Assembly (NCBI RefSeq): GCF_016907975.1
Contig: NZ_JAFBCY010000005.1
Coordinates: forward strand, 124,001-188,000
Length of the DNA: 64,000 bases
Reading direction: 5' to 3'
DNA from: Methylopila capsulata
GTDB taxonomy: Bacteria > Pseudomonadota > Alphaproteobacteria > Rhizobiales > Methylopilaceae
The notes beneath the pieces were generated by a model, which was given only the letters and a program-made list of their open reading frames with translations, made no database searches and had not been told where the DNA came from. Both the position numbers and the translations under genes were made by a program. Numbering within the stretch: the first letter of the stretch is position 1; each line of letters starts with the position of its first letter. This document shows positions 1 to 64,000 of the stretch, piece by piece.

Positions 1-293
1 CCGCCTCGTTCCGCAACGCGGGCGAGATCGAGGCCCTGGCCGGCTGCGACCGGCTGACGATCAGCCCCGCCCTGCTCGACGAGCTCGCCGGGGCCGACGG
101 CGAGCTGCCGCGGCGGCTCGATCCCGCGACGCCGGACGCGGCTCCGGCGGCGGCGCCGACCGACGAGGCGGGCTTCCGCTTCGCACTCAACCAGGACCCG
201 ATGGCGACCGAGAAGCTCGCCGAGGGCATCCGCCAGTTCGTCAAGGATCTCAACACCCTGCGCGGCCTGATCGCCAAGCGTCTGGAGAGCTGA
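1..293 (+). CDS. tal: Transaldolase, C-terminal fragment
   Basis: The reading frame enters from the left edge and ends with TGA at 291-293. The visible 96 residues begin [15 protein letters not shown] and continue [10 protein letters not shown], typical of the C-terminal third of classical transaldolases (TalB type), which move a dihydroxyacetone unit between sugar phosphates in the non-oxidative pentose phosphate pathway. The Schiff-base lysine lies upstream of the window. A GC-rich hairpin (294-310) follows the stop without a T-run, so it is only a weak terminator candidate. Identification is firm; the start is not visible. Confidence 0.9.
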
Positions 294-396
294 GCCGCGC
301 CCGGCGCGGCCGGTGCGCGGGCGCTACAACCAGAGAGGCTTTGACTTCTCACGCAAAGTTGCTGCATCGTTAGCATCTGCAGCATAGGGGAGTCTC

Positions 397-1752
397 ATGG
401 CTGACGAAAGCGCAACTGCAAGTAAAAGCGGTGACAAGCAACACAGAATTGTCACAATGGTCGATGGCAAAAAAAGAACTATCGGTCATTCTTTCAATCG
501 CGGCGAACAGGCCACCTTCGGCCCTTCTGAATCCCAGCTTACCCGACCGACCGGCCTGCAGCGTTACCTGACCAAGGGCCTGATGCCGGCGGAACGATTC
601 ATCGAAGCCGACACCACGATCGTCGCTTTCGGCAGCTGCTTCGCCAACAACATCAGCAACTACCTCAACAATCTCGGCTACAACGTAGCCACCAAGAAGG
701 ACAACGTCGCCTATATTTCGAAGATGGGCGACGGCATGGTGAACACGTACGCCATCCGTCAACAGTTCGAGTGGGCCTGGAACAACGTCGTTCCGAAGGC
801 CGACCTGTGGCGCGGCTACGACGCCGAAGAGTTCGGGTACGACGAGAACGTCCGCCTGCGCACGGCCGAACTGTTCGACTCCGCGGACGTCTTCATCATC
901 ACGCTCGGCCTGTCGGAGATCTGGTACGACGAGCCGACCGGTGAGGTGTTCTGGCGCGCCGTGCCGAAGGACAAGTACGATCCCGAACGCCACAAGTTCC
1001 GGGTCGCGGGGTTCAACGAGAGCCTCGAGAACCTGCGCGCGATCTACAGTCTGATCCGCGAGCGCAAACCCGAGGCCACCATCGTCTTCACGGTCTCGCC
1101 GATCCCGCTGGCGGCCACCTTCCGCCCGATCTCGTGCATCGTCGCGAACGCGGAGTCGAAGGCGATCCTGCGCGCCGCGCTCGGCGAATTGCTGCGCGAC
1201 TGTCAGCCGACTGACGCCAAGCTGATGTACTTCCCGTCCTATGAGATCGTGACGGAGGCCTTCCGTCACCAGTTCGGCAGCGACCGGCGGCACGTCTATC
1301 CGCACGTCCTCAACCTGAACATGAAGGCGTTCGAGCGCTTCTACTGCAAGACCGAGCTGTCGGACGAAGAGCTCGAGAAGGTCTACACGGACGCGATCCT
1401 CCGCGACAAGGCGCTCGGCGGCAATGACCAAGCGGCGGAGAGGGCCCGCCTCCACGCAGAGAAAACGGAAGCTCGCCAGAAGCTTATCGCCGATCGCAAG
1501 GCCCGCGGACTGAACACGACCGGCGCCAAGACCCGGGAAGAGCGCGCCGCCGCCCGGGCGAAGGCGCTGGCGGCCCTCGGCAAGACCGACGCGCCCGCCA
1601 AGGGCAAGAAGGTCAAGACGGCGAAGCCCGACAAGGTCAGCGGCGAAGCCAAGCGCGCGGCGACCGCCGCCGAGCGCAAGATCGCGAAGCGCGCCGAGCG
1701 CAAGGCGAAGGCGGGCGCAGCGACGACCGCCATCGACGGCAAGGCGGCCTGA
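397..1752 (+). CDS. GSCFA-domain protein with Lys/Ala-rich tail
   Basis: A 451-residue protein with the family signature GSCFA near residues 79-83, in a block reading FGSCFANN, placing it in the GSCFA family, which is related to SGNH hydrolases and is often found near surface-polysaccharide genes. No substrate is established. The catalytic-type domain spans about residues 65-340. The last roughly 100 residues are a low-complexity basic tail rich in K, A and E (for example EERAAARAKALAALGKT), like histone-H1-like or AlgP-type tails. The first 100 bases of the gene are clearly lower in GC than the rest. It stands alone, with tal upstream and a convergent regulator downstream. The domain call is good; the role is unknown. 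Confidence 0.8.
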   Translation: MADESATASKSGDKQHRIVTMVDGKKRTIGHSFNRGEQATFGPSESQLTRPTGLQRYLTKGLMPAERFIEADTTIVAFGSCFANNISNYLNNLGYNVATKKDNVAYISKMGDGMVNTYAIRQQFEWAWNNVVPKADLWRGYDAEEFGYDENVRLRTAELFDSADVFIITLGLSEIWYDEPTGEVFWRAVPKDKYDPERHKFRVAGFNESLENLRAIYSLIRERKPEATIVFTVSPIPLAATFRPISCIVANAESKAILRAALGELLRDCQPTDAKLMYFPSYEIVTEAFRHQFGSDRRHVYPHVLNLNMKAFERFYCKTELSDEELEKVYTDAILRDKALGGNDQAAERARLHAEKTEARQKLIADRKARGLNTTGAKTREERAAARAKALAALGKTDAPAKGKKVKTAKPDKVSGEAKRAATAAERKIAKRAERKAKAGAATTAIDGKAA

Positions 1753-1866
1753 CACGGCCGTCGGCCGGTCGCTGCAGGCCGGTCACTGACCTGAACGAAC
1801 GGTCGCTCTTCCCCGGAGCGGCCGTTTCGTGTTTCGCCCCGTCGCCGCGCGGCCGCAGCGGCATCG

Positions 1867-2754
1867 TCAGTCCTCGCCCAGCATCTTCGCCCGGATCTGC
1901 TCGACGCGGCCGAGCCGCTCGGCGGCCTCGTGGCTCATGAGTTCGGTCACGCGCGCGACCAGCGCCTCGGTGACCGCCATCAGGCTGGTGAAGCTGTCCC
2001 AGGCGCCCGCGCTCTCCGTCGCGCCGATCAGCGTCGCTTCCGCCGACGCCGCCGCCGGCGCGTCGGCCGCGTCGGTCAGAAGGATCACGGAAGCCCCCCG
2101 CTCCGCCGCGAAGGCGCAGAGCCGCACCACGTCCGGCTGGTAGCGCCGCACGTCGTAGGCGACCACGACGGTGCGGCGGCCGACGTCGATCAGCCGGTCC
2201 GGCCAGGTGGCCGACAGCGAGCCGACCTCCTCGACGCCGCCGCGCACGATCTCGAGGTGGCGCACCAAGAGCCGCGCCAGCGCCTGGCTGAAGCGCCCGC
2301 CGACAACGAGCACGCGCCGGCGCGGGTCCGACAGCCGCTTCGCCGCCGTTTCGAACGCGGCGCGGTCGAGGCCGGCGAAGGTCCCGGCGAGGTTCTCCGC
2401 CAGCTTCGCGCCGAAGGCCGCCAGCCGGTCGTCGCCTTCGGCGTGCGCCGTCGTCGCGCGATGGGCCGTCCAGCGGCCGAGCGGCGAGGCGCGCTCGCCC
2501 GCGAGCTCCGCCTTCAGCTGGTCCTGCAGGTCGCGCCAGGCCGCGAAGCCGAGCTTGGCGAGGAGCCGCAGCACGGTCTGCGAGCTGGCGCCTGCGCCGC
2601 GGGCGAAGCGCGCCATCGGCGCGAGGCCCGCGACGGGGTAATGCTCGCGCAGATGATCGGCGGCGCGCCGTTCCTGCGGCGTCAGCCCACCGTCGATTTC
2701 GCGCAGGGCCTCCGCGACCGTCCTTGGCCGCCGCCCCGCCTCGCCATCCGCCAT
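1867..2754 (-). CDS. MurR/RpiR-family transcriptional regulator
   Basis: A 295-residue protein from the ATG at 2754 (an in-frame ATG at 2775 would add seven residues). The N-terminal part is a helix-turn-helix (LAPMARFARGAGASSQTVLRLL) and the C-terminal half a SIS sugar-isomerase fold (VLVVGGRFSQALARLL). This is the RpiR layout, in which the SIS domain usually binds a phosphosugar or a small ligand. The gene is transcribed away from the permease at 2969 and shares its 214-bp upstream region, so it probably controls the 2969-9631 operon. The effector cannot be read from sequence; an ethanolamine-pathway intermediate is an inference from position. Confidence 0.88.
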   Translation of the reverse strand: MADGEAGRRPRTVAEALREIDGGLTPQERRAADHLREHYPVAGLAPMARFARGAGASSQTVLRLLAKLGFAAWRDLQDQLKAELAGERASPLGRWTAHRATTAHAEGDDRLAAFGAKLAENLAGTFAGLDRAAFETAAKRLSDPRRRVLVVGGRFSQALARLLVRHLEIVRGGVEEVGSLSATWPDRLIDVGRRTVVVAYDVRRYQPDVVRLCAFAAERGASVILLTDAADAPAAASAEATLIGATESAGAWDSFTSLMAVTEALVARVTELMSHEAAERLGRVEQIRAKMLGED

Positions 2755-2968
2755 TTCACGTCCCCAACCGCCCATTTGCGCGCCATGCCGAAGTTAACGG
2801 CGCATGACGGCCCCGGGCATATTGACAGACGATCGACGTGCGCGGAACGTTCATTCCAAACACGGGACGGTGAACACATTCGCCGCGGCATCGGACGGGG
2901 GACGCGTCGACCGGCGCGGAAACGAGGGCGCCGCGCTCGACCACTGACGACAACGGGGATTGAGCGGC

Positions 2969-4474
2969 ATGGCACAGGACGGCAAGAGCGGCGTCACCTA
3001 CCAGAAGGTGGACGCCGGCTACTTCGAAAAACGCGGTCTGACGCGCTACGCGGGCGTCGCGAGCCTCTGGGCGCTCGGCGTCGGCGCGGTCATCTCGGGG
3101 CACTTCTCGGGCTGGAACTTCGGCTTCGCCACCGGCGGCTGGGGCGGCATGCTGGTCGCGGCCATGATCATCGCGATCATGTACCTCGGCCTGACCTTCT
3201 CGATCGCCGAGATGTCGGCCGCCCTGCCGCACACCGGCGCGGCCTACTCCTTCGCCCGCACGGCGATGGGTCCCTGGGGCGGCTTCTTCACCGGCCTCTG
3301 CGAAAACGTCGAATACGTCATCACGCCGGCGGTCGTCGTCACCTTCATCACCGGCTACGTCAACTCGATCTTCGGGCTCGATCCGGCCTATTCGCCGCTG
3401 ATCTGGCTGACGTTCTACGTGCTCTTCGTGGCGCTGAACGTGTTCGGCCTGGAGCTGTCGTTCAAGGTGACAATGGTGTTCACGCTGCTGTCGCTCGCCG
3501 TGCTGGTGTTCTTCTGGGTCAGCGCGATCCCGCACATGGACTTCTCGCGCTGGGCGCTGAACATCGCGGCCGGCCCCGACGGCGCCCCGGTCGAGCTGCC
3601 CGAGGGCGGCGGTTCGTGGTTCCCGTTCGGCGTCTCGGGCGTGCTCGCCACGCTGCCCTTCGCGGTGTGGCTGTTCCTCGCCATCGAGCAGCTTCCGCTC
3701 GCAGCCGAAGAGTCGGTGGACCCGGCCCGCGACATGCCGAAGGGCATCGTGCTCGGCATGATCACGCTGATCGTCTCGGCCTTCATGATCGTGCTGCTCA
3801 ACCCGTCGGTCGCGGGCGTCGGCTCGTTCCATCTCGCGACGGCGCTCGAGCCGCTGCTCGACGGCTTCAAGGCGGTCTACGGCGACGGCGGCGTGGTGAT
3901 CCTCGGCATCGTGGCGCTCACCGGCCTGATCTCGAGCTTCCACACCATCCTCTACGCGCAGGGTAGGCAGATCTACTCGCTCTCCCGCGCGGGCTACTTC
4001 CCCCGCGGCCTGTCGGTGACGCATTCGACCTACCGCACGCCCTACGTCGCGATGATCGTCGGCTCGCTGGTCGGCTTCGGCGTGATGCTGATCATCTGGT
4101 TCGCGCTCGGCGCGGAGACGGCGGGCTCCACCATCGGCAGCGTGCTGCTGAACATGGCGGTGTCCGGCGCGATGTTCTCCTACATCGCCCAGGCGATCTC
4201 GTTCATCCTGCTGCGCAAAAACGCGCCCCACATCAAGCGGCCGTTCAAGAGCCCGGCCGGCGTCGCCGGGGCGGTGCTGACGATCGTGATCGCGATCATC
4301 ACGCTGTTCTACCAGGTGCAGGACCCCAACTTCACCAAGGGCGTGCTCTGGGTGCTGGTGTGGTTCGGCCTCGCCACCGTCTACTTCGGCGTCTACGGCC
4401 GTCACAAGCTTGTGCTCTCGCCGGAGGAAGAGTTCGCCCTGTCCGGCGGCAAGGGCGAGTACAAATCGCACTGA
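2969..4474 (+). CDS. APC-superfamily ethanolamine-type permease
   Basis: A 501-residue integral membrane protein with about 12 hydrophobic segments. The N-terminal stretch RYAGVASLWALGVGAVISG followed by GWNFGFATGGWGGML is characteristic of ethanolamine permeases of the amino acid-polyamine-organocation superfamily. I use the ATG at 2969; a TTG at 2960 is in frame but less likely. Expected role: uptake of ethanolamine across the inner membrane. It heads a same-strand run with a glutamine-synthetase-like ligase, two dehydrogenases and an amidotransferase, the set needed to convert an amino alcohol after gamma-glutamylation. No EutBC ammonia-lyase genes are in the window. A related small amine remains possible as substrate. 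Confidence 0.85.
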   Translation: MAQDGKSGVTYQKVDAGYFEKRGLTRYAGVASLWALGVGAVISGHFSGWNFGFATGGWGGMLVAAMIIAIMYLGLTFSIAEMSAALPHTGAAYSFARTAMGPWGGFFTGLCENVEYVITPAVVVTFITGYVNSIFGLDPAYSPLIWLTFYVLFVALNVFGLELSFKVTMVFTLLSLAVLVFFWVSAIPHMDFSRWALNIAAGPDGAPVELPEGGGSWFPFGVSGVLATLPFAVWLFLAIEQLPLAAEESVDPARDMPKGIVLGMITLIVSAFMIVLLNPSVAGVGSFHLATALEPLLDGFKAVYGDGGVVILGIVALTGLISSFHTILYAQGRQIYSLSRAGYFPRGLSVTHSTYRTPYVAMIVGSLVGFGVMLIIWFALGAETAGSTIGSVLLNMAVSGAMFSYIAQAISFILLRKNAPHIKRPFKSPAGVAGAVLTIVIAIITLFYQVQDPNFTKGVLWVLVWFGLATVYFGVYGRHKLVLSPEEEFALSGGKGEYKSH

Positions 4475-4549
4475 GCGCCGCACGGCGTCATCTCACGCTT
4501 GCATCCCGGCCTCGCGGCCGGGATGCGGCAGTCGGGGCCCTTGACACAC

Positions 4550-5917
4550 ATGAGCGCGCCCTCGCCCCACACCGCCGACAGCCTCCTCGCCCTCGTGACG
4601 GAGCGCGGGCTCTCCCACGTCAAGGTCGGGGTGACGGACGCGGACGGCGTGCTGCGCGGCAAATACATGAGCCGCGAGAAGTTCGCCTCGGCGCTCGAAA
4701 AGGGCTTCGGCTTCTGCGACGTGATCTTCGGCTGGGATTCGAACGACCAGCTCTACGACAACACGAGCTTCACCGGCTGGCGCACGGCGTTTCCCGACGC
4801 GGAGGTCCGCCTCGTTCCCGAGACCGCGCGCGACCTGCCGCTCGAAGGCGACATGGTGTTCGTGCTGGGCGAGTTCGGGGGCCGGGCCGAGGCGATCTGC
4901 CCGCGCGGGGTGCTGAAGCGGACGCTCGCCCACGCCGCGGACATGGGCTTTTCCGTCAAGGCCGCCGCGGAGTTCGAGTTCTTCCTGTTCGAGGAGACGC
5001 CGCGCTCGGTCCGCGACAAGGGCTACGCCGGGCTGACGCCGATGACGCCGGGCTTCTTCGGCTATTCGGTGCTGCGCTCGGGCGTCCACTCCGCGCTCTA
5101 CGCCGACCTGCTGAAGCTCTGCGCGGACATGCGCATGCCGATCGAGGGGCTGCACACCGAGACCGGGCCGGGGGTGCTCGAAGCCGCGATCGAGGTCTCC
5201 GACGCGCTCGAGGCCGCCGACCGCGCCACGCTGTTCAAGACCATGGCCAAGACCTTCGCCCAGAAGCGCGGGCTGATGGCGACCTTCATGGCCAAGTGGT
5301 CCAAGGAGTATCCCGGCCAGTCCGGGCACCTCCACCTGTCGCTGCAGGACGCGGACGGCCGCTCCGCCTTCCACGACGCGGCGAAGCCTCACGGCATGTC
5401 CGACGCCATGCGTTGGTTCGTGGGCGGGCAGCAGGCGCTGATGCCGGAGCTGCTCGCCATGGCCGCGCCGACGGTGAACGCCTACACGCGCATGGTCCCC
5501 GGCTTCTGGGCGCCGACCGACGCCACCTGGGGCGTGGAGAACCGCACCTGCGCGCTGCGCGTGATCGAGGGCGGCCCGAAGGCCCAGCGCGTCGAGTACC
5601 GGATCACCGCGGCCGACATAAACCCCTACGTCGCGCTCGCCGCGGCCCTCGGCTCCGGCCTCTGGGGGATCGCGCGCCGGATCGAGCCGGACGCGCCCGT
5701 GACGAGCAGCGCCTACGACATGCGCCACCCGGCGGAGCGCGCCCTGCCCCGCTCGCTCGGCGAGGCCGCGGCGCGGTTTTCGAAATCGAAGCCGGCGGAG
5801 GAGCTTTTTGGCGCCGCATTCGTGGAGCATTGGGCCGCGACCCGCGACTGGGAGCAGCGCGAGTTCAACAAGGCCATCACCGACTGGGAGCTGCAGCGCT
5901 ATTTCGAGATCATCTGA
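4550..5917 (+). CDS. Glutamine-synthetase-like gamma-glutamyl-amine (ethanolamide) synthetase
   Basis: About 455 residues from the ATG at 4550; in-frame TTG 4499 and ATG 4523 are alternatives. It belongs to the GS superfamily: beta-grasp N-terminal part, then the metal-binding stretch AAAEFEFFLFEE and the catalytic region with SGHLHLSL. It lies in the PuuA/IpuC/GlnA4-type branch rather than the nitrogen-assimilating GlnA branch, and the adenylylation-site region of GlnA is not seen. Such enzymes use ATP to couple the gamma-carboxylate of glutamate to an amine. Given the permease upstream, the predicted product is gamma-glutamylethanolamide. The substrate is inferred from context; the family call is firm. 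Confidence 0.85.
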   Translation: MSAPSPHTADSLLALVTERGLSHVKVGVTDADGVLRGKYMSREKFASALEKGFGFCDVIFGWDSNDQLYDNTSFTGWRTAFPDAEVRLVPETARDLPLEGDMVFVLGEFGGRAEAICPRGVLKRTLAHAADMGFSVKAAAEFEFFLFEETPRSVRDKGYAGLTPMTPGFFGYSVLRSGVHSALYADLLKLCADMRMPIEGLHTETGPGVLEAAIEVSDALEAADRATLFKTMAKTFAQKRGLMATFMAKWSKEYPGQSGHLHLSLQDADGRSAFHDAAKPHGMSDAMRWFVGGQQALMPELLAMAAPTVNAYTRMVPGFWAPTDATWGVENRTCALRVIEGGPKAQRVEYRITAADINPYVALAAALGSGLWGIARRIEPDAPVTSSAYDMRHPAERALPRSLGEAAARFSKSKPAEELFGAAFVEHWAATRDWEQREFNKAITDWELQRYFEII

Positions 5918-5945
5918 CGCGCGGCGACACTTGAAACGGACGATC

Positions 5946-7331
5946 ATGACCGACCTCATCTGCATCTCCCCCATCGACGGCCGCGAGGTCGCCCGCCGGC
6001 CGATCGACGGCCCTGACGTCGTCGCGGCCGCCGTCGCCGACGCCACGCGCGCGCAGAAGGACTGGGCGAAGGTCTCCGTCGCCGAGCGCGGCCAGAAGAT
6101 GCTCGCCTTCCTCGAGGCGCTGCTCGGCCTCAACCAGCAGATCATCCCCGAGCTCGCGCTGCAGATGGGCCGCCCCGTGCGCTACGGCGGCGAGATGCGC
6201 GGCGTCGAGGAGCGGGTGAAGCACTGCGTCACGATCGCCGAGAAGGCGCTGGCCCCGCTTGTCCCCGAGCCGAAGCCGGGGTTCCGCCGCATGATCAAGC
6301 GCACGCCGATCGGCGTCGTGCTGGTGATCGCGCCGTGGAACTACCCCTTCCTGACCGCGGTCAACACCATCGTCCCGGCGCTGATCGCCGGCAACGCGGT
6401 GCTGCTGAAGCACGCCAACCAGACGATCCTCGCCGGCGAGCGGCTGCAGGAGGCGATGGACACGGCGGGCCTGCCGAAGGGCCTGTTCCGCAACCTCTAT
6501 CTCGGCCACGACGAGACCTCGGACCTGATCCGCTCCGGCGCGGTCGGCCACATCAACTTCACCGGCTCGGTCGGCGGCGGGCGGGCCATCGAGCGCGCCG
6601 CGGCCGGGACCTTCGCGAGCCTTGGGCTGGAGCTCGGCGGCAAGGACCCCGCCTATGTCCGGGCCGACGCCGACCTCGACTTCGCGATCGAGAACCTCGC
6701 GGACGGCGCCTTCTACAACTCCGGCCAGTGCTGCTGCGGGATCGAACGCGTCTACGTGCACGAAAGCCTCTACGACCGCTTCGTGGACGGGGTCGTCGAA
6801 GCCGCCTCGAAGTATGTGCTCGGCAACCCGCTCGACGACGCCACCACGCTCGGGCCGATGTCCGCGACCCGCTTCGCCGAGACCGTGCGCGCCCAGACCG
6901 CGGAGGCGATCGCCAAGGGCGCGAAGGCCCATCTCGACCCGCGCGCCTTCGCGGCCGACAAGGCCGGCACGCCCTATCTCGCGCCCCAGGTGCTGACCAA
7001 CGTCGACCACTCCATGAGCGTGATGATGGAGGAGAGCTTCGGGCCCGTCGTCGGGATCATGAAGGTCTCGGGCGACGAGGAGGCGCTGCGGCTGATGAAC
7101 GACAGCCCCTACGGCCTCACCGCCTCGATCTGGACGAAGGACGTCGACCTCGCCGAGGCGCTCGGCGACCGGGTCGAGACCGGCACCGTGTTCATGAACC
7201 GCTGCGACTACCTCGACCCGGCGCTCGCCTGGACCGGCGTCAAGGACACCGGCCGCGGCGCCGGCCTCTCCGAGATCGGCTTCCACACGCTGACGCGGCC
7301 GAAGAGCTTCCATCTCCGCGAGGCGACGTAA
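5946..7331 (+). CDS. NAD(P)-dependent aldehyde dehydrogenase (gamma-glutamyl-aminoaldehyde oxidation)
   Basis: 461 residues from the ATG at 5946, 28 bases after the ligase gene. All key ALDH elements are present: the APWNYPF loop with the oxyanion Asn, NFTGSVGGG for the cofactor, LELGGKDP with general base Glu about residue 229, and GQCCCG with the nucleophile Cys about residue 263. In the proposed pathway it oxidises gamma-glutamylaminoacetaldehyde to gamma-glutamylglycine, analogous to PuuC in putrescine degradation. The neighbours fix the pathway only by inference; the enzyme class is certain. Confidence 0.88.
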   Translation: MTDLICISPIDGREVARRPIDGPDVVAAAVADATRAQKDWAKVSVAERGQKMLAFLEALLGLNQQIIPELALQMGRPVRYGGEMRGVEERVKHCVTIAEKALAPLVPEPKPGFRRMIKRTPIGVVLVIAPWNYPFLTAVNTIVPALIAGNAVLLKHANQTILAGERLQEAMDTAGLPKGLFRNLYLGHDETSDLIRSGAVGHINFTGSVGGGRAIERAAAGTFASLGLELGGKDPAYVRADADLDFAIENLADGAFYNSGQCCCGIERVYVHESLYDRFVDGVVEAASKYVLGNPLDDATTLGPMSATRFAETVRAQTAEAIAKGAKAHLDPRAFAADKAGTPYLAPQVLTNVDHSMSVMMEESFGPVVGIMKVSGDEEALRLMNDSPYGLTASIWTKDVDLAEALGDRVETGTVFMNRCDYLDPALAWTGVKDTGRGAGLSEIGFHTLTRPKSFHLREAT

Positions 7332-7338
7332 CCTTCCT

Positions 7339-7406
7339 GATCCCTCCTCGCGCCGAAGGCGTGGGGAGGGTGGCCCGCCGCGCAGCGGCGGGCCGGGTGG
7401 GGCCTT
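7339..7406 (+). repeat. Two-hairpin REP-like element, copy A
   Basis: This element shares an identical stretch of about 36 bases with the copy at 9841-9906. The first hairpin pairs CCCTCC with GGAGGG around an inner GCC/GGC stem. The second hairpin is CCGCCG-CGCAG-CGGCGG here but a different perfect stem in the other copy, so the fold is kept while the sequence changes. The element ends GGTGGGGCC. It sits between the aldehyde and alcohol dehydrogenase genes and may act as a transcript-processing or attenuation element inside the operon. Confidence 0.7.
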
Positions 7407-7568
7407 CGACGCCGCGGCGGATAAGGCCTTCAGGAGGACGCGGGACGCGTCCGACGTGAACGGGCGCCTCGGTCAACCCGGCGGCGCACCCCACTCGACC
7501 TCGCTGACGCGAGGCCACGACGTCGCTTGTGACCACCCATCGACCGCATTCCTGCCGCGAGAACGCCC

Positions 7569-8747
7569 ATGACCAGCCCCTTCACCGCCGCCTGGAACTA
7601 CCCGACCCGTGTCCTCGTCGGCCCCGGCCGCATCGCGGACCTCGGCGAGGCCTGCGCGCAGGCCGGGATCGCGCGGCCGCTGCTCGTCACCGATCCCGGG
7701 CTGATGAGCACGCCGCTCGTCGCGCGCGCGCTTGAAATCCTGGCGCGCGCCGGGCGGCCCGCGACCGTGTTCTCCGAGGTGAAGGGCAACCCGACCAACG
7801 CCAACGTCGAGGCGGGGGTCGCGGCCTACACGGCGGCGGACGCGGACGGCGTCGTGGCCTTCGGCGGCGGCTCGGGGCTCGACGTCGGCAAGATGGTCGC
7901 CTTCATGGCCGGCCAGACCCGGCCGATCTGGGACTTCGAGGACGTTGGCGACTGGTGGACCCGCGCCGACGCCGCGGCCATCGCGCCGATCGTGGCGGTC
8001 CCCACCACCGCCGGCACCGGCTCCGAGGTCGGCCGCGCCGCGGTCGTCACCAACGAGGCGAGCCACGAGAAGAAGATCATCTTCCACCCGAAGATGCAGC
8101 CGGCGGTCGTCATCCTCGATCCCGAGCTGACGGTCGGGCTGCCGCCGAAGCTCACGGCCTGGACCGGCTTCGACGCGCTCGCCCACTGCCTCGAGGCGTT
8201 CTCCGCCCCCGGCTTCCACCCCATGGCGGACGGCGTCGCGGTGAACGGCGCGCGGCTGATCAAGCTCTATCTCCCGCGCGCGGTGGCCGACGGCGCCGAC
8301 ATCGAGGCCCGCGCCAACATGCTCGCCGCCGCCAGCATGGGCGCGACCGCGTTCCAGAAGGGCCTCGGCGCCATCCACTCGCTGTCGCACCCCGTCGGCG
8401 CGCTCTACGACACCCACCACGGCCTCACCAACGGCGTGGTCATGCCCTACGTCTTCCTCGCCAACCGCCCGGCGATCGAGGAGCGCTTCACCCACCTCGC
8501 GCGCTCATTCGAGATCGACGGCGGGTTCGACGGCTTCATCGACTGGCTCCTGCGCTTCCGCGAGGACCTGCACGTACCCCACGCGCTGGCCGAGCTCGGG
8601 GTGGACGAGAGCCGCATCGACGAGATGGCGGAGAAGGCCGAGCGCGATCCCTCGACCGGCGGCAATCCCATCCCGTTCAAGGCCGCGGACTTCGCGCGGC
8701 TCTACCGCGCCGCGATCCGCGGCGACCTCGACGCGGCGCGGGCGTGA
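7569..8747 (+). CDS. Iron-containing alcohol dehydrogenase
   Basis: 392 residues with the group III (iron-containing) ADH fold. The Rossmann-like N-terminus has AFGGGSGLDVGK for NAD(P), and the helical C-terminal half carries the metal ligands in FDALAHCLEAF and HPVGALYDTHHG. In this operon it is the obvious enzyme to oxidise the terminal hydroxyl of gamma-glutamylethanolamide to the aldehyde used by the upstream ALDH, the step done by PuuB (a flavin oxidase) in the putrescine pathway. A 237-bp gap with a REP-like hairpin precedes it; the amidotransferase follows with at most a few bases between. Class certain, substrate inferred. Confidence 0.87.
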   Translation: MTSPFTAAWNYPTRVLVGPGRIADLGEACAQAGIARPLLVTDPGLMSTPLVARALEILARAGRPATVFSEVKGNPTNANVEAGVAAYTAADADGVVAFGGGSGLDVGKMVAFMAGQTRPIWDFEDVGDWWTRADAAAIAPIVAVPTTAGTGSEVGRAAVVTNEASHEKKIIFHPKMQPAVVILDPELTVGLPPKLTAWTGFDALAHCLEAFSAPGFHPMADGVAVNGARLIKLYLPRAVADGADIEARANMLAAASMGATAFQKGLGAIHSLSHPVGALYDTHHGLTNGVVMPYVFLANRPAIEERFTHLARSFEIDGGFDGFIDWLLRFREDLHVPHALAELGVDESRIDEMAEKAERDPSTGGNPIPFKAADFARLYRAAIRGDLDAARA

Positions 8748-8752
8748 CCGCG

Positions 8753-9631
8753 ATGCGTCCGCTCCGCCTGCTCGTCGTCGAGGGCAACCCCAAGGCCATG
8801 CGCGAGCGGCACGCCGCCGTCTCGGGCCAGACGCCGAGCGCGTTCTACGCCGACATCCTTTCCGGGCTCGCGGCTGACGAGACACTCGAGGCCACGGTCG
8901 ACGTCTGCTTTCCGGCGGACGAGGGCGCCAACCTGCCGGACGGCTCGGACCTCGCGTCCTACGACGGCGTCGCGATCACCGGCTCCGGGCTCAACCTGTG
9001 GAAGGCGGAGCGCGAGTCGCTGGTGCAGGTGGACTTCGCCCGCGCGGTCTACGACGCCGGCGTGCCCTTCTTCGGCTCGTGCTGGGGCCTGCAGGTGGCC
9101 GCGGCCGCGGCCGGCGGCGAGGTGAAGCTGAACCCGCAGGGCCGCGAGATCGGCATCGCCCGCGCGATCCACATCACCGACGCCGGCCGCGGCCATCCGC
9201 TCCACGCCGGCCGCACCCAGGTGTTCGACGCGCCCGCGATCCACTCCGACGAGGTGGCGGCCGTGCCGCCGGGCGCGATCGTGACCGCGACCAACGACCT
9301 CTGCGCCGTGCAGGCGGCCGAGATCCGGCACGGAAACGGCGTGTTCTGGGGCGTGCAGTTTCACCCGGAATACACCTTCGCCGAACTCGGCGGGATCCTG
9401 TCGCGCTACACGCCGATCATGCTGGAGGAGGGTTTCTTTCGCGACGGCGAGGAGGCGGCCGGCTACATCACCGACCTCGTGGCGCTCGACGCCGATCCCG
9501 GCCGCAAGGACGTCGCCTGGCGCCTCGGCGTCGCGCCCTCCGTGCTCGACCCGAAGATCCGCCGCACCGAGCTGATCAACTGGCTCACGCTGCAGGTGCT
9601 GCCGACCGCGAGCGCGCGCCTGAGGGGGTGA
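8753..9631 (+). CDS. Class I glutamine amidotransferase-like gamma-glutamyl hydrolase
   Basis: 292 residues from the ATG at 8753; a GTG at 8744 overlapping the previous stop is also possible. It has the GATase class I triad: nucleophile in GSCWGLQ (Cys about 110) and FHPEY (His about 204, Glu about 206), like GMP-synthase-type glutaminase domains but with no synthetase domain. As the last gene of the operon it is the expected PuuD-like step, hydrolysing gamma-glutamylglycine to glutamate plus glycine and so regenerating the glutamate carrier. The C-terminal extension of about 60 residues (WRLGVAPSVLDPKIRRTELI) is not needed for the triad and its role is unknown. Confidence 0.82.
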   Translation: MRPLRLLVVEGNPKAMRERHAAVSGQTPSAFYADILSGLAADETLEATVDVCFPADEGANLPDGSDLASYDGVAITGSGLNLWKAERESLVQVDFARAVYDAGVPFFGSCWGLQVAAAAAGGEVKLNPQGREIGIARAIHITDAGRGHPLHAGRTQVFDAPAIHSDEVAAVPPGAIVTATNDLCAVQAAEIRHGNGVFWGVQFHPEYTFAELGGILSRYTPIMLEEGFFRDGEEAAGYITDLVALDADPGRKDVAWRLGVAPSVLDPKIRRTELINWLTLQVLPTASARLRG

Positions 9632-9742
9632 GGCGGCGGCTCGGCTGGCCGCTCCGCCCGCGTCCCGGCCTTGAGCCGGGACCAAGATTCTCAGGTCATC
9701 TCAAGAGGGCGCGGCGGCCGGCGCGCGAGCCTTATCCTGATG

Positions 9743-9797
9743 CCCACCCCACCCGGTCGGCCTGCGGCCGTCCACCCTCCCCTGTCCCAGGGGAGGG
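9743..9797 (-). repeat. Two-hairpin REP-like element, copy B (inverted)
   Basis: Read on the minus strand this repeats the layout of copies A and C: a CCCTCCCC/GGGGAGGG hairpin, then GGCC-GCA-GGCC, then CCGGGTGGGG. It lies head to head with copy C at 9841. The 9632-9956 gap (325 bp) holds nothing else I can support, apart from a short GTCCCGG/CCGGGAC inverted repeat near 9662-9682. Confidence 0.65.
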
Positions 9798-9840
9798 ATC
9801 CCCGCGCCTCCTCTTCCACGCCGCAGATCCGGGCTCGGGC

Positions 9841-9906
9841 GATCCCTCCTCGCGCCGAAGGCGTGGGGAGGGTGGCCTTGGCGAAGCCAAGGTCGGGTGG
9901 GGCCTT
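9841..9906 (+). repeat. Two-hairpin REP-like element, copy C
   Basis: About 36 bases are identical to copy A at 7339. The second hairpin differs (CCTTGGC-GAA-GCCAAGG) while staying perfectly paired, which argues for selection on structure. It lies between the end of the ethanolamine-type operon and the convergent motB gene and may contribute to stopping transcription between them. Confidence 0.7.
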
Positions 9907-9956
9907 GTGCGTAGGGCGCGGTCGCGGGCCCAGCGTGGAGCCAAACGGGCAAAACC

Positions 9957-10769
9957 CTACGGCTTCAGGTCCATCGGCAGCGCGCCGGGGGCGGCAGTCA
10001 ACGAGATCGTCACGCGGCGGTTGGCGGCGATCTGGGGCGCGTCGGGGAACATCGGGTCGGTCGCGGCCTTGCCCTGCACCACGGTGAAGCGGCCGTCCGG
10101 CACGCCGTTCGAGGCCAGCAGCTCCCGCGCCGCGCTCGCCCGGTCGGCGGACAGGCGCCAGGCGTCGAGCGCGCCGGCCTCGGACACGCCCGCCGCCGTG
10201 TGGCCGGTGACGTAGATCGGGTAGTTCAGCGCGCGGATCGTCGGCGCCATGGCGGTCAGCGCGTCGACGATGCGCTGCGAGGGCCGCGCCGAGCCGGGCT
10301 GGAACATCGAGCGGCCGTCCTGGTCGATCAGCGAGATCGACACGCCCTCGGAGTTGTCCTCGACGACGATCTGGTTCGAGACGTCCGCGATCTCCGGCAT
10401 GGCGCGCAGCGCCTGGCGCAGGCTCGCGGCGGCGCGGGCGTAGCCGCGGGCGACGGCCGCGGTGTCCGCCTTGTCCTTGGACAGCGGCCCCGACAGGTTC
10501 GCGGCGTCGTTCATGGTCTTGGCGCTGTTGTTTAGCAGCTCGGTGCGCGTCGGCGTGCCGCCGATGTCGATCACGCCCGCCGCCACGACCTCCCGCTGCG
10601 AGCCGAAGGCCTCGCGCATGGAGCCGGCGACCGCCGCCATCTTCTTCTTGTCCTGGTTCGAGAACGCGACCAGCACCACGAAGAAGGCCATCAGCAGGCC
10701 CATCAGGTCGGCGAAGGTGACGAACCAGCCGTGTCCGCCGCCGTGGTCGGCGTGCTTCTTCTTGGCCAT
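9957..10769 (-). CDS. motB: MotB/OmpA-family stator protein
   Basis: 270 residues: a cytosolic basic start, one membrane helix with the proton-channel aspartate in TFADLMGLLMAFF, then a periplasmic OmpA-like peptidoglycan-binding domain (YVTGHTAAG and NRRVTISL). This is the MotB plan, anchoring the flagellar stator to the cell wall. It lies one base downstream of motA on the same strand. No other flagellar genes are in the window, so the pair could serve a flagellar motor encoded elsewhere or a related ion-driven system; MotAB is the simplest reading. Confidence 0.85.
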   Translation of the reverse strand: MAKKKHADHGGGHGWFVTFADLMGLLMAFFVVLVAFSNQDKKKMAAVAGSMREAFGSQREVVAAGVIDIGGTPTRTELLNNSAKTMNDAANLSGPLSKDKADTAAVARGYARAAASLRQALRAMPEIADVSNQIVVEDNSEGVSISLIDQDGRSMFQPGSARPSQRIVDALTAMAPTIRALNYPIYVTGHTAAGVSEAGALDAWRLSADRASAARELLASNGVPDGRFTVVQGKAATDPMFPDAPQIAANRRVTISLTAAPGALPMDLKP

Positions 10770-10770
10770 G

Positions 10771-11541
10771 TCAGGCCGCCGCCTCGATCACGGCCGCCCG
10801 GTGCTTCTCCGGCAGGTAGGCGATCAGCATTTCCTTGACGACCGCCGGGCTCTTGCCGGCGCGCAGCTGGAGCACGCCGTCGATCACCAGCGTCTGGTTC
10901 AGCTCGTCATGGGCGAACTTGATGGCGAGCTTGTCGGCGATCGGCAGGAAGAAGAAGTTGCCGACGATCGCGCCGTAGAGCGTGGCGAGCAGCGCGATCG
11001 CCATGAACACGCCGAGCTTCGAGGGGTCCGACATCTCGGCGAACATCTGCACCATGCCGATGAGCGTCCCGATCATGCCGAAGGCCGGCGCGCAGTCGCC
11101 GATGCCCCGGAACACCTTGCCGGCCATCTCCAGCCGGTGAAGGTTCAGGTCGCGCTCGCGCTCCAGGGTCTCGCGGATGAAGGTCTCGTCGAAGCCGTCG
11201 GCGACGTAGCGCACCCCCTTGGCGAGGAAGGGATCATGCGGCGTCGCCTTGTCCAGCCCGACCGGCCCGGACTTGCGCACGATCGCCGCCATCTCGGCGA
11301 TCTCGGCGATCAGGTCGCGCGGGTTGCCGTGGCTGCCGCGGAAGACGGTCTTGATCGCGGTCGGAAAGGCCGAGAGGAACGCGCTGAGCTCGAAACGGAT
11401 CAGCGTGGCGGTGAGCGAGCCGCCGAAGATCACGATCACCGCGTGCTCGGAGTAGTAGCGCTCCAGACCGCCGCCTTCATGGATCAGGAAGCCGAGGACG
11501 CCGATGCCGCCCACGAAACCGATGATGGTCGCGAAATCCAT
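10771..11541 (-). CDS. motA: MotA/PomA-family stator protein
   Basis: 256 residues from the ATG at 11541 (an upstream in-frame ATG at 11565 is less likely). Four hydrophobic segments and the MotA_ExbB block CAPAFGMIGTLIGMVQMF and ATLYGAIVGNFFFLPIADKL, which carries the channel proline and the last two helices. The cytoplasmic loop after helix 2 is long and charged, as in stators that contact the FliG rotor. It forms a two-gene operon with motB and fits the PomA-like short MotA class. Confidence 0.86.
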   Translation of the reverse strand: MDFATIIGFVGGIGVLGFLIHEGGGLERYYSEHAVIVIFGGSLTATLIRFELSAFLSAFPTAIKTVFRGSHGNPRDLIAEIAEMAAIVRKSGPVGLDKATPHDPFLAKGVRYVADGFDETFIRETLERERDLNLHRLEMAGKVFRGIGDCAPAFGMIGTLIGMVQMFAEMSDPSKLGVFMAIALLATLYGAIVGNFFFLPIADKLAIKFAHDELNQTLVIDGVLQLRAGKSPAVVKEMLIAYLPEKHRAAVIEAAA

Positions 11542-11672
11542 GTCCGCCCCTTGCGCGCGCCGCACCGGAATTCTTCCGCGGCCGTGGGAGGATGGTGAAG
11601 ATTCCCGGTTAAGGCGGGGTGAAGGCGCTCCGGGGCCGGCGCTTCCGGAGATCTACGGACGCCGCGCGGGCG

Positions 11673-12683
11673 TCACGCCACGCCGAGCTTGAGCAGGTCG
11701 TGGATGTGGACGAGGCCGACCGGCTTGCCGCCGTCGACGACGAAGAGGGCGGTGATCGCCCGGCTCTGCAGCTCGCTCAGCGCCTGGGCGGCGAGGTCGG
11801 TCGAGCGCACCGTGCGCGGCGAGCGGGTCATGACCTCCTCGACCGCCATGGCGGTGAGGCCCGGGCCCATGTGGCGGCGGAGGTCGCCGTCGGTGACGAT
11901 GCCGACCAGCTCTCCGCCCGCGTCCGTGACGCCGACGCAGCCGAAGCTCTTCGCCGACATCACGATCAGCGCCTCGGACATCTTGGTGCCGAGCGGCGCG
12001 AGCGGCACGGACTCGCCCTGGTGCATGGCGTCGCGCACGAAGGTGAGCACCGCGCCGAGCTTGCCGCCGGGGTGGAAGCGGCGGAAGTCGGACGGCGTGA
12101 AGCTGCGGCTCTCCAGCAGCGCGACGGCGAGCGCGTCGCCGATCGCCATCTGCATGGTGGTCGAGGTGGTGGGGGCGAGGCCGTGCGGGCAGGCCTCGGT
12201 CGCGCGCGGCAGCACGAGCGCGATGTCCGCCTCGCGCCCGAGCGCGCTGTCCGCGCGCGAGGTGACCGCGATCAGCGGCACCCGGAACCGGCCGGTGTAG
12301 TGCACCATGTCGCGCAGCTCCGCGGTCTCGCCGGACCACGACAGCGCGATCACCACGTCGTCGGAGGTGATCATGCCGAGATCGCCGTGGCTGGCCTCGG
12401 CCGGGTGCACGAAGAAGGCCGGCGTGCCGGTGGAGGCGAAGGTCGCCGCGATCTTGCGGCCCACGTGGCCGCTCTTGCCCATGCCGGAGACGATGGTGCG
12501 CCCGCGCGCCGCCGCGATGGTCTCGACCGCGCGCGCGAAGGGATCGCCCAGGGCGCCGCTGAGCGCCGCGGCGAGCTCCGAAAGGCCGGCGGCTTCGGTC
12601 TCGACCGTGCGCAGCGCCGAGGCGACGGACTGGGCCGGCGTCGTCAGGCCGGGCGACGGGGGGGTGCGCAGAGGTTCGGCCAT
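11673..12683 (-). CDS. kdsD: Arabinose-5-phosphate isomerase (KpsF/GutQ family)
   Basis: 336 residues from the ATG at 12683. A SIS domain (VSGMGKSGHVGRKIAATFAS, then ALSWSGETAELRDM) is followed by two CBS repeats in the C-terminal third, the standard KdsD layout. It interconverts ribulose 5-phosphate and arabinose 5-phosphate, the first step towards Kdo for lipopolysaccharide or capsule. Divergent from the outer-membrane barrel gene at 12880. The family is certain; a capsule-specific paralogue (KpsF) is the main alternative. Confidence 0.9.
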   Translation of the reverse strand: MAEPLRTPPSPGLTTPAQSVASALRTVETEAAGLSELAAALSGALGDPFARAVETIAAARGRTIVSGMGKSGHVGRKIAATFASTGTPAFFVHPAEASHGDLGMITSDDVVIALSWSGETAELRDMVHYTGRFRVPLIAVTSRADSALGREADIALVLPRATEACPHGLAPTTSTTMQMAIGDALAVALLESRSFTPSDFRRFHPGGKLGAVLTFVRDAMHQGESVPLAPLGTKMSEALIVMSAKSFGCVGVTDAGGELVGIVTDGDLRRHMGPGLTAMAVEEVMTRSPRTVRSTDLAAQALSELQSRAITALFVVDGGKPVGLVHIHDLLKLGVA

Positions 12684-12793
12684 CGAACGATCAGTCCTGG
12701 AATGCGACGGGTCCGCAAGGCCCGGGAGCCCCGCGGATCCCCTAACTAGCACCGCCGCCGCGACCGCGCCAAGCCGGCCCGCGGCAAGGCTTT

Positions 12794-12827
12794 GTTAACC
12801 ACGATGGTTTCAAGGTCGTTAACCACG
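12794..12827. promoter_or_regulatory. Direct repeats of GTTAACCACG, possible CtrA-type site
   Basis: Two exact copies of GTTAACCACG lie at 12794-12803 and 12818-12827, 24 bp apart, in the divergent gap between kdsD and the barrel gene. The core TTAACCA resembles the CtrA half-site known from alphaproteobacteria. The spacing does not match the classical TTAA-N7-TTAA form, so this is a suggestion only. Confidence 0.3.
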
Positions 12828-12879
12828 CCGCCGGTTCGCGCCGCGCCGGTCTCCGTCCACGCGCCGATCCAAGGACGCC

Positions 12880-14364
12880 ATGCCGCGCGCGCAGCGCCTT
12901 GCAGCCCTCGCCCTCGTCGCGCTCGTCGCGGCGGCTGGCGTCGCGCGCGGTCAGGAAGCCCTCGACGACGAACCGCTGCGCCGGCTCGACCCCGACACGC
13001 TCGCCGGCGGCGACTACGGCGGGACCGAACCCCAGCCGCTCGCCGGCGGAACCTACGGCCGCGAGCCGCAAGCCGCGCCGCGCGCGGCGGTCGAGGAGCC
13101 GCTCACCACCCAGCTCCAGATCGGCGACCCGCTGGCGGGCTCGCGCGCGGGCTTCGGCGCGCCGCCGCGGGGGCCGCGCGCGCGCCGGCTCGCGGACGAG
13201 CCCTACAGCCCGACGGGCATCCGGGCGGGCGCCTTCATCCTGCGGCCGACGCTGGAGAGCACCGCGGGCTACGACACCAACCCGAACGAGGTGAAGACCG
13301 GCGGCAAGGGCTCGGCCTACGGGCGGCTCCGCGGCGACCTCGACGCGGTCTCCGACTGGTCCCGCCACCAGCTCGATGTGCGGCTCAGCGGCCAGATCCG
13401 CAAGTTCACCAACGCGCCGGACATCGGCCTGGAGCCGCAGGCGAGCGCGACGGTCGACGGCCGGATCGACGTGACCGCCGACACGCAGATCGTCACCCAG
13501 CTGCGCGCCTCGATCACCACCTCGAGCCCCGGCGACCCGGAGACCGCGACCGACGTCGACGGCGACGAGATCCAGAAGTCCTACGGCGCGACGCTCGGCG
13601 TCGCCAAGCGCTTCAACCGCTTCAGCCTGCAGCTCGACGGGCTGGTCGACCGCTACCTCTACGACGACAGCAAGCTGCTCGACGGCAGCGAACTCGACAA
13701 CTCCGACCGCATCTACAACGCCTACGAGGTGCGGCTGCGCGGCGCCTACGAGCTCTCGCCGCGGCTGCAGCCCTTCGCCGAGATCGCGGTCGACACCCGC
13801 GACTACGACAAGCGGTTCGAGCGGCTGGAAGACGCCGAGGGCAACCCGGTCAATGGAAAGAAGCTCGGCTCGGACGGCTACGCGCTGCGGGCGGGCGCGA
13901 AGTTCGAGGCGACGCGGCTGATCACCGGCGAGCTGGCGCTGGGCTACGGCCGCCAGACGCCCAAGGAAAAAAGCCTCGATCCGGTCGAAGGCCTGCTGAT
14001 CGACGGCTCGATCGCCTGGGTCCCGACGGCGCTCACCACCGTCCGGCTCAACGCCCGCAGCGCGCTGCAGGAGACCAACCTCACCGGCGCAAGCGGCGTG
14101 CTGACGCGCTCGGTCGGCGTCGCGGTGGAGCATGCGCTGCGCCGGAACGTGCTCCTCACGGCGCGCGCGACGGTGGAGCGGCTGAACTACAAGGGCATCG
14201 GCCGCGTCGACGACGCCGTCACCCTGGCGCTCGAGGGCGAATACCGGCTGAACCGGTCGCTCTCGCTCATCGGCAGCTTCCAGCACGAGAAGCTCGCGAG
14301 CTCCGAAAGCGGCGAGGGCTACAGCTCCTCGATCATCGAGGTCGGCCTGCGTTTGAGGCGGTGA
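12880..14364 (+). CDS. Outer-membrane beta-barrel protein (BBP2-like)
   Basis: 494 residues with a signal peptide (AALALVALVAAAGVARGQ) and an Ala/Pro/Arg-rich linker to about residue 110. The rest is alternating short beta-strand pairs such as GAFILRPTLESTAGYDTNPN, a sequence typical of the outer-membrane beta-barrel family near Pfam BBP2_2. It ends in SIIEVGLRLRR rather than a clean terminal Phe. Members of this family often accompany capsule or exopolysaccharide export, and kdsD and galU nearby fit envelope polysaccharide work. Specific cargo unknown. Confidence 0.72.
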   Translation: MPRAQRLAALALVALVAAAGVARGQEALDDEPLRRLDPDTLAGGDYGGTEPQPLAGGTYGREPQAAPRAAVEEPLTTQLQIGDPLAGSRAGFGAPPRGPRARRLADEPYSPTGIRAGAFILRPTLESTAGYDTNPNEVKTGGKGSAYGRLRGDLDAVSDWSRHQLDVRLSGQIRKFTNAPDIGLEPQASATVDGRIDVTADTQIVTQLRASITTSSPGDPETATDVDGDEIQKSYGATLGVAKRFNRFSLQLDGLVDRYLYDDSKLLDGSELDNSDRIYNAYEVRLRGAYELSPRLQPFAEIAVDTRDYDKRFERLEDAEGNPVNGKKLGSDGYALRAGAKFEATRLITGELALGYGRQTPKEKSLDPVEGLLIDGSIAWVPTALTTVRLNARSALQETNLTGASGVLTRSVGVAVEHALRRNVLLTARATVERLNYKGIGRVDDAVTLALEGEYRLNRSLSLIGSFQHEKLASSESGEGYSSSIIEVGLRLRR

Positions 14365-14385
14365 CCGGGGCGGGTGGGCGCCGGT

Positions 14386-14569
14386 CGGATGAGGGGTCGT
14401 CCGGGACATCCCGAGCCGTTGGAGGTCGTCCGAGACGACGCCGCACCCCAACCCTCTCCCGCAGGGGGAGAGGGGACCACGACGTCGCGCATCACCTCAA
14501 CGCGAAGAGCCACGCTCTGCTGTTGAGGGCGCGTAAGCGCCGGATGAGGGGTCATCTGGGACATCCTGA
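14386..14569. repeat. Direct repeats flanking a perfect hairpin
   Basis: Two 29-base direct repeats (14386-14414 and 14541-14569) starting CGGATGAGGGGTC and differing at about three positions enclose a 9-bp perfect hairpin, CCCTCTCCC-N5-GGGAGAGGG (14452-14474). The block fills the space between the barrel gene and the convergent galU. It looks like a composite of small intergenic repeat elements and may also act as a transcription block. Confidence 0.55.
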
Positions 14570-14593
14570 ACGGCGTCGAGGGCGGCGACCCTC

Positions 14594-15472
14594 TCAGCCC
14601 CGCAGCAGGGCCTCGAGCTCCTTGCGGAAGTCGCCGGCGAGGTCGTCGCGTTCGAGCGCGTAGGCGACGTTCGCGGTGAGGAAGCCGATCTTGGAGCCGG
14701 TGTCGAACACCCGACCCTCGAAGGCGAAGCCCGAGAAGGCCTGCTCCTTCGCGAGCGAGAGCATGGCGTCAGTGAGCTGGATCTCGCCGCCGGCGCCCGC
14801 CTCCTGCTTCGCCAGCAGAGTGAAGATCTCGGGCTGCAGGATGTACCGCCCCGAGATGGCGTAGTTCGATTCCGCCGTGCCCTGCTTCGGCTTCTCGACC
14901 ATCGAGGTCATCTTGAAGCCCTTGCCGATCTTCTCGCCGGCGCCGACGATGCCGTACTGGTGCGTCTGGTCGTCCGGCACCTCGTAGGTCGCGACCACGT
15001 TGCCGCCGGCGGCGTTGTAGACGTCGATCATCTCGGCGAGGCAGCTGCGGTCCTCGCTCTGGTGCAGCATGTCCGGCAGCAGCAGCGCGAAGGGCTCGTT
15101 GCCCACGAGCTCGCGCGCGCACCACACCGCATGGCCGAGGCCGAGCGGCTCCTGCTGGCGGGTGAAGCTCGCTTGGCCGGCGCTCGGCAGGTCCTCCTTG
15201 AGAAGGCGCAGCGCATCCAGCTTGCCGCGGCGCTCCAGCGTCGCCTCGAGCTCGAACTGCTTGTCGAAGTGATCCTCGATGACGCCCTTGTTTCGGCCGG
15301 TGACGAAGATGAAATGTTCGATGCCGGCCTCGCGGGCCTCGTCCACCACGTGCTGGATCACCGGCCGGTCGACCACCGTCAGCATTTCCTTCGGCACCGC
15401 CTTGGTGGCGGGCAGGAAGCGGGTGCCGAGACCCGCGACGGGGAACACGGCCTTGCGGATGGGACGGGACAT
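14594..15472 (-). CDS. galU: UTP-glucose-1-phosphate uridylyltransferase
   Basis: 292 residues. The nucleotidyltransferase signature [20 protein letters not shown] at the N-terminus is the GalU hallmark; [14 protein letters not shown] and [10 protein letters not shown] are also typical. It makes UDP-glucose from UTP and glucose 1-phosphate for cell-surface polysaccharides and glycolipids. Length is normal. It is divergent from the lytic transglycosylase gene, with a 261-bp shared upstream region containing a GGTTAACC palindrome near 15639. Confidence 0.95.
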
Positions 15473-15733
15473 TGGTTCTCCGGGCGTTCGCGTCATTTTA
15501 TGAACGGCGGTCCATTGACCGTCGTCCGAGCGTAGTTCTGGGGCTGAGAGCCGCCGCGTAAAGGCGCGGCGCGGAAGGAGGGCGACGCAAGACCGTTTCC
15601 CGGCGCTCACGTCCTGCTGATCATCAAGGACCAACGCGGTTAACCGAATGCAAACTCTGGCGCGTATGCTGCCGGCAGATATCAGGAACGCAATCGGGCG
15701 GCTGAGGCGGCCCGGCTCAGAGGAGACGTCGAC

Positions 15734-16954
15734 ATGCGCCTTGCAGGTCGCCCCGTCCGATTCGCCAGCGCCACGCTGACCGCCGCCCTGCTCGGCCTCG
15801 CTCTTGCGAGCCCGGCCGCGGCGGATGCGATCGACCAGCGGTTCCAGGCCTTCGTCGCCCAGCTCCGCCCGCAGGCGGCGGCCGCAGGCGTCAGCGCCGG
15901 GACCTTCGACCGCGCCTTCCGCGGCCTGAAGCCCGACCGCGAGGCGATCGCGAAGTCGCAGTACCAGCCCGAGTTCAAGACGACGATGGCGCAGTACATC
16001 GACACGCGGGTGTCGGACACGCGCATCAACGCCGGCCGCGAGAACTACCAGCAGTGGGCCAAGACGCTCGCGGCGCTGGAGCGTTCGACCGGCGTCGACC
16101 GCTACGCCATCCTGTCGGTCTGGGGCATGGAGACCAACTACGGCGGCTCCATGGGCGGGCACAACGTGATCGAGGCGCTGGCGACGCTCGCCTGCTGCCA
16201 GTCGCGCCGGCCGGAGTTCTTCCGCAAGGAGCTGATCACGGCGCTGCAGATCCTCCAGCGGGGCGACGTGGCCCCGGAGAACATGATCGGCTCCTGGGCC
16301 GGCGCCATGGGCCACACCCAGTTCATGCCGACGAGCTTCAAGGCCTACGCCGCGGACGGCGACGGCGACGGCCGCCGCGACATCTGGACCTCGGTGCCGG
16401 ACGCGCTGGCCTCGACCGCCAACTATCTCCGGAAGCACGGCTGGCGCTCCGGCGAGACCTGGGGCTACGAGGTCATCCTTCCCGGCGGCATGAACGCCAA
16501 GGCGGGCGCCAAGATGCCGCTCGGCCGCTGGCAGGCGGCGGGCGTCCAGCGCGCCTCCGGCGGCGGCTTCGCCCGCGCCACCGACGTCGCCACCCTGCTG
16601 CAGCCCGCGGGCCCGCGCGGCCCGTCGTTCCTGATGACGCAGAACTTCCGGGTCATCAAACGCTACAACAACGCCGACAGCTACGCCCTCGCGGTCGGGC
16701 ACCTCGCCGACCGCATCCGCGGCGGCGGCGCCTTCGTCACGCCCTGGCCGAACCACGACAAGCCTCTCGACGAGCAGGAGCGGCTGGAACTCCAGGCGCT
16801 GCTCGCCCGCCGCGGCTTCGCCGTTGGCGAGCCGGACGGCAAGATCGGGCCTGCGACCCGCGAGGCGATCATGTCCTACCAGCAGCGCCAGGGCCTCGCG
16901 CCCGACGGCTACGCCGGGGTCTCCCTGCTCCGGCACCTGCGCTCCGCGCGGTAA
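15734..16954 (+). CDS. Lytic murein transglycosylase (MltB/SLT_2 type) with peptidoglycan-binding domain
   Basis: 406 residues. Signal peptide ending near SPAAADA, then the SLT_2 catalytic domain with WGMETNYGG (catalytic Glu) and [16 protein letters not shown], and a C-terminal PG_binding_1 domain ([20 protein letters not shown]). No lipobox cysteine is seen, so it is probably periplasmic and soluble. It cleaves the MurNAc-GlcNAc bond with anhydro-sugar formation. Likely a housekeeping wall-remodelling enzyme. Confidence 0.92.
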
Positions 16955-17000
16955 GGTCCGCGCATGGTCGGCGCGGGGGGATCATGGTAGCGTCCTCGCC

Positions 17001-18467
17001 ATGATCCGGCGCATCCCGACCGGCGCGTTCCCCGCGCGCCTGCTGGCCGTAATGCTGGCCCTCGGCGGGCTTGCGCTCTCGTTCGCCCCCGCCTCGGCCC
17101 AGGACGGCTACTACCGCCGCTACTACGACGCGCCCGGCGGCTACGTGCGGGAGCGGTCCTACGACCGCTACGACGAAGACCGCATGATCGACGAGCGCGT
17201 CAACGCCTACCGGCGTGAGGCGCTCGCGCGCCGCGAGGCGGAGCGGCGGCGGGCCGTGGACGACGCAGCGCGCACCGTGCGCCGGCGCGAGAGCCAGCCC
17301 AACTTCTTGCAGCGCCTGTTCGGCGCGCGGCCGCGCGCCCCCGAGATCGACGACGGCTGGACGGCGCGCCGCGACCCCGGCGCCGTCGAGGTGAGGCCGA
17401 AGCCCCGCGCGCGCCGCAAGCCGGCGGAGCCCACGCCGACCCCGGTGCCGCCGATCCCGACCGGCGACCCGAGCGCGCCCCTCGCCCCGCCCAGCGTCTT
17501 CGTCGCCGTGATCGGCGACAGCGTCGCCGACGGCCTCGCCGGCGGGCTGCAAGAGGCCTTCGCCGATGCGCCCGAGATCGGCGTCAAGCGCTACGCCCGG
17601 CCCAACGCCGGCCTGGTGCGCGCCGACTACCACGACTTCGCCGACGCCGCGCAGAAGGCGGTCGACGAGGGCCCGCTCGCCTATGCGGTGATCGACGTCG
17701 GCGTGAACGATCGCCAGCCCTTCCTCGACATGCGCGACGCGGCCCCGCTCTCGGCGCCCTGGCGCGAGCGTTACCTCGCGCGGGTCGACGCGCTGATCGC
17801 GCCCTTCAAGGCGAAGAAGATCCCGGTCTATTGGGTCGGCCTCGCGCCCTCCTCCAGCGCGCGCGTGAACTCCGACCTGATCGCGCTGAACGCCCTGGTG
17901 AAGGAACGGGTGCAGGCCGCGGGCGGGACCTTCGTGGACGTGTGGGAAGGCTTCGTCGACGAGAACGGCGCCTACGCCGCCGTGGGCCCGCAGCTCGACG
18001 GCCAGAACGCGCGCCTGCGGCTCGACGACGGCGTGCATTTCTCCAAGGCCGGCTCCCGCAAGCTCGCGCACTACGTCGAGCAGGAGATTCGCAAGGCCTA
18101 CCGTCCGAAGCCGGCGGACGCCCTGATCGGCGCGCTGCCGAACGGCGGGGAACCCAACGCCTCGCCGCTGGTCGACCGGCCGAAGCCGCTGGCGGGCCCG
18201 GTGGTGGTGCTCACCGCCCCCCGCCGCTCCGAGGGCGGCGCGCTCGTCGGCGGCGCGGCGGGTCCGCGTTCGGACGCCGCGGAGCGCCTGCTGGTCCGCG
18301 GCGAGGCGCTGAACGCCGACCCCGGCCGCCTGGACGACCACCGCTGGCCGGGCGCCGAGGCCGCGAAAGCCGATTCGGTCAAGCCGGACGCGGCCGAGCT
18401 AGATGCGGCAAAGCCAGATGCGGCAAAGCCGGACGCCCCCGCCGAGGCGGCTGCGGCGAAGCGCTGA
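17001..18467 (+). CDS. SGNH/GDSL hydrolase-like protein (DUF459 type)
   Basis: 488 residues from the ATG at 17001. A signal peptide (LALSFAPASAQ) is followed by a Tyr/Arg-rich and charged region (to about residue 165) and the SGNH domain with the Ser block VIGDSVADGLAGG, a VGVNDRQPF block and the Asp-His block DDGVHFSKAG. This is the alphaproteobacterial DUF459 family of periplasmic SGNH hydrolases, some thought to act on cell-wall or surface polysaccharide acyl groups. The tail has tandem AKPDA-type repeats. Substrate unknown. Confidence 0.78.
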   Translation: MIRRIPTGAFPARLLAVMLALGGLALSFAPASAQDGYYRRYYDAPGGYVRERSYDRYDEDRMIDERVNAYRREALARREAERRRAVDDAARTVRRRESQPNFLQRLFGARPRAPEIDDGWTARRDPGAVEVRPKPRARRKPAEPTPTPVPPIPTGDPSAPLAPPSVFVAVIGDSVADGLAGGLQEAFADAPEIGVKRYARPNAGLVRADYHDFADAAQKAVDEGPLAYAVIDVGVNDRQPFLDMRDAAPLSAPWRERYLARVDALIAPFKAKKIPVYWVGLAPSSSARVNSDLIALNALVKERVQAAGGTFVDVWEGFVDENGAYAAVGPQLDGQNARLRLDDGVHFSKAGSRKLAHYVEQEIRKAYRPKPADALIGALPNGGEPNASPLVDRPKPLAGPVVVLTAPRRSEGGALVGGAAGPRSDAAERLLVRGEALNADPGRLDDHRWPGAEAAKADSVKPDAAELDAAKPDAAKPDAPAEAAAAKR

Positions 18468-18520
18468 GATCTAGAGCGGTCTTGCATCAGGCGACGCGAC
18501 GGCGCCTCGCACTCCGCCGT

Positions 18521-18614
18521 CGCCCCGGGCTTGTACCGGGGCCCATAAGCCCGCCGGTCGCGGTTGGTCGCCGCCGGCGGGATTATGGATTCCGGGACTC
18601 GCCCGGAATGACGG
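18521..18614. repeat. Intergenic palindromic element
   Basis: Two perfect inverted repeats lie between the SGNH gene and convergent gltD: CCCCGG-N7-CCGGGG (18523-18541) and TTCCGGG-ACTCG-CCCGGAA (18590-18608). A shorter stretch of the first type appears at 9662-9682. This looks like a dispersed REP-type element common in GC-rich Rhizobiales; it may also act in termination between the convergent genes. Confidence 0.55.
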
Positions 18615-18686
18615 CGGGATTCACCGCGTCAACGAAACCTGAGATCGCGCTGCGACGCCCTTCGAACGGCCGGCTCGCCGCCGTCG

Positions 18687-20111
18687 TCAGCGCGGGAGCT
18701 TGGACGAGCCCATTAGGAAGGTGTCGATCGCGTTCGCGGCCTGACGGCCCTCGCGGATCGCCCAGACCACCAGCGACTGGCCGCGGCGCATGTCGCCGGC
18801 GGCGAACACCTTCGGGTTCGAGGTGACGTAGCTCTTCTCGTCGGCCAGCACGTTGCCGCGCTTGTCGAGCGCGACGCCGGACTGCTCGACGAGGCCTTCC
18901 TTCAGCGGCCCGGAAAAGCCGAGCGCGATGAAGACGAGGTCGGCCTTGAGGATGAACTCCGAGCCCGGGACCGGCTGGCGCTTGGCGTCGGCGCGGGCGC
19001 ACTTCACGCCGACTACCTTGCCGTTCTTGCCCTCGATGCCGAGCGTGACCGCCGCGAACTCGCGGTCGGCGCCCTCGGCCTGGCTGGACGAGGTGCGGAA
19101 CTTGGTCGGCCAGTAGGGCCAGGTCAGCAGCTTGTCCTCGACCTTCGGCGGCACCGGCCGGATGTCGAGCTGCGTGACCGAGATCGCGCCCTGGCGGAAC
19201 GAGGTGCCGACGCAGTCGGAGGCGGTGTCGCCGCCGCCGATGACCACGACATGCTTGGCGAAGGCCTCGACCGGGGTTTCCGGAATGTGGTTCTCGAAGC
19301 CGACGCGGCGGTTCTGCTGCACCAGGAACGGCATGGCGTAGTGCACGCCCTTGAGGTCCTGGCCCGGCAGCTGCGGGTCGCGCGGGTGCTCCGCGCCGCC
19401 CGCGAACAGCACGGCGTCGTGCCCCTCGACAAGCTCGGAGACCGGCGTGGTGACGCCGACGTTCACTCCGTAGTGGAACGTGACGCCCTCAGCCTCCATC
19501 TGCTCGACGCGCCGGTCGATGTGGCGCTTCTCCATCTTGAAGTCCGGGATGCCGTAGCGCATCAGGCCGCCGGCCTTGGGCTCGCGCTCGTAGACATGGA
19601 CGTCGTGGCCGGCGCGCGCCAACTGCTGGGCTGCGGCCATGCCGGCAGGGCCGGAGCCCACGATCGCGACTGTCTTGCCGGTCTTCGTCTCCGGCGCCTC
19701 GGGCGTGACCCAGCCGTTGGCCCAGGCCTTATCGGCGATCGCCTGCTCGACGGTCTTGATCGCGACCGGCGTGTTCTCGAGGTTCAGCGTGCACGCCTCC
19801 TCGCACGGCGCGGGGCAGATGCGGCCGGTGAACTCCGGGAAGTTGTTGGTGGAGTGGAGGTTGCGGGAGGCCTCCTTCCAGTCGTCGGCGTAGACGAGGT
19901 CGTTCCAGTCCGGAATCTGGTTGTTGACCGGGCAACCCTGCGGCCCGTGGCAGAACGGGATGCCGCAGTCCATGCAGCGCGCCGCCTGGCCCGCCACTTC
20001 GGCGTCCGACAGCGGCAGCGTGAACTCGCGGTAGTGCCGGATGCGGTCGGACGCCGGCTGATACCGCGCTTCCTGCCGGTCGATCTCAAGAAAGCCTGTA
20101 ACCTTGCCCAT
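18687..20111 (-). CDS. gltD: Glutamate synthase [NADPH] small subunit
   Basis: 474 residues. An N-terminal ferredoxin-like part has the cluster cysteines in [15 protein letters not shown] and CPAPCEEAC, followed by an FAD site ([21 protein letters not shown]) and an NADPH site ([12 protein letters not shown]). It passes electrons from NADPH via FAD and 4Fe-4S clusters to GltB. It lies 182 bp downstream of gltB on the same strand, so the two are probably cotranscribed. Length is normal. Confidence 0.96.
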
Positions 20112-20293
20112 CGTATGGTCTCCTCCCGCGGAGGCCCTTGTCGCTAGCGCGCCCGGCGCGTCGCTCCCCGGCCCGAGCGCCTGAGGCGCTTGGCCGATCG
20201 TTCGCCGCGTTAAGCTCTATCCTGATGACAGTCCCGGAGCGACCCTTCGGGCTCCGGGACGACGATGTCCTGCGCGTGACGGAAGCCCGTCGC

Positions 20294-25024
<4,731 letters not shown>

Positions 25025-25486
25025 GGCGCACCCCATGATGCCGCCGGCTGGAAGACCGGCATGGTTGCTCGTTCCGCGTCTCGATATCACCGACGCGCGT
25101 TCCCGCAGCGCGACCGGCTCCACCTCCGCCGCCCTTTACGCTAAGGGCGCGAGCTCTGGAACCGTTCTTGAGTGAATAAGGAACGTGGCCGTCATGCAAA
25201 TGGACAGCCTTACTGTCCTATTGCGTGCGCGAACATGTCAGAAAGGCGGCCGGCGCACAAGCGGCGCCAAGGGCGCATATGGCGATTTTCGGACGCCGCC
25301 GGGCAGCTATGCGCAATTTAGCATGCAGAGATGCGCCCGCGGCGACATTTTATGTCGCACGCGCCGTCAAGGCTTCCAGCACCCTTCCTCCTGCGCCGGC
25401 TGTTTTACGGCGCGGCGCCCTCGACGGACGGGGGCGCCCGCCGCTAGCGTCTGCGACCTTGCGCCTAAGCCTTAAGGAGCCCCCCC
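25025..25486. other. Divergent intergenic region between gltB and ltaE
   Basis: A 462-bp stretch with no convincing gene. It is lower in GC around 25160-25350 than its surroundings, as expected for promoters, and must hold the start sites of gltB (minus) and the aldolase gene (plus). A short open frame from 25185 has an unconvincing composition (many R, C and S) and was not accepted. No operator could be assigned. Confidence 0.4.
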
Positions 25487-26554
25487 ATGTTCTTCGTCAG
25501 CGACAACGCCGCCCCCGCGGCCGACGCCGTGCTCTCGGCGCTCGCGCGCGCCAACGCCGGCCTGTCGGCCCCTTACGGCAAGGACGAGGCGACCAAGCGG
25601 GTGGAGCGCAAGCTCGCCGAGGTGTTCGAGCGCGAGGTCGCGGTCTCCCTCGTCACCACCGGCACCGCCGCCAACGCCATCGCGCTCGCGCAGCTCACCG
25701 CGCCCTGGAAGGCCGTGATTTGCCACGAAGAGGCGCACGTCATGCACGACGAGTGCGGCGCGCCCGAGTTCTTCACCAACGGCGCGAAGCTCGCCGGGGC
25801 CTCCGGCCTCGACGGCAAGATCACGCCCGACGGCCTGACGGCGCTGCTCGACCGGGACTTCTGGACGCCGCCGACCCACGTCGCGCCGGCCGCCCTCACG
25901 ATCAGCCAGGCGACCGAGGCGGGCACGGTCTACACCGCGTCCGAAGTCGGCGCGCTCGCGGACGTCGCGAAGTCCCGCGGCCTGCGCGTCCACATGGACG
26001 GCGCGCGATTCGCCAACGCGGTCGCGAGCGCCAACGTCTCGCCGGCCGAGCTGACCTGGAAGGCCGGCGTCGACATCCTGTCCTTCGGCTTCACCAAGAA
26101 CGGCGCGATGGCGGCCGAGGCGATCGTGGTGTTCGACACGGCGCTCGCCGCCGACCTCGCGGAGCGCCGCAAGCGCAGCGGGCACCTGTGGTCGAAGGGG
26201 CGCTACATCGCGGCTCAGATCGAGGCGCTTCTGGCGGACGACCTCTGGATCGCCTTCGGCCGCCGCGCCAACGCCTCTGCCGACCGGCTGGCCCGCGGCC
26301 TCGAGGCGCGCGGCCTGACGCTCGCCTTCCCGCGCCAGGCGAACGAGGTGTTCGTGCATCTGCCGGCGCCGGTCGACGCCGCGCTCAAGGCTGCGGGCGG
26401 CGTCTACTACACCTGGTCGAGCGAGGCGGTGCGCCCGGAGCGGCAGGGCCGTCCCGGCGATGTCTTCGCCCGCCTGATCGCGTCCTTCGAGACGACCGAC
26501 GCGGAGGTCGACGGCCTGCTCGGCGTCGTCGACCAGGCGCTCGTGGCCGCCTGA
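25487..26554 (+). CDS. ltaE: Threonine-aldolase-family PLP enzyme (low-specificity L-threonine aldolase)
   Basis: 355 residues with the beta-eliminating lyase fold: DNAAPAADAV start, TGTAANAIAL, the Asp and Arg of HMDGARFANAV that hold PLP and substrate, and the Schiff-base Lys in SFGFTKNGAM. It cleaves threonine or allo-threonine to glycine and acetaldehyde. A strong Shine-Dalgarno (TAAGGAG) lies 7-8 bases before the ATG. Next to gltBD it fits the glycine and glutamate theme, but it is a single-gene unit. Exact substrate preference cannot be read. Confidence 0.87.
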   Translation: MFFVSDNAAPAADAVLSALARANAGLSAPYGKDEATKRVERKLAEVFEREVAVSLVTTGTAANAIALAQLTAPWKAVICHEEAHVMHDECGAPEFFTNGAKLAGASGLDGKITPDGLTALLDRDFWTPPTHVAPAALTISQATEAGTVYTASEVGALADVAKSRGLRVHMDGARFANAVASANVSPAELTWKAGVDILSFGFTKNGAMAAEAIVVFDTALAADLAERRKRSGHLWSKGRYIAAQIEALLADDLWIAFGRRANASADRLARGLEARGLTLAFPRQANEVFVHLPAPVDAALKAAGGVYYTWSSEAVRPERQGRPGDVFARLIASFETTDAEVDGLLGVVDQALVAA

Positions 26555-26615
26555 AGCCAAGCGATCCGCGCGCGCTTCATCGGGTTTAGGCGCGGGCGAT
26601 CCCTCGACACGAAAA

Positions 26616-26641
26616 AAGCGCCCCGGTTCCCCGGGGCGCTT
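26616..26641 (-). terminator. Intrinsic terminator of hsp20
   Basis: An 11-bp perfect stem, AAGCGCCCCGG-TTCC-CCGGGGCGCTT. Read on the minus strand it is followed by a run of Ts (complement of A 26612-26617), so it terminates the hsp20 transcript 25 bases after its stop. It may also serve the converging ltaE transcript. Confidence 0.85.
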
Positions 26642-26665
26642 CGTCTCGGTTCGGGCGAGCGGCGC

Positions 26666-27130
26666 TTACGCGGCCTGCTGGACCTGAGCCTCGATCGCGG
26701 CGGGCTTCGCGCCCGAGCCGATCGGAATGGCGCGCGGCTTCTTGGCCTCCGGCACCTCGCGGACGAGCTCGATGTGAAGGAGCCCGTTCTCGAGGTTCGC
26801 GCCGGTCACCTGCACGTGGTCGGCGAGCTGGAAGCGGCGCTCGAAGGCGCGGGCCGCGATGCCCTGGTGGAGCACCTCGCCCTTGCGGTCCTCCGGCTGC
26901 TTCTCGCCGCGGACGCTGAGCGCGTTTTCCTTCACCTCGATCGCGAGATCCTTCTCAGCGAAGCCGGCCACCGCGACGGTGATGCGGTAGGCGTTCTCGT
27001 CCGTGCGCTCGATGTTGTAGGGCGGATAGCCTGGGGCCGCCTCGCCGCCCGCGACGTTGTCGAGCAGGGAGAAGAGGCGGTCGAAGCCAACGGTCGAGCG
27101 GTAGAGCGGGGTGAGATCGAACTGGCGCAT
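26666..27130 (-). CDS. Small heat-shock protein, Hsp20/alpha-crystallin family
   Basis: 154 residues with an IbpA-like N-terminus (FDLTPLYRSTVGFDRLF), an alpha-crystallin domain (about residues 35-125) containing VAGFAEKDLAIEV and ENGLLHIEL, and a C-terminal IXI-type motif in RAIPIG. It is an ATP-independent holdase that binds unfolding proteins. Preceded by a ROSE-like leader and followed by an intrinsic terminator, so it is a one-gene, heat-controlled transcript. Function certain at family level. Confidence 0.93.
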   Translation of the reverse strand: MRQFDLTPLYRSTVGFDRLFSLLDNVAGGEAAPGYPPYNIERTDENAYRITVAVAGFAEKDLAIEVKENALSVRGEKQPEDRKGEVLHQGIAARAFERRFQLADHVQVTGANLENGLLHIELVREVPEAKKPRAIPIGSGAKPAAIEAQVQQAA

Positions 27131-27225
27131 GGTACATATCCTCTTTCAAGCGACATGACGTGCGGCCCGCCGTCGAGGCCGGGCCGTTTGTTCAACGATC
27201 GCAGCCTGTTGGCCTGCGACGGGGG
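27131..27225 (-). promoter_or_regulatory. ROSE-type RNA thermometer in the hsp20 leader
   Basis: On the minus strand the leader folds into three hairpins. The first is TCGCAG/CTGCGA (27199-27219). The second is CGGCCCG/CGGGCCG (27163-27186). The last is CATGTCGCT-TGAAAG-AGGATATG (27135-27157), which buries the AGGA ribosome site. The final hairpin pairs fully except for one bulged G opposite the Shine-Dalgarno strand, and it carries the UYGCU motif; both are hallmarks of ROSE elements in rhizobial small heat-shock genes. Melting at heat-shock temperature would free the ribosome site seven bases before the ATG. Confidence 0.78.
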
Positions 27226-27304
27226 TTAGGTGGTGATGGGGTTTCGGCGGTTCAATAGGCTGCGGACGGCTCTCGTCACGTGTTTCCTCAAGCGCCGCTC
27301 TACG

Positions 27305-27649
27305 GTGAGCGAACACAAGACGGGAGACGCGCCGGACTCGGAGCTGCTCCCGGGCGGACCCGTCCGCGGCGCAGATCTGAAGATTGGCGACCGCACAGAC
27401 CGCGGCGCTACAATTGTAAATATCATCTACGACATCACACTGGAACGACGCCTTGTTGTCTGCAAAAGTGACCACAACTATTACTACACTTACGATGAGA
27501 AATTTTCGGATTGTATTTTTGAGGACCTTCATTTTCGATACTGGTACTCGCCCCATGGCCCTTCGGCCTCACTTTACGCGTCTGCGGACCTAGCGGAAAA
27601 AGATGCTCGACGTGAGATTCCCTGGCTTCTCGAACTTCCCTCAGAGTGA
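27305..27649 (+). CDS. Hypothetical protein, low-GC
   Basis: 114 residues from a GTG at 27305 (an in-frame ATG at 27230 would add 25 residues). Not recognised. The middle is rich in Y, D, I and F (KSDHNYYYTYDEKFSDC), and base composition from about 27400 to 27600 is far lower in GC than any neighbour, with ATT, ATA and TAT codons rare elsewhere here. The N-terminal part (PVRGADLKIGDRTDRGATIV) looks like a folded small domain. The end overlaps the start of the next gene by 47 bases. Either an acquired gene or a fast-evolving orphan; moderate confidence that it is coding. Confidence 0.5.
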   Translation: MSEHKTGDAPDSELLPGGPVRGADLKIGDRTDRGATIVNIIYDITLERRLVVCKSDHNYYYTYDEKFSDCIFEDLHFRYWYSPHGPSASLYASADLAEKDARREIPWLLELPSE

Positions 27650-28655
27650 GGCCGCGAAAGATTTGAGACCGCGGCGCGCCACCCGTTCCGCGCTCCAACC
27701 CGTCCGCGACAGCTTCGTCATCGCGCCCGGCGTTCCCCCGCCGGCGGGGGCCGTGTGCCGGACGTTCGTCACGGCGGACGGCGTCGCCCTGCGCGCCGCG
27801 GTCTGGCGGCCGGAGGGCGCGCCGCGCGGCACGGTCTGCGTGTTCCAGGGCCGGGCGGAGTTCATCGAGAAATACGCCGAGGTCGCGGCCGACCTCGTGG
27901 GCCGCGGCTTCGCCGTCGCGACCTTCGACTTCCGCGGCCAGGGCGGCTCGCAGCGGCTGCTGGCGAACCCGCTGAAGGGCCACGTCGACAGCTTCGACGA
28001 CTACCGCCGCGACGCCGAGGCCTTCATGCGGCAGGTGGCGCTGACGGAGACCCCGGGACCGTACTACGCGCTGGGGCACTCGATGTCCGCGCCGGTGCTG
28101 GTCGCGCTCGCCCTGCGCCAGCCCCAGTGGTTCGAGCGGCTGGTGCTCGTCGCGCCGCTGATCGGTCTGCCGCTGGCGCGCGCCGAGTTCTTCGCCCGCG
28201 GGCTCGCCACGGGGCTCGGGCGGCTGGGCTTCGCCGGCGCCTACATTCCGCGCGGCGGGGACCGGATCATGGCGCTCCGCCCGTTCGAGCGGAACCCGGT
28301 GACGCGGGATCCGGAGCGTTACGGCCGTTCGGTGGCGCTCATCGCGCAGGAGCCCGGCCTCGCGCTCGGCTCGCCCACCATCGGCTGGGTCCACGCCGCC
28401 TTCCGGGCGATGACCGCCACCGCGCTGCCCGGCGTGCCGGAGTCCTTCCGCACGCCGACCCTCGTCATCTCCGCCGGCGCCGACCGCATCGTCGACCCGC
28501 GGGCGAGCGAGCGCTTCGCCGCGCGCATCCGCGGCGGCGGCCACATCCGCCTCGACGGCGCGGAGCATGAGATCCTGATGGAGCGCGATCCGGTCCGGGA
28601 GCTGTTCTGGGCCGCGTTCGACGCCTTCGTGCCGGGCAGCCGGACGCTGGCCTGA
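27603..28655 (+). CDS. Alpha/beta hydrolase, lysophospholipase/S33 type
   Basis: 350 residues. An alpha/beta hydrolase with the nucleophile elbow GHSMS, an oxyanion region near FQGRAEFIEKY, a FDFRGQGGS block, the acid in SAGADRIVD and the His in GAEHEIL. This matches the PldB/monoacylglycerol-lipase-like (serine aminopeptidase S33) family. No signal peptide, so cytoplasmic or peripheral. Start uncertain: the ATG at 27603 overlaps the upstream gene, and a TTG at 27660 is possible. It could act on lysophospholipids, which would suit a head-group-scavenging organism, but that is inference. Confidence 0.8.
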   Translation: MLDVRFPGFSNFPQSEAAKDLRPRRATRSALQPVRDSFVIAPGVPPPAGAVCRTFVTADGVALRAAVWRPEGAPRGTVCVFQGRAEFIEKYAEVAADLVGRGFAVATFDFRGQGGSQRLLANPLKGHVDSFDDYRRDAEAFMRQVALTETPGPYYALGHSMSAPVLVALALRQPQWFERLVLVAPLIGLPLARAEFFARGLATGLGRLGFAGAYIPRGGDRIMALRPFERNPVTRDPERYGRSVALIAQEPGLALGSPTIGWVHAAFRAMTATALPGVPESFRTPTLVISAGADRIVDPRASERFAARIRGGGHIRLDGAEHEILMERDPVRELFWAAFDAFVPGSRTLA

Positions 28656-28657
28656 CC

Positions 28658-29089
28658 TCAGGCGTCCGGCGCGTGTGGGTTCGGCCCGTAGGCGTTCGCG
28701 CCCGGCGTGCCGCGGACGAAGCCGAGGTAGACGAACAGGGCGAGCGAGACGCAGCTCGCCGCCACCGCCATCACGAACAGCGCGCCGCTCGCCTCCTCGA
28801 CGGCGTAGGACAGCCCGGCCGACAGCGCGACGGCTGCGAGGCCGAGCCAGCCGTTGCGGCCGAGATCGTGGAACCGGCGCACCGTGATCGACGCCCAGCC
28901 GCCGAGGCTGATCGCGAGGCCAAAGCCCACGAGCGCGAAGAACGCGACGCGGCTGTAGCTCGCGACCAACAGCCCGGCGAACACGAAGGGCAGCGCGACC
29001 AGCCCCGCCTGAAGCGAGCGCTTCCAGTAGGTCAACCGACTGATGCGCCCCCGGAACGACAGGAACGCGGAGCAGAAGCGCGTCAGCAT
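28658..29089 (-). CDS. DUF805 membrane protein
   Basis: 143 residues from the ATG at 29089. Starts with the DUF805 signature FRGRISRLTYWKRS, then four hydrophobic segments and the VRRFHDLGRNGWLGL block typical of the family, ending before a GTPGANAYGPNP tail that is also characteristic. Function is not established for the family. It is convergent with the hydrolase gene (two bases between stop codons) and 25 bases upstream of hisN (stop 29115 lies beyond its start), on the same strand. Confidence 0.85.
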   Translation of the reverse strand: MLTRFCSAFLSFRGRISRLTYWKRSLQAGLVALPFVFAGLLVASYSRVAFFALVGFGLAISLGGWASITVRRFHDLGRNGWLGLAAVALSAGLSYAVEEASGALFVMAVAASCVSLALFVYLGFVRGTPGANAYGPNPHAPDA

Positions 29090-29114
29090 CCGGCGTCCTC
29101 CGGTCGGACCGGCC

Positions 29115-29900
29115 TCACCCGCGCGCAAGCCGCTCGAGCGCCAGCGCGTGCAGGCGCTTGTCGCCCGCGGCGATGATACGGCCGCCGTCGGTGGCCGGAC
29201 CTCCGTCCCAGGTCGTGACGACGCCGCCGGCGCCCTCGACGATCGGGATCAGCGCGACGATGTCGAACGGCTTCAGGTCGGCTTCGATCACAAGGTCGAC
29301 GTGGCCGGCGGCGAGCATGGCGTAGCCGTAGCAGTCGGCGCCCCAACGGGTCAGCTTCGCGTCGCCGGAGACAGCGTCGAAGGTCGCGCGCTCCTCCGCC
29401 GTGAACATGGTCGGCGAGGTCGACATCATCAGCGCGTCCTCGATCCGCGCGCAGGGCCGGGTCCGCAGCCGGCGCTGGCCGCCGCGCCCCGCATAGCTCG
29501 CGCTCGCGCCGTCGCCGAAGAAGCGCTCGCCCACGAAGGGCTGGTTCATCAGCCCGAAGCAGGGCGCGCCGCCGCGGGTGAGGCCGATCAGCGTGCCCCA
29601 GATCGGCATGCCGAGAATGAAGGAGCGCGTGCCGTCGATCGGGTCGAGCACCCAGACGAACTCGGCGTCGGTCCGGTCGTCGCCGTGCTCCTCGCCGACG
29701 ATGCCGTGCTCGGGGAAGGTCTCGCGGATCAGCGCGCGCATGACGCTCTCGCCGGCCTTGTCCGCCGCGGTCACTGGGTCGAAGCCGCCGCCGTGGCCCT
29801 TGTCCTCGACGCCGATCGAGGTGCGGAAGAACGGCAGGATCGCCTCGCCCGACGCGGCGGCGAGGCGATCGACGAAGGCGGTGAAATCGACGGCCGTCAT
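29115..29900 (-). CDS. hisN: Histidinol-phosphatase, inositol-monophosphatase family
   Basis: 261 residues from the ATG at 29900. Metal-binding motifs of the IMPase superfamily: GEEHGDD, the DPIDGTRSF box and WGADCYGYAMLAAGHVDLV near the end. The GMPIWGTLIGL and KPFDIVALIPI stretches are those of the HisN-type histidinol-phosphatase branch, which removes phosphate from histidinol phosphate in histidine synthesis. A general inositol or sugar phosphatase (SuhB-like) is the alternative. Confidence 0.87.
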   Translation of the reverse strand: MTAVDFTAFVDRLAAASGEAILPFFRTSIGVEDKGHGGGFDPVTAADKAGESVMRALIRETFPEHGIVGEEHGDDRTDAEFVWVLDPIDGTRSFILGMPIWGTLIGLTRGGAPCFGLMNQPFVGERFFGDGASASYAGRGGQRRLRTRPCARIEDALMMSTSPTMFTAEERATFDAVSGDAKLTRWGADCYGYAMLAAGHVDLVIEADLKPFDIVALIPIVEGAGGVVTTWDGGPATDGGRIIAAGDKRLHALALERLARG

Positions 29901-30127
29901 TGGCGAACTCCTGGGCGCGGCGTCGCCGCGAACGCGAGGGCGCCAGAGGGCCAAAATCGCGCGCTTTGAGCAAGCGCGAAGACGCGACCCGTCGCCGGAA
30001 CGGCGAGAGCGCGAGGGCGTGGCCACCAAAAGGAAATCGCCGGAAACTGCGACAGGCGGTCGCAGCCGGCGATAAAGGTCATTAGAGCTTGCGTTTTGTG
30101 CGGCGCGGCCGCATCTTATTGCAGCGC

Positions 30128-30220
30128 GGCATTGCGATCTCCGGATCGCGACGCCGCCGCCCTCCTTGGGCGTTTCCTCCCTAGACTTGGGCCGCTGGCT
30201 AATGCCGGCGGCCTTTTTTT
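30128..30220 (+). ncRNA. suhB/mmgR (alpha-r8)-like small RNA
   Basis: A free-standing non-coding unit ends in a strong intrinsic terminator: GGCCGCTGGC-TAAT-GCCGGCGGCC followed by seven Ts (30190-30220). Just before it lies the unpaired CTCCTTGGGCGTTTCCTCCC and TAGACTTGG, which I recognise as the conserved core of the alphaproteobacterial suhB/mmgR sRNA family. A possible promoter is TTGCGT (30089) with TCTTAT (30114), placing the 5' end near 30128; that end is an estimate. The gene beside it on the other strand is of the inositol-monophosphatase family, matching the name given to this RNA family. In Sinorhizobium, mmgR limits polyhydroxybutyrate accumulation. Confidence 0.72.
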
Positions 30221-30344
30221 GTTGTCTCTCGTCCAGGTGGCGGGACATTGGCGGCGAATGGCCGCGTTTGCAAGTCCTTTTCCTATCGATCCATCGACGA
30301 AACCCTCGCGACGTCTTGGACTTTCGGATGGGTGCTACGAAAGT

Positions 30345-31322
30345 CTATTCCGCGGCGAGGCGATGCACGCCGAGCGCCGCGAGCGGCGCGCCTGCGATCG
30401 CGCGAACCAGCGTCGTCATGTCGGCCTGCACCTTGGCGAAGCCCTTGGTCTTCGCGTGCGCGCGCTCGTCCATGTAGAGCGCGCGGTTGATTTCGATCTG
30501 GAGGGCGTGGAAGCCGCTGCCCGGCGCGCCGTAGTGCTCGGTGATGTAGCCGCCGGCGTAGGGCCTGTTGCGCAGGACGAGGTAGCCGAGGTCGCGCAGC
30601 GTCTGCTCCGCGAAGTCCACCAGCGCCGGGGCGCAGCTCGTGCCGTAGCGGTCGCCGAGCACGACGTCGGCCCGCGGCCGTTCCTCGCGCAGCGCGCCTG
30701 CGGAGGGCATGGAGTGGCAGTCCACCAGCAGCGCCGCGCCGTGCAGCCGGTGCGCGCGGGCGATCAGACGGCCGAGAGTCCGGTGATAGGGCTTGTAGTA
30801 GGTCTCAATCCGGGCAAGCGCCTCATCGACCGGCAGACGGGCGCCATAGATCTCCTGCGCCTCGCCCACGATCCGGGCGATCGTGCCGAGCCCCCCCGCG
30901 ACCCGCAGCGAGCGGGTGTTGGCGAACGGCGGCAACCGCCCGTCGAACATCCGCGGATCGAGCTCGTAGGGCTCGCGATTGACGTCGAGGAAAGCGCGCG
31001 GGAAATGCGCGCGCATCAGCGGCGCCCCGAAGCTCGGGGCCGCGGCGAACAGCTCGTCGACGAAGGCGTCCTCGGACCGCCGCAGGGTCCGCGGGTCCAG
31101 CCGCGAGGCCGCGAGGAAGCTCGCGGGATAGGTCGCGCCCGAGTGGGGCGAGTTGAACGTGGCCGCGCCCGCTCCGCCGTCCGGTTCGGCGACGTCGAAG
31201 GCGGGATCGACCGCGTCGTTGGGCGAGACGTGCGTCACGTGCGCGGAGAGCTCCGGGAAGGCTGCCGGGGGAAAGGCCCGCCGAAGGGGGGATAGTTGCC
31301 GAAGGGCGACGCGTCTGTCCAT
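30345..31322 (-). CDS. N-formylglutamate amidohydrolase family protein
   Basis: 325 residues of the N-formylglutamate amidohydrolase family (Pfam FGase type). Motifs: FNSPHSGATYP near residue 56, AHFPRAFLDVNREPYELD, LVDCHSMPS and HALQIEINRALYMDE, which carry the metal and substrate residues. In histidine degradation the family hydrolyses N-formylglutamate to formate and glutamate, but many stand-alone members, as here without hut genes, act on other N-acyl or peptide substrates. Divergent from cpdR. Confidence 0.87.
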   Translation of the reverse strand: MDRRVALRQLSPLRRAFPPAAFPELSAHVTHVSPNDAVDPAFDVAEPDGGAGAATFNSPHSGATYPASFLAASRLDPRTLRRSEDAFVDELFAAAPSFGAPLMRAHFPRAFLDVNREPYELDPRMFDGRLPPFANTRSLRVAGGLGTIARIVGEAQEIYGARLPVDEALARIETYYKPYHRTLGRLIARAHRLHGAALLVDCHSMPSAGALREERPRADVVLGDRYGTSCAPALVDFAEQTLRDLGYLVLRNRPYAGGYITEHYGAPGSGFHALQIEINRALYMDERAHAKTKGFAKVQADMTTLVRAIAGAPLAALGVHRLAAE

Positions 31323-31409
31323 CGCGACGCCCGCGCAACGCTCTGTTTACCAAGGCGGGCACTTATGGAATGACTTGATTCAGCAGCCGAAACGCAAGGC
31401 CCCCGCCCC

Positions 31410-31778
31410 GTGAACGCGAATTCCAAGATCCTGCTCGCCGAAGACGACGACGACATGCGCCGCTTCCTCGTCAAGGCGCTGGAGAACGCCGGCCATTCGG
31501 TCGTCTCCTTCGACAACGGGCTGTCGGCCTATCACCGCCTGCGCGAGGAGCCGTTCGAGCTTCTGCTGACCGACATCGTGATGCCGGAGATGGACGGCAT
31601 CGAACTCGCCCGGCGCGCCACCCAGCTCGACCCCGACATCAAGGTCATGTTCATCACCGGCTTCGCGGCCGTGGCGCTCAATCCCGACAGCCAGACCCCG
31701 AAGGACGCGAAGATCCTGTCGAAGCCGTTCCACCTGCGCGAGCTGGTGACGGAAGTCGACAAGCTGCTCGCCGCCTGA
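31410..31778 (+). CDS. cpdR: CpdR-type single-domain response regulator
   Basis: 122 residues starting with a GTG at 31410; a receiver domain alone. Acidic pocket in LLAEDDDDMRRFL, phospho-acceptor Asp about residue 55 in LLLTDIVMPEMDG, and the switch Lys in SKPFHLREL. The sequence and length match CpdR, which in its unphosphorylated form directs ClpXP to destroy cell-cycle proteins such as CtrA (the phosphate comes through CckA-ChpT). Proteolysis control is expected at the cell pole. It lies downstream of a divergent amidohydrolase gene and upstream of tRNA-Val. Confidence 0.87.
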   Translation: MNANSKILLAEDDDDMRRFLVKALENAGHSVVSFDNGLSAYHRLREEPFELLLTDIVMPEMDGIELARRATQLDPDIKVMFITGFAAVALNPDSQTPKDAKILSKPFHLRELVTEVDKLLAA

Positions 31779-31819
31779 GGCCGCCTTCCCTGTCGCTTCG
31801 AGACGTCGCCCCGCCGCTC

Positions 31820-31990
31820 TTGATCCTCGGCGCGCTCCTGATCTGGGCGTCGGGCGCGTTCGATCGCCCCGGCTTCGAAGGCGTCGGGCAGGGCTTCGCG
31901 TTCGGCGCGGCCTGCGCTGTCCCGCTCTGGCTGCTCAGCCTGAGGCGGCGCGCCGCGGCGCGGAAACCGCCCGACGAGGCGGAGCGCTGA
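31820..31990 (+). CDS. Small two-helix membrane protein (tentative)
   Basis: A frame ending with TGA at 31988-31990 encodes two hydrophobic segments, ILGALLIWASGAF and GFAFGAACAVPLWLLSL, followed by a basic then acidic tail (LRRRAAARKPPDEAER). Only non-ATG starts exist: TTG at 31820 gives 56 residues, while CTG codons further up would give about 70. It starts 41 bases after cpdR and would be cotranscribed. The inside-positive tail and hydrophobic pattern favour a real small membrane protein, but the lack of a standard start keeps confidence low. Confidence 0.4.
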   Translation: MILGALLIWASGAFDRPGFEGVGQGFAFGAACAVPLWLLSLRRRAAARKPPDEAER

Positions 31991-32119
31991 TCCCCCTCAC
32001 AAAGCGTCGCGGGACCGCTTGCAAGCCCCAAAGCGATCCGATATAGCCGGCGCTCTGTTCCGGACCGCCTCCCGCGCGGTTCGGGATCGCTAGGTTCGGC
32101 GGACGCGCAAGCGTCGCCA

Positions 32120-32194
<75 letters not shown>

Positions 32195-32198
32195 ACAG

Positions 32199-32234
32199 AA
32201 TGAGGCGGTTCCAGAGCTCTGGAACCGCCTCATT
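32199..32234 (+). terminator. Perfect 36-bp palindrome after tRNA-Val
   Basis: An uninterrupted 18-bp inverted repeat (half-site AATGAGGCGGTTCCAGAG) begins four bases after the tRNA and is followed by TGTTT. It would form a very stable hairpin and is the likely tRNA terminator. Such a perfect repeat could also be a recombination or binding site, but no duplicate was found in the window. Confidence 0.7.
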
Positions 32235-32340
32235 TGTTTCGGATCCGGCGAATGCCGCGCCGCCCGCCGCGAGCCCCGCCATGGTCGGCAGCGTTCGCCC
32301 GCGCGCTCCGCGGCACGCGGAACGGGGGCGAGCCGCCGCC

Positions 32341-33948
32341 TCATGCTCCCCTCTCGCGCACGGCGGTCCAATCGAGACCGAAACGCCCGAGGTATTTTCG
32401 CAGCCGATCGGCGTCGTTGGCGCTCGCCTTCTTGGCGCGGCTGGCGGCGAACAGCGCGCGGCCGGCCGCGCTTGCGGTCGGTTCGCGCCGGCAGACCTTC
32501 ACGACCTCGACCAACTGCACGCGGTCGAACAGGTCGATCCCGTCCAGTTCGCTCTCCCCGAACAGGTCCGCCAGCAGATCCCGGTCGTCATCGGCCTTCG
32601 AGGCCCAGGCGCGACGGAGCCGCGCCAGTTCCTCATCGACGGTCGCCGCGTCGATGCGGCCGCGCGGCGCGAGCGTCGCCATGCGCGTGACGGAGGCGCC
32701 GAGGTCGCGGAAGTTCGCAAGCCACCGCGCCGCCGGGGAGGCTGCGAACGCCAGGTAGCGCTGGCGCGCCTCGCGGTTGATCGTGACGTGCAGGCCTTCG
32801 CGCTCGCTGAAACGGGCGAGTTCGAAATCGAGGTTGGGCTCGATGTCCTCGGGCCGATCGGCGAGGCCCGGCAGATCGAAGGTCCAGAGATTGAGGCGCG
32901 CCAGAAGATCCTCCCGGAAGCGCCCGGCGCGCACGTCCAGGGACAGGTCCCGGTTGGTGCCGGCGATCAACTGGAAATCGGAGCCGACCTCCTTGTCCGA
33001 GCCGACCGGCAGAAAGCGCTTCTCCTCGATCGCGCGCAACGCCATCGCCTGTTCGTCAGGTCCGAGTTCGCCGATCTCGTCGAGGAACAGGATGCCTTTG
33101 TCGGCCGCCCTCAGCAGCCCCGCGCGCTCGGACGCGGCGCCCGTGAAGGCGCCTCTCACGTGGCCGAACAGGGCGGAGGCCGCGCCGTCGCCGCGCAGCG
33201 TCGCGCAGTTCACCTCGACGAAGGGTCCGCCGACCTGACGGCGCGCCTTCTTGAGCTCGTAGATCCGTCGCGCCAGCTGCGACTTGCCGGCGCCGGTCGG
33301 GCCGCAGAGCAGAAGAGGCGCCTTCGAGCGGATCGCGACCTGCTCGATCCGGTCGATCATCCGGTTGAACGCCTCGTTGCGGGTCTCGATGCCGGATTTG
33401 AGGAAGTTCGCCGCCTCGTCGCGGTCGCGGCGGAAGCGCGTGGCGATCCGGTCGTAGCGCGAGAGATCGATGTCGATCAGGCCGTAGGAGCTCGGCTGGC
33501 GCTCGCCGCCGTCGCGCCCGCCCCGCGGCGGCGAGAGCTGGAGGATCTTGGCCGGGATGAAATGCGCTTCGATCAGCAGGAACCAGCAGATCTGGGCGAC
33601 ATGCGTCCCGGTGGTGATGTTGACGAGGTAGTCCTCGGCGTCGGGATCGAACGGATAGCCGCGCGCGAAGTCGTGCAGCGCGCCATAGACCTCCTCGAAA
33701 TCCCATGGGTCCGCCAGGTTCATGAGATGCCTGCGGACCTCGGTCGCGGGCGAAACCTGGGCGATGTCGGCGGTCACCCGCTCGGCGAGCGCCATCGAGC
33801 CCTCGCCGTGGATCATGTCGAGCCGGCCGATCGGCAGGTCGCGGTATTGGCAGAGCTCGACCGTCGGCCGCCACCGCCCCCACCGGTTTTGCTTTCCGGC
33901 GTCCAGCGTGGTGCCGAGAAAGCCGATGACGACGCGCTTCTTCTCCAT
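32341..33948 (-). CDS. rtcR: RtcR, sigma-54-dependent activator of RNA repair genes
   Basis: 535 residues from the ATG at 33948. The N-terminal 180 residues are the RtcR-type CARF sensor (VVIGFLGTTLDAGK, then VNITTGTHVAQICWFLL). The central AAA+ domain has Walker A GPTGAGKS (206-213), the sigma-54 contact loop GAFTGA (256-261) and Walker B LFLDE (277-281). The C-terminal part holds the DNA-binding region. Known RtcR proteins bind damaged-RNA ends (2',3'-cyclic phosphate tRNA fragments in Salmonella) and then switch on rsr/Y RNA/rtcBA transcription. Here it is divergent from ro60, with a sigma-54 promoter between them. Confidence 0.95.
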   Translation of the reverse strand: MEKKRVVIGFLGTTLDAGKQNRWGRWRPTVELCQYRDLPIGRLDMIHGEGSMALAERVTADIAQVSPATEVRRHLMNLADPWDFEEVYGALHDFARGYPFDPDAEDYLVNITTGTHVAQICWFLLIEAHFIPAKILQLSPPRGGRDGGERQPSSYGLIDIDLSRYDRIATRFRRDRDEAANFLKSGIETRNEAFNRMIDRIEQVAIRSKAPLLLCGPTGAGKSQLARRIYELKKARRQVGGPFVEVNCATLRGDGAASALFGHVRGAFTGAASERAGLLRAADKGILFLDEIGELGPDEQAMALRAIEEKRFLPVGSDKEVGSDFQLIAGTNRDLSLDVRAGRFREDLLARLNLWTFDLPGLADRPEDIEPNLDFELARFSEREGLHVTINREARQRYLAFAASPAARWLANFRDLGASVTRMATLAPRGRIDAATVDEELARLRRAWASKADDDRDLLADLFGESELDGIDLFDRVQLVEVVKVCRREPTASAAGRALFAASRAKKASANDADRLRKYLGRFGLDWTAVRERGA

Positions 33949-34055
33949 TGGACGATCCGAACAGATAAACAACGATATGTCAGTATCGATATTTTGCCGC
34001 GCTTGTCGCAAGCCGGGATCGGGGGAAAGTCGGACAAAGAAATTTAATCATTTGA

Positions 34056-34068
34056 AATCAATACATTG
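34056..34068 (+). promoter_or_regulatory. IHF binding site, exact consensus
   Basis: AATCAATACATTG matches the IHF consensus WATCAANNNNTTR at every defined position. It lies in an AT-rich patch 30 bases upstream of the -24 element of the sigma-54 promoter, the usual place for IHF to bend DNA so an upstream-bound activator reaches the polymerase. Upstream inverted repeats at 33972-33990 (GATA-type arms) and 34001-34013 (GCTTG-TCG-CAAGC) are candidates for the RtcR site. Confidence 0.7.
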
Positions 34069-34097
34069 AAAGAAAACTCGCGGCCCCTGGCCCGCTC

Positions 34098-34113
34098 TGG
34101 CACGCGCCTCGCA
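34098..34113 (+). promoter_or_regulatory. Sigma-54 promoter of the ro60 - Y RNA - rtcB unit
   Basis: TGGCACG-CGCC-TCGCA matches the -24/-12 consensus TGGCACR-N4-TTGCW with a single change (T to C in the -12 box). The GG and GC dinucleotides are exactly 10 bases apart. Transcription would start near 34125, leaving a short leader with the GGAGG ribosome site before the ro60 ATG at 34143. Confidence 0.85.
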
Positions 34114-34142
34114 ATGAGGTCTGGGTGAACGGAGGACGGATC

Positions 34143-35699
34143 ATGGCGAACAAGGCGCTTTTCAAATCCATCGTCGGGAAGCTCGTTCCGGCCGCGACCG
34201 CGACCAACCATGCGGGCGCCCCGGCCTACGCCTATGAGCCGCGCCACGCGCTGGCGCAGCTCGCGGCGACTGGAACGCTCGGCCGGACCTTCTACGCCGA
34301 GCCGGAGGCCCAGCTCGAGGCCGCGCTGAAGCTCGTCTGCGAGATCGAGCCGGAGTTCGTGGCCAAGACCGCAATCTACGCTCGTCAGCGCGGCCACATG
34401 AAGGACCTTCCGGCTCTCCTGCTGGCGGCGCTGTCGGCCATGCACGGGACCGAGTTCGCTCGCGCCTTCCCGCGGATCGTCGACAACGGCCGCATGCTGC
34501 GCAATTTCGTGCAGATCATGCGCTCGGGCGTCACGGGCCGGAAGTCGCTGGGCACGCGGCCGAAGAAGCTGGTGCAGGGCTGGCTCGACGCGGCGTCGGA
34601 CGCCGAGATCCTGCGCGCGTCGGTGGGTCAGGACCCGTCGCTTGGCGACGTGATCAAGATGGTCCATCCGCGTCCGGCCTCGGCCGAGCGGGCGGCGCTG
34701 TTCGGGTGGCTGATCGGACGGCCTTACGACGTCGCGGCGGCTCCGGAGATCGTCCGGGCCTTCGAGGCGTTCAAGGCGGATCCGACCGGCGAGGTTCCGG
34801 ACCTGCCGTTCCAGATGCTGACCTCGCTGCCCCTCACGAAGGAGCAGTGGGCCGGCGTCGGCCGGAAAGCCGGCTGGCACATGCTGCGCATGAACCTCAA
34901 CACCTTCGCGCGCCACGGCGCGTTCGAGGTCGAGGGCTTTGCGGAGCATGTGGCGGAGCGGCTCCGGGACGGCGACGCGATCCGCCGCGCCCGAGTCTTC
35001 CCGTACCAGCTCATGGCGGCCTACGCCGCGACGGGCTCGGGAGTCCCGGCTGCGGTCCGCGAGGCGCTGCAGGATGCGATGGAGATCGCGGTCTCCAACG
35101 TGCCCGCGGTGGCGGGGAACGTCGTGGTCTGCCCGGACGTGTCCGGCTCGATGGGCTCGCCCGCCACCGGCTACCGCCCGGGCGCGACCTCGGTGGTGCG
35201 CTGCGTCGACGTGGCGGCGCTGGTCGCCGCTGCGTTCCTGCGGGCGAACCGTACGGCGCGGGTGATGCCGTTCGAGCAGGATGTGGTCGATGTGGACCTC
35301 AACCCGCGCGACAGCGTCATGACCAACGCGGGCAAGCTCGCGGCGGTCGGCGGCGGCGGCACCAACTGCTCGGCCCCGGTCGAGCGACTGGTGGCGGAGA
35401 AGGCCAGGGTCGATCTCCTCGTGTTCGTCTCGGACAACCAGTCCTGGATGGACGCGCAGGCGGCCCGCTCGGGCACGGGTCTGATGCAGGCCTTCAACAG
35501 GCTGAAGGCGATCAATCCGGGCCTGAAAATGGTCTGCGTCGACATCCAGCCCTACGGCGCGACCCAGGCCGTGGAGCGCGAGGACATCCTCAACGTCGGG
35601 GGCTTCTCCGACGCGGCGTTCGAGATGATCGGCCGCTTTGCGGACGGGACCCTCGGGCCGGCGCACTGGGTGGGCGAGATCGAGAAGATCGAGCTCTGA
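34143..35699 (+). CDS. rsr: Ro60-family (TROVE + vWA) RNA-binding protein, Rsr
   Basis: 518 residues from the ATG at 34143 (an in-frame GTG at 34125 lies before the ribosome site and is rejected). A ring of alpha-helical TROVE/HEAT-like repeats covers about residues 1-325 (for example LVCEIEPEFVAKTAIYARQR). A von Willebrand A domain follows, with an intact metal site DVSGSM (332-337) and GGGGTNCSAP. This is the bacterial Ro60 orthologue, a ring that binds Y RNAs on its outer surface and misfolded RNA ends in its centre; in Deinococcus it tethers to PNPase. The five Y-like RNAs directly downstream are its expected partners. Confidence 0.95.
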   Translation: MANKALFKSIVGKLVPAATATNHAGAPAYAYEPRHALAQLAATGTLGRTFYAEPEAQLEAALKLVCEIEPEFVAKTAIYARQRGHMKDLPALLLAALSAMHGTEFARAFPRIVDNGRMLRNFVQIMRSGVTGRKSLGTRPKKLVQGWLDAASDAEILRASVGQDPSLGDVIKMVHPRPASAERAALFGWLIGRPYDVAAAPEIVRAFEAFKADPTGEVPDLPFQMLTSLPLTKEQWAGVGRKAGWHMLRMNLNTFARHGAFEVEGFAEHVAERLRDGDAIRRARVFPYQLMAAYAATGSGVPAAVREALQDAMEIAVSNVPAVAGNVVVCPDVSGSMGSPATGYRPGATSVVRCVDVAALVAAAFLRANRTARVMPFEQDVVDVDLNPRDSVMTNAGKLAAVGGGGTNCSAPVERLVAEKARVDLLVFVSDNQSWMDAQAARSGTGLMQAFNRLKAINPGLKMVCVDIQPYGATQAVEREDILNVGGFSDAAFEMIGRFADGTLGPAHWVGEIEKIEL

Positions 35700-35710
35700 C
35701 AACAACGGGG

Positions 35711-35730
35711 CGCGGGCGATGGGGCCCGCG
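35711..35730 (+). other. Hairpin between rsr and the Y-RNA array
   Basis: CGCGGGC and GCCCGCG pair over 7 bp around a six-base loop, 11 bases after the rsr stop codon, with no T-run. Likely roles are protecting the 3' end of the rsr message or marking a processing point before the RNA units. Confidence 0.5.
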
Positions 35731-35760
35731 TCCCTCAGAAGGAGAAACGAGGACAGGTCC

Positions 35761-35890
35761 GTCCCGGCGACGCGACGAATGCCGGCCGAGAGTACATCAC
35801 CATCTGGAGCGCAGGCGATTGATACCCGCCCCCGACTCACCGTTATCGGGACGCTCGCCTCTCGCCACACTCGTCGTCGCGTCCCCCGGA
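35761..35890 (+). ncRNA. Y-RNA-like unit 1
   Basis: Outer helix GTCC/GGAC and lower helix GACGCGACGA (35769-35778) with TCGTCGCGTC (35874-35883), 10 perfect pairs. Upper helix CGAGAG (35787-35792) with CTCTCG (35859-35864). Inside: D-stem 3' strand GAGC (35807), a diverged T-arm (35814-35830, loop TTGATAC), an acceptor-like hairpin CCCGA/TCGGG (35831-35850), then D-stem 5' strand GCTC (35853). The order is a tRNA opened in the D-loop with the anticodon arm deleted. The CGAATG just after the lower helix recurs in all units (CGAATA in unit 3) and resembles the CGAA of animal Y RNA Ro sites. Confidence 0.78.
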
Positions 35891-35904
35891 CGGATCCGAA
35901 GACC

Positions 35905-36074
35905 AAGCCGTGACGAATGCTGACGGAACTACATCCCTCCACGGACCAGATGCGGGTTCGAATCCCGCCGGGCCGGCCATCCATCGGCCCGTGCTCAATG
36001 GACAGAGCAGGCGGCGGCGATCTCCGAAAGGCGATCCTCGCCAGACGTTTCGTCGAACCTCGTCGTCACGGCTT
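35905..36074 (+). ncRNA. Y-RNA-like unit 2
   Basis: Lower helix AAGCCGTGACGA (35905-35916) with TCGTCACGGCTT (36063-36074), 12 perfect pairs. Upper helix TGACGGAAC (35921-35929) with GTTTCGTCG (36047-36055), nine pairs including G-U. The core holds a perfect T-arm GCGGG-TTCGAAT-CCCGC (35952-35968), then acceptor 3' strand CGGGCCG, a nine-base loop beginning GCCA, acceptor 5' strand CGGCCCG (35985-35991) and an intact D-arm GCTC-AATGGACA-GAGC (35993-36008). This is a tRNA opened at the anticodon, the topology known for bacterial YrlA. An extra hairpin GGCGA-TCC-TCGCC lies at 36030-36042. Confidence 0.85.
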
Positions 36075-36085
36075 CGTCCTGTCGC

Positions 36086-36240
36086 GGACGCGGCGAATAC
36101 CAGTGGGACTACATCGCAGACGCGGCCGCCCCTTCGGGGGCGGCGGGAGGCTCGAAACCTCCCGTGAGGGTGCGAATCCCTCCGTCGCCAACGGGCGACG
36201 TGGCGGAAAGGCGTCCCACGACCAGATTGTCGCCGCGGCC
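36086..36240 (+). ncRNA. Y-RNA-like unit 3, tRNA-Leu/Ser-like core
   Basis: Lower helix CGCGGCGA (36089-36096) with TCGCCGCG (36230-36237). Upper helix GTGGGAC (36103-36109) with GTCCCAC (36213-36219), where a T-A replaces the C-G of units 4 and 5. The core reads: D-arm 3' half GCAGACGC, an 8-bp arm in the anticodon position capped by a C(TTCG)G tetraloop (36125-36144), a long variable arm GGGAGG/CCTCCC, T-arm GAGGG-TGCGAAT-CCCTC (36166-36182), acceptor CGTCGCC/GGCGACG (36183-36200) and D-arm 5' half TGGCGGAA. This is a class II tRNA opened in the D-loop with its anticodon loop replaced. Confidence 0.85.
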
Positions 36241-36257
36241 CCGACGGGAACGAACAT

Positions 36258-36352
36258 GACGTGACGAATGCTGACGGGACTACACGGCTAACGCGGGTTC
36301 GAATCCCGTCGGACCGAGAGGTCCGTGTCCCGCCGCCTCTCGTCGTCACGGC
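36258..36352 (+). ncRNA. Y-RNA-like unit 4, minimal
   Basis: The smallest unit, about 95 bases. Lower helix CGTGACGA (36260-36267) with TCGTCACG (36343-36350). Upper helix CGGGAC (36275-36280) with GTCCCG (36327-36332). The core is just a T-arm GCGGG-TTCGAAT-CCCGT (36293-36309) and an acceptor-like hairpin CGGACC/GGTCCG (36310-36325) closed by a GAGA (GNRA) tetraloop. No D-stem or anticodon arm is present, so this shows the minimum kept by all units: Ro-type stem, T-arm and capped acceptor hairpin. Confidence 0.82.
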
Positions 36353-36360
36353 CTTGAACT

Positions 36361-36492
36361 GACGCGGCGAATGCCTGCGGGACTACATGGTAGAGCGCCC
36401 GCCTGAGACGGCGGGAGGTCGGCGGTTCGCATCCGCCCCCGGGACAACCGGGTAGCTCAATAACGTCCCGTAAACACACTGGTCGCCGCGAC
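36361..36492 (+). ncRNA. Y-RNA-like unit 5, near-complete permuted tRNA core
   Basis: Lower helix CGCGGCGA (36363-36370) with TCGCCGCG (36483-36490). Upper helix CGGGAC (36378-36383) with GTCCCG (36465-36470). Between them: D-arm 3' half GGTAGAGC (36389-36396), an anticodon-like arm CCCGCC-TGAGAC-GGCGGG (36398-36415), variable AGGTC, T-arm GGCGG-TTCGCAT-CCGCC (36421-36437), acceptor CCCGG/CCGGG (36438-36452), then TA and GCTCAA, whose GCTC pairs with the distant GAGC. Joined end to end it is nearly a normal tRNA opened in the D-loop. The anticodon-type loop has 6 bases, so it is not a decoding tRNA. Confidence 0.84.
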
Positions 36493-36534
36493 CTCTGGAC
36501 TGCCCGAAAGCCTAGACGCGCAAGGAGACGCGCC

Positions 36535-37938
36535 GTGATCACTGGAAAGACGCTCATCGACTGGGGGTTTGGGCCCGGTCCCTGGTTCACGGACGCCATC
36601 GCGGCGGCGCAGGCCGCGGCCGCGCGCGGCGAGGACGCGCGCGCGGCCGTCGCCGCCGTGGCGCCGAAGCCGGTCGCCAGGCGTGGCCTGCGCGGGCCGG
36701 GCGCCCTTCCGTATCACCTCAACATACGCGCCGAGAACGAGGGCGACGCCGAGAACATCGCGAGCGTGCAGGCTCATATGGACGAGCTGATGCGGGTTCC
36801 GACCGTCCGGGCGGGCGCGGTGATGCCGGACGCCTGCCCGGCCGGCCGTGCGCCCGGCACCATCCCGGTCGGCGGCGTGATCGCGACCGAGAACGCGATC
36901 CATCCCGGTTTCCATTCCGCCGACATCTGCTGCTCGATGGCGCTGACCTCGTTCGGCGACGTCGACCCGACCGCGATCCTCGACGCCGGCATGGCATGGT
37001 CGCATTTCGGCGGCGGCGGCCGGCCGCGCGGCGCGCAGATCCGCCCGCCGGCCGAAATCCTCGCGGCGATGGACGCGAACCCGTTCCTCAGCAAGCTGAC
37101 CTCGGCGGCGATCGAGCACTTCGCGACGCAGGGCGACGGCAACCACTTCTTCTATGTGGGCCGCCGGACCTCGACGGGCGACGTGACGCTCGTCACCCAC
37201 CACGGCTCCCGCAAGCCCGGCGCGCTGCTCTACAAGGCCGGCATGGCGCTGGCCGAGACGACGCGGCGGGCCGCGTCTCCCGAGACGCCGAGCCACAACG
37301 CCTGGATCGACGCCGACACGGCCGAGGGCGAAGCCTATTGGGAGGCGCTTCAGATCATCCGCCTGTGGACCAAGGCGAACCACTACGCCATCCACGACCT
37401 GGTCGCCGACGCGCTGGGATTGAAGCCGGTCGACCGCTTCTGGAACGAGCACAACTTCGTCTTCCGCAAGACCGACGGCCTGTTCTACCACGCCAAGGGC
37501 GCGACGCCGGCCTATGACGGCTTCAGCGCCGACGACACCGGCCTGACGCTCGTGCCCCTCAACATGGGCGAGCCGATCCTGATCACGCGTGGGCTGGACG
37601 CGCCGAACGGCCTCGGCTTCTCCCCGCACGGGGCCGGCCGCAATTTCAGCCGGACCGCCTTCCTGAGGGCGCAGACCGAAACGCCGGAGGAGCAGCTCGC
37701 GGCCATCCGCACGACCATCGACGCGCGGTTCTTCAGCGGCGTGCCGGACGCGTCGGAACTGCCCGCCGCCTACAAGAACGCCGACACGGTGCGCGCCCAG
37801 CTCGCCGAGTTCGGTCTGTGCGAGGTCGTGGACACCGTCGAGCCGGTCGGCTGCATCATGGCCGGGGACTGGCAGGTCAACGCGCCGTGGCGGAAGAAGA
37901 AGGTCGCGAAGGACGCGCAGGCGGATGCCATCGGCTGA
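36535..37938 (+). CDS. rtcB: RNA-splicing ligase RtcB
   Basis: 467 residues from a GTG at 36535, with AAGGAG eight bases upstream. Metal residues in HSADICCSM (Asp about 130, Cys about 133), HFATQGDGNHFFYVG, HHGSRKPG, and the guanylylated His in HGAGR (about 365-369). RtcB seals a 2',3'-cyclic phosphate or 3' phosphate to a 5' OH using GTP and manganese. It follows the Y-RNA array by 42 bases and is presumably on the same sigma-54 transcript. No rtcA (RNA 3'-phosphate cyclase) follows; the next gene is on the opposite strand. The basic C-terminal tail (WRKKKVAKDAQ) is a small extension. Confidence 0.95.
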   Translation: MITGKTLIDWGFGPGPWFTDAIAAAQAAAARGEDARAAVAAVAPKPVARRGLRGPGALPYHLNIRAENEGDAENIASVQAHMDELMRVPTVRAGAVMPDACPAGRAPGTIPVGGVIATENAIHPGFHSADICCSMALTSFGDVDPTAILDAGMAWSHFGGGGRPRGAQIRPPAEILAAMDANPFLSKLTSAAIEHFATQGDGNHFFYVGRRTSTGDVTLVTHHGSRKPGALLYKAGMALAETTRRAASPETPSHNAWIDADTAEGEAYWEALQIIRLWTKANHYAIHDLVADALGLKPVDRFWNEHNFVFRKTDGLFYHAKGATPAYDGFSADDTGLTLVPLNMGEPILITRGLDAPNGLGFSPHGAGRNFSRTAFLRAQTETPEEQLAAIRTTIDARFFSGVPDASELPAAYKNADTVRAQLAEFGLCEVVDTVEPVGCIMAGDWQVNAPWRKKKVAKDAQADAIG

Positions 37939-38033
37939 AGGTCGCCGCCAGGCGGACCGCTCGCCTTGCGGCCACGTCCGGTGACGGGGCGTGGCCAGAG
38001 CGGCGGTTCCGCCGAGGCTGGAGGCGGCCTCCG

Positions 38034-39365
38034 TCAGGAGGCGGGCGCCGGGAACCAGCGGTTCTCCGGCCGGGGCAGGCCGAGGTGATCGCGCAGCGTC
38101 CGTCCCTCGTAGGCGGCGCGGAAGATCCCGCGGCGGCGAAGTTCCGGGACCACGCGGTCGACGACGTCGTCGAGCCCCTGCGGGAGAAAGGGAAACATGA
38201 CGTTGAAGCCGTCGCAGCCCTCGGTCTCCAGCCATTCCTGCATGCCGTCGGCGATGGTCTGGGGCGTGCCGACGAAGGCGAGGCCGGAGTAGCCGCCCAC
38301 GCGCTGGGCGATCTGGCGGATCGAGAGGTTCTCGCGCCGTGCGAACGCGACGATCCGCGCCTGCGCGCTGCGGCTGGCGTTGGTCTCGGGGAGTTCCGGC
38401 AGCGGGCCGTCCGGATCGAAGCCGGAGACGTCGTGGCCGAGCATGGTCGAGAGCGACCCGAAAGCGCTGTCGACGTGCACCAGGGCGTCGAGCCGGGCGC
38501 GCGTCTCGCGCGCCTCCTCCACGCTGTCGCCGACCACGATGAAGGCGCCCGGCAGGATCTTGAGATGATCGGGGTCCCGCCCGACCGCCGCCATCCGGCC
38601 TTTGACGTCCTTGTAGAAGGCCTGCGCCTCGGAGAGCCGGCGCGGAGCGGCGAACACCACCTCCGCCGTCTCGGCGGCGAGCTGTCGGCCGGGCTCCGAG
38701 GCGCCGGCCTGCACGATCACCGGCCAGCCCTGCGGCGGGCGGGCGATGTTGAGCGGCCCCTGCACGGACAGGAACTCGCCCTTGTGGCGCAGCGCGCGCA
38801 TCCGGGACGGGTCGACGTAGACGCCGGCCTCCACGTCGCGGACGAAGGCGTCATCGGCGAAGGAGTCCCAGAGCCCGGTGACCACGTCCACAAACTCCCG
38901 CGCCCGCCTGTAGCGGTCGCCATGCTCCACGTGCTCATCGAGCCCGAAGTTGAGCGCCGCCTCGGGATTGGAGGTGGTGACGACGTTCCAGCCGGCGCGG
39001 CCCTCCGACAGGTGATCGAGCGAGGCGAAGCGGCGGGCGACGTGGTAGGGCGCGTCGAAGGTCGTCGAGGCCGTCGCGACGAGGCCGATCCGCTCCGTCA
39101 CGGCGGCGAGCGCCGACAGCAGCGTGAAGGGCTCGAACGAGGTCACCGTGTGGCTGCGCTTCAGCGCGTCCGCGGGCATGTTCAGAACGGCGAGGTGATC
39201 CGCCATGAAAAAGGCGTCGAAGGTCGCCTCCTCGAGCCGCTGCGCCATACGCTTCAGATGCCGAAAGTTGAAGTTCGCGTCGGGCCAGGCTCCGGGATAG
39301 CGCCAGGCGCCGGTGTGCAGGCTCACCGGGCGCATGAAGGCGCCGAGCTTCAGTTGACGCGCCAT
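38034..39365 (-). CDS. LLM-class flavin-dependent monooxygenase (NtaA/SnaA/DszA type)
   Basis: 443 residues. Luciferase-like (beta/alpha)8 fold with the subgroup features RPVSLHTGAWRYPGAWPDAN, FDAFFMADHLAV, WNVVTTSNPEAALNFG and QAGASEPGRQLAAETAEVVF, as in nitrilotriacetate monooxygenase A and dibenzothiophene-sulfone monooxygenase. These two-component enzymes use FMNH2 from a separate reductase to oxidise C-N or C-S compounds. No reductase is adjacent. It is convergent with rtcB; the substrate cannot be told. Confidence 0.87.
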   Translation of the reverse strand: MARQLKLGAFMRPVSLHTGAWRYPGAWPDANFNFRHLKRMAQRLEEATFDAFFMADHLAVLNMPADALKRSHTVTSFEPFTLLSALAAVTERIGLVATASTTFDAPYHVARRFASLDHLSEGRAGWNVVTTSNPEAALNFGLDEHVEHGDRYRRAREFVDVVTGLWDSFADDAFVRDVEAGVYVDPSRMRALRHKGEFLSVQGPLNIARPPQGWPVIVQAGASEPGRQLAAETAEVVFAAPRRLSEAQAFYKDVKGRMAAVGRDPDHLKILPGAFIVVGDSVEEARETRARLDALVHVDSAFGSLSTMLGHDVSGFDPDGPLPELPETNASRSAQARIVAFARRENLSIRQIAQRVGGYSGLAFVGTPQTIADGMQEWLETEGCDGFNVMFPFLPQGLDDVVDRVVPELRRRGIFRAAYEGRTLRDHLGLPRPENRWFPAPAS

Positions 39366-40067
39366 GCGCAGCTTCTCCTCGAGGTCCCGCCAAGGCGCTT
39401 ACGCCGCCGCACGCGCGGCCGCCAGCCTGCGCGTGCGGCGCTCCGTCCACAGACGCGTGCGGCGCAGGATTGTGCATTTGCCCAGTTTGTGCTCAAATCG
39501 TTGCATGAACGTGCGCCATCCGTCGGACTGCACCGAATCGCCGACCTGCAGATCCGGGGCGCTTCGCTGACTTCGACCGAAAAAAGCCCGTTCTAGAGCG
39601 ACTTGTCGCGCGCCTTGACGACGGGCGGCCGCGCAAAAACACGTGGCCTTCGAGGCGCGTCGGCGCTCGCGCGCAAAGACATTCGCGTTTTTTCTAAAGA
39701 CTGCGACAGCACATCCACATTCTGGATTGCGCGCAGGCTCGCCTCGCAAGGTCCAGGGGCGGAGCCCGCAGCCTTAATATGCTGCGCTCAAGAACTATTG
39801 AACGACGTCCAATCACACCTACGACTTTCGTCACACGCGTGAAATCTTTTGCGAACCGCCCGCGTCCGTCTGTATTCCCAAACAACATCTCAGTTAAACC
39901 TCGCCATCCGCAAGGATGAGACGTCCGGTCGCACTGTGTTCCGAATGTCTCATATCGATGACGATCGTCGCCCGCGAGATCTATCCCCTCTCGCGCCGCG
40001 CTGAATTGCACCGATACTGGCTTCGCGAATTGGCAGTTCTGTCAAAACAGTTTCGGGGATTAAGCAA
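39366..40067. other. Long intergenic region before the porin gene
   Basis: About 700 bp with no convincing gene. Base composition is mixed, with notably lower GC at 39590-39900. Short open frames here have no coding character. The last 60 bases before the porin contain CTGT-CAAA-ACAG and a GGGG ribosome-like site. It may hold an untranslated leader or small RNA, but no terminator-like structure supports that. Confidence 0.4.
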
Positions 40068-40886
40068 ATGATTAAGAACGCGGGGATCGCGCTTGCTCTG
40101 GGCGCGTCGTTCGCCCTCGCGGGGGCGGGGCAGGCTTCGGCCGCCGACCTCTCGGCGCCGGAGACCATGGTCACCGAAGTGACGCCGCTGTGGGACGTCG
40201 CCTTCGGCGTCGCCTTCATGAACGACTACCGCTCGCGCGGCATCAGCAACTCCGACAAGGAGTTCGCGGTTCAGGGCTACGCCGAGCTGCAGGCTCTCGA
40301 CTGGTTCTACGCCGGCATCTGGGCGTCGAACGTGCAGTTCGCGGACGGCTCGACCGATCCCGCAGCCGAGGTCGACCTCTACGGCGGCGTGCGCCACACC
40401 TTCGGCGCCCTCACCCTCGACGCGGGCGCGCTGTACTATTGGTACCCGGGTGAGGACGGCGGCGAGACCAACTACTGGGAGCTGTCGTTCAAGCCGAGCT
40501 ACGCGATCACCGACGACCTCGTCGTGAGCGGCACGTTCCTCTACGGCTGGGACATCGGCAAATCCGGCGGCGACGGCTTCTATCTCGTGGGCGGCGCCAA
40601 GTACACCCTGCCCTTCCAGCCCATCACGGACGTCTCCCTGTATGTCTCGGGCGAGTTCGGCAAGCAGTGGCTCGGCAAGACCGACTCGGGCTTCAACCCG
40701 AGGGACTACCTGACCTGGAACGCCGGCCTCGGCGGCACCTACAAGGCGATGACCCTCGACGTCCGCTACATCGACACCGACCTCAGCAAGACCGAGTGCG
40801 GGCTCAACACCGGCAACCGCGGCTATTGCGGCTCCACGGCCCTCGTGAAGCTCTCGTTCGACACCGCCTTCAGCAAGCTCAAGTAA
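40068..40886 (+). CDS. TorF-family putative outer-membrane porin
   Basis: 272 residues. Signal peptide ending near QASAADL, then a barrel with the family's opening AFGVAFMNDYRSRGISNSD, and the repeated short strands of TorF/Gcw_chp-type proteins. It is very rich in aromatic residues and glycine, with alternating strands such as LTLDAGALYYWYPG. Length is typical. The solute is unknown. A strong terminator follows. Confidence 0.85.
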   Translation: MIKNAGIALALGASFALAGAGQASAADLSAPETMVTEVTPLWDVAFGVAFMNDYRSRGISNSDKEFAVQGYAELQALDWFYAGIWASNVQFADGSTDPAAEVDLYGGVRHTFGALTLDAGALYYWYPGEDGGETNYWELSFKPSYAITDDLVVSGTFLYGWDIGKSGGDGFYLVGGAKYTLPFQPITDVSLYVSGEFGKQWLGKTDSGFNPRDYLTWNAGLGGTYKAMTLDVRYIDTDLSKTECGLNTGNRGYCGSTALVKLSFDTAFSKLK

Positions 40887-40899
40887 GCTTGTAAGAAAA

Positions 40900-40934
40900 A
40901 GGGGGCCGCGCCGGCCGGCGGGGCCCCCTTTTTG
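40900..40934. terminator. Intrinsic terminator after the porin gene
   Basis: GGGGGCC and GGCCCCC pair (40901-40907 with 40922-40928), with a further GCCGGC-type stem inside. A-run before and T-run after make it functional in both directions. It separates the porin from the SMR gene 17 bases downstream. Confidence 0.85.
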
Positions 40935-40950
40935 ACGTCTGGAGCCGGCC

Positions 40951-41292
40951 ATGAACGGCGTTCCCGCCTATGTCCTGCTCGCTCTCGCGATCGTCGCGGA
41001 GGTCATCGGAACCTCCGCGCTGAAGGCCTCCGACGGGCTCTCGCGCCTGTGGCCAAGCCTGATCACGCTGGTCGGCTACGGCGTCGCGTTCTATCTTCTC
41101 TCCCATGTCCTGAAGACGATCCCCACCGGCGTCGCCTACGCGATCTGGTCCGGCGGCGGCATCGTGCTGATCGCGCTGGTCGGCGTCCTGTGGTTCCGGC
41201 AGGCGCTCGACGGTCCGGCCCTCGTCGGCATCGGCCTCATCCTTGCGGGGGTGATGGTTGTGACGCTGTTCTCGAAGTCCGTCGCGCACTGA
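40951..41292 (+). CDS. Small multidrug resistance (SMR) transporter
   Basis: 113 residues with four membrane helices. The essential Glu lies in the first helix (residue 17, LALAIVAEVIGTSALK), followed by AYAIWSGGGIVLI and GLILAGVMVVTLF. EmrE-like rather than guanidinium-type by the AYAIWSG block. It exports lipophilic cations against protons; quaternary-amine export would fit the adjacent betaine genes, and some members move choline or betaine, but that is inference. It is convergent with the BetI-fusion gene. Confidence 0.88.
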   Translation: MNGVPAYVLLALAIVAEVIGTSALKASDGLSRLWPSLITLVGYGVAFYLLSHVLKTIPTGVAYAIWSGGGIVLIALVGVLWFRQALDGPALVGIGLILAGVMVVTLFSKSVAH

Positions 41293-41301
41293 CCAAAGGC
41301 G

Positions 41302-43197
41302 TCAGTCCGCGTCCTGCTCGCAGGCGAGCGTCCGGCGCACCCGCCCGAACGCCCCTGCGTCCGGCTCGAGCCAGTCCTCTTCGGCCGAAGCGAAGCCGCC
41401 TCCTCCGTCGTTGATACGGCAGACGGCCGCCTCCGCCGCGCGGGCCAGCCGACGCGCCCGCGCGACGTCTCCCGCATAGACGCCGAGCGACAACCCCGGC
41501 CCCAGAGCTTTCAGCCGCGCCGCGGCGTCGGCCTCGGTCGCGAAGCCGCACGTCAGAACGATCGGCGCGAACAGCGGCGTCCGCGCGACGGCCATGCCCT
41601 CGTGGCCGTCGTCGAGCAGCGTGGGCTTCAGAACGGCCGCCCGGCTCCGGCCGCCGAGATCCCCGGCGCGGCCGCCGAGCTTCACCCGGGCGCCGTCGCG
41701 CCGCGCCGCTTCGATCAGGGCGAGCGCGCGTTCGAGCTGATCGCGCGAGACCATGGGACCCACTTCGACCACAGGATCCATCGGATCGCCGACCACCAGC
41801 GCGGCGATCTCAGCCCGGAGCCGCTCGACGAACGCCGGGCGCACGGCGTCGGCGACGAAGACCAGCGTCTCGCTCAGGGCGCGCGCGCGCGCGAACCGCC
41901 GGGCGCCGCGCACGATCTCGGCCGCCGCCCGGTCGAGATCGGCGTCGGCGGTGACCAGCACCGCGGATTTCCGCGGCGCGTCCGCCCACCCCGTCGACGG
42001 ACCGCCCGCAGCGCGTACCGCCCGTTCGGCGTCGTCGCCGCCAAGCACGGCGAAGGCGCCCTCGGGCGCGCCCGCTTCGCGCGCGATCTCCGCAAGGCGG
42101 GACAGCGCGCGGGTCTTCCGCGCCGCGGAGCACGCGACCGCCGCCGCGCCCTCGGCCAGCGCCGGCGCGACGAGGCGGCTTGCGAGCAGCAGAGGCGCGC
42201 TCCAATGGACCGGCGCGAGCACGGAGGCGGGCGGGGAGCGGTCCGCCCAGCCCCTCCGGCCTCCGCCGAAATCGACGTGGTCGGCCGCCGGGGCCGCGGC
42301 CCGCTCGGCCGCGCGCTCGAAGGCGCGGATCACCCGCGGCAGATCGTGCGCCTCGACGTCCGCCACCGGGCGGCCGGCGTCGCGGGCCTCGAGCCGCGCG
42401 ATCGCCTTGCGCTCATCGCGCAGGCGCAGCGCGACGCGCCGCAGCACCTCGCCCCGCTCCGCGCGCGCCGCGGTCCGCCAGGCCGCGCTCCCGCCCGCGT
42501 CCGACGAAAGCCACGGGCGGGCGGGCGTCGACGGCGCGACCGCGGCGGGTTGCGCAGGCGCAGCCGCCTGGCGCGCCGCGCCTTCCCGCGTGATCAGGAG
42601 CGTGACGAGCTCCCGCACGATCGACCGCGCTTCGGATCCATCGGACCTCACGACGCCGGTCGAATGCGATTGAAGCCACAGGCCGTCGATCGTCGCGGCG
42701 ATGAAGGAGACCGAGATCTCCAGCCGCGCGGGATCGACCAGCGGCCTCAGCCCATAGCGCAGGTTCGCCCGCATGCGCTGTTGGTAGATCGACTGCACTC
42801 TGCGGTAGGGCTCGGAGTGCATGATCTGGCCCCAGAACGCGAGCCAGACCGCGCTGGTACGGGGATCGAACTCCTCCGGCGCGAGCGCCGACTCCGGAAC
42901 CGCCAGCACGCGCTCCAGCGGCGTGAGGGCCGCGCGCAGACGCGCGGCCGTCGCGCGCGCGAGCCGGGCCGCCATGAACCGCAGCGTCGCTTCGAGCAGA
43001 CCGTCCTTGTCGCCGAAATAGTGCGCGAACAGCCCCTGGCTGACGCCTGCGCGCCGCGCGATCTCGCCGAGCGACGCCGCCTTGAAGCCGACGTCGGAGA
43101 CGGTCTCGATCGTCGCTTCGATCAGATGCCGCCGGCGCTCCGCTTCGAAGCTGCGCATGGGCTCGGACGGCGAGGCGGCGGACTGCGGTGGGGCCAT
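41302..43197 (-). CDS. BetI-type TetR repressor fused to a degenerate aldehyde-dehydrogenase domain
   Basis: 631 residues from the ATG at 43197. Residues 1 to about 205 are a BetI-like TetR repressor (RRRHLIEATIETVSDVGF; HTH with IARRAGVSQGLFAHYFGDK). After a Pro/Ala linker, residues about 230-631 align with BetB: SVLAPVHWSAPLLLASRLV matches the Bet[12 protein letters not shown] region, and [13 protein letters not shown] matches [12 protein letters not shown]. The catalytic Asn, Lys, Glu and Cys are all lost (WNY to HWS, KPSE to CSAA, ELGGK absent, GQVC to RARA) and the GGT cofactor loop is missing. So it is a regulator with a pseudoenzyme domain, perhaps sensing betaine aldehyde or choline. 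It lies divergent from choX with BetI-like operators between. Confidence 0.85.
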   Translation of the reverse strand: MAPPQSAASPSEPMRSFEAERRRHLIEATIETVSDVGFKAASLGEIARRAGVSQGLFAHYFGDKDGLLEATLRFMAARLARATAARLRAALTPLERVLAVPESALAPEEFDPRTSAVWLAFWGQIMHSEPYRRVQSIYQQRMRANLRYGLRPLVDPARLEISVSFIAATIDGLWLQSHSTGVVRSDGSEARSIVRELVTLLITREGAARQAAAPAQPAAVAPSTPARPWLSSDAGGSAAWRTAARAERGEVLRRVALRLRDERKAIARLEARDAGRPVADVEAHDLPRVIRAFERAAERAAAPAADHVDFGGGRRGWADRSPPASVLAPVHWSAPLLLASRLVAPALAEGAAAVACSAARKTRALSRLAEIAREAGAPEGAFAVLGGDDAERAVRAAGGPSTGWADAPRKSAVLVTADADLDRAAAEIVRGARRFARARALSETLVFVADAVRPAFVERLRAEIAALVVGDPMDPVVEVGPMVSRDQLERALALIEAARRDGARVKLGGRAGDLGGRSRAAVLKPTLLDDGHEGMAVARTPLFAPIVLTCGFATEADAAARLKALGPGLSLGVYAGDVARARRLARAAEAAVCRINDGGGGFASAEEDWLEPDAGAFGRVRRTLACEQDAD

Positions 43198-43215
43198 GAC
43201 CAAGCATACGCCGCC

Positions 43216-43233
43216 GTTGAACACCTGTTCAAC
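43216..43233. promoter_or_regulatory. BetI-like operator 1
   Basis: GTTGAACA-CC-TGTTCAAC, eight perfectly paired bases per arm, 19-36 bases upstream of the fusion-regulator start. TTGAA/TTCAA arms are typical of BetI operators. Position suggests autoregulation. A looser TTGAACA ... ATTCAA pair lies at 43300-43326. Confidence 0.7.
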
Positions 43234-43369
43234 ATCGATCTGACGCACCCCTCTCCTTTCCACGGAAACGCCCCCCCGCGCCGCGGCGAAGCACAATTTT
43301 TGAACAAAATGACGCGTTTAAATTCAACGCCATGACTGTTTTTGCACCGCAACAGCTTACTTTTTGCTG

Positions 43370-43385
43370 TTGAACGATCATTCAA
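43370..43385. promoter_or_regulatory. BetI-like operator 2
   Basis: TTGAACGATCATTCAA, a 16-base palindrome with one mismatched pair, 60 bases upstream of the choX start. It lies where a repressor would block the choXWV-betB promoter, so both divergent units can be controlled by one protein. Confidence 0.7.
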
Positions 43386-43444
43386 TGCGTTCTAATGAGT
43401 CAGGCACGCAAGTTGAAGCCCCGTTCACCTGGAGGGTCTCCGTG

Positions 43445-44392
43445 ATGCGTCTCCGCATGCTCCTGTCCGCGATCTGCGCAGCCGGACTCCTCGGCGGAGG
43501 GCCCGCCCTGGCGGCCGAGCCGGCCGCCTGCAAGACCGTCCGGTTCGCCGACGTCGGCTGGACCGACATCACCTCCACCACCGCCATCGCCTCGCGCATT
43601 CTCGAAGGTCTCGGCTACCAGACCAAGACCCAGGTGCTGTCGGTGCCGGTCACCTACGCCTCGCTGAAGTCCAAGGACATCGACGTCTTTCTCGGCAACT
43701 GGATGCCGACGATGGAGGCCGACCGGAAGCCCTACGTCGAGGCCAAGCAGGTCGACGTGATCGGCCCGAACCTGACCGGCGCGAAGTACACGCTGGCGGT
43801 CCCGACCTATCTCTACGACAAGGGTCTCAAGACCTTCGCCGACATCGAGAAGTTCAAGGACGACCTGCACGACAAGATCTACGGCATCGAGCCCGGCAAC
43901 GACGGCAACCGGCTGATCCTCGGCATGATCAAGGACGGCAAGTTCGGCCTCAAGGACTTCGATCTGGTCGAGTCGAGCGAACAGGGCATGCTGGCCCAGC
44001 TCGACCGCGCCCAGCGCCGCAAGGAGGCCATCGTGTTCCTCGGCTGGGAGCCGCACCCGATGAACACCAAGTATTCGATCAAGTATCTCGAGGGCGGCGA
44101 CGACGTGTTCGGCCCGAACCTCGGCGGCGCCGAGATCTACACCAACCTGCGCGCAGGCTACGCCGGCGAATGCCCGAACCTCGGGGCCTTCTTCAACAAG
44201 CTGACCTTCACGCTCGACACCGAGAACAAGGTCATGGGCTCGATCCTGTTCGACGGCATGGAGGGGGCCAAGGCCGCCGAGGCCTGGCTGAAGGCCGAGC
44301 CCGACGCCTGGAAAGGCTGGCTCGACGGCGTGACCACGCTCGACGGGCAGCCGGCCCTGCCGGCGGTGCGGAAGAGCCTTGGACTGAACTGA
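43445..44392 (+). CDS. choX: Choline ABC transporter substrate-binding protein
   Basis: 315 residues from the ATG at 43445, with GGAGGG upstream. Signal peptide GGGPALAAEP. The type II OpuAC-like fold contains VRFADVGWTDITSTT, NWMPTMEADRKPY and FLGWEPHPMN, which include the aromatic residues of the choline box. It binds choline in the periplasm and feeds ChoWV. First gene of an operon with choW, choV and betB. Confidence 0.92.
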   Translation: MRLRMLLSAICAAGLLGGGPALAAEPAACKTVRFADVGWTDITSTTAIASRILEGLGYQTKTQVLSVPVTYASLKSKDIDVFLGNWMPTMEADRKPYVEAKQVDVIGPNLTGAKYTLAVPTYLYDKGLKTFADIEKFKDDLHDKIYGIEPGNDGNRLILGMIKDGKFGLKDFDLVESSEQGMLAQLDRAQRRKEAIVFLGWEPHPMNTKYSIKYLEGGDDVFGPNLGGAEIYTNLRAGYAGECPNLGAFFNKLTFTLDTENKVMGSILFDGMEGAKAAEAWLKAEPDAWKGWLDGVTTLDGQPALPAVRKSLGLN

Positions 44393-44502
44393 CCGTTCGC
44401 GGCGGGCGGCGCGCCTGATCGCCGCCCGCCGCCCCGAGCCGCCTCCGCCCGCGGAGGCCTCAACGTCACAGACATCGCTTCGCCTCGAGATGAGGACTGC
44501 GC

Positions 44503-45360
44503 ATGACCGACTGGCTGACCACCCACAAGATCCCGCTCGGACCCGTGCTCGCGACGGCGATCGAGTGGCTGACCGACCACGGTCAGGCGTTCTTCGACTT
44601 CATCGCGATCGCGCTCTCGGCGCTCGTCGACGGGCTCACCGACCTCCTGCTGTGGATCCCCGCGCTGATCCTCGTCGCGGCCTTCGCGATCGGGGCCTAT
44701 GCGCTGCACCGCTCGATCGGCCTCGTCGCCTTCATCGTCCTGTCGCTGCTGCTTGTGATCAACCTCGGCTACTGGGAGGCGACGATGCAGACGCTCTCCC
44801 TGGTGATCTGGGCGACGGCGACCTGCATCGTGATCGGCGTCCCCGTCGGCATCGCCGCCGCGCACCGGCCCTGGCTCTATCAGGCGATCCGCCCGGTGCT
44901 CGACCTGATGCAGACCATCCCGACCTTCGTGTACCTGATCCCGACGCTGGTGCTGTTCGGCCTCGGCACGGTGCCGGGCGTGATCTCGACGGTGATCTTC
45001 GCCCTGCCCGCCCCGATCCGCCTCACCCAGCTCGGCATCTCGACTGTGCCGGAGGCCCTGCGGGAGGCGGCGCTGGCCTATGGCGCCACCAAGCGCCAGC
45101 TGCTGTTCAAGGTGGAGCTGCCGCACGCCATGCCGACGATCCTCGCCGGCGTCACCCAATGCATCATGCTCAGCCTCTCCATGGTGGTGATCGCCGCCCT
45201 CGTCGGCGCCGACGGGCTCGGCAAGCCGGTCGTGCGGGCGCTAAACTCGGTCAACATCTCCATGGGCTTCGAGGCCGGCATCGCCATCGTCATCCTCGCG
45301 ATCATCCTCGATCGCGTGTGCAAGCGGCCGGAGCGCCGCGCCAAGAGGAGGTCGGCATGA
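44503..45360 (+). CDS. choW: Choline ABC transporter permease
   Basis: 285 residues with about six membrane helices and a ProW/OpuAB-type permease domain (QTIPTFVYLIPTLVLFGLG and the EALREAALAYGATKRQLLFKV coupling loop). It forms the membrane channel for choline. Its stop codon overlaps the choV start (ATGA), so translation is probably coupled. Confidence 0.92.
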   Translation: MTDWLTTHKIPLGPVLATAIEWLTDHGQAFFDFIAIALSALVDGLTDLLLWIPALILVAAFAIGAYALHRSIGLVAFIVLSLLLVINLGYWEATMQTLSLVIWATATCIVIGVPVGIAAAHRPWLYQAIRPVLDLMQTIPTFVYLIPTLVLFGLGTVPGVISTVIFALPAPIRLTQLGISTVPEALREAALAYGATKRQLLFKVELPHAMPTILAGVTQCIMLSLSMVVIAALVGADGLGKPVVRALNSVNISMGFEAGIAIVILAIILDRVCKRPERRAKRRSA

Positions 45361-46586
45361 CCGTGATCGCCGAACCGGGCGTCGCCGCGGCCGTGCCCGC
45401 TTCGAAGCCGAGCCGCGCCGACAACGCCGTCGAACTGCGCGACCTCGCGATCATCTTCGGCCGGACGAAGGAGGCGCTCGCCCTTGCCGACCAGGGCGCG
45501 AACCGCGACGAGATCCGCGACAGGACCGGCGCGATCCTCGGCGCCTACAAGGTCGACCTCGACATCCGCAACGGCGAAATCTGCGTGCTGATGGGCCTTT
45601 CCGGCTCCGGCAAGTCGACCGTTCTGCGCGCCGTGAACGGGCTCAACACAACAGCGCGCGGCGAGGTGATGGTGTGCCACGAGGGCGCCCTCGTCGACGT
45701 CGCGACCTGCGGGGCCAAGACCCTGCGCGACATCCGCCTCAAGACCGTCTCCATGGTGTTCCAGCAGTTCGGCCTGCTGCCGTGGCGCAGCGTGCGTGAC
45801 AACGTCGGCTTCGGCCTGGAGATCCGCGGCATGGGCGCGGCGGAGCGGCGCGCCATCGTCGACGAGAAGCTCGAGATGGTGGGCCTGTCGAACTGGGCCG
45901 ACAAGCAGGTGCAGGAGCTCTCCGGCGGCATGCAGCAGCGCGTCGGCCTCGCCCGCGCCTTCGCCACCGACGCCGACATCCTGCTGATGGACGAGCCCTT
46001 CTCCGCGCTCGACCCGCTGATCCGCGACAAGCTGCAGGACGACCTGCTCGCGCTGCAGGAGAAGCTGCACAAGACCATCATCTTCGTCAGCCACGACCTG
46101 TCGGAGGCGCTGAAGATCGGCAACCGCATCGCCATCATGGAAGGCGGCCGCGTCGTGCAGTTCGGCGCGCCGGCCGACATCATGCTGCGCCCGGCCGACG
46201 CCTATGTGGCCGAGTTCGTGAAGCGCATGAACCCGCTCGATGTGCTGTGCGCCGACGCCGTGATGACGCCGACCGCCAAGCTCTCCCGCGAGGCCGGCGC
46301 CGTGATGATGGACGGCGACGGCGGCGCCGTCGCGCTGACGCTCTGCAGCGAAGGCAAGCCGCTGACGCTGATGATCAACGGCCAGGTCCGGACGATCGGG
46401 GCGGTCGACGTCTCCGGCGCCGTCACCCGGAAGGGCGACGTCGTGGTCGCGCCCGCCGAGCTGCCGCTGAAGACCGCGATCGACGTGCGCCGTCAGTCGA
46501 ACTACCCGATCGCGCTCGTCGACCAGCTCGGCCGCCTCGCCGGACTGTGCGACCACGAGGACATCTACCGGGGCCTGCTGCGATGA
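45357..46586 (+). CDS. choV: Choline ABC transporter ATP-binding protein
   Basis: 409 residues. Walker [11 protein letters not shown]-loop [11 protein letters not shown], signature [14 protein letters not shown] and Walker [15 protein letters not shown]-terminal regulatory tail of about 130 residues is in the place of the CBS repeats found in ProV-type proteins; it includes [20 protein letters not shown]. Start overlaps choW and stop overlaps betB (both ATGA). Confidence 0.92.
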
Positions 46587-48094
46587 CCGCCGCCGCCCGC
46601 GCCGCGTCCGCGACCGGCCTCGCCCCGCGCTTCGGCCTGCAGCGGCTCCACATCGGCGGCGCCTACGTGGACGCCGCCGGCGCCGAGACCTTCGAGACGG
46701 TGAACCCTGCGACCGGCGAGGTGCTGGCGCTCGTCCAGCAAGCCTCCGCCGCGGACGTCGACCGCGCCGTGGAGGCCGCGGCCGCGGGCCAGACGATCTG
46801 GGCGGCGATGACGGCGATGGAGCGTTCGCGGGTGCTCCGCCGCGCGGTCGCGCTGCTCCGGGAGCGCAACGACGAGCTGGCCGAGCTCGAAACTCTCGAC
46901 ACCGGCAAGCCGCTGTCGGAGACGCTCGCCGTCGACGTCGTCACCGGCGCGGACGTGCTCGAATACTACGCCGGCCTCGCGCCCGCGCTCGAAGGTCGCC
47001 AGATCCCGCTGCGGGAGACCTCCTTCGTCTACACCCGCCGGGAGCCGCTCGGGGTCGTCGCCGGCATCGGCGCCTGGAACTACCCGATCCAGATCGCGCT
47101 CTGGAAGTCGGCGCCGGCGCTCGCCGCCGGCAACGCCATGATCTTCAAGCCGAGCGAGGTGACGCCCCTCACCGCGCTGAAGCTCGCCGAAATCTATGCG
47201 GAGGCGGGGCTCCCCGCCGGCTGCTTCAACGTGCTGAACGGCGCGGGCGCCGCCGTCGGCGCGGCGCTGACCGAGCATCCGGGGATCGCCAAGGTGTCGT
47301 TCACCGGCGGCACGGCCACAGGCAAGAAGGTGATGGCCTCGGCCTCCGCCTCGACGCTCAAGGACGTCACCATGGAGCTCGGCGGCAAGTCGCCGCTGAT
47401 CGTGCTCGACGACGCCGACCTCGACCGCGCCGCCGACATCGCCATGGCCGCGAACTTCTTCTCCACCGGCCAGGTCTGCACCAACGGCACCCGCGTCTTC
47501 GTGGCCCGGCCCCTGATGGCGGCGTTCGAGGCGAAGGTGGTCGAGCGCGCGAAGCGCATCCGCATCGGCGACCCGCTCGACCGCGCGACCAACTTCGGGC
47601 CGCTCGTCAGCTTCGCGCACCGCGACAAGGTGCTGGACTACATGGCGCGCGGCAGGGGCGCCGGCGCGCGCCTGCTGACCGGAGGCGGAGCGCCGGAGGG
47701 CGCGGCCTTCGCGAACGGCGCCTATGTCGAGCCGACGATCTTCGCCGACTGCGCCGACGAGATGGACATCGTGCGCGACGAGATCTTCGGGCCGGTGATG
47801 AGCCTGCTGGCTTACGAGACCGAGGACGAGGCCGTCGCCCGCGCCAACGCCAGTCCTTACGGCCTCGCGGCCGGCGTCGTCACCCGCGACCTCGCCCGCG
47901 CGCATCGCGTCATCCATCGGCTCGAGGCCGGCATCTGCTGGATCAACACCTGGGGCGAGTCGCCGGCCGAGATGCCGGTCGGCGGCTACAAGCAATCCGG
48001 CGTCGGGCGCGAGAACGGCGTCGAGACGCTGGAGCGCTACACGCAGTGCAAGTCGATCCAGGTCGAGCTCGGGGCGTTCGCCGCCGTGTTCTGA
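46583..48094 (+). CDS. betB: Betaine aldehyde dehydrogenase
   Basis: 503 residues. All catalytic parts intact: [49 protein letters not shown] (general base Glu) and [13 protein letters not shown] (nucleophile Cys). It oxidises betaine aldehyde to glycine betaine with NAD(P). Its translation start overlaps choV. It is the active counterpart of the degenerate domain fused to the regulator at 41302. Confidence 0.94.
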
Positions 48095-48104
48095 CGCGTC
48101 GCTC

Positions 48105-48230
48105 CCTGCGCGCTTCGAGACGCGACCCTTCGGTTCGCTCCTCAGCGTGAGGAGCGTTGAGAGAATGAAGTCGCGCCAACCCTCCTCATGCCGAGGAGCC
48201 GCCAAAGGCGGCGCCTCGAAGCATCGGGAG
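48105..48230. repeat. Intergenic hairpin repeat between betB and betA
   Basis: Contains GCTCCTCA-GCG-TGAGGAGC (48138-48156) and CTCCTCATG with CCGAGGAG plus GCCGCC-AAA-GGCGGC (48193-48212), with CTTCGAGACGC and CTCGAAGC at the ends. It resembles the dispersed intergenic elements of many Rhizobiales genomes. It splits betA from the choXWV-betB operon and may hold the betA promoter. Confidence 0.5.
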
Positions 48231-48256
48231 ACGGCGCAGAAACCGCGACTGTACCC

Positions 48257-49957
48257 ATGGCCCAGACACCCAAGCGCGAGTTCGACTACATCGTCATCGG
48301 CGCCGGCTCCGCAGGCAACGTGCTGGCGACGCGCCTGACCGAGGATGCGGACGTCACCGTGCTGCTGCTGGAGGCGGGCGGGCCGGACTACCGGCTCGAC
48401 TTCCGCACCCAGATGCCCGCGGCGCTCGCCTTTCCGCTCCAGGGCCGGCGCTACAACTGGGCCTACCTCACCGATCCCGAGCCCCACATGAACGGCCGCC
48501 GCATGGAGTGCGGCCGCGGCAAGGGGCTGGGCGGCTCCTCGCTGATCAACGGCATGTGCTACATCCGCGGCAACGCCATGGACTTCGACGGCTGGGCGCA
48601 GGCGCCCGGCCTGGGCGACTGGACCTACGCCGACTGCCTGCCCTATTTCCGCAAGTCCGAGACCCGCGACGTCGGGCCGAACGCCTATCACGGCGGCGAG
48701 GGCCCGGTGTCGGTGACGACCTCGAAGCCCGGCGTGAACCCGCTGTTCGAAGCGATGGTCGCCGCCGGCGTGCAGGCGGGCTACCCCCGCACCGACGACC
48801 TCAACGGCTTCCAGCAGGAGGGCTTCGGCCCGATGGACCGGACGGTGACCCCGAAGGGCCGTCGCTCCTCCACCGCGCGCGGCTATCTCGACCAGGCCAA
48901 AGGCCGGCCGAACCTCACCATCGTCACCCACGCCACCACGGACCGCATCCTGTTTTCAGGCCGCCGCGCGGTCGGCGTGTCCTATCTCGTGGGCGCGAAC
49001 GACGACGCGATCGTCGCGCACGCCCGCCGCGAGGTGCTGCTGTCGGCAGGCGCCATCGCCTCGCCGCAGATCCTGCAGCGCTCCGGCGTCGGCCCCGCGG
49101 CGCTGCTGCGCGAGGTCGGCGCGCCGGTCGTGCAGGACCTGCCGGGCGTGGGCCGGAACCTGCAGGACCACCTCGAGATGTACCTGCAGTACGAGTGCGT
49201 GAAGCCGGTGTCGCTGGCGCCGGCGCTGAAGTGGTGGAACCAGCCGAAGATCGGCGCGGAATGGCTGTTCGCCGGCAAAGGACTTGGCGCCTCGAACCAG
49301 TTCGAGGCCGGCGGCTTCATCCGCTCGAGCTCGGAGTTCGCCTGGCCGAACATCCAGTTCCACTTCCTGCCGGTCGCGATCTCCTACAACGGCACCAACG
49401 CCTTCGAGGGCCACGGATTTCAGGCCCATGTGGGCTCCATGCGCTCGCCCAGCCGCGGCCGGATCGCGCTCAAATCCATGGACCCGCGCGAGCACCCCTC
49501 GATCCTGTTCAACTACATGAGCCACGACCAGGACTGGCGGGAGTTCCGGGACGCGATCCGCCTCACCCGTGAGATCATGCGCCAGCCGGCGCTCGACCCC
49601 TACCGCGGCCGCGAGATCAGCCCGGGCGACCAGCGCCAGAGCGACGCCGACCTCGACGCCTTCGTGCGCGAGCACGCCGAGACCGCCTACCACCCCTCCT
49701 GCTCCTGCAAGATGGGCGAGGACGAGACGGCGGTGGTGGACGGCCAGGGCCGGGTGCACGGGATCGAGGGCCTGCGGGTGGTCGACGCCTCGATCATGCC
49801 GCTGATCATCACCGGCAATCTCAACGCCACCACGATCATGATGGCGGAGAAGATCGCCGACCGGATCCGCGGCCGGACGCCGCTCGCCCGCAGCGACGCG
49901 CCGTACTTCGTCGCCGGCGACGCGCCCGCGAAGCGTCCGGCGCAGCGGGCGGCCTGA
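48257..49957 (+). CDS. betA: Choline dehydrogenase
   Basis: 566 residues from the ATG at 48257. GMC oxidoreductase: FAD site [22 protein letters not shown] signature 1 in [20 protein letters not shown], signature 2 near [15 protein letters not shown], and the active-site His pair in [10 protein letters not shown] and [13 protein letters not shown]. It oxidises choline to betaine aldehyde, at the inner membrane. Full normal length. Confidence 0.94.
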
Positions 49958-49972
49958 CTGCGGAGCGCCGGT

Positions 49973-50365
49973 TCAGCGGCCCGCGCGCTGGACGAGAATC
50001 TCCGACAGGTTGGTCTCGATCCAGTCCGCGAGCGCGTTGACCTTCTCGGCGGCCCCGCCCCCGAGCGGCGTCAGGCTGTACTCCACGTGCGGCGGCACCA
50101 CCGGCAGGGCGCGCCGCTCCACCAGCCCGTCCTCCTCCAGCGCCTTCAGCGTCTGCGCGAGCATGCGCTCGCTGACGCCGTTCACCCGGCGGCGCAAAGC
50201 GCTGAAGCGCAGCGTTCCGGACCGGAGCGCCACCAGCGCCAGCACGCCCCAGCGGCTCGTCACGTGCTGCATGATCTCGCGCGACGGGCAGCGCACGGAA
50301 AACACGTCGCCGCGCGCCATGCGCTCCTCAAGCAGCGCGCCTGTGGTCAGGGGATCCGTCGTCAT
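49973..50365 (-). CDS. HxlR-family transcriptional regulator (QorR-like)
   Basis: 130 residues from the ATG at 50365. Winged helix of the HxlR family: CPSREIMQHVTSRWGVLALVAL, FSALRRRVNGVSERMLAQTLKALEEDGLV, VEYSLTPLG. It has a Cys near residue 26, used by redox or aldehyde-sensing members. It is divergent from the NmrA-like gene; the pair resembles qorR-qorB (ytfH-ytfG) of other bacteria. Confidence 0.88.
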   Translation of the reverse strand: MTTDPLTTGALLEERMARGDVFSVRCPSREIMQHVTSRWGVLALVALRSGTLRFSALRRRVNGVSERMLAQTLKALEEDGLVERRALPVVPPHVEYSLTPLGGGAAEKVNALADWIETNLSEILVQRAGR

Positions 50366-50452
50366 GACGCTTACCTTTGTGTGCGTACTTACGAAAAGTA
50401 ATCTAGTGGCGTATCTAAGCGAGCGCAACGGCGCACCACGGAAGGACCCGCC

Positions 50453-51307
50453 ATGTTCGCCATCACCGGAGCCACCGGCCAGCTCGGCCGCCTCGTCATC
50501 GACGCTCTGACCAGGACCATCGCGCCCGACCGCATCGTCGCCGCCGTGCGGACGCCGTCCAAGGCCGCGGATCTGGCCGCTCGGGGCGTCGTCGTGCGCG
50601 AGGCCGACTACGACCGCCTCGAAACCCTCGCCGCGGCCTTCGCGGGCGTCGAAAAGCTGCTGCTGATCTCGTCGAGCGAGATCGGCCGACGCATCGCCCA
50701 GCATCAGGCCGCGATCGACGCCGCCCGCGCGGCCGGCGTCGGCTTCGTCGCCTACACCAGCGTGTTGCGCGCGCCCACGTCACAGCTCGGCCTCGCCGAG
50801 GAGCACCGCCGGACCGAGGCGGCGCTCGGCGCCTCCGGCCTCGCCCACGCCCTCCTCCGCAACGGCTGGTACGCCGAGAATCATCTCGCGAGCGTCCCGG
50901 CGGCGCTGGCGCACGGCGCCGTCTTCGGCGCGGCCGGCGAGGGTCGCATCGCCGGCGCCGCCCGCGCGGATTACGCGGAGGCCGCGGCCGCCGTGCTGAC
51001 GCGGGACGACCAGGCCGGCGCGGTCTGGGACCTCGCCGGCGCGCCGAGCTGGACGCTGGCGGACTTCGCCGCCGAACTCAGCCGCCAGACCGGACGGACG
51101 ATCCCCTACCGCGACCTGAGCGAGGCGGACTACGCCGCGGCGCTGCTGCAGGCCGGGCTCCCCGAGCCGGTCGCGCGCCTGCTGGCCGACAGCGACGCCG
51201 CCGCGGCGAAGGGCGCGCTCGACGGTTCCGGCGACGATCTCCGCCGGCTGATCGGCCGTGCGTCGACGCCGCTTGCAGACAGCGTCGCCCAGGCGCTGAA
51301 GGGCTGA
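50453..51307 (+). CDS. NmrA-like NAD(P)-binding protein, quinone oxidoreductase 2 type
   Basis: 284 residues with a Rossmann start FAITGATGQLGRLVIDAL and the pattern of atypical short-chain dehydrogenases of the NmrA/QorB type (FVAYTSVLRAP, LLRNGWYAENHL). QorB reduces quinones with NADPH. It lies within the betaine cluster but has its own divergent regulator and is probably a separate stress-response unit. Confidence 0.83.
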   Translation: MFAITGATGQLGRLVIDALTRTIAPDRIVAAVRTPSKAADLAARGVVVREADYDRLETLAAAFAGVEKLLLISSSEIGRRIAQHQAAIDAARAAGVGFVAYTSVLRAPTSQLGLAEEHRRTEAALGASGLAHALLRNGWYAENHLASVPAALAHGAVFGAAGEGRIAGAARADYAEAAAAVLTRDDQAGAVWDLAGAPSWTLADFAAELSRQTGRTIPYRDLSEADYAAALLQAGLPEPVARLLADSDAAAAKGALDGSGDDLRRLIGRASTPLADSVAQALKG

Positions 51308-51326
51308 CGCTGCTCAGGCCGCGCGC

Positions 51327-52337
51327 TCACTCCGCGGCGCGCGCGGCCGCCTGCGGAACCGGGGCTTTGCGTTCCGCGCTCGGCGGGCGGCCGAAGCCCT
51401 CGAAATAGGCGCGGGAGAAGTGCGAAGCCGAGGAGAAGCCGCATTCGAGCGCAATCGACAGGATCGGCATCGAGGTCTGGCGGATCAGCGTGCGCGCGCG
51501 CTCCAGTCGGATCTTGAGGTAGCGCTTGGCCGGCGACTGGCCGAGGTACTTGAAGAACAGCCGCTCGAGCTGCCGGGTCGAAAGGTGCACGGCGTCCGCG
51601 AGCTCCTGGCTCGACAGCGGGTCCTCGATGCGCTCCTCCATCAGCTGCACGACCTTCAGCAGCTTGGGGTGCGCCACCCCGAGCCGCATCCGCAGGTCCA
51701 TGCGCTGGCCCTCGCCGGCGTCCCGGATGCGGTGGTGCAGCAGCTGCTGCGCCACCTCGGAGGCGAGCGCGTGGCCGTGGTCGCGGGCGATCACCGCCAG
51801 CATCATGTCGGCCGCCGCGAAGCCGCCGGCGCAGGTCAGCCGGTCGCGGTCGATCTCGTAGAGCTCGGATTCCAGCTCCATCTCCGGATGCTGGGCCGCG
51901 AGGCTCGCGAGGTTTTCCCAGTGGATGGTGGCCCGGTAGCCGTCGAGCAGGCCGGCGCGCGCCAGCACATACGGGCCGGTGCAGAGCGCGCCCAGCGTCT
52001 TCCGGCGCGAGGCGAGGCGCCGCAGCAGCACGGTGAGCGCGGCGTGGTCCGCCTTCTCCACGTCGACGCCGCCGCAGACGAAGGCCATGTCGAGGTCCGG
52101 CGCGTCGGCGAAGCGGCCGTCGACCGCCACCGCCACGCCGTTCGAGGCGGCGCAGGAGAGGCCGGCGTCGGAATAGAGCGCGAGCGCGTAGAGGTTGCGC
52201 CCGGCTTCGCGGTTCGCGAGCCGCAGCGGCTCGATGGCGGCCGCGAAGGCGATCATCGAGAACCGCTCGACCAGCAGGAAGCCGACCTTGCGCGGCCCAT
52301 CGCTTGCGAAGCTCTGCGGCGTCACGTGCGAACCCAT
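51327..52337 (-). CDS. GlxA-family AraC-type activator (GbdR-like)
   Basis: 336 residues from the ATG at 52337. An N-terminal DJ-1/PfpI (GATase1-like) ligand domain (VGFLLVERFSMIAFAAAIEPL, GALCTGPYVLARAGLLDG) joins a C-terminal double helix-turn-helix of AraC type (LSTRQLERLFFKYLGQSPAKRY). This is the architecture of GbdR, which binds betaine or dimethylglycine and switches on gbc, dgc and sox genes in Pseudomonas, and of CdhR. Divergent from soxB, so control of 52549-57637 and of gbcAB-dgcA is likely. Confidence 0.85.
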   Translation of the reverse strand: MGSHVTPQSFASDGPRKVGFLLVERFSMIAFAAAIEPLRLANREAGRNLYALALYSDAGLSCAASNGVAVAVDGRFADAPDLDMAFVCGGVDVEKADHAALTVLLRRLASRRKTLGALCTGPYVLARAGLLDGYRATIHWENLASLAAQHPEMELESELYEIDRDRLTCAGGFAAADMMLAVIARDHGHALASEVAQQLLHHRIRDAGEGQRMDLRMRLGVAHPKLLKVVQLMEERIEDPLSSQELADAVHLSTRQLERLFFKYLGQSPAKRYLKIRLERARTLIRQTSMPILSIALECGFSSASHFSRAYFEGFGRPPSAERKAPVPQAAARAAE

Positions 52338-52548
52338 TCGGCGCTCCTGGCCTCGGGTGATTTTCACCCCGCGGTGATCCGCGTCAATGCAAGATTGGAG
52401 CCGTTCGAACAAGGCGCCGCGGTCCCTCCCCGGCGGCGCTCGGCGCTTTCCCGGACGCCCGTCGCAAAAGCTGAAATCGCGGTCGCCTGCGGGCAAGCCC
52501 GCGAGGGACGCCGGCGGCACGATCCTCCCCGTCACGCGAGGTGGATCG

Positions 52549-53802
52549 ATGCGCCGTTTCTCACTTGCATCCCTTCTGTCGGAAGCTGTCGGCGGCCATC
52601 AGGGCTGGGGCCGCCAGTGGCGCGCGCCGGAGCCGAAGCCGTCCTACGACGTGGTCATCGTCGGCGGCGGCGGCCACGGCCTCGCCACCGCCTACTATCT
52701 CGCGACGGTCCACGGGATCACCAACGTCGCCGTGGTCGAGAAGGGCTGGATCGGCGGCGGCAACACCGGCCGCAACACCACGATCATCCGCTCGAACTAC
52801 CTCTACGACGAGAGCGCGCATCTCTACGAGCACGCGCTGAAGCTCTGGGAGGGCCTGTCCCAGGAGCTGAACTACAACGTGATGTTCTCGCAGCGCGGCG
52901 TTCTGATGCTCGCGCACAACATCCACGACATCCAGAGCTTCAAGCGCCACGTCTACGCCAACCGCCTCAACGGCATCGACAACGAGTGGCTGTCGGCGGA
53001 GGAGTGCAAGGCGTTCTGCCCGCCGCTGAACATCTCCCGCGAGGCGCGCTACCCCGTGCTCGGCGGCGCGCTGCAGCGCCGGGCCGGCACCGCCCGCCAC
53101 GACGCCGTGGCCTGGGGCTACGCCCGCGGCGCCGACGCCCGCGGGGTCGACATCCTGCAGAACTGCGAAGTGACCGGAGTCCGCCGCGACGCCGGCGGCG
53201 CCGCGATCGGCGTCGAGACTACCCGCGGCTTCATCGGCGCGAAGCGCGTCGGCGTGGTCGCGGCCGGCAACACCTCGCGCGTGATGGACATGGCCGGCGT
53301 CCGCATGCCGCTCGAGAGCTATCCGCTGCAGGCGCTGGTGTCGGAGCCGGTCAAGCCGGTGTTCCCCTGCGTCGTGATGTCGAACGCGGTGCACGCCTAC
53401 ATCTCGCAGTCCGACAAGGGTGAGCTGGTCATCGGCGCCGGCACCGACCAATACACCTCCTACAGCCAGCAGGGCGGCCTCCACATCACCAACCATACGC
53501 TGGACGCGATCTGCGAAATCTTCCCGCAGTTCACGCGGATGCGGATGCTGCGCTCCTGGGGCGGCATCGTGGACGTGACGCCGGACCGCTCGCCGATCAT
53601 CGGCCGGACGCCTGTGGACAACCTGTTCGTAAACTGTGGATGGGGCACCGGCGGCTTCAAGGCCACGCCCGGCTCCGGTCATGTCTTCGCCCACACGCTG
53701 GCGACGGGAGAGCCGCACCCGATCAACGCGCCCTTCACGCTCGACCGCTTCCGCACCGGCCGCCTGATCGACGAAGCCGCCGCCGCCGCCGTGGCGCACT
53801 GA
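52549..53802 (+). CDS. soxB: Sarcosine oxidase subunit beta
   Basis: 417 residues. FAD site [20 protein letters not shown], the [19 protein letters not shown] block, [20 protein letters not shown] and [16 protein letters not shown] near the C-terminus. It houses the covalent FMN/FAD catalytic centre that oxidises sarcosine to glycine and formaldehyde (as methylene-THF). First gene of soxBDAG, with a good leader after the divergent GbdR-like regulator. Confidence 0.94.
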
Positions 53803-53815
53803 GGGGGATCGAACC

Positions 53816-54109
53816 ATGCTGCTGATCGACTGTCCCTTCTGCGGGACGCGGCCCGAGACCGAGTTCCGCTGCGGCGGCGAGGCGCACATCGCGCGGCCGA
53901 CGGACCCCTCCGCGCTCGACGACGGCGCCTGGGCCGAGCACCTGTTCGTGCGCTCCAACCCGCGCGGCCTGCACGCGGAGCGCTGGATCCACGCCCACGG
54001 CTGCGGGCGCTGGTTCAACGCCGTGCGCGACACCTACACCGACCGCTTCGTCGAGACCTACAAGGCCGGCGAGCAGCCTTCCCACCCCATCGACGACGCG
54101 AGGGCGTGA
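53816..54109 (+). CDS. soxD: Sarcosine oxidase subunit delta
   Basis: 97 residues. Cysteine- and His-rich small subunit: CPFCGTRPETEFRCGGEAHI and HAHGCGRWFNAVRDTYTD, giving the zinc-binding Cys3-His arrangement of the family. Its stop codon overlaps the soxA ATG (TGATG). Confidence 0.93.
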   Translation: MLLIDCPFCGTRPETEFRCGGEAHIARPTDPSALDDGAWAEHLFVRSNPRGLHAERWIHAHGCGRWFNAVRDTYTDRFVETYKAGEQPSHPIDDARA

Positions 54110-57093
54110 TGGCTCAGCCGCACCGTTTGCCCCAGGGCGGCCGCGTCGACCGCGCGACGCCGATCCGCTTCAGCTTCGACGGCCGGACCATCGAGGGCTT
54201 CGCCGGCGACACCGTCGCCTCGGCGCTGCTCGCGAACGGCGTCCATCTCGTCGGCCGCTCGTTCAAGTACCACCGGCCGCGCGGAATCCTGACCCATGGC
54301 TCCGACGAGCCGAGCGCGCTGCTTCAGGTCGACCGCGGCCCGGGCAAGATCGACCCGAACAACCGCGCGACCGTTGTCGAGGCCCGCAACGGTCTGACGA
54401 CCTCCTCGCAGAACCGCTGGCCCTCGCTCGCCTTCGACGTCGGGGCGGTCAACGACCTGCTGTCGTCGGTGTTCGTGGCGGGCTTCTACTACAAGACCTT
54501 CATGTGGCCGCGATCGTTCTGGGACAAGGTCTACGAGCCGGTGATCCGGGCCGCCGCGGGCCTCGGCGTCGCGCCACAGGTCGCCGATCCGGACGCTTAC
54601 GCCAACCGGCACGCCCACTGCGACGTGCTGATCGTCGGCGCGGGTCCTGCAGGCCTTGCGGCGGCGCTCGCGGCGGCGAAATCGGGCAAGCGCGTCATCC
54701 TCGCCGACGAGCAGCCGGAGTTCGGCGGCTCGCTGCTGCACGACACGACGGCGACGATCGACGGCCAGAGCGCCGAGGCCTGGCGCATCGCGGCGATCGA
54801 AGAGCTCGACGGATACGAGACCGTCACGTTGCTGCCGCGCACGACGGCGTTCGGCTATTACAATCACAACCACGTGGCCCTGACGGAGCGCGTCACCGAC
54901 CACCGCGAGACCCCGGCCAAGGGCGCGCCGCGGGAGCGCCTGTGGCAGGTGCGCGCCGGCGAGGTGGTGCTCGCCACCGGCTCCCACGAGCGTCCGCTCG
55001 TCTTCGCCGACAACGATCGGCCGGGCGTGATGCTGGCCGAGAGCGTGCGCGTGTTCATCAACCGCTACGGCGTCGCGCCCGGCCGCCGCATCGTGTTCGT
55101 CACCAGCGGCGCCTCGGCCTACGCGGCGGCCGCCGACGCCAAGGCGGCGGGGCTCGAGGTCGTGATGGTCGACCTGCGGCCGGAGCGCGACTGCGGCCCG
55201 GAGGCCGCCGATCTGCGCCTGAAGGGCGTCGAGGTGCTGACCGGCCAGACCGTGATCGAGACCAAGGGCCGCAAACGCGTCGCTGGCCTCGTGGTCGCGC
55301 CCTGCGCGAACGGAACCGTGGGCGACCGCCGCGTCATCGCCTGCGACTGCGTCGGCATGTCGGGCGGCTGGACGCCCGCCGTCCACCTGTTCTCCCAGTC
55401 CCGCGGCAAGCTCGCCTACGACGAGGGCCGTGACGCCTTCCTGCCCGGCGTCTCGGCGCAGGCCGAGCGCTCCGTTGGCGCGGCGGCGGGCCTCTACGAC
55501 CTCGCGACCTGCCTCACCAGCGGCTACGCCGCGGGCGCGGCGGCGGCCGGCGTCGCCGGCGGACGCGCCTTCGCGGCGAGCCAGACGCCGACCGGCTTCA
55601 CCCCCGTCCGCGACCTGCCGACCGACGCGAACCCGGCGAAGGTGCGCGCCTTCGTCGACTTCCAGAACGACGTGACCGCGAAGGACCTGAAGCTCGCGAT
55701 GCGCGAGGGCTTTGAGTCGATCGAGCACGTCAAGCGCTACACCACGACGGGCATGGCGACCGACCAGGGCAAGACGTCGAACATGAACGCCCTCGGCATC
55801 GTGTCGAAGGCGCTCGGCCGGCCGCTGCCCGCGATCGGCACCACCACCTTCCGCCCGCCTTACACGCCCGTAACCTTCGGCGCGCTGGTCGGCCCGGCGC
55901 GCGACGCGCTGTTCGATCCGATCCGCACCACGCCGATCCACGAGTGGGCGGCGGAGCATGGCGCGGCGTTCGAGAACGTCGCGCTGTGGCGGCGCGCCTG
56001 GCATTTCGCCCGTCCCGGCGAGGACATGCACGCCGCGGTCGACCGCGAATGCCGGGCGGTGCGCGAGGGCGTCGGGATCTTCGACGCCTCGACGCTCGGC
56101 AAGATCGAGGTCGTCGGCCCCGACGCCGCCGAGTTCATGAACCGGATGTATGTGAACCCCTGGACCAAGCTCGGCGTCGGCCGCTGCCGCTACGGGCTGA
56201 TGCTGAAGGAGGACGGCTACATCCTGGACGACGGCGTCGTCGCAAGGATGGCCGAGGACCGCTTCCACGTGACGACCACCACCGGCGGCGCGCCGCGCGT
56301 GATGAACCACATGGAGGACTACCTCCAGACCGAGTGGCCGGATCTCGACGTCTTCCTCACCTCCACCACCGAACAGTGGGCGGTGATCGCGGTGCAGGGG
56401 CCGAGGGCGCGCGACGTGATCGCACCGCTGGTCTCCGGGATCGACCTCTCGAACGAGGCGTTCCCGCACATGTCTGTGCGCGAGGGCGCGATCTGCGGCG
56501 CGCCCTGCCGGCTGTTCCGCGTGTCCTTCACCGGCGACCTCGGGTTCGAAATCAACGTGCCGGCGGACTACGGCCGCGCGGTGTGGGAGGCGGTGTTCGC
56601 GGCCGGCGAGCCCTACGGAATCACGCCCTACGGCACCGAGGCGATGCACGTGCTGCGCGCCGAGAAGGGCTACATCATCGTCGGCCAGGAGACCGACGGC
56701 ACGGTGACGCCCGACGACGTCGGACTCGCCGGGATGATCGCCAAGGCCAAGAAGGACTTCGTCGGCAAGCGTTCGCTCGCCCGGCCCGACGTGGTCGCCG
56801 CCGGCCGCAAGCAGCTTGTCGGCCTCGCGACCGAGACCGCCGCGCTGGTGCTGGACGAGGGAGCGCAGATCGTGGCGGACCCGGGCGAGCCGATCCCGAT
56901 GACGATGCTCGGCCACGTCACATCGAGCTACTTCAGCGCCAACTGCGGCCGCTCGATCGCGCTCGCGCTCGTCGCCGACGGCCGCGCGCTCATGGGCCGG
57001 ACGCTGCACGTCACCACGCCGGCCGGCTTCGCGGCGGCGACCGTGTGCGATCCGGTGTTCTTCGACTCCGAGGGAGGGCGCATCCATGCTTGA
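54109..57093 (+). CDS. soxA: Sarcosine oxidase subunit alpha
   Basis: 994 residues. N-terminal ferredoxin-like part FSFDGRTIEGFAGDTVASAL, an FAD/NAD-binding dehydrogenase part with VLIVGAGPAGLAAALAAAKS, and a C-terminal aminomethyltransferase (GcvT-like) half that binds tetrahydrofolate and captures the methyl carbon (FDASTLGKIEVVGPDAAEFM, GDLGFEINVPADYG). Normal length. It overlaps soxG by 8 bases. Confidence 0.95.
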   Translation: MAQPHRLPQGGRVDRATPIRFSFDGRTIEGFAGDTVASALLANGVHLVGRSFKYHRPRGILTHGSDEPSALLQVDRGPGKIDPNNRATVVEARNGLTTSSQNRWPSLAFDVGAVNDLLSSVFVAGFYYKTFMWPRSFWDKVYEPVIRAAAGLGVAPQVADPDAYANRHAHCDVLIVGAGPAGLAAALAAAKSGKRVILADEQPEFGGSLLHDTTATIDGQSAEAWRIAAIEELDGYETVTLLPRTTAFGYYNHNHVALTERVTDHRETPAKGAPRERLWQVRAGEVVLATGSHERPLVFADNDRPGVMLAESVRVFINRYGVAPGRRIVFVTSGASAYAAAADAKAAGLEVVMVDLRPERDCGPEAADLRLKGVEVLTGQTVIETKGRKRVAGLVVAPCANGTVGDRRVIACDCVGMSGGWTPAVHLFSQSRGKLAYDEGRDAFLPGVSAQAERSVGAAAGLYDLATCLTSGYAAGAAAAGVAGGRAFAASQTPTGFTPVRDLPTDANPAKVRAFVDFQNDVTAKDLKLAMREGFESIEHVKRYTTTGMATDQGKTSNMNALGIVSKALGRPLPAIGTTTFRPPYTPVTFGALVGPARDALFDPIRTTPIHEWAAEHGAAFENVALWRRAWHFARPGEDMHAAVDRECRAVREGVGIFDASTLGKIEVVGPDAAEFMNRMYVNPWTKLGVGRCRYGLMLKEDGYILDDGVVARMAEDRFHVTTTTGGAPRVMNHMEDYLQTEWPDLDVFLTSTTEQWAVIAVQGPRARDVIAPLVSGIDLSNEAFPHMSVREGAICGAPCRLFRVSFTGDLGFEINVPADYGRAVWEAVFAAGEPYGITPYGTEAMHVLRAEKGYIIVGQETDGTVTPDDVGLAGMIAKAKKDFVGKRSLARPDVVAAGRKQLVGLATETAALVLDEGAQIVADPGEPIPMTMLGHVTSSYFSANCGRSIALALVADGRALMGRTLHVTTPAGFAAATVCDPVFFDSEGGRIHA

Positions 57094-57637
57094 CCGGAGC
57101 CTTGTCGCCCGCCGCGACCGCCCGCTGGGCGCCGCGCCCACCTCCAACGACCGCGCGCGCGTGGCGCCGGCGCCGGCCGGCGTCCGCCTGTCGCTGCGCG
57201 TTCGAGGGGCCGAGGGCCTGAGCTCTCTCGGCCTCGGGCTCGCGATCAACCGCATGTCCGCCGAGGGCGAGCGCTTCAGCGCGCGGCTCGGCCCCGACGA
57301 GTGGCTGCTGGGCGCGGGCGAAGCCGAGCTGGAGACGCTGGAGGGCGAGATCGCCGCGGCGCTCGGGGACCGGTTCCGCTCCGTCGTCGACGTCTCCCAC
57401 CGCAACGTCGCGGTCGAGATCGCGGGACCGGACGCCGCGTCCGCCCTCAACGCCGGCTGCCCGCTCGACCTCTCCGACGCCGCCTTCCCGGCGGGCTCGG
57501 CGACGCGCACTCTGCTGGGCAAGGCCGAGATCGTGCTGCTGCGGCCGACGGCCGAGCCGCTCTACCGGGTCGAATGCTGGCGCTCGTTCGCGACCTACGT
57601 CCACGGGTTTCTGGTCGAGGCCGCCCGCACGGCGTGA
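57086..57637 (+). CDS. soxG: Sarcosine oxidase subunit gamma
   Basis: 183 residues related to the GcvT/YgfZ fold: RLGPDEWLLGAGEAELETL, VVDVSHRNVAVEIAGPDAA and YRVECWRSFATYVHGFL. Completes the heterotetramer. Last gene of the sox operon; it overlaps soxA. Confidence 0.92.
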   Translation: MLDRSLVARRDRPLGAAPTSNDRARVAPAPAGVRLSLRVRGAEGLSSLGLGLAINRMSAEGERFSARLGPDEWLLGAGEAELETLEGEIAAALGDRFRSVVDVSHRNVAVEIAGPDAASALNAGCPLDLSDAAFPAGSATRTLLGKAEIVLLRPTAEPLYRVECWRSFATYVHGFLVEAARTA

Positions 57638-57798
57638 GGCGGGACGTCCAAGCCTCAGACGCGACGTCATCTCCCGGGCAAGTCGGGGATGACGGCTCAT
57701 TTGGCCCCGGCCACGACTTTTTTGCTGCAGCGCGGCACGCGCCCCATGTTTCGTCTAAGACTGAAGCCCACGCCGCTTCGCCGGAGAGACCCCGCCAC

Positions 57799-59154
57799 GT
57801 GATCAGCGCCTTCGATCTCTTCAAGATCGGCATCGGGCCGTCGAGCTCCCACACGGTCGGGCCCATGATCGCGGCGCGTAACTTCCGCATCCGGGCGGCG
57901 AAGCGCGGCGGCGTCGCGCGGCTGCGGGTGGAGATCTTCGGCTCGCTCGCCTGGACCGGCAAAGGCCACGGCACCGACATCGCGCTGTGCCTCGGATTCC
58001 TCGGCCACGAGCCCGCGACCGTCGATCCCGACCAGGTCGAGGCCCACATGGCCGCGCTGAGAAGCGCCAACAGCGTCCAGATCGGCCCCGCCCGCGTGGC
58101 GTTCGATCCCGCGGTCGACGTGATCTTCGAGATGAAGGAGCTGCTGCCGCTCCACACCAACGGCATGCGCTTCCGCGCCTACGACGCCGCCGGCGCCCTG
58201 GTCGACGAGCAGATCGCCTACTCGATCGGCGGCGGCTTCGTGGTGAGCGACGGCTCAACCGCCGCGGAATGCGCCGTCGTTTGGCCGCAGCCCTTCGCCA
58301 GCGGCGAGGAGCTGCTGAAGCTGTGCAAGACCACCGGGCTCTCGATCCCCGAACTGCAGCTCGCCAACGAGTGCGCGGCGCGGCCGCGCGCGCAGGTCGA
58401 GGCCGGGCTCGACGCCATCGCCGACGCCATGTTCGACTGCATCGAGCGCGGGCTGAAACAGGAGGGCATGCTGCCCGGCGGCCTGAAGGTTCGCCGGCGC
58501 GCCAGACGCCTGCACGAGACGCTGCAGCAGCGCGCGACCCTGAACCAGGGCCGCATGCCGCACGAGATCGTCGACTGGGTCAGCCTGTTCGCGCTCGCGG
58601 TGAACGAGGAGAACGCCTCCGGCGGCCGCGTCGTCACCGCGCCGACCAACGGCGCCGCCGGCATCGTGCCCGCCGTGCTGCGCTACCTCCGCGACTTCGG
58701 GCCGGACTGGTCGCGCGAGCGCTGCCGCGAGTTCCTGCTCACCGCCACCGCCATCGGCGGCCTGATCAAGCGCCGCGCCTCGATTTCCGGAGCGGAGGTC
58801 GGCTGCCAGGGCGAGGTCGGCTCGGCCGCCGCCATGGCCGCCGCCGCCCTCACCTCCGCGCTCGGCGGCAGCCCGGAGCAGATCGAAAACGCCGCCGAGA
58901 TCGCCATGGAGCATCACCTCGGCATGACCTGCGACCCGATCGGCGGGCTGGTCCAGATCCCCTGCATCGAGCGCAACGCCTTCGGCGCCAACAAGGCGAT
59001 CGTCGCCGCCTCGCTGTCGCTGCGCGGCGACGGCATCCACCGGGTCACGCTCGACGAGGTCATCGAGACCATGCGCCAGACCGGCGCCGACATGCAGGCC
59101 AAGTACAAGGAGACCTCGCAAGGGGGCCTGGCCGTCGCCGTGGCGGCGTGCTGA
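57799..59154 (+). CDS. sdaA: L-serine ammonia-lyase (4Fe-4S type)
   Basis: 451 residues from a GTG at 57799. One-chain bacterial serine dehydratase: an N-terminal beta-domain ([19 protein letters not shown]) and alpha-domain with the cluster cysteines in [18 protein letters not shown] and QIPCIERN. It deaminates serine to pyruvate without PLP. Following sox it completes the path glycine to serine (via GlyA, not here) to pyruvate, and it is also often GbdR-regulated. 161 bp separate it from soxG. Confidence 0.94.
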
Positions 59155-59183
59155 GGGGGCGCGTTGCCCTCGCCATCCGGCTA

Positions 59184-59201
59184 ATGCATACTCATATGCA
59201 T
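59184..59201. promoter_or_regulatory. Inverted repeat over the hicA start, candidate HicB operator
   Basis: ATGCAT-ACTCAT-ATGCAT; the second arm covers the first two bases of the hicA ATG. Since HicB has a ribbon-helix-helix domain, autorepression through this site is plausible. Confidence 0.45.
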
Positions 59202-59388
59202 GGACAGCCGGTCAATCATTGCCGCGCTTCTGGCCGCCGGCTGGTTTGAGGCGAACAGGGTCGGAAGCCACGTCCAGTTCAAGCATCCGAAAAGGCCGGG
59301 GCGGGTGACGGTTCCGCATCCGAAGCGGAACCTGCCGCTCGGGACGCTGCGCTCGATCGAGAAGCAGTCAGGCCTGAAGCTGAGGTGA
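59200..59388 (+). CDS. hicA: HicA-family mRNA-interferase toxin
   Basis: 62 residues: a double-stranded-RNA-binding-like fold with the catalytic His in [14 protein letters not shown] and the block [18 protein letters not shown]. It cleaves mRNA when HicB is lost. It overlaps or abuts the antitoxin gene. Confidence 0.92.
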
Positions 59389-59804
59389 GCCCCGTCATGC
59401 GCGACTACATCGCCCTGATCCACAAAGACGCGGACAGCGATTTCGGCGTCTCGTTTCCGGATCTTCCCGGCTGCGTCACCGCAGGAACGACGCTCGACGA
59501 GGCCCGCGCTCTCGCCCAAGAGGCGCTGGCGCTTCACCTGCAGGGAATGGCGGAGGACGGCGAGGCCGCGCCCGAGCCGTCCTCGCTCGAAGCCATCATG
59601 TCAGAGCGCGCGAACCGGGACGCGGTCGCCGCAGTCATCCCCGGCTCGAGGGGCGCCGCGAAGGCGATGCGCATCAGCGTCACCTTCCCCGAGGACGTGC
59701 TGGGCGAGGTCGACGCCTACGCCGAAGCCCACGGCTACACCCGCTCCGGCTTCTTGCAGGCCGCGGCGCGGCGCGCCATGCGCGAGGACGAGACCGCGGC
59801 GTAG
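59385..59804 (+). CDS. hicB: HicB-family antitoxin
   Basis: 139 residues from a GTG at 59385 overlapping the hicA stop (GTGA); an ATG at 59397 is the alternative. The N-terminal partial RNase H fold (YIALIHKDADSDFGVSFPDLPGC) masks HicA. A C-terminal ribbon-helix-helix (MRISVTFPEDVLGEVDAYAEAHGYT) should bind the operator. The pair sits between sdaA and gbcA, inside the catabolic region. Confidence 0.9.
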   Translation: MSPVMRDYIALIHKDADSDFGVSFPDLPGCVTAGTTLDEARALAQEALALHLQGMAEDGEAAPEPSSLEAIMSERANRDAVAAVIPGSRGAAKAMRISVTFPEDVLGEVDAYAEAHGYTRSGFLQAAARRAMREDETAA

Positions 59805-59919
59805 AGGCCCCTCGTCACCCACGTCGCCCCGCCGTCAGACAATGTCGCTCGGGGGACAGCGGGGCGTCGACCGCAGATCATAATCGCTCCAACAACGCGG
59901 TTCCTGCGGAGCTGGTCCG

Positions 59920-61179
59920 ATGCTCGACCTGCCGACGACGCCCCTGAAATCCCTGTTGAACGAACGCCTTCCCGGCCACAGTCTGCCCGCGCCGTTCTAT
60001 CTCAGCCCCGGCGTCTTCGCGGCCGACATGGAGCACATCTTCGCCAAGCACTGGATCTACGTCGGCGTCGAGCCGGACGTGCCGGAGCCGGGCGACGTCG
60101 CGATCTTCGACATCGGCCGGTATTCGATCGCCCTGGTGCGCGACGACGACGGCGAGGTCCGCGCCTTCCACAACGTTTGCCGCCACCGCGGCGCGCGGCT
60201 CGTCACCGACGAGAAGACCACCGTCGGCAACCTCGTCTGCCGCTACCACTCCTGGACCTACGACCTCACCGGCGCGCTGATCCACGCCGACCACATGGGG
60301 CCGACGTTTAAGCGCTCCTGCCACGGGCTGAAGCCGGTCCACATCCGCTCGCTCGAGGGCCTGCTGTTCGTCTGCCTCGCCGACGAGCCGCCGGCGGACT
60401 TCGACGAGATGGCCCGGCGCATGGGCCCCTACATCGCGCCCCACAATGTCCGGAACACCAAGGTCGCCCACCAGCACGACCTGATCGAGCCGGGCAACTG
60501 GAAGCTGACGATGGAGAACAACCGCGAGTGCTACCACTGCGGGACCAACCATCCCGAGCTGACGGTCCCGCTGTTCGCCTACGGCTTCGGCTTCGCGCCG
60601 GAGGAGATGGACGAGCACGACAGGGCGCAGGCCGAGCGCTACGGCTGCCTCGTCGACACCAATCATGCCGCCTGGGAGGCGGCGGGCCTACCCTCGCGCG
60701 AGATCGACGAGCTCGACACCATGGTGACGGGCTTCCGCACCGAGCGCCTGCCGCTCGACGGCGACGGCGAGAGCCACACGCTCGACACCAAGGCCGCCTG
60801 CCGCAAGCTGCTGGGCGACCTGCCTTCGGCCAAGCTCGGCGGGCTGTCGTTCTGGACGCAGCCGAACTCCTGGCACCACTTCCTGGCCGATCACATCGTG
60901 ACCTTCTCGGTGCTGCCGCTCGACGCCGAGCGCTCGCTGCTGCGGACCAAGTGGCTGGTGCACAAGGACGCGGTCGAGGGCGTGGACTACGACCTCGACA
61001 ACCTGATCGGCGTGTGGATGGCGACCAACCAGCAGGACAGCGACCTCGTGGGCCTGTGCCAGCACGGCGCGCGCAGCCCCGCCTACCAGCCCGGCCCCTA
61101 TTCGCCCAACACCGAGATGCTCGTCGACAAGTTCGTCAACTGGTACTGCGGCCGCATGGCCGCCCACGTGGGGCGGTGA
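59920..61179 (+). CDS. gbcA: Glycine betaine monooxygenase, Rieske oxygenase subunit
   Basis: 419 residues. Rieske cluster in CRHRGARLV and CRYHSWTYDL; mononuclear-iron ligands in ENNRECYHCGTNHPE and the following His. Removes one methyl from glycine betaine to give dimethylglycine and formaldehyde, receiving electrons from GbcB. Promoter region after hicB has 115 bp. Confidence 0.93.
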   Translation: MLDLPTTPLKSLLNERLPGHSLPAPFYLSPGVFAADMEHIFAKHWIYVGVEPDVPEPGDVAIFDIGRYSIALVRDDDGEVRAFHNVCRHRGARLVTDEKTTVGNLVCRYHSWTYDLTGALIHADHMGPTFKRSCHGLKPVHIRSLEGLLFVCLADEPPADFDEMARRMGPYIAPHNVRNTKVAHQHDLIEPGNWKLTMENNRECYHCGTNHPELTVPLFAYGFGFAPEEMDEHDRAQAERYGCLVDTNHAAWEAAGLPSREIDELDTMVTGFRTERLPLDGDGESHTLDTKAACRKLLGDLPSAKLGGLSFWTQPNSWHHFLADHIVTFSVLPLDAERSLLRTKWLVHKDAVEGVDYDLDNLIGVWMATNQQDSDLVGLCQHGARSPAYQPGPYSPNTEMLVDKFVNWYCGRMAAHVGR

Positions 61180-61184
61180 CGGCG

Positions 61185-62306
61185 ATGGACGCCGTCGCTC
61201 ACGTGAAAGAGCCGGCCGCCGTCCGGCTCGCCGCGCCCGCGGCGTGGGACGCCGAGGCCGACGACGCGCTGGTCTGCCGCGCGGTCCGCGCCGAGACCCA
61301 CGACGTGAAGACCTTCGTGTTCGCGGCGCGCGAACCGCGCCGCTTCTCGCACCAGCCCGGCCAGTTCCTCACCTTCGCCTTCGAGATCGCCGGGGAAACC
61401 GTCCACCGCTGCTACACCATCTCCTCCGCGCCGACGCGGCCGGACACGGTGGCGATCACGGTGAAGCGCGTTCCCGGCGGGCCGGTGTCGAACTGGCTGC
61501 ACGACACGGTGAAGCCGGGATCGATGGTCCGCGCGGTCGGCCCGATGGGCGACTTCTCCTGCTTCGCGCACCCCGCGCCCAAGTATCTGCTGCTGTCGGG
61601 CGGCTCGGGCGTCACGCCGATGATGGCGATGGCGCGCACCTTCCACGACCTCGCCGAGCCGCGCGACGTCGCCTTCGTGCACTCCGCGCGCACCCCCGCC
61701 GACATCGTGTTCCGCGACGAGCTGGAGCGCATGGCGGCGCTGGACGAGAGCTTCCGCTTCACGGCCGTCTGCGAGGGCGACGGGCCGGGCGAAGCCTGGG
61801 GCGGGTTCCGCGGGCGCCTCACGCTGCCGATGCTGGAGCTGATCGCGCCGGACTGGCGCGCGCGCGAGGTCTTCGTCTGCGGCCCCGCGCCTTACATGGC
61901 GGCGGTGAAGGCCATGCTGGCCGGCGCCGGCTTCGACATGGCCCGCCACCACGAGGAGAGCTTCGACTTCGAGGCGCTGTCGGTCGCGGACACGGAGGCC
62001 GTCGAGGCGGCCGAGGCCGAACTCGACGCGGCTCCGACCGTGCGCACCTTCCGGGTGGAGTTCGCCAAGACCAAGCGCGCGATCGACTGCCCGGAAGACC
62101 AGACGGTGCTGGACGTCGCCCGGAAACAGGGCGTCCGCCTGCCGTCGTCCTGCTCCAAGGGCCTCTGCGGCACCTGCAAGTCGAAGCTCATCTCCGGCAC
62201 GGTCGCGATGACGCACGCCGGCGGCATTCGCCAACGCGAGATCGACGCTGGGATGGCGCTGCTGTGCTGCTCGAAGCCGACCAGCGACCTGGTGGTTGAC
62301 CGATGA
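61185..62306 (+). CDS. gbcB: Glycine betaine monooxygenase, reductase subunit
   Basis: 373 residues from the ATG at 61185, 5 bases after gbcA. A ferredoxin-reductase part (HRCYTISSAPTRPDTVAITV for flavin; LLLSGGSGVTPMMAMAR for NAD(P)H) plus a C-terminal 2Fe-2S ferredoxin with the CSKGLCGTCKSK cluster loop and a final Cys. Passes electrons from NAD(P)H to GbcA. Overlaps dgcA (ATGA). Confidence 0.93.
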   Translation: MDAVAHVKEPAAVRLAAPAAWDAEADDALVCRAVRAETHDVKTFVFAAREPRRFSHQPGQFLTFAFEIAGETVHRCYTISSAPTRPDTVAITVKRVPGGPVSNWLHDTVKPGSMVRAVGPMGDFSCFAHPAPKYLLLSGGSGVTPMMAMARTFHDLAEPRDVAFVHSARTPADIVFRDELERMAALDESFRFTAVCEGDGPGEAWGGFRGRLTLPMLELIAPDWRAREVFVCGPAPYMAAVKAMLAGAGFDMARHHEESFDFEALSVADTEAVEAAEAELDAAPTVRTFRVEFAKTKRAIDCPEDQTVLDVARKQGVRLPSSCSKGLCGTCKSKLISGTVAMTHAGGIRQREIDAGMALLCCSKPTSDLVVDR

Positions 62307-64000
62307 TCGCCAACGCCGACGCGCTGCTCAAACCCCTGACCATCAAGGGCCTGACGATCCGCAACCGGGTGATGTCGACGAGCCACGCCCCCGGCTATGG
62401 CCAGGACGGCAAGCCGCAGGAGCGCTACCAGCTCTATCACGCGGAAAAGGCCAAGGGCGGCATCGGGCTGACCATGTTCGGCGGCTCGTCCTCGGTCGCG
62501 CTCGACAGCCCGGCCGCGCCCTGGAACCAGATCTCGGTCGCCGACGACAGCGTCGTGCCGTTCTTCCAGCAGTTCGCCGACCGGGTGCACGCGCACGGCG
62601 CCAAGCTGATGATCCAGCTCACCCACATGGGCCGGCGCACCAAGTACGACACCGAGAACTGGTTCCCGACGCTCTCCGCCTCCGCGATGCGCGAGCCGGC
62701 CTCCCGCACCATCCCGAAGGAGATGGAGCAGGAGGACATCGACCGCGTGGTCCGCGATTTCGCCGCCGCCGCGCGCCGGTGCAAGGAGGGCGGGCTCGAC
62801 GGCTGCGAGGTCTCCGCGGCGCATGGCCACCTGATCGACCAGTTCTGGTCGCCCGGCGTGAACCGGCGCACGGACAAGTACGGCGGCTCGCTCGAGAACC
62901 GCATGCGCTTCGGCATCGAGGTGCTGGAGGCGATGCGCGCCGAGGTCGGCGACGACTACGTCATCGGCATCCGCATGTCCGGCGACGAGATGATCGCGGA
63001 CGGCCTCAGCCACGAGGACTGCCTGACGATCGCGAGCGAGTACGCCCGGCGCGGGCTCGTCGACTTCCTCAACATCCTCGGCGGTCAGGCGCGCGACCAC
63101 ATCGCCCACGCCATCTCGCTGCCGAACATGAGCTTCCCCGTCGCGCCGTTCCTGTTCCTGCCCTCGGCGGTCAAGCGCGAGGTGGACGTGGCCGTGTTCC
63201 ACGCCCAGCGTGTGACGGACCTCGCCACCGCCGCCCGCGCGGTCTCGGAGGGCCACGTCGACATGGTCGCGATGACCCGCGCCCACATCGCCGACCCGCA
63301 TCTCGTCAAGAAGCTCTCGGAAGGCCGGGCGGACGACATCCGCCAGTGCGTCGGCGCGGGCTACTGCATCGACCGCATCTACGTCGGCGGCGACGCGCTC
63401 TGCATCCAGAACGCCGCGACGGGGCGCGAGGCGACCATGCCGCACGTCATCGCCAAGGCCGACGTGCGACGGAAGGTGGTCGTGGTCGGCGCGGGGCCCG
63501 CGGGGCTCGAGGCCGCGCGGGTGGCGGCGGAACGCGGCCACTCGGTGGTGCTGTTCGAGAAGGAAAAGCTCGCCGGCGGGCAGATCGGGATCGCCGCCAA
63601 GGCCGGCTGGCGCGAGGCGCTGTCGGGCGTCACGCGCTGGCTCGTCGGTCAGGTCACCAAGCTCGGCGTCGACTTGCGGTTCGGGACCGCGGCGACGGAG
63701 GAGGCGATCCTCGCCGAACGGCCCGACGTGGTGATCGTCGCGACGGGCGGCCTGCCCTCGCGCGGTCCCGCCAAGGGCGCGGCGGAGCACGCCGTCACCA
63801 CCTGGGACGTGCTGACCGGCGCGGTCGAGCCGACCGGCTCGGTGCTGCTCTACGACGAGATGGGCCAGCACAACGCCGCCTCCACCGCGGAGCTGCTGGC
63901 GAAGCGCGGCTGCCTCGTCGAGCTCGCGACCCACGACCGCATGGTCGGCGAGGAGCTCGGCGCGACGAACCAGCCGGTCCACCTGCGCGAGCTCTACAAG
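62303..64000 (+). CDS. dgcA: Dimethylglycine demethylation protein DgcA, 5' part
   Basis: 566 residues visible before the window ends, no stop. Old-yellow-enzyme-type barrel (LTIRNRVMSTSHAPGYG, AAHGHLIDQFWSPGVNRRTD), then a 4Fe-4S region CVGAGYC ... ALCIQNAATG and an FAD/NAD part (VVVVGAGPAGLEAARVAAE). It resembles trimethylamine/dimethylamine dehydrogenases and the Pseudomonas DgcA that turns dimethylglycine into sarcosine with DgcB. The second of the four cluster cysteines in trimethylamine dehydrogenase is Ala here; the Pseudomonas protein may share this. dgcB would be expected further right. Confidence 0.92.
   Translation, partial: MIANADALLKPLTIKGLTIRNRVMSTSHAPGYGQDGKPQERYQLYHAEKAKGGIGLTMFGGSSSVALDSPAAPWNQISVADDSVVPFFQQFADRVHAHGAKLMIQLTHMGRRTKYDTENWFPTLSASAMREPASRTIPKEMEQEDIDRVVRDFAAAARRCKEGGLDGCEVSAAHGHLIDQFWSPGVNRRTDKYGGSLENRMRFGIEVLEAMRAEVGDDYVIGIRMSGDEMIADGLSHEDCLTIASEYARRGLVDFLNILGGQARDHIAHAISLPNMSFPVAPFLFLPSAVKREVDVAVFHAQRVTDLATAARAVSEGHVDMVAMTRAHIADPHLVKKLSEGRADDIRQCVGAGYCIDRIYVGGDALCIQNAATGREATMPHVIAKADVRRKVVVVGAGPAGLEAARVAAERGHSVVLFEKEKLAGGQIGIAAKAGWREALSGVTRWLVGQVTKLGVDLRFGTAATEEAILAERPDVVIVATGGLPSRGPAKGAAEHAVTTWDVLTGAVEPTGSVLLYDEMGQHNAASTAELLAKRGCLVELATHDRMVGEELGATNQPVHLRELYK

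Follow-up and report, generated by a model that had tools for sequence, protein, structure and literature searches.

Predicted permuted tRNA mimics of different kinds in a five-unit Y RNA array of Methylopila capsulata

Between ro60 and rtcB in the 64,000-nt stretch of Methylopila capsulata DNA analysed here (the window), positions 35770-36491 probably hold five predicted Y RNA genes with predicted permuted tRNA-mimic modules, which would act as Ro60-bound scaffolds and present differently oriented tRNA shapes to tRNA-binding enzymes during tRNA breakage. As read from the nucleotide sequence, the units share their lower and upper helices, units 2, 3 and 5 have a permuted tRNA order, and the helices covary across loci. 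YrlA, with its break in the anticodon stem, is already known; unusual here are units opened at a second point, the D loop. Two breaks of a single fold occur naturally side by side in this array and may serve one RNP, which is of interest for what Y RNAs do when bacteria repair RNA.

The rtcR/ro60/rtcB locus

The locus lies on one contig (C5) of a 4.1-Mb genome and is ordered as a divergent rtcR on the minus strand, ro60, the five RNA units and rtcB. The rtcR product (32344-34011, minus strand), a sigma-54 activator with an RtcR sensor domain (PF06956), scored 805.7 bits, above the NCBIfam cut-off of 650 (NF038308). The ro60 or rsr-like gene (34143-35699, plus strand, 518 aa) was recognised by PF25045, a weak TROVE match and the alignment of residues 20-502 with the Rsr structure of D. 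radiodurans (2nvo, E 2e-19), and at 77 bits it stays under the NCBIfam Rsr cut-off of 900. Downstream of the array, the rtcB-like ligase gene (36535-37938, plus strand, 467 aa) matched PF01139 with 117 bits against a cut-off of 27. The His of its H-x-KGAT motif aligned with 4dwr, as did the Cys of DIxC, the latter in a stretch which is not significant alone; we take both to be catalytic residues. The matches of these three proteins support the original prediction, which had placed a multi-Y-RNA system in an RtcR/Ro60/RtcB operon.

A candidate sigma-54 (-24/-12) promoter of ro60, TGGCACG-N4-TCGCA, was found at 34098-34113 on the plus strand; this site, TGGCACGCGCCTCGCA, starts 45 nt 5' of ro60 and agrees in 11 of 12 letters with the sigma-54 consensus. 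A motif score of at least 10 out of 12 was reached upstream of ro60 in 46 of 80 loci, compared with 2 of 80 within the gene, while in 19 of the 80 loci there was no upstream candidate with the required GG/GC spacing. Neither intrinsic terminators on the plus strand nor sigma-70 promoters were found between 33950 and 38100. The features of an RtcR-controlled repair operon found here were rtcR, the promoter match and rtcB; rtcA, which such operons usually include, was absent beside rtcB, and a search of the genome with PF01137 at E 0.001 gave no match to it. The locus is patchy in its distribution, since ro60 is present in only 1 of 13 genomes of the genus.

The array of predicted Y RNA units

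All five tandem units of the original prediction are present, and the helix letters it quoted match in each of them. A unit is laid out as a lower helix ending in CGA, AU, a second helix and then UAC, and the spacers between the units of the window are 10-25 nt long. All five share two traits with bacterial Y RNAs in the broad sense: a long terminal stem with a conserved CGA/UCG end followed by a second helix after a bulge, and a place beside a Ro60 ortholog. Chen 2014 reportedly listed probable Y RNAs close to Ro60 in more than 250 species, with at least one tRNA-like RNA in each.

A unit detector made of the two helices and the TAC motif was applied to 81 loci (80 relatives and the window), where it found 213 units downstream of ro60; the opposite strand of these 167 kb yielded 2. 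Together with a covariance model (R1, described below), 302 units were collected in 77 of the 81 loci (273 by R1 and 29 by the detector), leaving four loci without any unit; these counts are lower bounds, as a YrlA unit at L024 6923-7037 was found by Rfam and missed by both lists. Both strands were searched with R1, and all 300 matches listed for the 81 loci lay on the ro60 strand.

The original prediction had regarded the array as unusually large and perhaps undescribed. This did not hold: among the 75 arrays with at least 1.5 kb of sequence covered, window included, 60 had at least three units and 25 had five to seven (lower bounds), the largest being the seven-unit array of L008. Five units are therefore ordinary, and array size was rejected as a mark of novelty. 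Many loci contain very short Y units of 65-75 nt without a module, for example L031 6626, L041 6622 and L062 6594, where they stand first in the array; such units may only occupy Ro60.

Covariation of the shared stem

The original prediction had also argued, from changes on both strands of the helices, that structure is selected. Within the window this signal was modest. When lower-helix strands are exchanged between units, 7-9 of the 9 positions remain paired, and the own 5' strands of unit 4 (32.4) scored no better than those of three other units (32.4, 32.6 and 34.6); the covariation test confined to the window is too weak by itself. The argument stood when it was extended across loci: of the 171 units in loci with three or more, 145 scored higher with their own 5' strands than with any foreign strand from their array (mean 34.2 versus 23.9). 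Inside the modules, the strands of the T stem paired at 4.28 of 5 positions, compared with 3.21 when they were swapped between units (149 anchors).

Modules as predicted circularly permuted tRNA mimics

Each inner module was doubled and submitted to ARAGORN in 81 trims; 20 of the 302 units had no usable UAC/TAC or upper helix, which left 282 modules. In permuted order 104 of the 282 were called as tRNAs and 178 were not, whereas the native order gave 0 of 282 with the same trims and dinucleotide shuffles gave 1 of 2820. Among the modules of at least 60 nt (n=173), 103 were called when permuted and 70 were not. In a first run, 75 of 217 modules had been called when permuted, but none of them in untrimmed native order and none of 651 shuffles. 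The possibility that the units are plain tRNA genes was rejected on the native-order result, and ARAGORN run on the window reported only a tRNA-Val at 32120. In one relative (L003), an Rfam tRNA match of 30.1 bits, just above the cut-off, straddles two units.

Within the window, the 81 trims gave 71 calls for unit 3, 29 for unit 5 and a single one for unit 2 (which had none in the first run), indicating that these three are recognised as tRNA only after permutation; units 1 and 4 gave none. The multi-Y reading stands; what it missed is that the units include permuted tRNA mimics of different kinds, two of them opened at the D loop.

Unit 1 (35770-35882, plus strand, as are all units) joins the shared stem with a GAGCG/CGCTC helix to two inner hairpins; its degenerate module is only loosely tRNA-like. 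It scored 31.8 bits with R1 and is nearest to units of L013, L007, L004 and L003. Unit 2 (35908-36071) follows the YrlA order of T arm, acceptor and D arm with the break in the anticodon stem, and its 7-bp acceptor is followed by G73-CCA within a closed loop. Unit 3 (36088-36238) has a module that resembles tRNA(Leu/Ser), is opened at the D loop and carries two hairpins ahead of the T arm; Leu-like relatives with extra hairpins at this place occur at L008 7432, L011 7062 and L012 4205, and RNAfold leaves the D stem of unit 3 unpaired. The small module of unit 4 (36259-36351) consists of a T arm and an acceptor-like hairpin only, without a D arm, and its free MFE fold in RNAfold (-43.5) differs from the Y fold (-42.0).

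Unit 5 (36362-36491) is a complete D-loop-opened cloverleaf on a Y stem, and RNAfold, run without constraints, gives this shape as the MFE structure: all four arms form, and the cloverleaf is attached to the Y stem through its D stem. The upper Y helix, located by the detector and the fold, pairs 36377-36383 with 36465-36471. It encloses GG, TA and the D-stem 3' strand GAGC (36389-36396), the GG corresponding to tRNA positions 18-19; a hairpin at the place of the anticodon arm (36398-36415) with 6 bp and a 6-nt loop, not a 7-nt anticodon loop; a T arm (36421-36437) of 5 bp with the loop TTCGCAT, in which a C takes the place normally held by A58; an acceptor-like hairpin (36438-36452) closed by a loop and without CCA; and the D-stem 5' strand GCTC (36455-36458), which pairs across the module with 36393-36396. 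When permuted, unit 5 was identical to tRNA-Phe of this genome in 53 of 73 aligned columns, a comparison that covered 36 tRNA calls, taken from 30 of the genome's 45 tRNA-match loci. Its 111 bits with R1 have to be read with the fact that it is one of the 11 training rows. In Rfam, unit 5 had a weak tRNA match (20.8 bits) and unit 3 a weak tRNA-Sec match (19.3 bits), both below cut-off.

The Rfam YrlA model (RF02553, gathering threshold 69 bits) scored units 4, 2, 5 and 3 with 40.2, 40.0, 33.6 and 15.5 bits, so that none passes, and no match to unit 1 was listed at E up to 10. The module order of YrlA (T arm, acceptor helix, closed D arm) fits unit 2, while in units 3 and 5 the D arm is opened and in unit 4 it is missing. 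In 12 related loci the same model produced 10 matches at its cut-off, at most one per locus, none of them D-loop-opened and none in L002 or L019. An Rfam search at the usual cut-off therefore detects at most one Y RNA per array in these 12 loci and misses the rest.

The units were also compared with their own array and with other loci. A better match than in the own array was found in 68 of 76 loci for unit 2, 52 for unit 4, 18 for unit 1, 17 for unit 5 and 1 for unit 3, the best match of unit 3 being 0.38 both within and outside its array. The module kinds look old because units 1, 2, 4 and 5 each match another locus clearly better than their own array, and a recent tandem duplication is disfavoured for these four of the five units.

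The D-loop-opened class

Units 3 and 5 run in the order D-stem 3' strand, T arm, acceptor and D-stem 5' strand, the break being the D loop. The covariance model R1 was built from 11 D-loop-opened members, and at a class threshold of at least 70 bits it gave 29 matches in 26 of the 81 loci, 18 of them outside the training set. The class containing unit 5 occurs in Alphaproteobacteria, Burkholderiales (Variovorax, Acidovorax) and Acidobacteria (two contigs), with the acidobacterial class matches located upstream of ro60 in L038 and L069. These two loci have a second set of Y-unit matches upstream of ro60 (L038 3038-4910 and L069 4264-4826).

In a structure-free MAFFT alignment of 10 members (A1), RNAalifold paired the D-stem strands in 10 of 10 and found two-sided changes in 14 of 29 pairs. 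MAFFT on all 29 members (A3) misaligned the D stem, and for this reason the pair counts of an alignment fitted to R1 (A4) are given beside those of the unconstrained A1. In the model-fitted A4, two-sided changes were present in 31 of 38 pairs and 94.4% of the cells paired, versus 37-54% in slid controls, and 0 of 500 shuffles reached the observed value. All 29 members had a paired D stem, and in three of them a C-G or G-C pair stood in place of A-U. Ahead of the D stem, 28 of the 29 retained GG, and every member retained the C of TNC in the T loop; in tRNA, the GG of the D loop and the TNC bases of the T loop form the contact between the two loops. At the place of the anticodon arm, both sides of the hairpin vary in all 7 pairs, and a 7-nt loop was found in none of the 29 members (4 nt in 23, 3 nt in three, 5 nt in two and 6 nt in the window). 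None of the 22 D-loop-opened modules parsed had CCA at the acceptor place. With a closed loop at its acceptor end and a plain hairpin where the anticodon arm would be, the class of unit 5 likely mimics the tRNA core, not decoding or charging.

Searching 297 genomes of the order with R1 at E 1e-4 gave matches in 67, many weak and some of them real tRNAs; the model also matches two real tRNAs of this genome at about 31-32 bits, and weak genome matches were therefore left uncounted. This search made no reference to ro60, and the 12 examined loci with at least 79 bits all lay within 1.5 kb of ro60, although they are not wholly independent of the ro60-based set, as one is this genome and two may equal L028 and L022. 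At 43 bits or more, ro60 was found in the covered flank of 25 of 26 examined loci (the exception being L129), and in four examined loci below 41 bits it was not in the covered flank. Among 398 genomes of the phylum, 6 had an R1 match at E 1e-12.

The anticodon-opened class

In the YrlA order the Y stem exits via the anticodon stem. Sorted by the order of their strands (T arm, D-stem 5', D-stem 3'), 66 of the 213 detector units had this order, and in a further 13 the T arm preceded the D stem but the pattern missed the final strand; one or more of the 13 (L005) proved on later reading to be D-loop-opened. Of 86 anticodon-opened modules, 49 have a 2-bp stem with a 7-nt loop directly after UAC. 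Bases 27-28, which lie across the Y stem, are complementary to 42-43 at 1.76 of 2 positions, compared with 1.22 when swapped (maximum 1.45 in 500).

The anticodon-type loops of relatives (L014-L028, L043, L045, L061 and others) had T33 in 40 of 49 and a purine at 37 in 39 of 49, and 28 different triplets were present at 34-36 among the 49 loops. The triplet differs even between close relatives, three Pleomorphomonas having CAT, CGT and TGT, respectively. Unit 2 of the window is without T33. Furthermore, 20 of the 63 anticodon-opened modules with at least 6 acceptor pairs had N-CCA, with varied N, exactly at tRNA positions 73-76 inside the closed acceptor loop; examples are window 35908-36071, L008 6604, L012 3609, L018 6591 and L028 6599. 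Some relatives' mimics thus appear to keep a full anticodon loop with a hypervariable anticodon as well as an internal CCA.

Discussion

The rsr-yrlBA-rtcBA operon of Salmonella has a divergent rtcR, a sigma-54 promoter, rsr, Y RNAs and rtcB in the same arrangement (PMC7790460 and PMC9879122), but it has two Y units versus five here, and rtcA was not found here. YrlA of Salmonella and others shares with the window units the Ro60-type stem with AUGC..UAC, the T arm, the closed acceptor helix and the permuted tRNA order, and in Salmonella it likewise adjoins rsr and rtcB. Its crystal structure (6CU1) is described as a circular permutation of tRNA in the ARTEMIS paper (PMC11472068). Units 3 and 5 differ from it by their opening in the D loop, and unit 5 also by a D stem that forms across the entire module and by a hairpin where the anticodon arm would be. 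In Deinococcus, the Y RNA ties Rsr to PNPase (PMC7790460), and the likeness to this complex (RYPER) is that Ro60 here aligns with Rsr 2nvo and that a Y RNA there links a Ro60 ortholog to an enzyme; in contrast, the operon context here is RtcR/RtcB, and tethering of PNPase is described for other bacteria only. The D-loop-opened form was found nowhere in the portions covered of the literature on permuted tRNA or tRNA mimics together with Ro60, a scope which lay outside Chen 2014, Sim and Wolin 2018, Wang 2018 and Sim 2020, where several Y RNAs per locus or other module shapes may be mentioned. A literature search for 'permuted tRNA' together with 'Y RNA' returned no paper, the main YrlA papers again being outside its scope.

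We propose the following course of events. Broken tRNA would activate RtcR, by analogy with Salmonella, in which tRNA fragments ending in a cyclic phosphate turn RtcR on (PMC7790460), and activated RtcR would fire the candidate sigma-54 promoter before ro60. The operon RNA would then be processed into single Y RNAs, the lower stem of each would bind Ro60, and the module could dock an enzyme that recognises the tRNA core, e.g. PNPase, RtcB or one that modifies tRNAs. The Y stem of unit 2 exits via the anticodon stem, so that the Ro60 RNP would present the tRNA core from the anticodon side; that of units 3 and 5 exits via the D loop, near the elbow, and the core would be presented from the D-loop side; unit 4 would be presented as a T-arm stub. 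Given these different exits, the tRNA shape would be hung in two orientations with different faces exposed. We lean, by a little, towards the wider statement that the RNA repair operons of bacteria specify whole panels of tRNA mimics, some suspended from Ro60 by the anticodon stem and others by the D loop, the latter kind falling below the Rfam cut-off with the rest of its cloverleaf intact, and that one ring protein shows several orientations to different repair, decay or attack enzymes. Should one Ro60 indeed display mimics attached at different points, the system would become testable, since every kind of module would predict a partner of its own.

The main rival is that the units are decoys, which soak up or block tRNA-cutting nucleases, the array offering several bait shapes. 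A role of YrlA as competitive inhibitor was given as a possibility by Hughes et al., and the tRNA-like loop with a fast-changing anticodon (49 of the 86 anticodon-opened modules, mostly with T33 and with 28 triplets) would fit bait, for that class only. The D-loop-opened hairpins never have a 7-nt loop at the anticodon place (0 of 29), unit 2 of the window is without T33, and YrlA fragments were not seen in Salmonella when tRNAs were cut. On balance decoys seem unlikely, with roughly the standing of an outside candidate.

Redundancy of dosage, in which interchangeable copies merely raise the amount of Y RNA, would agree with the tandem layout, the spacers of 10-25 nt and the shared stem. The modules differ in kind, however, and the same kinds recur in distant loci (for unit 3, a better match lies elsewhere in only 1 of 76), and we consider this reading improbable.

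Permuted tRNA genes, in which the 3' part of the tRNA stands before the 5' part, are known from red algae and archaea, and in some algae and archaea they are processed to working tRNAs. The permuted modules here likewise have the 3' part before the 5' part, and one could imagine that RNase P/Z and RtcB make working tRNAs from them, as rtcB adjoins the array, unit 2 has its 7-bp acceptor with G73-CCA, and CCA stands at 74-76 in 20 of the 63 anticodon-opened modules with at least 6 acceptor pairs. Unlike such genes, the modules run at their ends into the conserved Y stem, and the class of unit 5 is without CCA (0 of 22) or an anticodon loop (no 7-nt loop in 29 of 29); moreover, in the anticodon-opened class close relatives have different triplets at 34-36, a change that a tRNA used in decoding would scarcely tolerate. 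Production of working tRNAs is therefore very improbable. That the tRNA-like stretches are debris of tRNA genes or chance resemblance, as remnants with weak tRNA and tRNA-Sec matches in units 5 and 3 could suggest, is barely credible beside two-sided changes in 31 of 38 pairs of 29 sequences and a single tRNA call in 2820 shuffles. The reading that remains preferred is that of Ro60-bound scaffolds which present tRNA shapes.

Additional observations

The RtcB of the window is 56-62% identical to the ro60-adjacent RtcB of 15 loci and about 25-31% identical to the others found; by sequence identity, two RtcB lineages occur in one operon type. The Y-unit layout of L004, titled Mycobacterium sp. 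KBS0706, is closely like that of Inquilinus limosus (L003), and the record may be mislabelled. Elsewhere in the window, a suhB/mmgR sRNA (RF00519, 69.1 bits) was matched at 30152-30228, and a luciferase-like monooxygenase gene (PF00296) at 38034-39365 is convergent with rtcB.
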